From positions 1 to 24,677 of the IMG/VR virus record IMGVR_UViG_3300009132_000035: 24,677 bases of DNA. One strand, written 5' to 3'. The DNA comes from a virus. The notes beneath the pieces are model-generated. The model saw only the letters and a program-made list of their open reading frames with translations, had not been told where the DNA came from and did not search any database. Both the position numbers and the translations under genes were made by a program. How positions within the stretch are numbered: position 1 is the stretch's first letter; each line of letters opens with the position of its first letter. This document shows positions 1-24,677 of this stretch, piece after piece.

Positions 1-545
1 TAAGACAGCATTGGTGATTTGTAATCTTCTAAGTTTTTGAGAGGCACTTTTTTGCAAGCAATAACAGTACTAAAATAACTTTCTACGCCAGTGTTCATAA
101 GCGAACCTTTGACTTTGACCATAGTCTCATTGACCATTTCAGCCTCATTAAATATGTCTGAAGTGTGGGCGATAAAGATGATGTTTTTGTTAGAATTAGC
201 TACATTTTGTGCCATCATGTTTTTCATGAACTGTGCATATTGACCCCATGCTTTCATTGTATTTGTAGATGTAAGCACTTTAGTACTTTCATACATATCC
301 ATTAAGTATGTAAGACTGTCAATGACAATAGTATGTATCTTGTCATTATCTTGTACTGAATCAATAGCATCAGGTACATCAGTAGGGTCAGTAATTGTAT
401 ATTCTTTAAACTTAGATTTAAAAGGCAACTTTTTGTTGTTTTCACAGTTCAAATACATTACACCCTCTGGGTTTTTTAACATTTGTAAGCTTGCAGACTT
501 ACCTGTAGCGGATTTACCACATAACAAAACTAGATTGTTATTCAT
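1..545 (-). CDS. RecA/Sak4-like P-loop ATPase (3' end outside window)
   Basis: The reading frame starts at ATG 545-543 and is still open at the left edge, so 181 codons are visible. Near the N-terminus it has a Walker A motif (GKSATGKS, about residues 10-17). About 50 residues later comes a Walker B strand, TIVIDSLTYL, and then a conserved-looking FIAHTSD segment. This is the layout of single-domain RecA-fold ATPases such as Sak4-type recombination mediators and AAA_24 phage proteins. A role in single-strand annealing or replication-linked recombination is inferred from the fold and from its place after the primase. The start overlaps the stop of the upstream primase gene as TAATG, with AGGAG eight bases ahead, so translation is probably coupled. 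The C-terminus is missing, which prevents a firmer family call. Confidence 0.75.
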   Translation of the reverse strand, partial: MNNNLVLLCGKSATGKSASLQMLKNPEGVMYLNCENNKKLPFKSKFKEYTITDPTDVPDAIDSVQDNDKIHTIVIDSLTYLMDMYESTKVLTSTNTMKAWGQYAQFMKNMMAQNVANSNKNIIFIAHTSDIFNEAEMVNETMVKVKGSLMNTGVESYFSTVIACKKVPLKNLEDYKSPMLS

Positions 546-2689
546 TATTTATTCTCCTTCTGAAGTATTTTTTTATCAATTGATCTCATAATCTTTGAAT
601 GAATTTCTTCTTGACTAATAGGGTCAGCAATATGTTCATTAAAAGTTATAAGTTTGTTTGCAATAGCATCTCTTGGATAGCCATTGTCCATTAGCATAAA
701 GCCGTATCTAATAATCATAGATGCTCTGTTACCTACTTCGATACGGTCAGAGAACCATCGCTCCATATTACTCATGCCTTGAGCATCGAGAATTTTTTGT
801 TCTTGCTCGATAGCTTTTTTAGTTTGAGGTATAAATAAAGTAGCATCTAATAGTTCTCCATCATTGTAAAAGTAATGACCATCATGTGACATCCACTTGC
901 GTGCAATGTCTTTTGTTGCTGTGTCGCAATCAAATGGTAACCAGTTAAAGACATTCTCCATAAACTTAGAGTAATCTCTTGGTTTAAGTTTTAGATAATG
1001 TGACATAGGAAAGATAATCCTAAATCTATTTTCTTTCTCAGTATGTCGTTTAGTTGTAGCAAATAGTACTTTGTATTCACTTAGTAACTCTTTAGCAGAG
1101 TTCAAACTACACTCACCGTCAATGTCTAGTATTAGTAGATTAAAGCCTGGTATAGCTTTTTCACTACTACGATAGCCATCTAAGAAATTATGAGCAGTAT
1201 AGTGATAGCCTGCAGTACTAACAAGTTCATGTAAGCGACTAAACTTAGTTACTGCACCTTCATAATCTTTAGTTATGTCAGTACTGTATGCTACTTGTAT
1301 TTTATCTAGATCAGTTTCTTTTAAAGCCTCGCCAGATAAAAACTCAATATCATCAATATAACTTTTACGAATAATGATATTATTTTTGTAGCCCCAAGCA
1401 ATAGCCAGTGACAACATATCTTTCTTTTGTGCCTCTGCTCCTCGATAGAATGGTAATTCTTCAATCAAATCTACTTGAGTAAGCTCTTTGCCTACATCTG
1501 CAATATATCTTGCAAGACGGGCATATGAACCTTCTTTGTTAATAATTTTATGAAACTGTTTACCTGAGTCTTCTACAAGTTGTATAGCACTATCTAGATG
1601 ATATTGTGTAATTGACTTGCTACCCTCAACAAATGCGTAAGCACCTGCTAGTTTCAATGCTTTGTAATAGCGATGTGATAGCTCAGCTTTCTTAATATCT
1701 TCATGTACTTTTAACTTAGAAGCTCTACCTTCACAATTAATTTTGTATTGAAGTAAATGAATTGTATCTTCTTTAGTTAGAGTAAGTACAGTATTAAACT
1801 TGTTTCTATCTGCTAAGTTAGTAATAACTTGGCTAATACGTTGTGTGTCTTTAACAATATTAGTAGATGTCAAAGCATCATACAACTCTTCTGCTGTTTG
1901 TTTCTTAAAGTCATTTAGAGTATTTGTATAACCAAATAGCATTCTACGAGCATAGCCTGTCTCAAGCATTTGCTTAAACTCTTCTTCTGTTTTGCTACCA
2001 TCTAATAACTTAGTTGGTGTACCGAACAGCATAAGATTTGTTGGTGTTTTGCCTATAAGTTCTTCACCACGCTTGTTGTCAGATGTATTCTTAGTAAGTT
2101 TTTGTTTGACTTTACCTACATCATACAACTCTAAGAAAGTATTAAGCATTTCTACATTGCTAGTAAGGTTTGAACCTACCTCATCTAACTCTAGATTCAT
2201 AGAACCTGCGTTAGACATTAGCAATTTGAGTCTCATCTGTTTGACTGCTGGTGCAGTACCACTGTCAAAACTAAATGCTAGCGTACCTAGAGCATCATAT
2301 TCTTTCTGTACTTCAGCCATAGCTTCATCAGAAGATAGATTAGGATTAATCATTTGACGTCTAGCTGCAATCTGTAATAGTTCTGCATTACTTTCACCAG
2401 GCAATACATCTCTCAAAAATCTTACTCTGAAGCCATCAATGATGTCTTCTTCCATAATATTAGTTGAGAAACCTTTGCCTGTACCTGACGGCATTAGATT
2501 TAAAACATATGAGTTAACAGGTATAACCCCCCTATCACGTGTTTCAATATTACATCGCATCATAGAAGTTACTTTAGATAAGTAATAAGCTACGAGTAAT
2601 CTAAAAAAGTGACGATTCTGTGATTGTGTTTTAGCGACAAGTATGTCTACAATCTCTTCAGAGAATTTAAAGTAAGTAGGTTTTGACAT
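545..2689 (-). CDS. DUF3987-like ATPase fused to archaeo-eukaryotic primase (PrimPol) with PriCT tail
   Basis: A 714-residue replication protein. The N-terminal half looks like a DUF3987-type P-loop ATPase/helicase: SGTGKGFS at 68-75 (Gly where Ser/Thr usually follows the Lys), a Walker B-like LELDE at 166-170, and GYARRM, probably carrying an arginine finger, near 245. The C-terminal part shows AEP primase signatures: LDIDG at 521-525 (metal-binding DxD), TTKRHT at 545-550 (sxH) and DIAR at 594-597. It ends in a PriCT-like helical domain (about 653-705). It would unwind DNA and prime synthesis for the adjacent polymerase. I chose ATG 2689 because GAGGAA lies four bases ahead; the reading frame stays open for 16 further codons upstream without such a site. 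Primases of this class usually carry the PrimPol domain N-terminal to the helicase, so the order here looks reversed. Confidence 0.85.
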   Translation of the reverse strand: MSKPTYFKFSEEIVDILVAKTQSQNRHFFRLLVAYYLSKVTSMMRCNIETRDRGVIPVNSYVLNLMPSGTGKGFSTNIMEEDIIDGFRVRFLRDVLPGESNAELLQIAARRQMINPNLSSDEAMAEVQKEYDALGTLAFSFDSGTAPAVKQMRLKLLMSNAGSMNLELDEVGSNLTSNVEMLNTFLELYDVGKVKQKLTKNTSDNKRGEELIGKTPTNLMLFGTPTKLLDGSKTEEEFKQMLETGYARRMLFGYTNTLNDFKKQTAEELYDALTSTNIVKDTQRISQVITNLADRNKFNTVLTLTKEDTIHLLQYKINCEGRASKLKVHEDIKKAELSHRYYKALKLAGAYAFVEGSKSITQYHLDSAIQLVEDSGKQFHKIINKEGSYARLARYIADVGKELTQVDLIEELPFYRGAEAQKKDMLSLAIAWGYKNNIIIRKSYIDDIEFLSGEALKETDLDKIQVAYSTDITKDYEGAVTKFSRLHELVSTAGYHYTAHNFLDGYRSSEKAIPGFNLLILDIDGECSLNSAKELLSEYKVLFATTKRHTEKENRFRIIFPMSHYLKLKPRDYSKFMENVFNWLPFDCDTATKDIARKWMSHDGHYFYNDGELLDATLFIPQTKKAIEQEQKILDAQGMSNMERWFSDRIEVGNRASMIIRYGFMLMDNGYPRDAIANKLITFNEHIADPISQEEIHSKIMRSIDKKILQKENK

Positions 2690-2690
2690 G

Positions 2691-2966
2691 TTATTCCTCG
2701 TAAGCACCTTGTTTGCTAACAATACGGTGATAGACACTTCTACTTTTGTTAAGGTCTAATTTATTATTGCAAAACTTTGTAAATTCAGAATAAGTTTTAA
2801 CTCCATACTCTTCTTTAAGAGCATATAGTTTTTGAATTTGATCGATTTGTTTATCTGTGAGTGGATAATTATCTCGTTTTTTACGAGTTTTAATTTTAGG
2901 TATTAGTATCTCTTTGGATTTTTTGGGTTTACTAAACCAATTTTTTATGTAGTACCAGGTGTTCAT
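2691..2966 (-). CDS. small basic hypothetical protein
   Basis: This 91-residue protein is not recognised. The first third is Lys-rich (several KK and RKKR clusters). The rest looks helical, with a PLTDKQIDQIQKLY segment followed by KTYSEFTKF and a final SVYHRI helix, a pattern that could form a small helix-turn-helix DNA-binding fold. It starts with an ATGA overlap with the exonuclease stop, with GGGAG nine bases ahead. It ends one base before the primase start region. Its place between exonuclease and primase suggests a DNA-binding accessory factor for replication, but nothing in the sequence proves this. Confidence 0.7.
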   Translation of the reverse strand: MNTWYYIKNWFSKPKKSKEILIPKIKTRKKRDNYPLTDKQIDQIQKLYALKEEYGVKTYSEFTKFCNNKLDLNKSRSVYHRIVSKQGAYEE

Positions 2967-3943
2967 AAAACTAGTCTCCCTTGTTGTATTAAATTTTTAG
3001 CTTGCGTACAGATTTCTGATACTTCACAGTATCTGCAAGCTTTTACTTCGCCTCGTACAGTAACAACTGTACCTACTCCACCATCATTAGCTAGTCTTAA
3101 ATTAGCCTCATCTAAACTGTCGTAGTTTTTAGTGGCTCTAGCCATTTTGGCAGGGTTCTTGTAATATTTATAAACAGTTTCAGATTCCCACAAATCATCT
3201 TTGTCACACTCTGGTAACTCTTCTTGTGGTTTATCCAAGTAACTTGTTAATAAATCTAATTTCTCAGAAATAAAATGTTCTGTTTGTTCTGTTGACCAAA
3301 TAGGATATTCTTTTGTTATCACTCTAGTTTGAGGATAACTTGGATCTCTAGCAGCTTGTGCTGCTGACCAATCAGTAAATATGTATTGGATGTGTACAGC
3401 ATTGTCTGTAATTCTGTCAGGTGCTAACCATTTGTAGATACTAGCTTGCTGTGTATATTTAAGTGCGTTAGAATCAAAGATAAACGACCATACAGACGTA
3501 CTTTTGTAGTCAGATACAGTACCATCTACAACTAAGTCATATTTACCAGAAATAATGTAATCTTTTATTTCTTTTTCATGACGTTGTTCTATGTAAATAG
3601 GTATTTGACCATCTTCTACCTTATCTGGATTTATAACAATCTTTTCATCTAAGTTAGATACTTGTAATGCTTGCAATGCCTTACTGATATTGCCTCTATT
3701 ACTCCAAGCTTTTTCTGCAATAGCATGTATAGCAGAGCCCATCCTAGAACTTACTAAGTCCATAATGTCTACGGTCTTATCTAAACCTTTGTTTTGATGA
3801 GATAGTATCAATGCTCGTAATGGCTTAAGTAAAGATGTAGCACTAATAACATTGTCACGTTTGTCGTAATCATAATCGTCATGCATTAGCCATACAGCTA
3901 ACGGCATAGACACATTGTTTTTGTTGGTATATTTAAATGCCAT
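2963..3943 (-). CDS. PD-(D/E)XK exonuclease, RecB/Cas4-like
   Basis: A 326-residue nuclease. Core motifs, in order: a His in GSAIHAIAE (H73), GKYDLVVDG (D136), DYKST (D145, K147) and YTQQASIY (Gln 165/166), matching the RecB/lambda-exonuclease catalytic arrangement. The C-terminus has CRYC followed six residues later by Cys (C303, C306, C312), as in the C-terminal half of the Cas4/AddB iron-sulphur cluster. The usual fourth Cys near the N-terminus is not seen; the only other Cys is C246. It probably trims DNA ends during replication, recombination or host DNA breakdown. I chose ATG 3943, seven bases after GGAG. A TTG one codon upstream is less likely. It overlaps the end of the polymerase gene by 11 bases. 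Confidence 0.85.
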   Translation of the reverse strand: MAFKYTNKNNVSMPLAVWLMHDDYDYDKRDNVISATSLLKPLRALILSHQNKGLDKTVDIMDLVSSRMGSAIHAIAEKAWSNRGNISKALQALQVSNLDEKIVINPDKVEDGQIPIYIEQRHEKEIKDYIISGKYDLVVDGTVSDYKSTSVWSFIFDSNALKYTQQASIYKWLAPDRITDNAVHIQYIFTDWSAAQAARDPSYPQTRVITKEYPIWSTEQTEHFISEKLDLLTSYLDKPQEELPECDKDDLWESETVYKYYKNPAKMARATKNYDSLDEANLRLANDGGVGTVVTVRGEVKACRYCEVSEICTQAKNLIQQGRLVL

Positions 3944-6419
3944 CAATAATCTCCTTTATTTTTTCAATACTTGCGTTGTTGGGTAAAGTAAATTGTTTAT
4001 CCCAAGACTTACCTATTTCTAGGTTAGCCTCCATCTTCACTTCATTTGAAAAAATGCTCGGATGAGCATTCCATTGCATCTCTTTAATCAAAGTATCATT
4101 AAGAAACTTCACAGACATTGGATCATCCTTGACTAAAAAGTAGGCTGCATCATGAATTGTGTTGATTGGATATATATCATACACCATATCAGACTGCTCC
4201 AAGATATTATTTGTAGCAATAAGAGCCCTATTTATGAGCATTCCCCAGGACTGTGTTACAGCGTTGTTTGCGCTTCTAGCCTCTGCTACAGCAGCATATG
4301 GTGTTAATGTAGTGTTATGTACAGTTGTAGCTAATAATGGACACTTTATTCGTAGTCCAAATGCACATTCCATGTAGCCATGTTTACCTGCAAAATCTAT
4401 GTTTTTTTGAGTAAATATGTCAGAAACAGAGTACAAATCATGATACTGTCGTTCTATGAGTTGAGCTTCTTTTTTCTCGATACCAATGTTAGTAACAAGA
4501 GTATGCCATGTACCACTGTAAGTTAGTGCAAAAGTAGGACCTTTTGATTTTTGCCTAAGTTCTGGATACTTATCTTCAATAGAATTAATGCTTTCGACAG
4601 TGTCTTTAATGTCAGGCATTTGATCTTTGAAATAAGTATAAGCTCTTAGACTGTGACCATCATAGCCATCTGTATACACTTTAATTTTATTTGGGTCTTT
4701 AGTTAGCAAAGCATTGACTCTGTCTTCTAGACTACTAAAGTCTGCACCAGCCCATAAGTAGCCTTCTGGTGCTTTAAAGCAAGACTTAATAGCTTTACCA
4801 TAGATACTATTACTAGGCAGATTCTGTAAATTAGGGTCACTAGAACTTAGTCGTCCTGATTGTGTACCACCTAGTTTTAGACTGCCATGTAAGTAACCAT
4901 CTTTTGTGTAAGATTTAAATGCTTTGATAAATGTACTTAATATCTTACTAGTTTGATTAATGCCTATAAGATGTTGTAGTATCTCTTTATGTGATTCTTC
5001 TTTAGCTACATGTACCAGTTTCTTAAGAGTTTTAGATCCAGTTGCTGGTTGTTTAGTATCTGTAAAGTCAATTGGTTCATACTCTAATTGTGTGTAAAAC
5101 AATTCTCTAATGTTATTATTAGATTTAGGATTGAACTCTAGATCCATAAAGTCACTGTAAGGTCTACACTTACGTTTAAGCTTACTATTAACTTCTGTCA
5201 TTGTTCTATGTCTAAATGCCCAGTTAAACTTTATTATTTCTGGATATTTAGCAATAGCTGATACGTGACTATCATGTTTATCTTGTAATTCTTTTTCAAC
5301 TTCTAGAACTTTACTATCATCGATAGGTAAGCCTACAAGCATCATCTTGAGTAATACTTCAATAGATGGTTGAAAGATAGTTGTGTAAGGCTCAAGTAAA
5401 TCTTCTGCAATAACAATATCACGATATTTGTCATAGACATACCATGTAGCTAAACAGTCTTTTAGATTGTATTCTAGTAAGATATCTACAGGTAATTTAC
5501 TAGCGTCTTTAACATCTACACCATAATTACCAGCAAACTCTAGAGAATTAGACTTTAGATCTAATTTAACCTCTGTTCTGCTGTTTTTAGCAATGTAGGT
5601 ATACAACATGCTGTCTTCAACATTTTTAAACGCATATAAGCCTTTATGCATTTCAACACGAGAACCTGGCTTGTCTGGAAAAAACTGATGAATAATATGT
5701 TTGCAGTCAAACAATGCATTATGAAATATCATTGTTCCTGCATACAATATAAAAAATTGCCTCAATAGAGTTTTATCTACATCTTTCATGTAGATTACAC
5801 CACCATTATGTTTATCCCAGGCAAAAGCAATACTAAGAATTTCACTACCTAGATGTAATCCTGTAGTTTCTATATCTATAGTCAGTGCAGGTTTCCCCAT
5901 AAGTTCTACTATGAAATCTTCAGCATCTTCTGATGTCATTACATATCTAGAACTGTGAATAATGTTTGGTTTTTTAAAACCTGTAATAGCTGTAAGACCT
6001 TCTTTAATAAGTTCTTCATTGCTAGGATTGTAGAATAGTGATTTGTAATTAGGTACTACAACAGCTTTAAAGTTCTCATAGCCATCAAATTTAGGTTTAA
6101 ATGTCTCACCATAGCAATCTGTTATCTTAGGTTTTTTGATAAGCCATTTAAAGTAGCTAGTATCAGCAACAATAAGATTTTCAACAGTCCCTATTTTATT
6201 AATCTTAGATAATAGCATTCTAAGATAGTTCTTACCTAGATCTGCTTTTATCTTACTATCTTCGTATAATAGACCATAAACTGCAATATTATCTTGATTT
6301 AAACCTCTATTTTCTAAAGGCGTAATATAGTGTTTTCTAAGATCACTTTCTACAATAGCATCTTCTTTAATTAAGATGAGCGTAGTAATCTCTCCACTAC
6401 CAAAATGGATATTTCGCAT
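3933..6419 (-). CDS. family A DNA polymerase with 3'-5' exonuclease
   Basis: An 828-residue replicative polymerase. Exonuclease motifs are all present: DIETTG (D182, E184), FHNALFD (N234, D238) and YNLKD (Y317, D321). So are the polymerase motifs: A, DFSSLEDR (D560, E565); B, RQKSKGPTFALTY (R622, K626, F630, Y634); C, IHDAAY (H756, D757). Phe630 corresponds to Klenow position 762, a position linked to fidelity and lifestyle in phage surveys. Motif C has Ala where most family A enzymes have Glu (HDE). A roughly 170-residue N-terminal stretch precedes the exonuclease and is not recognised. AAGGA lies six bases before the ATG. The gene sits inside the replication operon, before the exonuclease and primase. 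Confidence 0.96.
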   Translation of the reverse strand: MRNIHFGSGEITTLILIKEDAIVESDLRKHYITPLENRGLNQDNIAVYGLLYEDSKIKADLGKNYLRMLLSKINKIGTVENLIVADTSYFKWLIKKPKITDCYGETFKPKFDGYENFKAVVVPNYKSLFYNPSNEELIKEGLTAITGFKKPNIIHSSRYVMTSEDAEDFIVELMGKPALTIDIETTGLHLGSEILSIAFAWDKHNGGVIYMKDVDKTLLRQFFILYAGTMIFHNALFDCKHIIHQFFPDKPGSRVEMHKGLYAFKNVEDSMLYTYIAKNSRTEVKLDLKSNSLEFAGNYGVDVKDASKLPVDILLEYNLKDCLATWYVYDKYRDIVIAEDLLEPYTTIFQPSIEVLLKMMLVGLPIDDSKVLEVEKELQDKHDSHVSAIAKYPEIIKFNWAFRHRTMTEVNSKLKRKCRPYSDFMDLEFNPKSNNNIRELFYTQLEYEPIDFTDTKQPATGSKTLKKLVHVAKEESHKEILQHLIGINQTSKILSTFIKAFKSYTKDGYLHGSLKLGGTQSGRLSSSDPNLQNLPSNSIYGKAIKSCFKAPEGYLWAGADFSSLEDRVNALLTKDPNKIKVYTDGYDGHSLRAYTYFKDQMPDIKDTVESINSIEDKYPELRQKSKGPTFALTYSGTWHTLVTNIGIEKKEAQLIERQYHDLYSVSDIFTQKNIDFAGKHGYMECAFGLRIKCPLLATTVHNTTLTPYAAVAEARSANNAVTQSWGMLINRALIATNNILEQSDMVYDIYPINTIHDAAYFLVKDDPMSVKFLNDTLIKEMQWNAHPSIFSNEVKMEANLEIGKSWDKQFTLPNNASIEKIKEIIDGI

Positions 6420-6432
6420 AATAAGTCCTTAA

Positions 6433-6660
6433 TTAATGAATAGTATCTTTAATAGTTTCTGAATCTTCAAAGTCATGAAACATACTTAAAAGTTCAAGAG
6501 ATTTATGCATATACAACTCTGAGCGTTCTTCATAGTAAGCTACTGCATCTTCAGTATCTACACTGTCAAAGTCTTCGATATTGTTAACTGCTACGTATTT
6601 TTCAAAACATAGCGCCTTAGCAAGAGTTTCTACTAAGTATTCTAAAGGTATTTTATCCAT
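6433..6660 (-). CDS. small acidic hypothetical protein
   Basis: A 75-residue protein rich in Asp and Glu, for example around EDFDSVDTEDAV. It looks mostly helical and has no recognisable domain or membrane segment. Its ATG lies inside the last codons of the VWA protein gene (8-base overlap) and has no strong Shine-Dalgarno site, so it probably depends on coupled translation. It ends 13 bases before the DNA polymerase start. I do not recognise the family; a small accessory role near the polymerase is only a guess from position. Confidence 0.7.
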   Translation of the reverse strand: MDKIPLEYLVETLAKALCFEKYVAVNNIEDFDSVDTEDAVAYYEERSELYMHKSLELLSMFHDFEDSETIKDTIH

Positions 6661-7768
6661 TGTTTAGATAGATCGTCTCGCCTACAGGTTGTACATCAGG
6701 GTTATCATCTGTACATATCCATATAATTGGGTAATCTCCTACATCACGAACAGTGTTTGCATATAAATCAGTAAAATAGATTAATAGATCAGGATTAATT
6801 TGATTACAGTGTTCAATTACAGGCTGAAAATCTGTGCCTCCATATCCATGAAATTCTAATTCTAAGATGTTATCATACTTTTCTACATCATAAATATTAT
6901 GTATTTCTGCATCACAATCTATAATAGTTAGTTTTTCAGGTCTGAAAGTTTCACGGATATTTTCGATTTCAGTAAGCATTTCAGTTAAATCTTCTTGGCT
7001 TACACTACCACTAGTATCAATAGCCACTACAACTTCACCTAAAGTGTAAGAATGCTGACTAGGTAAGTAGTAATCAGGATAAAAGCGCTTACTAGGTCTA
7101 GACCAAGAATAATCATCTTTTGCTAAATCAGACATAAACCTTTGTAATATCTCATACCAAGGTAGTTTAGGATTTATTAGATCATCTATAGCTCTTGCTA
7201 TTTCTCCTGGTATTTCACCTTTGTCTTTATTAGCTATTTTAGACTGTAGATGAGCTTTAATAACCATATCAGTTATTTTGTCAGATACATCACCTTCATC
7301 TAAACCTGGTGGTGGCTCAAGCAAATCTACATCAAAATCACCACCTGGACCTCCTTCAGGTTCTTCATCTTTAATAATGTTGTAAACTTCTTCAGTGCTC
7401 ATTTCTGCAAACCTAGGGTCTAGTAAACCTCCTCTTGGGACAGTAATGCCACTTTTTTCTAACATGTAATTAATAACGTAATCACCTGCTTTATTCCACA
7501 GTACTTTATCTCTGTCACCAAGTCTGGTTAAATGATTAAAGGCTACATGCCACACTTCGTGTGCCAGTAGCCCAGTACGTTCTTGTGGTGAAAGCTTATC
7601 AAGAAATTCTGGATTGTATAGAATAGATATTCCATTAGTACCAGCAGTAGGTAACTTGTCAGTAAACTCATGTTTTAGACTTAGACAAATAGTAGATAAG
7701 AAGACTGATTTAGTCATCAAATCTATCTTAGCATGTCTAAGTTGAGTATCTGCTTGTTCGTATTCCAT
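6653..7768 (-). CDS. metallopeptidase-like/VWA domain protein (N4 gp25-like partner of MoxR ATPase)
   Basis: 371 residues. The N-terminal half has HEVWHVAFNH (H70, E71, H74, with H79) and WNKAGDYVIN, the zinc-metallopeptidase-like domain found in DUF2201/COG3864 proteins. A low-complexity Gly/Pro/acidic linker (about 136-162) follows. The C-terminal half is a von Willebrand A domain with an apparently complete MIDAS: DTSGS (D251, S253, S255), GGTD (T312) and FTDLY (D334). Proteins of this kind work with a MoxR AAA+ ATPase encoded next door, as is the case here, four bases upstream. N4-like phages carry an equivalent ATPase/VWA pair of unknown role. I chose ATG 7768; a TTG at 7780 is possible, but neither start has a clear Shine-Dalgarno site. 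Confidence 0.85.
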   Translation of the reverse strand: MEYEQADTQLRHAKIDLMTKSVFLSTICLSLKHEFTDKLPTAGTNGISILYNPEFLDKLSPQERTGLLAHEVWHVAFNHLTRLGDRDKVLWNKAGDYVINYMLEKSGITVPRGGLLDPRFAEMSTEEVYNIIKDEEPEGGPGGDFDVDLLEPPPGLDEGDVSDKITDMVIKAHLQSKIANKDKGEIPGEIARAIDDLINPKLPWYEILQRFMSDLAKDDYSWSRPSKRFYPDYYLPSQHSYTLGEVVVAIDTSGSVSQEDLTEMLTEIENIRETFRPEKLTIIDCDAEIHNIYDVEKYDNILELEFHGYGGTDFQPVIEHCNQINPDLLIYFTDLYANTVRDVGDYPIIWICTDDNPDVQPVGETIYLNNG

Positions 7769-7772
7769 TGTA

Positions 7773-8801
7773 TTAACCAAATAGTTTGTCTGCGTTTTTA
7801 CTAATCCAATCTTGAATAATAGGATTTTGTTTCAACTCAGGTGCTATAGAATAAATATCTTTTAATACAACTACTTGAAACTCAATTGGTAATTTCTTAA
7901 TAACTATCATAAGAGGTTCAATTGTATCATCATTACAATGATGACTGATAAGAGTAGTCATTGCATATTGATGTCCTGGTTCATTAGGAATAGTAACCAT
8001 TGTTGGATTTTCAATCATATCTTCGATAGTAGGTAAATCCTTGTAAACATCACAGAATGCTCTAAATTCAGTAGCTGGACCTTCACCTACAGTACCTGTA
8101 AGAACTGCATGGTCTGTTTTACTAAATTTAACCTTATCTTTAATAATTTTAGATAAGAATTCCCATGTACGTGGTGAAGCAAACGTATCGTCTGCATGAC
8201 TAGGATTAAATTTATGAAGAAGCTCAGGTCTAAACTTAATAAATGATATGACTCTGTGGTCAATATCTGCTGCATTAGCCCAATCTAGCCAAGCTTCAGG
8301 GTCTACCATAAGATTCAAATGAATCATTCTGGATTGCATAGCAGTAGATAGTCTATTTACAATAGCTTTATCTGTTGATTTATTACCTGCACATACAATA
8401 GCTACACGCTTATGTAAGTTATGAGCACCAATTTGTCTATCTAAGACTAGCTTGTACGCTGCTGCTTGTATAGACGGTGGAGCTGCATTGATTTCATCTA
8501 GAAATAGTAACCAGCCTTCATATCCATCTGGAATTTGGTCTAGTTTTTCTAATGGAAATGTAGTTGGTGGTGCATAATCCATACGTTGTCCATCACTTTG
8601 CAATGTAGGAAAGCCATTCAAATCTGTTGGATCTGATTGTGCTAACCTCATGTCAATTAGCTTTAGATTATGTTTTTTAGCAACTAGCTTAACAATGTCA
8701 GACTTACCAATACCTGGTGAGCCTACTAGCATAGGTGTTAATTTTGATAGTAATACACTGTCTAGTGCTTCTACCATTGCAGAAGATGAGATTTCAATCA
8801 T
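7773..8801 (-). CDS. MoxR-type AAA+ ATPase (N4 gp24-like)
   Basis: 342 residues. Walker A is GSPGIGKS at 27-34, Walker B is WLLFLDE ending at D102-E103, and a sensor-1 Asn lies in VCAGN (N140). Arginines in VNRLST and QSRMIH (R150, R158) are candidate sensor or finger residues. MoxR ATPases remodel protein complexes together with a VWA partner that uses its metal site, and the next gene encodes exactly such a partner. GGAG lies five bases before ATG 8801. It sits mid-operon between the Nmad5-like protein and the VWA protein. The pair recalls N4 gp24/gp25, which are conserved in N4-like phages. Target and function in infection are unknown; a chaperone-like role in assembling or dismantling a DNA-bound complex is a guess. 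Confidence 0.9.
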   Translation of the reverse strand: MIEISSSAMVEALDSVLLSKLTPMLVGSPGIGKSDIVKLVAKKHNLKLIDMRLAQSDPTDLNGFPTLQSDGQRMDYAPPTTFPLEKLDQIPDGYEGWLLFLDEINAAPPSIQAAAYKLVLDRQIGAHNLHKRVAIVCAGNKSTDKAIVNRLSTAMQSRMIHLNLMVDPEAWLDWANAADIDHRVISFIKFRPELLHKFNPSHADDTFASPRTWEFLSKIIKDKVKFSKTDHAVLTGTVGEGPATEFRAFCDVYKDLPTIEDMIENPTMVTIPNEPGHQYAMTTLISHHCNDDTIEPLMIVIKKLPIEFQVVVLKDIYSIAPELKQNPIIQDWISKNADKLFG

Positions 8802-8810
8802 TAGTGCTCC

Positions 8811-9458
8811 TTAATTATTCAATAAGTTTTCAGTTAGTCGTTGTTTAAGATTACCTGGTACAGCCACTTCATCTGGCAGTTCTACTGGCAACCTAGTTTG
8901 TTTAGGCTTCCTAGGTGGCTCTGGTGGTATGTATTTTTGTAAAGTACTAGGAAATACTTTACGCAACTTAGTTGTTGTATTATGGATTTCCATAGTAGTT
9001 TCTAAGTATTTACGCATTTGCTTTTTTTCTTGTTGAATTTGATATTCTTCAAGTCTCAAAGCAAGAACTTCTTCACGCATACCATCTTGTAATGGAATAT
9101 CAAGCTCTTGAGAATTCCAACCAGTACCTTTTGTCATAACAGGTAATTTAGCATCTGCATACTGTGTCCAAGTAGTTTTTGCACAAGTATTATCCCAATT
9201 CTCTTCAGCTGTTGTTATTTGTGCTAATTCTCTTGCTTCAAGAGTTAGCTCAGGAACTTCAAGTCTGATAGTATCACTTGATACAACCATACCATCAGGC
9301 AACTGATTGATAATTGGCATTAAAGGTTTAATCCATTCAGAATGGTTACGTAAAACTAATGCACCTTTTTTATCAGCAATTTTTTGCATAGGTGCATCAT
9401 ATAAATCTTTAAGAACAGCATCTTTAAGTTCATGCTGTTTTTGATGTGACATTCTCAT
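8811..9458 (-). CDS. hypothetical protein, possibly Nmad5-like
   Basis: A 215-residue soluble protein with no catalytic motif that I can name. The helical start (KDAVLKDLYDAPMQ), the central Glu/Lys-rich helix (about 130-152) and the TTTKLRKVFPSTLQKYIP segment that follows resemble, from memory, the Nmad5 family (nucleotide-modification-associated domain 5) found in phages. That match is tentative. A Pro-rich basic stretch, PPEPPRKPKQTR, precedes the C-terminus. GGAG lies five bases before ATG 9458, which overlaps the upstream stop as ATGA. No obvious base-modifying enzyme lies nearby, so a role in DNA modification is only suggested by the family resemblance. Confidence 0.7.
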   Translation of the reverse strand: MRMSHQKQHELKDAVLKDLYDAPMQKIADKKGALVLRNHSEWIKPLMPIINQLPDGMVVSSDTIRLEVPELTLEARELAQITTAEENWDNTCAKTTWTQYADAKLPVMTKGTGWNSQELDIPLQDGMREEVLALRLEEYQIQQEKKQMRKYLETTMEIHNTTTKLRKVFPSTLQKYIPPEPPRKPKQTRLPVELPDEVAVPGNLKQRLTENLLNN

Positions 9459-9652
9459 GTTGTCTCCTTGGGTTTATTAATAAAGTTAGTTAAATGGCTG
9501 GAAGCCATATTTGATCTACGTTGTTTATCACGCACTTTTACAAACTCATCTACATAATCCATACTATTAGCTTTTGGATTAATAGGTTCGTAATTATCAT
9601 TTAAGTAGCCTTTGTCTTTAGCCCACTCAGCATATGCTTTCATTTGTCCCAC
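9455..9652 (-). CDS. small hypothetical protein, GTG start
   Basis: A 65-residue hydrophilic protein of unknown family. I place the start at GTG 9652, six bases after GGAG; an ATG three codons downstream is the alternative but is about 15 bases from that site. No membrane segment, cysteine cluster or known motif is visible. The stop overlaps the following start as ATGA, so it is translated with the Nmad5-like gene. Its spacing and ribosome site support it as a real gene, but no function can be given. Confidence 0.65.
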   Translation of the reverse strand: MGQMKAYAEWAKDKGYLNDNYEPINPKANSMDYVDEFVKVRDKQRRSNMASSHLTNFINKPKETT

Positions 9653-9661
9653 GATATTCTC

Positions 9662-9868
9662 CTAATCGTTTAATTTTAAAAATTTTCGCCAGATTTCATT
9701 GACGATTGTGTAATCAGATGGTGATAAACCTTTCCACCAATTACCATTAACATGTAGTAATGTCTTACTGTTAGTATCATCAACATTACCATTTTTAGTA
9801 ACTCCGTATAAATTGCCATCAAAGTCAATATATTCGTCTTTACTTTTTAAAAAAATATATTTGCTCAT
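9662..9868 (-). CDS. small hypothetical protein
   Basis: A 68-residue protein with a beta-looking pattern: aromatic residues and Gly/Asp turns such as YIDFDGNLYGV, then VNGNWWKGLS. The family is not recognised. I chose ATG 9868, which forms a TAATG overlap with the upstream stop and has GGAG five bases ahead. A TTG eight codons upstream would also be open but has no comparable site. It belongs to the run of small accessory genes between the helicase and the AAA+ ATPase. Confidence 0.65.
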   Translation of the reverse strand: MSKYIFLKSKDEYIDFDGNLYGVTKNGNVDDTNSKTLLHVNGNWWKGLSPSDYTIVNEIWRKFLKLND

Positions 9869-10293
9869 TACATCTCCGCTGTAAAGTGACAATCCTGACC
9901 AGGATTCTCATTGAAATAAAGTAATATCTGTGTGCCAAGATTTAATCTTGCATAGATTGTAAGTAATTCTCTTAAAAAACCTTCATTGATATGAATACCC
10001 CATTTTTCTTTATAAAATTCGATAATCATGTCATCGTTGTAACCAGCATTTTGTAAAAAGAATTCGTTTAAATGTTCGTAATTACCTCTTAATTGACGTT
10101 TACAAAGATCAATACCTTCTTTCACCTTGTCAATATCAGAAAAATAAATAACATAATCAGTAAAACCTTCATGATAATCACTGTCTGTGTTCTCCTCTGT
10201 AATGTCTATTGCACCAAAGTATTCACCATCATCGCTAGACTGTACAGCAAACCAGAATTTGCCTTCTATGTCGCCATCATAATGTCTACCCAT
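9868..10293 (-). CDS. conserved-looking hypothetical phage protein
   Basis: A 141-residue acidic protein. Its opening, GRHYDGDIEGKFWFAVQSSD, is a wording I associate with small proteins in environmental phage genomes, but I know of no assigned function. The start is rich in aromatic residues and Asp/Gly turns; the rest looks helical (KVKEGIDLCKRQL, then EFYKEKWGI). There is no signal peptide or membrane helix. GGAG lies seven bases before ATG 10293, and the start overlaps the preceding stop as TAATG. Its position between helicase and ATPase genes puts it in the early/replication transcript. Confidence 0.75.
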   Translation of the reverse strand: MGRHYDGDIEGKFWFAVQSSDDGEYFGAIDITEENTDSDYHEGFTDYVIYFSDIDKVKEGIDLCKRQLRGNYEHLNEFFLQNAGYNDDMIIEFYKEKWGIHINEGFLRELLTIYARLNLGTQILLYFNENPGQDCHFTAEM

Positions 10294-10592
10294 TAGTCTT
10301 CTCCTAGATTTGGAAATATTTCGATATCCTCTAACAGTAACTGTGTACGGTTTTGAGGATTGTCTTTGTACAACAACGCTGGTAAGGTTTTAACTGTAAT
10401 TGCGTCAGATTTTAAAAAGTTATCTGCTGAATATATAAGTTCAAAACCTCCTTGTAATCTAACCATTTGAATACCAGGATGTCCTTTAGATGTAGAAATA
10501 ACAGAAGTAGTAAAGAATTCGTGACTATCTTCTTTCATTTTATATAGAACCTTCATACCAGGCTCTATTTCATCAAATTGTAAGAGTTCCAT
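10293..10592 (-). CDS. hypothetical beta-rich protein
   Basis: A 99-residue protein that opens with DEIEPGMKVLYKM, which looks like a small beta-barrel (SH3- or KOW-like) strand-turn-strand. It continues with alternating hydrophobic residues (GIQMVRLQGGFELIYS) and ends acidic. The family is not recognised. The ATG overlaps the helicase stop as TAATG, so it is probably translated by reinitiation after the helicase and may act with it. There is no direct evidence of function. Confidence 0.7.
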   Translation of the reverse strand: MELLQFDEIEPGMKVLYKMKEDSHEFFTTSVISTSKGHPGIQMVRLQGGFELIYSADNFLKSDAITVKTLPALLYKDNPQNRTQLLLEDIEIFPNLGED

Positions 10593-11971
10593 TATTTTAC
10601 AAATACAAGTTTATCAAGTGCTCTTGTACAAGCAACATAATAAAGATTGTCTTCTTGTTGCCTTTCCCACTGTACATTTGTTTTTTGCTTAAAATAATCA
10701 CAAGTATCAGCTTTTATAAAATAAACTGTGGGCGATTCAAGACCTTTAGATGCATGAATAGTCATTAGTTTTCTACAACTAGCACTATCTGAGTGCATAC
10801 CTAAATTTTTAACAAATTGAGCAATATCATTAGGACTAGTAGCTACATTAATAATAGCTAATAGAGTGTCATATTTATTTTCTATGCTAGCAATGCTCCA
10901 TTTAAGACCTTTTGCTCTAGTAATTTCTTTTTCATACTGATTAACAACATTTTCTCTCATGCCAGTAAGGCTCTGAGCTCCATTAAATACTCTATTTAAG
11001 TCTCTTTTAAGTTGATTAATAAAAGTACCGCCAATAGAGAAATGTTTGTTTTCTTGGATGAATTTGTAAGCAAGCTTAACTAAATTACTATTTGTTCTAC
11101 TAATAATAAAACATTCATCTGGAAAATCTATTTCAGCGTTTCCATTGACTGAATCAACTTGTCCTCCTGTTTTATTACTAGTAATAGCAGGTACTATGTG
11201 TTTAACAGTAGAAATGATTTCAGTAGGACATCTGAAACTTTCAGTTAATTCATACTCAACAGGATTATAGTGTTCTCTAATCTTGTCCATAGCATATGGA
11301 TCACTGCCTCTGAAACCATAAATAGCTTGATTAGTGTCACCTACAAACACAATGCGTTTAGTAGGAATACACGTTAAAAATGCTATTTGTTGTGGATTTA
11401 GATCCTGGCACTCATCAATAAGAACAATTTCATATTCTTCTGATTTCCAGCCATTATCAATAGGGTATTGAAGCATGTCATTACCACTAATAACAGTAGT
11501 ATTTTCTTGACCTCGTGCTAATATCTCTTTTGCTTCATCAATATAATTGTGACTAATTTTAAATCTAGCACAAGTTTCTTTCCAAGAATCTCTAGAAATA
11601 TTACCATTCATATCCATATGTTTACTAACTAATGAGCTAGAACTAGGATGTGCAAAGCCAAATTTACCATATTTGTTAAAATCAACTTTTGCATAAGGGT
11701 AATGTTTTTTGACCATTGCTAAACCAAAAGCATTAAATGTTTTGCATTGCCAACCTAAAGGTAACTTAGGCACTACATCTTTAACAATAGCCTTGTTAAA
11801 AGCTAGGTAAATGCCTTTTTTGTATCTTGTAGCTAGATGCATAAGCGTAGCAGTCTTACCACTACCAGCTACAGCATTTACTATCACTGTAGGTTCGTTA
11901 CTATCTACAACAGCCTGTTGTTGAACAGTTAAATTATGTTGCTGATTTCCTGAAAGAGTGAATTTTTTCAT
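10592..11971 (-). CDS. SF1A DNA helicase, UvrD/PcrA/Dda-like
   Basis: 459 residues, shorter than UvrD or PcrA (about 700). All core motifs are present: AVAGSGKT (33-40), the Walker B-type IDECQD (185-190), GDTNQAIYGFRGSD (from 211), LTESFRCP, MTIHASKGLE and YYVACTRA near the C-terminus. It should be an ATP-driven 3'-5' (UvrD-type) or Dda-like translocase that unwinds DNA in replication or recombination. The size suggests reduced 1B/2B domains, as in Dda-sized phage helicases. The start overlaps the small upstream gene as ATGA and has only a weak GAG ahead, so coupling is likely. It is the first large enzyme of the leftward replication operon. Confidence 0.93.
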   Translation of the reverse strand: MKKFTLSGNQQHNLTVQQQAVVDSNEPTVIVNAVAGSGKTATLMHLATRYKKGIYLAFNKAIVKDVVPKLPLGWQCKTFNAFGLAMVKKHYPYAKVDFNKYGKFGFAHPSSSSLVSKHMDMNGNISRDSWKETCARFKISHNYIDEAKEILARGQENTTVISGNDMLQYPIDNGWKSEEYEIVLIDECQDLNPQQIAFLTCIPTKRIVFVGDTNQAIYGFRGSDPYAMDKIREHYNPVEYELTESFRCPTEIISTVKHIVPAITSNKTGGQVDSVNGNAEIDFPDECFIISRTNSNLVKLAYKFIQENKHFSIGGTFINQLKRDLNRVFNGAQSLTGMRENVVNQYEKEITRAKGLKWSIASIENKYDTLLAIINVATSPNDIAQFVKNLGMHSDSASCRKLMTIHASKGLESPTVYFIKADTCDYFKQKTNVQWERQQEDNLYYVACTRALDKLVFVK

Positions 11972-12162
11972 TGTTTGTTCTCAATTAAATTTTCTGTACG
12001 ATATACATTTATCTGTTGTCTAACCTGGCAAACACTAGCATCTTGAAAGTAAGCTAGAGGTACTGCAAATACTTCTACAGCCATCTTATCAAGTGAGCAT
12101 GTACCTTTATGATTATTAAGGCAACCTTTGAGCTCACAAGTATCAATTTTAAAAAATTGCAT
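11968..12162 (-). CDS. small Cys-containing protein, first gene of the leftward replication operon
   Basis: A 64-residue protein with four cysteines (C9, C14, C22, C45). The first three sit in CELKGC then GTC with a nearby His, so it could bind zinc or an Fe-S cluster, although the spacing fits no zinc finger I know. The start has a G-run (GGGGGG) three bases before the ATG, which can act as a Shine-Dalgarno site. It is the first gene after the promoter at 12197-12225 and overlaps the helicase start. A regulatory or host-takeover role would fit an operon-leading early protein but is unproven. Confidence 0.7.
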   Translation of the reverse strand: MQFFKIDTCELKGCLNNHKGTCSLDKMAVEVFAVPLAYFQDASVCQVRQQINVYRTENLIENKQ

Positions 12163-12196
12163 AGTCCCCCCTAGGGTTTAGATAAATTTAGTAAAA

Positions 12197-12225
12197 AGTA
12201 TATCAAATCAATAGTACAGAGTTAA
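12197..12225 (-). promoter_or_regulatory. sigma70-like promoter of the leftward replication operon
   Basis: Read leftward: -35 TTAACT, exactly 17 bases, then -10 TATACT preceded by TGA, which gives an extended -10 (TGn). Transcription would start near 12190, about 28 bases before the first ATG (12162). It lies just after the intrinsic terminator of the RNA polymerase gene, which is the expected place for a new start. Confidence 0.6.
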
Positions 12226-12235
12226 GTTTGATATA
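12199..12235. repeat. 9-bp inverted repeat over the promoter, operator candidate
   Basis: TATATCAAA (12199-12207) and TTTGATATA (12227-12235) are perfect reverse complements 19 bases apart. One arm covers the -10 element and the other lies just upstream of the -35 hexamer, so a dimeric repressor or activator binding here could control the leftward operon. Confidence 0.5.
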
Positions 12236-12244
12236 TTTGAAACA

Positions 12245-12259
12245 CCGTTCGGAGAACGG
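12245..12259. other. hairpin with 6-bp stem and 3-base loop
   Basis: CCGTTC, loop GGA, GAACGG form a perfect stem. No T-run follows on either strand, so it is not a terminator by itself. The 6-bp stem and 3-base loop have the dimensions of N4 virion RNA polymerase promoter hairpins. With the plus strand as template, the implied transcript would run leftward into the replication operon. This reading is speculative. Confidence 0.35.
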
Positions 12260-12271
12260 GTACGGACTAAG

Positions 12272-12313
12272 AAAAAAATGACAGACTCATCTCGCAATTG
12301 AGACAAGTCTGTC
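12272..12313 (-). terminator. intrinsic terminator after the phage RNA polymerase gene
   Basis: Read leftward from 12313: an 8-bp perfect outer stem (GACAGACT/AGTCTGTC) extended inward by six more pairs, two of them G-U, around a six-base loop. One base after the stem comes a run of seven T (12278-12272). It lies 22 bases beyond the RNA polymerase stop and separates that transcript from the replication operon. Confidence 0.88.
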
Positions 12314-12334
12314 GAACTAACTAAATATGATTCA

Positions 12335-14116
12335 TTATGACAGCATATATTCGCTATTTAGAATCTCTTTAGCTAAATTAGTAGAATGTTTTGTAACAGG
12401 TACATAATTACCACTAATTTCACTAAGTATGTCAGATAACAGATCACTATTAGCAATCTCTGCTAGTATTTCTCTGTATGTTTGACACACTATTTGTAGA
12501 TAATCTGGACTAAATACGAAACAATCATGGATATGGACAAGTTGGATTTTGAGAGCATGGCATCGTCTAACCATTTCTCTAGCTACATAGCCATCAACAC
12601 TATGTACTATATTAGCAACTAAACTTCTATAGTTCTCAGAAGGTTGTTGCTTGTTATATCTATATGTGAATGTACGATGATTAAGCTCATCAACTTCAAT
12701 ACGGATATTGGTCATTTCAGTAACTGGTACTTTAGCTACATGACCATCTGGTAATGTCCACATATGCACATCAGAGTCAAAATCCCAATATTCATTGATA
12801 GCCTCCATAACATCTAACGCACCTGGTAAAGTATCGTCTAATGACGCGTAAAATGCCTCTAATTGAGGTTCTGTGAATGTTTCTTTGGGATTAGCTTCTG
12901 AGTTATAGAATGTAGTCATAACAGGTTTCTTGACATCGCTACGTGTTACTTGGTCTATAGGTTTTAGTAGCTTATTCATTTTGTCTGTAACAGATTGATA
13001 GATATCTTCTCTATTACCTGTATTAACCATATTACAGGCTTTAGCAGTCACTTTACAACCTGATAATGCAGACATAACTTGTAAACCTGATGCAGTTGCG
13101 TCAATACTCATAACATAACCAGTAGGAATACCTTTCTTACTGTCTAAGTATGCTTGTATTGCTTTAGAACCTAGTATTGGTTCGTCAAATGTATCAATAT
13201 CAAAGTTTAGTTGTTGATTAAACCAATTGATACGCTCTGACCAAGTTAGTTTGTCTTGTCCAGCATGACCAGCAATAGCAATCTTAAGGTTATCCAGGTT
13301 GTTAACTACTTTCTTATTGAATAACGATAGTAATGCTTTACCATACTCATTAGATTGTACATTTAGGTCATAACCTGATGAGTATGATCTACCTCGTTTG
13401 TCATAACGCCATACGAAATAGAATGGTTTACCAAAGTAATCACGAACTACACGCTCGAATTGCTCACTATCCATAGCTTCATTAGTATTAACGAAGTTAG
13501 TATAGGTTGGTATGTCTATTGTCCAAGCAACTGATTGTAATAGATTGAGTGCATCATAAGCTTGAGGCTTGTTGTGATGAGTGCCTTTGCCTAGAATAAT
13601 AGATTTACGCTCCCATAACCATCCACCGTCTGTATTGGATATCCAATCATTAGGTTTCTGTAGCATTGGTGGCAAGTATTGTAATACATTTAGTTTATCA
13701 ACAGTGTCACGTGTCAATTGATATTTCGGTACTATCTCAGTACTATCGTCATTTAACTTAATATCATATAATTTACCATGACATATAGATAGTATTTCAG
13801 CACCTGTTTTAACTGCATTGATTTGATTACGATAACCTAGCGTCATACCTAATTCAGTAGCTATACCTTGAATAGGTTTTGGTCTAGGTGATGATAGTAC
13901 TATAGCTAATATACTATTTACTATCTCAGCAGTTTCAGGTAGGTTGTTGACACGGTCTTGTTTAGACTGATAATAAGTATTTGATCTATACTTATGTATT
14001 GCTAAACTAAGTGCTTGAGTAATTTTTGTCGGTATTTCATCTAATACATCATGTAGTATTAGGTTGTTACGCATTCTCTTTGAGTATTCCAACTCGTTGT
14101 GTAATTGAATATTCAT
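12335..14116 (-). CDS. single-subunit (T7-like) DNA-directed RNA polymerase, compact
   Basis: 593 residues. The polymerase core motifs are clear: YDKRGRSY (matching T7 DWRGRVY), SIDATASGLQ with D339, KKPVMTTFYN with K397 and Y404 (T7 K631, Y639), IVHSVDG, and IHDCF with D531 (T7 D812). T7 RNA polymerase has 883 residues; nearly all the shortfall lies before the first core motif, so the promoter-binding/RNA-exit N-terminal domain is reduced or absent. That recalls the N4 RNAP II enzyme, which is split in two chains and needs helper proteins. It would transcribe later phage genes. I chose ATG 14116, five bases after GGAG; an in-frame ATG at 14152 lies too close to its own GGAG. An intrinsic terminator follows. 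Confidence 0.93.
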   Translation of the reverse strand: MNIQLHNELEYSKRMRNNLILHDVLDEIPTKITQALSLAIHKYRSNTYYQSKQDRVNNLPETAEIVNSILAIVLSSPRPKPIQGIATELGMTLGYRNQINAVKTGAEILSICHGKLYDIKLNDDSTEIVPKYQLTRDTVDKLNVLQYLPPMLQKPNDWISNTDGGWLWERKSIILGKGTHHNKPQAYDALNLLQSVAWTIDIPTYTNFVNTNEAMDSEQFERVVRDYFGKPFYFVWRYDKRGRSYSSGYDLNVQSNEYGKALLSLFNKKVVNNLDNLKIAIAGHAGQDKLTWSERINWFNQQLNFDIDTFDEPILGSKAIQAYLDSKKGIPTGYVMSIDATASGLQVMSALSGCKVTAKACNMVNTGNREDIYQSVTDKMNKLLKPIDQVTRSDVKKPVMTTFYNSEANPKETFTEPQLEAFYASLDDTLPGALDVMEAINEYWDFDSDVHMWTLPDGHVAKVPVTEMTNIRIEVDELNHRTFTYRYNKQQPSENYRSLVANIVHSVDGYVAREMVRRCHALKIQLVHIHDCFVFSPDYLQIVCQTYREILAEIANSDLLSDILSEISGNYVPVTKHSTNLAKEILNSEYMLS

Positions 14117-14438
14117 AGTGTCTCCGTTAATAAGTGAATAATACATAGACATACTCCAACTAGTATCGGCATGCCTATGTATTAGTTTTGTTAGGGTTGG
14201 TTACCTAACTCTTCGGGTTTAGTTTCGGACACCGCAATATATGTTTACGGAACTAGCAGTAAGTGCTTCGCAATGGTATCCTATTTGAGGTTTAGCGTCT
14301 TAGATATCTATTAGACTACTTTCGATTACTATCTTGGTACTATCTACAGATATAAGCGTTATTGAAGTGACGCTTACACTTAGTACAGGTCATGCATTAA
14401 CTCAATACTACATGACCTGCACATATGATTATAAACTA
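14117..14438 (-). other. gene-free leader before the RNA polymerase, with several hairpins
   Basis: No open frame with a ribosome site was found in these 322 bases. It holds several inverted repeats: GTTAGG/CCTAAC (14190-14209), the palindromes GGCATGCC (14168-14175) and TAGATATCTA (14301-14310), TAAGCGT/ACGCTTA (14353-14376) and CAGGTCATG/CATGACCTG (14386-14419). None is followed by a T-run. It may be a structured 5' leader, a processed non-coding RNA or a promoter region for the polymerase gene. A weak leftward TATATT (14242-14237) lacks a convincing -35 partner. Confidence 0.4.
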
Positions 14439-14846
14439 TTATAAGTCATCAATCATACTGTCAGCTTCACTCGCTGTCATTGGTAGCGAAATGTCACTTA
14501 GCTTAACTTTACGCAAAGTAGCTTTTAGTGATTTAAGCTCTTGTTTAACTTCGGATGCTTCTGACTCATCATCTAAGTCATTCTCCCAGTAGTTAATAAA
14601 GCCTGCATTACGCACAACTCCTTCCTTGTTACTAATAGCAAGTTTGAAGTTAACATGACCTTGATTATTTTCAGCAGTGACATCTACCTCTGCTTTAGTT
14701 ATAATCTTTAGTACTTGTTTTGCATTTATGTGAGCAAATGTACTAGTTGGTCTGAACTCAACACTATCTGAGTCATTGATGGCTATATAGAACTTAGATA
14801 CACCATTAGTTCTAGTCTTACGGTTTGTGGATTTAACGATACTCAT
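14439..14846 (-). CDS. hypothetical protein with acidic C-terminus
   Basis: A 135-residue protein. The N-terminal 15 residues are basic (KSTNRKTRTN). The middle reads as beta strands (KFYIAIND, HVNFKLAIS), and the C-terminal part is charged, with a Lys-rich helix and a final SMIDDL. A basic, beta-rich body with an acidic end resembles small single-stranded DNA-binding or transcription accessory proteins, but no family motif is visible. AGGAG lies six bases before the ATG. As the gene before the RNA polymerase, it is a candidate helper for that enzyme. This is an inference from position only. Confidence 0.75.
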   Translation of the reverse strand: MSIVKSTNRKTRTNGVSKFYIAINDSDSVEFRPTSTFAHINAKQVLKIITKAEVDVTAENNQGHVNFKLAISNKEGVVRNAGFINYWENDLDDESEASEVKQELKSLKATLRKVKLSDISLPMTASEADSMIDDL

Positions 14847-14882
14847 ATATTTCTCCTATATGGATTTGCTAGCATTAAAGGA

Positions 14883-14915
14883 ATATCAGTCATACGCTAG
14901 CAATACGACTGACAT
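14883..14915. repeat. imperfect inverted repeat containing a T7-promoter-like core
   Basis: The arms ATATCAGTCATAC (14883-14895) and ATACGACTGACAT (14903-14915) pair with three mismatches. The right arm, with the preceding A, reads AATACGACTGACAT, close to the start of the T7 class III promoter (AATACGACTCACTAT). GCTAGCA occurs at 14868 and again at 14896. The block sits upstream of gene 14439-14846 and may be a binding site for phage RNA polymerase or a regulator. Confidence 0.35.
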
Positions 14916-14996
14916 GGATTGAAATACTTTCTACGAACTATCAAAGATGCCAAGTTTTAGACTCACAACTGATAAAGTCATGAGTCATAAATTTGA

Positions 14997-15107
14997 CTAG
15001 TGATATTTTCTAAACATGACAAACATAACAGCTAATGCAATTGCACTAACTGTTAGGAATGCCATAATTAGCATATCTTGAACCAGTATGATTGAATCAT
15101 ATGACAT
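14997..15107 (-). CDS. 36-residue single-helix membrane miniprotein
   Basis: The ATG at 15107 follows GGAG by five bases, and 36 codons precede a TAG. The short N-terminus (MSYDSIILVQDM) leads into a hydrophobic helix of about 20 residues (LIMAFLTVSAIALAVMFVMF) and a basic end, RKYH. This would insert as one transmembrane helix with a cytoplasmic basic tail. The family is not recognised. Early phage genomes often carry such miniproteins that act on the host envelope or interfere with host enzymes, so host takeover or superinfection exclusion is possible but unproven. It shares the leftward early block with the 27-residue protein upstream. Confidence 0.65.
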   Translation of the reverse strand: MSYDSIILVQDMLIMAFLTVSAIALAVMFVMFRKYH

Positions 15108-15299
15108 GATAGCTCCTTGGTTATAACTGCTATATCTTCACGCGTTGTGAGATTTGCGACCTACTTAGGTTTAGTTAGCAGTTCTTTCTATAATTACATT
15201 CCTAGCTCGACAGCGTTTAGGTGGTACTCGTGGCGAATGCCTCTTATAGAGTTAGTTAATAAGGTAGGGCTGTTTACTTGCACCCTAACAAGTCACTCA
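15108..15299. other. gap between the two miniprotein genes
   Basis: 192 bases without a convincing gene. A plus-strand open frame here lacks a ribosome site and runs against its neighbours. On the minus strand, AACTAAACCTAAG recalls AACTAAACCCGAAG in the RNA polymerase leader, which could be a shared phage promoter or regulatory word. No good sigma70 promoter or terminator was found. Confidence 0.3.
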
Positions 15300-15383
15300 T
15301 CATGAAGAAACTAATAGAAATAACATGAACGATACAGCAATGAAGGTTATGAATATTACCGCTTCATATATTTTGTACATCAT
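15300..15383 (-). CDS. 27-residue hydrophobic miniprotein
   Basis: Starts with ATGATG at 15383, overlapping the TGA of the upstream gene by four bases (ATGA). It encodes MMYKIYEA followed by a continuous hydrophobic stretch to the C-terminus, so one transmembrane helix is expected. Only a weak AAGAAG lies ahead, and translation would rely on coupling. It may pair with the 36-residue membrane miniprotein downstream. Because it is so short, chance occurrence cannot be excluded; the stop-start overlap is the main support. Confidence 0.5.
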   Translation of the reverse strand: MMYKIYEAVIFITFIAVSFMLFLLVSS

Positions 15384-15631
15384 GCTTTCTTCTTAGGTCG
15401 ACCAGCTTTCTTAAGAGCATGGGTCTTTCTGAACTCGTTTAAGTTATACTCTGTTTCTAATAGAGCAATCTCAACTGATTCGTCTAAAGCAGTATTAATA
15501 ATCTTAAATGACTGCCTTGTCGTATGCTTAAGACCTTCATCACCAACTGTTAAACTAACTAATTCAGCTGAATCTTGGACTGTCTGACCTAAAGCTCCGA
15601 TGGTATTACCAATGACTTTAAATATTTGCAT
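15380..15631 (-). CDS. hypothetical early protein with basic tail
   Basis: An 83-residue protein. The first 35 residues have a helical, mildly amphipathic pattern (VIGNTIGALGQTVQDSAELV), the middle is charged and helical, and the C-terminus ends in GRPKKKA, which resembles an AT-hook-type DNA contact (GRP core). AGGAG lies six bases before the ATG. It follows the intrinsic terminator at 15745-15786, so it should have its own promoter in 15632-15744 or depend on read-through. The function is not known; weak DNA binding through the tail is possible. Confidence 0.75.
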   Translation of the reverse strand: MQIFKVIGNTIGALGQTVQDSAELVSLTVGDEGLKHTTRQSFKIINTALDESVEIALLETEYNLNEFRKTHALKKAGRPKKKA

Positions 15632-15705
15632 TTTATTCTCCTGTGATTAAATTGATAAATGATAAATCTCATATGAGACCACAACTGCGACCGCAGAGGA
15701 TGACA

Positions 15706-15723
15706 GTGACTATCATGTGACTA
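15706..15723. repeat. direct repeat GTGACTA, 11-bp period
   Basis: GTGACTA occurs at 15706-15712 and 15717-15723, one helical turn apart, between the terminator and gene 15380-15631. A nearby hairpin-capable CTGCG-AC-CGCAG lies at 15684-15695. Same-face spacing suggests a regulator site, but the repeat is short. Confidence 0.3.
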
Positions 15724-15744
15724 CTGTGTAATGTGTAAAAGTGT

Positions 15745-15786
15745 AAAAAATAAACAAGGGAAACCCCGTTGTTTGGGGTTCCCTTG
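15745..15786 (-). terminator. intrinsic terminator after the first leftward gene
   Basis: Read leftward: CAAGGGAACCCC, a seven-base loop, then GGGGTTTCCCTTG, giving a 12-bp stem with one bulged base. A T-rich tract TTTATTTTTTAC follows. It lies 15 bases beyond the stop of gene 15801-16040 and would end that short transcript. Confidence 0.85.
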
Positions 15787-15800
15787 GTAACGATGGATCG

Positions 15801-16040
15801 TTAGACTTTAATGTCAAACTCTGAATCCTCGTCATCCTCAGCATCTGGATCATACGCAGGTCTTTGTGACATCGTTACCTGGTTGGTCGCGATAAGATGC
15901 AAGATGTTATCTTCGATTTGGCGGTATTTCTTTGCATTCAATTCATCAAGTGCATTAAAGTGACCAACCAGTTGATTACCTAAGAAAACTTCATTGACTT
16001 TTAGGCGTTCATTATTGCGTTCATAAGCTTTACGTTTCAT
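15801..16040 (-). CDS. small hypothetical early protein, first leftward gene
   Basis: A 79-residue protein. The N-terminus is basic and helical (KRKAYERNNERLK) and the C-terminal 15 residues are strongly acidic (DPDAEDDEDSEF). There is no cysteine, membrane helix or known motif. I chose ATG 16040, six bases after GGAG; an in-frame ATG at 16052 has no such site. It is the gene nearest the divergent control region and is closed off by its own intrinsic terminator, so it is probably made early and strongly. The charge split resembles small phage inhibitors or DNA mimics, but that is only an analogy. Confidence 0.75.
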   Translation of the reverse strand: MKRKAYERNNERLKVNEVFLGNQLVGHFNALDELNAKKYRQIEDNILHLIATNQVTMSQRPAYDPDAEDDEDSEFDIKV

Positions 16041-16108
16041 ATTATTCTCCATTGATTATAAAAGTTTTATTTGGTAACAAGTACCACAATGACGCCAGTC
16101 ATCATAAG

Positions 16109-16200
16109 TTTGACTGCGATATAGTGAACGGACACACTGAATACGATAAAAAATAAAGATAGTTAATGACAGTACATAGGGGGGGTATATCGCAGTCAAA
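16109..16200. repeat. perfect 15-bp inverted repeat, 62 bases apart
   Basis: TTTGACTGCGATATA (16109-16123) and TATATCGCAGTCAAA (16186-16200) are exact reverse complements. They may serve as two operators for one regulator, a looping pair or the stem of a long hairpin. The right arm contains the -35 of a possible leftward promoter. Confidence 0.7.
16171..16199 (-). promoter_or_regulatory. possible leftward sigma70 promoter
   Basis: Read leftward: -35 TTGACT, exactly 17 bases, then TGTACT as a moderate -10. It would give a leader of about 125 bases before ATG 16040. The -35 lies within one arm of the 15-bp inverted repeat, so binding there could block it. The -10 matches consensus at only four of six positions. 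Confidence 0.4.
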
Positions 16201-16413
16201 GTCTGACAACCTAAGTTTACTTGACTCGTAGTAAATTATGTAATTTTTCTATAGGCAAAAATAGCACACTTAGTCCCTGGGATCTTTAACGCTATTCTAT
16301 GCGACAAGCTGTAGTTGGCGGTAGCCAACGGAGGCTTGGAGCTATATAAAAAGATATCTCTTAAGAAGGGAAGCGCTACAGACCCTATTCCGACAACACC
16401 GAGGTTGACCTGA

Positions 16414-16460
16414 GAGTTAACTTTTGTAGTTAAAAAGTTATCTGTGGAGTTAACTTTTGT
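16414..16460. repeat. two copies of GAGTTAACTTTTGT, 33 bp apart
   Basis: Exact 14-base copies lie at 16414-16427 and 16447-16460. Each contains the palindrome AGTTAACT, and a related GTTAAAAAGTTA lies between them. The 33-bp period is about three helical turns, and the pair ends just upstream of the rightward promoter, as expected for operator or activator sites. Confidence 0.55.
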
Positions 16461-16467
16461 TAATTAG

Positions 16468-16497
16468 TTTACTTGCTAGGGGATATTGTGTTATACT
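16468..16497 (+). promoter_or_regulatory. rightward sigma70-like promoter with extended -10
   Basis: TTTACT, 18 bases, TATACT, with TGT directly before the -10 (TGn extension). The start would fall near 16504, and the GGGAG ribosome site for the first rightward gene is at 16521. This is among the best promoters in the window. Confidence 0.6.
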
Positions 16498-16529
16498 TCC
16501 CCTGTTGAGTGTACTTTTCAGGGAGAACA

Positions 16530-16895
16530 ATGCAGACACCGTATACTGCAGGCTGGGCAAAGATACCTTTAGACAATCTGTTGATAGTTAACGAGCTAAT
16601 CGGCTCGTCTTCTATCTTCAGTGTTTACTGTTGCATGTTTAGGAAGTTACCGTTGAACGGGGACAATATATGCAATATAACACAAGCAGAGATATGCGAG
16701 ACGTTGGGCATTAAAAAGAGCTATGCGTCACGTTCTGTTAAAAGGTTAATCGATTTAAAGGTCATAGCTAAACATTCAAGTAAACACTATATGCTGAATC
16801 CTCAGTATACAATCCGTAATAGTAACGATGACTATTTTAGTTTAATGAACAAGTTTGAGAAGTTGGTCAAGGAGGACGAACATGCAGACAGCTGA
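16530..16895 (+). CDS. winged helix-turn-helix protein (RepL-like), possible transcription regulator
   Basis: A 121-residue protein. ITQAEICETLGI, KKSYASRSVKRLIDLKVI and a following beta wing (AKHSSKHYMLNPQY) form a typical winged helix-turn-helix, most like RepL-type plasmid initiators and related regulators. It should bind DNA. As the first gene of the rightward block, 33 bases after a good promoter and next to repeated palindromes, it may regulate that promoter or the divergent one. GGGAG lies four bases before ATG 16530; a GTG seven codons upstream is less likely. The C-terminal part shares LID, NP and DDYF landmarks with the next gene product, which suggests an old duplication. Confidence 0.75.
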   Translation: MQTPYTAGWAKIPLDNLLIVNELIGSSSIFSVYCCMFRKLPLNGDNICNITQAEICETLGIKKSYASRSVKRLIDLKVIAKHSSKHYMLNPQYTIRNSNDDYFSLMNKFEKLVKEDEHADS

Positions 16896-17205
16896 TAAAC
16901 AACACTTTATTATTGTAGGCTACGAGCTGGGGGCGGGGTTGTCGGAGGGCAACCTGCACGAGACTGTAGATATAGTATGTGACTGTCTCCATCCAGATAA
17001 TACTGTTGATGATGCAATTGAAGATAGAATGTCTAAAAAAGACATTAAAGAACTAATAGATCAACAATTTATAAAACGAAGAGATGATTGCTATATTGCC
17101 AACCCTTTGTTACTATACTGCGTTGATGACGATTATTTTTTAGATGAAAAGCGATACGCTGCGCAAATTAAAGCGGCAAAGCTATATTACGGGATTGAGC
17201 GATAA
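16882..17205 (+). CDS. second winged-helix-like protein, divergent relative of the preceding gene product
   Basis: A 107-residue acidic protein. A canonical recognition helix is not obvious. The segment KELIDQQFIKRRDDCYIANP then DDDYF lines up with KRLIDLKVIAKHSSKHYMLNP then DDYF of the upstream protein: same LID, Ile, Tyr, Asn-Pro and Asp-Asp-Tyr-Phe order at nearly the same spacing. Both proteins also begin MQT. The two are probably paralogues and might act as a pair. GGAGG lies six bases before the ATG, and the gene overlaps the upstream one by 14 bases. Its stop overlaps the next start as TAATG. Confidence 0.75.
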   Translation: MQTADKQHFIIVGYELGAGLSEGNLHETVDIVCDCLHPDNTVDDAIEDRMSKKDIKELIDQQFIKRRDDCYIANPLLLYCVDDDYFLDEKRYAAQIKAAKLYYGIER

Positions 17206-17945
17206 TGGATTTAGTTAAGAAAGATAATGGGGCAGTACTAACAAAAGAACAGCTACAAGCTAGCATGCCTAAGAAGTTTCGTCACAATGTGACAGATGAG
17301 ATGATAGATTTCATTAATAGTACAGAAGGCGATGAGTTTAGAGACATCTACAAAGAAAACCTGGTTGGGTTTGCTGATGTGATTGAAAGCGGGCGTTATA
17401 AGATGTTAGATTACGTTAACGCTGTTAAGTTTGTTAGTTATAAGTTAATCGGGGACTCTAATACGATAGCTTACGCTAAAACGTTTCCTGACCGTTATCA
17501 GAGATTAGTAGATAAGAATACGCCTATGAAAACGATTGCATCGTTTTCTACGGCTTATAACAAGGGAGACCTTGTACATAAGATTTTAGAAAGGACTTTG
17601 GTGCCTGTTCATATTCTTAATATGGATATACATCAAGAGGCGATTAATACTCAGGCAGAGCTCATGCGCACTGCTAAAAGCGAGACTGTGCGTCAAAAGG
17701 CTGCTGAGTGCTTAATCACACAACTGAAAGCGCCAGAAGCTGCGAAGATAGAAGTTGATGTTAGTTATAGCAATTCATCTATCGATGAGCTCCGTGAGAC
17801 TACTAGGGCGTTAGCGCAACAACAATTGAAGATGATACAAAGTGGTGCAGTAACAGCAGAGCACGTTGCGCAGAGTGACATTATTGCTAGGAAACAGAAT
17901 AGTGTCGAAACTGAATATGAGGAGATATCGAATGAAAATTCTTAA
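17205..17945 (+). CDS. probable terminase small subunit
   Basis: A 246-residue, mostly helical protein. The segment TVRQKAAECLITQLKAPEAAKIEVDV, followed by SIDELRETTRALAQQQ and a tail region, matches what I remember of proteins encoded beside the large terminase in N4-like and related podoviruses. The large subunit lies two genes downstream. If so, it recognises phage DNA and directs the motor in packaging. No helix-turn-helix is certain, so the call rests on position and general pattern. It starts by TAATG overlap with the preceding gene and ends 14 bases inside the lipoprotein gene. Confidence 0.55.
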   Translation: MDLVKKDNGAVLTKEQLQASMPKKFRHNVTDEMIDFINSTEGDEFRDIYKENLVGFADVIESGRYKMLDYVNAVKFVSYKLIGDSNTIAYAKTFPDRYQRLVDKNTPMKTIASFSTAYNKGDLVHKILERTLVPVHILNMDIHQEAINTQAELMRTAKSETVRQKAAECLITQLKAPEAAKIEVDVSYSNSSIDELRETTRALAQQQLKMIQSGAVTAEHVAQSDIIARKQNSVETEYEEISNENS

Positions 17946-18147
17946 TATAGTATTACTAGCACTGTTGGCTACATCTTGTAGTCAAACTAATCCGTTTGTT
18001 CATGAACCTGTAGATCCATTAATCATCCCTCCCAATACTTTATGTGACCCAAATGAAAGCTTGTTAATCTGTAGAGACGATACTTTAACTGATTGTGAAG
18101 GATATTTAAAAGATAAACCAATTCAAATAGAGGAGATAGAGATATGA
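17932..18147 (+). CDS. small lipoprotein, possible outer-membrane spanin or immunity protein
   Basis: A 71-residue secreted protein. A short Lys-containing start is followed by a hydrophobic stretch (ILNIVLLALL) and the lipobox ATSC with Cys16, so it should be processed by signal peptidase II to a lipoprotein of about 56 residues. The mature part is moderately Pro-rich (NPF, EPVDP, IIPPN) with three more cysteines (C38, C47, C55). Its place between small and large terminase genes matches the T7 Rz/Rz1 spanin genes, but no Rz-like partner with an N-terminal membrane anchor is seen. GGAG lies seven bases before ATG 17932. Superinfection exclusion is the main alternative role. Confidence 0.7.
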   Translation: MKILNIVLLALLATSCSQTNPFVHEPVDPLIIPPNTLCDPNESLLICRDDTLTDCEGYLKDKPIQIEEIEI

Positions 18148-18368
18148 AAAAACATATGTTTAGAAGAAAAACTAAATTAAAACCAGCTAAAAAATGTGTA
18201 CACTTCTTTAAGTGTATGTGGGAAACTGACTGTGAGGAGCTAGCAAGAGCAGAACTTGCAGAGTTATCACCTGTAGCTTTAGAAGCAATGGGCAGAGCTA
18301 GAGGAATTGAGTTAGATAGACGTAAGAAAAAGTCTACATTAATCAATGAGTTATACGAGGTAATGTGA
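18144..18368 (+). CDS. small basic protein with SAP-like domain
   Basis: A 74-residue protein. The N-terminal third is strongly basic (KKHMFRRKTKLKPAKK) and contains two cysteines. The C-terminal part, LSPVALEAMGRARGIELD then KKKSTLINELYEV, resembles SAP/Rho-N-like two-helix DNA-binding motifs. It starts by ATGA overlap with the lipoprotein gene, with AGGAG eight bases ahead, and its last bases overlap the GTG of the terminase. It may help the terminase contact DNA; that is inferred from domain type and position. Confidence 0.7.
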   Translation: MKKHMFRRKTKLKPAKKCVHFFKCMWETDCEELARAELAELSPVALEAMGRARGIELDRRKKKSTLINELYEVM

Positions 18369-19954
18369 AATTAGTAAAGAAAACTGTAGAAGAATGGTTA
18401 AACGACATCAACTACAGCGTTGATCCAAATTATGTACCTAGTGAATTCGCCCTCGAGTTTGTTAGTTTCATAAAGCTTGTAAATGGTGAACGCGGAGAAG
18501 AAAATGCTACTCCTGTCATCCATTACAAAATGTTAGACAATATAACGGGCAAAACACAGAATACAGTTAATATGTGTTCACGTGGATTAGCAAAGACTAC
18601 CATTCTTTCTGAATATCTAATACTATATTTAGCTGTATATGGCTCTATACCAGGCTTTGGCAATGTAGATTATGGCTTGTACGTGTCAGATTCTATAGAA
18701 AATGGTGTAAAAAAGATGCGTTACAGGCTAGAAAGACGCTGTCAACACAGTGAATTCTTAAAAACTTACTTGCATTCGTTCCGATTTACAGATATTCGCT
18801 GGTATTTTAAGAATAAACAAGGAAAAGAGCTCGTTGTCACAGGACATGGTGCTAAAACTGGTGTTCGTGGAACAGTAGAACTAAACACGAGACCACAATT
18901 AGCTATGTTGGATGACTTATTGTCTGATGATGACGCTCGTTCGCCCACAATTATCGAAAGTGTAGAGAATACTGTGTATTCTGCTATCGATTATGCACTG
19001 CATCCTAGAAAACGTAAGGTAATTTGGTCAGGAACTCCGTTTAATGCTAAAGACCCGTTGTATAAAGCAGTCGAATCTGGCGTATGGCACGTGTCTGTGT
19101 ACCCAGTTTGTGAAGAATTTCCTGTTGAACGTGAAAATTTTAGAGGTGCGTGGGAAGATAGGTTTGACTATGACTATGTTTTAGATCAATATACTAAATC
19201 TAAAGGTGCAGGTAAGTTAGATAGCTTTAACCAGGAATTAATGCTACGCATTATGTCTGAAGAAGAGCGTTTAATACAAGATAGCGATCTTACCTGGTAC
19301 AAGCATGCTAACGTAAAACAAAATATGGGAGCGTTTAACTTCTATATTACGACAGATTTTGCTACGAGCTCGAGAGAAAGTGCTGACTTTAGTACAATTA
19401 ATGTCTGGGCTTACAATAATAATGGTGATTGGCTGTGGGTAGATGGATTCTGTAAACGTGCATTGATGGACGAGTCAATGGATGCGTTATTCCAGTTAGC
19501 TCAAAAATATCGCCCACAAGAAGTAGGTATTGAGGTGACAGGACAGCAGGGGGGTTTTATATCTTGGATACAGAACGAACAAATGAATAGAAATATTTAT
19601 TTTACGTTAGCTACAGGTAAAGGTAAGAACTCACCAGGAATTAGACCTAACAAAGATAAGATGAGTCGATTCCAACAAATAGCATTACCTTTGTTTAAAG
19701 CAGGAAAAATATGGTTTCCAGAAGAATTAAGAGATTCTGATGAGTTAGCTGAAATGTTAATGGAGATTACCTTAGCAACTTATAAAGGATTTAAGTCTAA
19801 GCATGACGATCAATTAGATAATATATCTATGTTAGGTGAGTTTAATGCTTGGAAACCTAGCGAAGTGTCTTCAGGTGAATCTGGAGATGGTTCAATGTTA
19901 TGGGATGACGAAGAGGAGCCAGAGTCTTACGGTAGTAGTTCTTATTTTGTTTAA
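18365..19954 (+). CDS. terminase large subunit
   Basis: 529 residues. The ATPase half has a terminase-type Walker A, SRGLAKTT (72-79), Walker B MLDD (D183, D184), and SGTPF (222-226) as the coupling motif. The nuclease half has TTDFATS (D331), with D341 following, GIEVTG (E390) and KHDDQLD (D481, D482, D485), an RNase H-fold set of acidic residues. It drives DNA into proheads and cuts the concatemer. The acidic tail (WDDEEEPE) is typical of motor C-termini. The start is GTG 18365, overlapping the preceding stop as GTGA, with GAGG four bases ahead. The overall look is closest to N4-like and marine podovirus terminases. Confidence 0.95.
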   Translation: MKLVKKTVEEWLNDINYSVDPNYVPSEFALEFVSFIKLVNGERGEENATPVIHYKMLDNITGKTQNTVNMCSRGLAKTTILSEYLILYLAVYGSIPGFGNVDYGLYVSDSIENGVKKMRYRLERRCQHSEFLKTYLHSFRFTDIRWYFKNKQGKELVVTGHGAKTGVRGTVELNTRPQLAMLDDLLSDDDARSPTIIESVENTVYSAIDYALHPRKRKVIWSGTPFNAKDPLYKAVESGVWHVSVYPVCEEFPVERENFRGAWEDRFDYDYVLDQYTKSKGAGKLDSFNQELMLRIMSEEERLIQDSDLTWYKHANVKQNMGAFNFYITTDFATSSRESADFSTINVWAYNNNGDWLWVDGFCKRALMDESMDALFQLAQKYRPQEVGIEVTGQQGGFISWIQNEQMNRNIYFTLATGKGKNSPGIRPNKDKMSRFQQIALPLFKAGKIWFPEELRDSDELAEMLMEITLATYKGFKSKHDDQLDNISMLGEFNAWKPSEVSSGESGDGSMLWDDEEEPESYGSSSYFV

Positions 19955-19958
19955 AAGG

Positions 19959-19987
19959 TTTACATAGTTATTTTATGGTGGTATTAT
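19959..19987 (+). promoter_or_regulatory. sigma70-like promoter before the virion gene cluster
   Basis: TTTACA, exactly 17 bases, TATTAT: five of six consensus matches in each box. It lies in the only sizeable gap (19955-20013) of the rightward block, and the start would fall about 20 bases before ATG 20014. A weak inverted repeat GTGGT/ACCAC spans the -10. Confidence 0.55.
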
Positions 19988-20013
19988 GAGACAAAACCAC
20001 TTTAGGACCTAAC

Positions 20014-20670
20014 ATGTATGTTTCCGACTATTTATCCCATGTTACAAAGGGAGAAGTTAAACAACTATATTTAAGTGATATAGGAACTGGTACTCCTAAT
20101 GCAACACAATCAGCAAATATCTCAACCCTTATTAGTTTTTTAAATGAAGCAAATTTAGAATTACATAAGCATTTTGGTTTAATACAAAAAGAATTAGTAC
20201 TAACTGACGTTACTAATAATTCATTACATAGTGTCCCAACAGATTTTTTATATGCTGTTAGCGCTGAATATGATGATGGAACTGAAGTTGCAATTAATAA
20301 TGAAAGAACTAAATATGTAGATAAAGTTGATGAAAATGTTTCTTTGTTATTCCCACACCCTTTTAAAATTTTAGTTAAAGGTACTGACGTATCTTTAAAA
20401 CGTGATGATATCAGTGTAGTATATGTTGCTGTTCCTCCAACTGTATCATTAACAACTGATTTCATAGACCTACCTCAAGTATACAACGATGCTATTTATA
20501 ACTATATAGCTTATAAAGCACACGCATCAGTTAAAGGTGATATGAAAGAAGAGAACAATACTTACTATTTAAGATATCAAGAAAGTCTTAGACACATTCG
20601 TATGATGGGACTTCACAATTCAGATAATTTAGATAGTAATGTTAAATTAACTGACCGAGGATTTGTCTAA
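20014..20670 (+). CDS. probable head-tail connector/adaptor protein
   Basis: 218 residues with no signal peptide. A helical N-terminus (ISTLISFLNEANLELHKHF), a beta-rich middle and a C-terminal helical segment (YNDAIYNYIAYKAHAS then NTYYLRYQESL) match the pattern of phage adaptor proteins such as the DUF6682 type, which bind below the portal. The family call is from general pattern, not from a catalytic motif. AGGA lies six bases before the ATG. It is the first gene after the promoter at 19959-19987 and is followed by beta-rich virion proteins. Confidence 0.6.
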   Translation: MYVSDYLSHVTKGEVKQLYLSDIGTGTPNATQSANISTLISFLNEANLELHKHFGLIQKELVLTDVTNNSLHSVPTDFLYAVSAEYDDGTEVAINNERTKYVDKVDENVSLLFPHPFKILVKGTDVSLKRDDISVVYVAVPPTVSLTTDFIDLPQVYNDAIYNYIAYKAHASVKGDMKEENNTYYLRYQESLRHIRMMGLHNSDNLDSNVKLTDRGFV

Positions 20671-21098
20671 TGTCTAATTTCCATTCATTTTCACCAAACG
20701 AATTAAATAGCGCGACAGTACAATACTATCCTACTATTGAATTAGTAGCTGGTGATAATCGACCTGTTTTGAATATTACTTTAAAAGATAGTAGTACAGC
20801 ATTATCAGGTCAAACGCTAGATGCAAATAATCATGCTACCTGGGCACTAATTGATCTATCAGGTGCTAGTCATGTCAAAATGAAGTTTAGAAAAATTGAT
20901 TCAACAACAATTATTGAAACAATTACTTGTTCAATTGTTAGTCCTGCATCAAATGGTAATGTCACAATGACGTGGTCTAATACTACTTTAAGTGGTGCAA
21001 ATGGAATGTATGAAGGTGAAATCACAATTACTTATAATGATGGTAGGATTCAAACTGTTAGAGATTTATTAAAGTTTGACGTAAGAGCAGGATTCTAA
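20670..21098 (+). CDS. beta-sandwich virion protein, BppU-N-like
   Basis: A 142-residue protein made of alternating strands: LNITLKDSSTAL, HVKMKFRK, ETITCSIV, GNVTMTW, MYEGEITITYNDG, LKFDVRAGF. This resembles the N-terminal domain of BppU-type baseplate upper proteins, which join receptor-binding fibres to the virion. Part of the resemblance is from memory. The ATG overlaps the preceding stop as TAATG, with GAGG nine bases ahead. Its neighbours are structural. It is probably a small tail or fibre-attachment subunit. Confidence 0.6.
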   Translation: MSNFHSFSPNELNSATVQYYPTIELVAGDNRPVLNITLKDSSTALSGQTLDANNHATWALIDLSGASHVKMKFRKIDSTTIIETITCSIVSPASNGNVTMTWSNTTLSGANGMYEGEITITYNDGRIQTVRDLLKFDVRAGF

Positions 21099-21099
21099 T

Positions 21100-22083
21100 A
21101 TGGCAGTCAGAGCAATTGTTAGTTTAAGTAAAACTAAAAATATTGTTTCAGCCACTAAACTAGAAGCAACATACTCGTATACAACGCCTGAACCTGTTTT
21201 ACTTATAAGCAGATTAGAAAGTCTTGCAGCATTAGATTATGACTCTATAAACCAATGGTTTACAGACGAATTACCTTTAAGTGAAGTTCTAGTTACAGCT
21301 TATAGTAAAAACGTAACTGATTCTGTTTCTGTACAGGAATTACAAGAACTTAATTTAGGATTATCAAAAACTGAAACTTTAAGTTTAACTGAAAGTTTTG
21401 CTAGAGCTATTACATTTAATAGAAATTTAACGGATGCATTTACGTTAGATGATGCAGCTAGTGTAGATAAAGATTACTATGGAGTTAAAGGTAATGTTGC
21501 ATCAATGCTTGATATTATCGGATTATCTCTTGATAAGATTGCTACAGACTCTTATACAGTAGGAGATATTTATAATTTAGCTGTAAATAAAGTAGTAACA
21601 GAAAATTTAAATATAATTGAAAACGCAGCAAAAGAAGTAAGTACAACTAAAACTGATTCGTTTTCAGTTAGTGAAGATGTAAATGTACATCCAAACTTAG
21701 GAAAAACAGATTCAATAAGTTTTTCAGATACACATTATGCAACACTAAGTAAAGTTGTAACTGATTCAATTACTTTACAAGAAAACTTTTCTAATGGTTT
21801 GAATGAAGTACTTGACAATTCATTTACATTTGGTGATAGTATAATATCGGAAATCAATAAAGTAATTACAGACGCATTTACTTTAGATGATAGTGCCTTA
21901 ATAGACAAAGACTATTTTGGTAATAAGGGAAATATTTGTACAGTGTCGGATGTGATAGCAGTAGCTGTTGCATATGCTAGAAGTTTTAGTGATTCTGTAA
22001 GTATTGGTGATTCAACAAGTGTTTCAAATATTTCAGGTAAGGTGCTCAATGGAGCATCTTTTAATAGAATAACATTAAACTAA
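21100..22083 (+). CDS. repetitive structural protein, 18-residue TDSFSL repeats
   Basis: 327 residues. From residue 73 to about 302 a motif of the form T-D-S-hydrophobic-S/T-hydrophobic recurs at 73, 91, 111, 149, 167, 185, 203, 221, 239, 257 and 297. Most steps are exactly 18 residues; the exceptions are 20, 38 and 40, where DKDYYGVKGN and DKDYFGNKGN insertions occur. The regular step suggests a beta-solenoid or stacked strand-turn fibre. The C-terminus is short and non-repetitive. AGGA lies seven bases before the ATG. It sits between tail-type genes, so it is most likely a fibre or tail-spike component. Confidence 0.7.
   Translation: MAVRAIVSLSKTKNIVSATKLEATYSYTTPEPVLLISRLESLAALDYDSINQWFTDELPLSEVLVTAYSKNVTDSVSVQELQELNLGLSKTETLSLTESFARAITFNRNLTDAFTLDDAASVDKDYYGVKGNVASMLDIIGLSLDKIATDSYTVGDIYNLAVNKVVTENLNIIENAAKEVSTTKTDSFSVSEDVNVHPNLGKTDSISFSDTHYATLSKVVTDSITLQENFSNGLNEVLDNSFTFGDSIISEINKVITDAFTLDDSALIDKDYFGNKGNICTVSDVIAVAVAYARSFSDSVSIGDSTSVSNISGKVLNGASFNRITLN
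21316..22005 (+). repeat. array encoding 18-residue protein repeats
   Basis: The coding array spans residues 73-302 of the repetitive structural protein. Consensus landmarks are T-D-S, a hydrophobic residue, S or T, a hydrophobic residue, then an acidic residue. The DNA copies have diverged, so repetition is clearer in the protein than in the bases, which argues for selection on structure. Confidence 0.75.
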
Positions 22084-22095
22084 AGGAGTTTAATA

Positions 22096-22521
22096 ATGAT
22101 ATCAGATGATTTAAAGTTAACAGGTAATCTGACTATTGCTGTAAATGATGAAATAGTTCAAGAAACCAAAAACTTAGTAGTAACAGCAGGTAAAAATTTT
22201 GTTGCATCAAGAATGAAAGATACAACAAAAGCAGCAATGACGCACATGGCAGTAGGAACAGGTACAACAGCTGCAGCAGCAGGAAATACTACCCTAGTAT
22301 CAGAAACTGATCGTAATGCGTTAACATCAACAACTGTAACTAACAACGAAATAGCATATGTTGCTACTTGGGCTGCAGGTGATGCAACTGCTGCATTAAC
22401 AGAAGCAGGCATTTTCAATGCATCATCAGGTGGTGATATGTTGTGTAGAACAGTATTTTCTGTAGTTAACAAAGGCGCAAGCGATAGCATGACTATTACT
22501 TGGACAGTAACTGTAAGTTAA
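22096..22521 (+). CDS. virion protein, tail-fibre-type
   Basis: A 141-residue protein rich in Thr, Ala and Val. A strand-rich N-terminus (GNLTIAVNDEIV) is followed by NLVVTAGKNFVASRM, then MAVGTGTTAAAAGNTTLVSE, a segment type common in small phage tail or fibre proteins. The C-terminal strands SMTITWTVTVS close the fold. GGAG lies eight bases before the ATG. It belongs to the virion cluster and ends one base before the next start. The precise role is unknown. Confidence 0.6.
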   Translation: MISDDLKLTGNLTIAVNDEIVQETKNLVVTAGKNFVASRMKDTTKAAMTHMAVGTGTTAAAAGNTTLVSETDRNALTSTTVTNNEIAYVATWAAGDATAALTEAGIFNASSGGDMLCRTVFSVVNKGASDSMTITWTVTVS

Positions 22522-22522
22522 G

Positions 22523-22876
22523 ATGGCAGTTAAATTTAGTAATAACGCTTCTGCTTTATTAGATGGAGCTATTACAAATTCAGCAACTTCAGTAGTACTG
22601 GATGATGTTTCAGAATTTCCGACATTATCAGGGAGCGATTACACATATGTTACGCTAGCAAATGCAGCAGCAACTAAAACTGAGATAGTTAAAGTTACAG
22701 GTATAAATACAGGAACAAAGACTTTAACTGTAGTTAGAGCTCAAGATGGTACTTCTGCACAAGCTTTTAGTGATGGTGACATGTGTGAATTAAGGTTAAC
22801 TGCAGCTTTGCTAACTGATAAAGTTAGTGAGGCTGAAGGTGACGGTGGAGTTGCAATGGCTATAGCATTAGGTTAG
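22523..22876 (+). CDS. small beta-rich virion protein
   Basis: 117 residues. The strands TSVVLDDVSEFP, YTYVTLAN, KTEIVKVTGI and KTLTVVRAQDGT form a compact beta domain like those in small tail or decoration proteins. The RAQDGTSAQAFSDGD turn is of a type I associate with phage tail genes. The ATG follows the previous stop by one base without a strong ribosome site, so translation is probably coupled. No enzymatic motif is seen. Confidence 0.6.
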   Translation: MAVKFSNNASALLDGAITNSATSVVLDDVSEFPTLSGSDYTYVTLANAAATKTEIVKVTGINTGTKTLTVVRAQDGTSAQAFSDGDMCELRLTAALLTDKVSEAEGDGGVAMAIALG

Positions 22877-22885
22877 GAGTAAATA

Positions 22886-23227
22886 ATGGCAAATACATTT
22901 AAACTAAAAACCAAAGCGGGTATAGATGCTTCTCTAACAACAGTTTACACAGTCCCAAGTTCAACAACGACTGTCATAATTGGGCTTACTATATCTAACG
23001 TAAAAGGTTCATCAGTAACAGCTGATGCACAAATAGTAACGGCTTCTTCTTCGGGAGAAAATGCAGATGATGTATATGTCGTAAAAGCTATACCGTTACC
23101 AGCAGGTTCTTCAGTAGAAGTTATGGCGGGTAATAAGATTGTTCTTGAAACAGGAGACGTAATAAAAGTAAAAGGATCTGTGACAGACGCAGTTGATGCG
23201 ATACTTAGTATAATGGAGATAACATAA
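22886..23227 (+). CDS. small beta-sandwich virion protein
   Basis: 113 residues of alternating strands: STTTVIIGLTISNVKG, TADAQIVTAS, DDVYVVKAIPLPAGSSVEV, KIVLETGDVIKVKG, DAILSIMEIT. This layout (strands around a PLPAGSSVEV turn) is common in small marine-phage virion proteins of unknown function. AGGAG lies six bases before the ATG. It precedes the group of basic miniproteins. It is a likely tail or decoration subunit. Confidence 0.6.
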   Translation: MANTFKLKTKAGIDASLTTVYTVPSSTTTVIIGLTISNVKGSSVTADAQIVTASSSGENADDVYVVKAIPLPAGSSVEVMAGNKIVLETGDVIKVKGSVTDAVDAILSIMEIT

Positions 23228-23237
23228 GGAGATAAAT

Positions 23238-23339
23238 ATGCCATACGGACCAGGAACTTACGGTAGTAAAAGAGGAAGACCTCCAGGTAAAAAGAAAAAA
23301 ACTAAAAAACGTACTACTAAAAAAAGGAGTAAGAAGTAA
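23238..23339 (+). CDS. 33-residue Lys/Arg-rich miniprotein
   Basis: The ATG at 23238 follows AGGAG by six bases, and the stop overlaps the next ATG as TAATG. The start MPYGPGTYGSKRGRPPG is followed by an almost pure basic tail. About 15 of 33 residues are Lys or Arg and none is acidic. The GRPPG core resembles an AT-hook. It is too basic to be a free enzyme; DNA or RNA binding, perhaps inside the capsid, is likely. The good ribosome site and tight spacing support it as a real gene. Confidence 0.7.
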   Translation: MPYGPGTYGSKRGRPPGKKKKTKKRTTKKRSKK

Positions 23340-23638
23340 TGGCTCGTAAATATAAATCTCCTGCGTGGACAAGAAAAGAAGGACAAAATCCAAAAGGTGG
23401 TTTAAATGCTAAAGGTAGAGCAAGTGCAAAAAAACAAGGTTCTAATTTAAAACGACCACTTAAAACAGGTACTAATCCTAGACGAGTATCATTTGCTGCT
23501 AGATTTGCAGGAATGAAAGGTCCAATGAAAGATAGCAAAGGTAGACCTACTCGTAAAGCATTAGCACTTAAAGCTTGGGGCTTTGGTTCTGTAGAAGCTG
23601 CAAGAAATTTTGCTAACAGGCATAAAAAGAAGAAATAA
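23339..23638 (+). CDS. basic protein, DUF6321-like
   Basis: 99 residues, about 29 basic and three acidic. The wording KYKSPAWTRKEGQNPKGGLN, then GRPTRKALALKAWGFGS and a final HKKKK, matches what I remember of DUF6321, a family of unknown function. It lies between two even smaller basic proteins, with GGAG six bases before its ATG. DNA binding or condensation in the virion is a reasonable guess from charge. No structural or catalytic motif identifies it further. Confidence 0.7.
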   Translation: MARKYKSPAWTRKEGQNPKGGLNAKGRASAKKQGSNLKRPLKTGTNPRRVSFAARFAGMKGPMKDSKGRPTRKALALKAWGFGSVEAARNFANRHKKKK

Positions 23639-23640
23639 TT

Positions 23641-23793
23641 ATGGCAAAACGAGGCTTATACGCAAACATCCATGCAAAACGTAAAAGAATTAAAGCAGGT
23701 TCTAAAGAGAGAATGAGGAAAAAAGGAGCTAAAGGCGCTCCTACTGCTAAACAGTTTAAACGTGCAGCTAAGACTGCAAAGAAGAGGAAATAA
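23641..23793 (+). CDS. 50-residue basic miniprotein
   Basis: The ATG at 23641 comes two bases after the preceding stop. The protein begins MAKRGLYANIHAKRKRIKAG and has about 21 basic residues and one acidic. Similar MAKRGLYANI-type small proteins are, from memory, common in phage genomes, with no assigned role. It forms a set with the 33- and 99-residue proteins upstream and overlaps nothing. The ribosome site for the next gene (GAGG) lies inside its last codons. Confidence 0.7.
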   Translation: MAKRGLYANIHAKRKRIKAGSKERMRKKGAKGAPTAKQFKRAAKTAKKRK

Positions 23794-23794
23794 T

Positions 23795-24121
23795 ATGCCT
23801 TATATTGGAAAGCAACCAGCAAGAGTCCCAGTCACTGCTGATGATATACCTAATGATAGTATTACAGCTGCTAAAATTCAAGACGGAGTTATTACTGCAG
23901 CAGATATAGGTGCAGATGCAGTTGGAATATCTGAATTAAGTGCAACAGGCTCTCCAAGCGCTACAACATTTTTACGAGGAGATAATACCTGGGCAGTAGC
24001 TGGTATTACTCAATTTCCTTTTTTTAAAGCTGACGGAAGTGCAGATAATATAGCAATAACTAACGGACAGTTTCCATTTTTTAAAGCAGATGGCACACAA
24101 GATAACATAGGAGTAACGTAA
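23795..24121 (+). CDS. tail-fibre-related protein with FPFFKADG repeats
   Basis: 108 residues. The N-terminus MPYIGKQPARVPVTADDIPN, then SITAAKIQDGVITAADIGADAVG, is the usual phage tail-fibre attachment-type sequence with strand-turn repeats. The segment ATTFLRGDNTWAV is also common in fibre proteins. The C-terminus carries two copies of QFPFFKADG-xx-DNI-xx-T, 19 residues apart (73-89 and 92-108). GAGG lies seven bases before ATG 23795. The next start overlaps the stop as TAATG. It may be a short fibre segment that joins the next protein. Confidence 0.65.
   Translation: MPYIGKQPARVPVTADDIPNDSITAAKIQDGVITAADIGADAVGISELSATGSPSATTFLRGDNTWAVAGITQFPFFKADGSADNIAITNGQFPFFKADGTQDNIGVT
24011..24118 (+). 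repeat. two copies encoding FPFFKADG-type units
   Basis: Two 19-residue-spaced units at the end of the tail-fibre-related gene. The bases differ at many third positions, so the repeat is old rather than a recent slippage product. Confidence 0.6.
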
Positions 24122-24672
24122 TGGCAGCCAAAATACCAGTAAAAGCAATATTTACAGGATCAGACGTAACATCATTAGGAGAATTTGCAAGTAGTGATAC
24201 TATTAATGGTAGTTATCTTACTGATGGCACAGTCACTGCAGCAAAATTAGCAGCAGATACAGCTACTCAAGCAGAACTAGATGCAGTATCTAATGCTTCA
24301 TTAGCTAAAGCTGGCGGAACAATGACAGGAACGTTAGTAGCTAAAGTAGCAACAACAGCAACAGACACTGATACATCTAATACAGGAAATATTACTTTAG
24401 ATTTTAGTGCTAATCAAAATTTTGTACTAACACTAACAGGCAATATAACATTAGTAAATCCTTCTACAGAAGCTGTAGGACAATCAGGATTTATAGCGTT
24501 TTTGCAAGACTCAACTGGCAGCAGAACGGTAAGTTTGGGAACTGACTATGAGACTGCTGGAGCAGCAGGTCTAACTCTTACATCAACAGCATCAGCAACT
24601 GATTTAGTTCCTTACTTAGTTGTTGCAAGTAACAGAATTTTATTAGGAACACCACAACTGGCGTTTGCATAA
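24121..24672 (+). CDS. tail-fibre protein
   Basis: 183 residues. DGTVTAAKLAADTATQAELD is a fibre-type segment, followed by ASLAKAGGTMTGTL, a motif widespread in phage tail-fibre and collar proteins. The C-terminal half is beta-rich (ITLDFSANQNFVLTLTGNIT and GFIAFLQDSTGS) and resembles a fibre knob or trimer domain. GGAG lies seven bases before the ATG. It probably forms part of the receptor-binding apparatus together with the preceding gene product. The stop overlaps another ATG at 24672. Confidence 0.75.
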   Translation: MAAKIPVKAIFTGSDVTSLGEFASSDTINGSYLTDGTVTAAKLAADTATQAELDAVSNASLAKAGGTMTGTLVAKVATTATDTDTSNTGNITLDFSANQNFVLTLTGNITLVNPSTEAVGQSGFIAFLQDSTGSRTVSLGTDYETAGAAGLTLTSTASATDLVPYLVVASNRILLGTPQLAFA

Positions 24673-24677
24673 TGGCA
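24672..24677 (+). CDS. start of next gene (two codons in window)
   Basis: An ATG overlaps the preceding stop as TAATG and is followed by GCA at the window edge. Only two codons are present, so nothing can be said of the product. The junction type matches several neighbours, which makes a real start likely. Confidence 0.4.

Follow-up and report, generated by a model that had tools for sequence, protein, structure and literature searches.

What does a phage use a protein for that repeats one short motif time after time? The question is raised by an ORF near the head-to-tail adaptor gene of a marine phage, within a window (the whole stretch of DNA analysed here, 24,677 nucleotides) that is a 24.7-kb fragment without most of the structural genes. 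Most likely, the encoded protein is a stiff tail arm, the length of which shifts quickly between close relatives through the gain and loss of units.

An array of 18-residue units between two caps

The 327-aa ORF contains 10 strict TDSFSL-type motifs, as compared to a mean of 0.2 and a maximum of 3 in 2000 shuffles. They start at residues 73, 91, 111, 149, 167, 185, 203, 221, 257, and 297, and the span from the first to the last (nt 21316 to 22005) coincides exactly with the stretch that an earlier note on this DNA had singled out. BLOSUM autocorrelation of the protein gives peaks at lags 18, 36, and 54, plus one at 146. Both the motif count against the shuffles and the series of lags 18/36/54 thus confirm the exact 18-residue periodicity described in that note. 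The register of the units was established with an 18-position PSSM/profile, iterated over 43 non-redundant relatives. This profile locates 14 contiguous units, starting at residues 48, 66, 84, 104, 124, 142, 160, 178, 196, 214, 232, 250, 270, and 290; the array is therefore larger than the approximately 11 motif copies first proposed, although the repetition itself, with its 10 strict copies, was correctly seen. The steps between units are 18, 18, 20, 20, seven times 18, 20, and 20, so that additions of two residues are the sole breaks in the register.

Two DKDYxGxKGN motifs, at residues 123 and 269 and hence 146 residues apart, had been taken for insertions that break the array. The profile places both stretches in register as divergent units, KDYYGVKGNVASMLD and KDYFGNKGNICTVSD being units themselves: the hydrophobic residues at positions 3, 11, and 13 and the acidic residue at position 15 are kept, while the usual K-x-x-TD segment is replaced. 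The two additional residues are found in the unit before the KDYxGxKGN unit (DAFTLDDSAL+ID). Such +2 joints (DAFTLDDSALID/KDYxGNKGN) occur in nearly all relatives with spacings of mostly 18n+2 or 18n+4, and the distance of 146 residues (18x8+2) therefore has no special meaning. What remains of the idea of marked positions along a shaft is the recurrence of the joints; they are not insertions, since the stretches in question are repeat units. The array is flanked by two caps. The N-terminal one is 47 aa long in the window protein versus approximately 39 aa in most relatives; the C-terminal one measures 20 aa both here and in most of the relatives, and closes with a motif like LNGASFNRITLN.

Table 1. 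Coordinates of the repeat protein gene, its parts, and its neighbours in the window.
Feature	Position (nt)	Strand	Remarks
N4-like RNA polymerase	12335..14152	-	phrog_2051/2166
Terminase large subunit	18365..19954	+	phrog_38
Head-to-tail adaptor	20014..20670	+	phrog_2125 / SU10_adaptor / N4 30-kDa (gp67) type
Upstream partner gene	20670..21098	+	142 aa; weak Ig-like similarity; with repeat gene in 61/64 loci
Repeat-protein ORF	21100..22083	+	327 aa; family of 65 distinct ORFs at IMG/VR loci
N-terminal cap	21100..21240	+	residues 1-47 (MAVRAIVSL...); RA(T/S)I start conserved in relatives
Array of 14 contiguous units	21241..22020	+	residues 48-307; profile; consensus phi-x-phi-x-[K/R]-x-phi-[TS]-D-S-phi-T-phi-S-[D/E]-xxx
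Joint 1	21409..21522	+	residues 104-141; units ITFNRNLTDAFTLDDAASVD + KDYYGVKGNVASMLDIIG, +2 residues; profile
Joint 2	21847..21966	+	residues 250-289; units SEINKVITDAFTLDDSALID + KDYFGNKGNICTVSDVIAVA; 146 residues past joint 1; profile
C-terminal cap	22021..22080	+	20 aa; ends LNGASFNRITLN; LN/FN/LN at spacing 5
Downstream partner gene	22096..22521	+	phrog_5417 / tail-collar-fibre N-terminal-like; with repeat gene in 53/64 loci
Tail-fibre N-terminal-domain-like gene	22523..22876	+	phrog_8469 residues 1-105

The number of units varies within a conserved family

Scans of IMG/VR yielded 65 distinct family ORFs of about 170 to 764 aa, some of which end at contig ends; a scan with a degenerate repeat pattern added only two further loci. 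Among the 43 non-redundant relatives the number of units ranges from about 5 to 35, at a fixed step between conserved caps. The step is either 18 (424 cases) or 20 residues (270 cases), odd steps being rare; these counts are not independent events, since many of the steps of 20 residues descend from one and the same joint, but the even-step rule is real in spite of this. An alignment of units of mixed length (MAFFT) opened large gaps and was discarded.

In phages with a terminase 91-97% identical to that of the window, the repeat ORF, measured from stop to stop, is 197, 203, 327, 332, 335, 336, or 427 aa long. The adaptor ORF (220-227 aa) and the terminase (529-534 aa) are by comparison nearly constant in length, which indicates that array length evolves at a far higher rate than the remainder of the module. 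The step of this change can be a single unit, as L026 has one 18-aa unit more than L022, the two copies being identical at 44 of 54 nt. Comparison with the closest relatives gives dN/dS ratios of 0.09-0.16 for the repeat ORF, and other tested pairs reach values of up to 0.45; purifying selection acts on the repeat as a protein-level array. Viruses are known to vary their reach by means of fibre shafts built from repeats, and the rapid change in array length would fit a structure that determines how far the virus extends to its host. If arm length changes by whole units in an otherwise near-constant module, these phages would offer a natural experiment in host adsorption.

Some relatives depart from the common architecture. 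One (L102:12422-13465) has an insert of approximately 100 residues, containing Gly and Cys, between the N-terminal cap and the array. Three long relatives (L013, L015, and L104) have internal stretches resembling the C-terminal LN-type motif where the step is 39, 47, or 66, and look as if arrays had been fused. A further member (L106:4330-5985) is found on IMGVR_UViG_2693429955, a record with a name form unlike those of metagenome-derived UViGs.

Structure of the unit and comparison with known folds

Positions 1, 3, 7, 11, and 13 of the unit are hydrophobic. In a Fourier analysis, the aliphatic/aromatic pattern has its greatest power at 180 degrees, as in the alternation of a β-strand; the Kyte-Doolittle pattern lacks a peak there, since the odd positions are used by charged residues as well. 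Over 803 units, K/R is found at position 5 in 523 and at position 7 in 209, at both in 8 and at neither in 63, while D/E is present at position 15 in 98% and at position 9 in 81%. For the full-length protein, the AlphaFold model based on 29 aligned sequences was unusable (pLDDT 35). A model of five units (residues 178-267, 48 in-register rows) reached a pLDDT of 69, that is, a monomer fragment of middling confidence, and consists of four strands of approximately 15 residues, one per unit, joined by turns of 2-3 residues. The 5-unit model and the residue pattern support a β-rich unit; its exact fold and oligomeric state are less certain.

The earlier note had suggested an undescribed β-solenoid or fibre repeat. 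The fibre-like part of this proposal agrees with the genomic context, the variation in unit number, the β alternation, and the lack of a Pfam or PDB match, while structure prediction lends no support to the solenoid. A monomeric β-solenoid with one coil per 18 residues would account for the length of the units, the alternating hydrophobics, the conserved Asp at likely corners, and the tolerated duplication of a single unit. However, the 5-unit model has one long strand per unit and short turns, not coils made up of several short strands, and the failure of the full-length monomer may be read as mild evidence against a self-standing solenoid. Furthermore, the side-chain volumes at the same position of neighbouring units are practically uncorrelated (mean diagonal z 0.29), with no sign of in-register stacking. 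Searches with the 5-unit model (Foldseek and VIA-align) returned no significant fold match; solenoids were not among the top rows, although this by itself is no proof either way. Taken together, we regard the solenoid as unlikely. The top rows were matches to gasdermin, perforin, complement, and phage coat proteins, which we rejected as generic antiparallel sheets (E >=0.02 or Z <9).

An already described family with this unit was also looked for. The closest family in the profile libraries, and the sole one, is PHROG 12240 (phrog_12240), of unknown function, which is matched by the window protein (E 3e-7) and by 20 of 29 family members (best E 3e-12); the match extends over a part of the protein, and the library gives for this family no function, structure, or repeat description. 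In Pfam-A the best score of the window protein was 14.3 bits, for Int_EF-hand, far under the gathering threshold of 29, and this similarity was rejected; the best E-value of the 29 members was 0.0086, none being convincing. A PDB profile search with the repeat matched no solved structure, so that the unit is without a match both in Pfam and among solved structures. Moreover, tblastn searches of 50,697 phage records gave no match for the window protein or the relative L018, and the consensus unit gave one at chance level (E 3); among 84,980 bacterial and archaeal genomes no match was confirmed, and searches of the literature yielded no description of this repeat.

The adenovirus-type triple β-spiral, with a 15-residue unit and a conserved Gly/Pro turn, is a shaft whose length is set by the copy number of its repeat. 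The array of the window resembles it as a fibrous β repeat in which copy number would set length, and we use it as a working analogy. On the other hand, the period is 18/20 and not the 15 of the adenovirus/reovirus spiral, and no position is dominated by Gly or Pro (Gly <=0.18 and Pro <=0.06 at every unit position, among the residues listed for the 803 units). Most likely, this is a new repeat family forming a known kind of structure, namely a length-variable β shaft of the tail. Receptor-binding fibre or appendage proteins are known in N4-like phages (N4 gp65/gp66, DEV gp53 and gp54-56, B2 gp48/gp49), and the Schitoviridae with solved virions carry other fibre proteins (PMC12892993, PMC11654681). 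Compared with these fibres, the repeat protein has no sequence match to any solved structure.

The repeat gene in the tail module of an N4-like phage

The gene for an N4-like RNA polymerase places the phage of the window among the N4-like viruses (Schitoviridae), and the N4 gp67-type tail/adaptor gene and the terminase agree with this; DNA polymerase and primase genes are present as well. A gene for the giant virion RNA polymerase (vRNAP) was not seen in the 24.7-kb fragment, where most structural genes are missing. The repeat gene is located in the structural operon, 3′ of the terminase and of the adaptor, between two partner genes that accompany it at most loci (Table 1). Many of the loci devoid of the downstream partner end before the position at which it would lie, and the two loci found by the repeat pattern alone, one of which has no KDY unit, both carry this partner downstream. 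This linkage is the best clue to function: the repeat protein probably acts jointly with the 22096-type protein at the tail.

The unit HMM matches many homologues of the downstream partner weakly (E 0.04-1), and their last strand, NKGASDSMTITWTV, is unit-like. In the window, the C-terminal strand of the partner (22468-22518, +), NKGASDSMTITWTVTVS, resembles one 18-residue unit.

A related arrangement in siphophages

Homologues of the downstream partner were found in sequenced isolates, among them phages of Achromobacter, Burkholderia, and Aeromonas, the siphophage proteins being 29-48% identical to that of the window (E 1e-15 or better). In Achromobacter phages vB_Ade_ART and emuu_LB7, in Burkholderia phage BcepGomr, and in phage Simon, the gene order is tape measure, unit-bearing protein, and partner homologue, directly adjoining, and the C-terminus of the post-tape-measure protein contains similar units 18-20 residues apart. 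The HMM of the marine unit, searched in a database of 755 ORFs, gives modest scores for these proteins (E 1.9e-5 for BcepGomr, 0.0012 for emuu_LB7, and 0.007 for ART and Simon), whereas no repeat-unit match was obtained in phiA008 and Iggy. With a marine-only unit profile, the siphophage proteins outrank every ORF of the retrieved loci, one missed family member excepted, and the next-best unrelated-looking matches are the partner proteins.

The siphophage proteins thus share with the window both the spacing of the units and the partner family directly downstream. Unlike the window protein, they carry few units on an N-terminal tail-protein domain and are encoded in a siphophage tail module with a tape measure; the sequence similarity is weak, and that of the repeats could be convergent. 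The shared partner gene ties together like modules in N4-like podophages and siphophages, and offers a handle for naming unknowns in marine viromes. The arrangement also bears on the possibility that the protein belongs to the neck, collar, or head as a fibre (whisker) and is not part of the tail adsorption apparatus, as the proximity to the head-to-tail adaptor gene and the resemblance of the partner to collar-fibre N-terminal domains might indicate. In the siphophages, however, the partner and the repeat are found between the tape measure and the tail fibre genes, that is, at the tail tip, and we consider a neck or head location improbable.

Proposed role of the repeat protein

We lean toward the reading that the product of the gene is a shaft of the virion, namely a β-rich fibrous array of 14 units between caps, encoded among the tail genes of an N4-like marine podophage, with the number of units setting the length of the arm. 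For this shaft we infer presence in the virion, the oligomeric state (probably a homotrimer), the capsid-facing end, and a receptor-related function. Most likely, the N-terminal cap would anchor the shaft to the tail near the adaptor, and the C-terminal cap would seat the downstream tail-collar/fibre-type partner or the products of the following fibre genes; arm length would then change as whole units are gained or lost. More tentatively, the repeat may represent an undescribed β-fibre fold in which each 18-residue unit contributes one strand of approximately 15 residues, the units share a ladder of K/R and D/E charges, and +2 joints are optional; together with one dedicated partner, it would serve as a length-adjustable tail arm in both podophages and siphophages. 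That the protein is a Ser/Thr/Asp-rich, flexible, and largely unfolded linker or sticky brush, as its polar composition and the low confidence of the full-length AlphaFold model might suggest, is very improbable in view of the conserved alternating hydrophobic, K, and D positions, the strict register, and the purifying selection, and linkers rarely hold an exact period.

Other features of the window

A DUF6321 gene (23339-23638, +) shows a protein identity of 93% and a DNA identity of 88-89% to the Methylophilales phages MEP401/402; apart from this gene, the window has no DNA-level match in phage records. This points to a recent transfer and gives a possible hint of the host. Finally, two ORFs in the region 23762-24672 have weak matches to tail-fibre or unknown phage families (phrog_18673 and phrog_4757).
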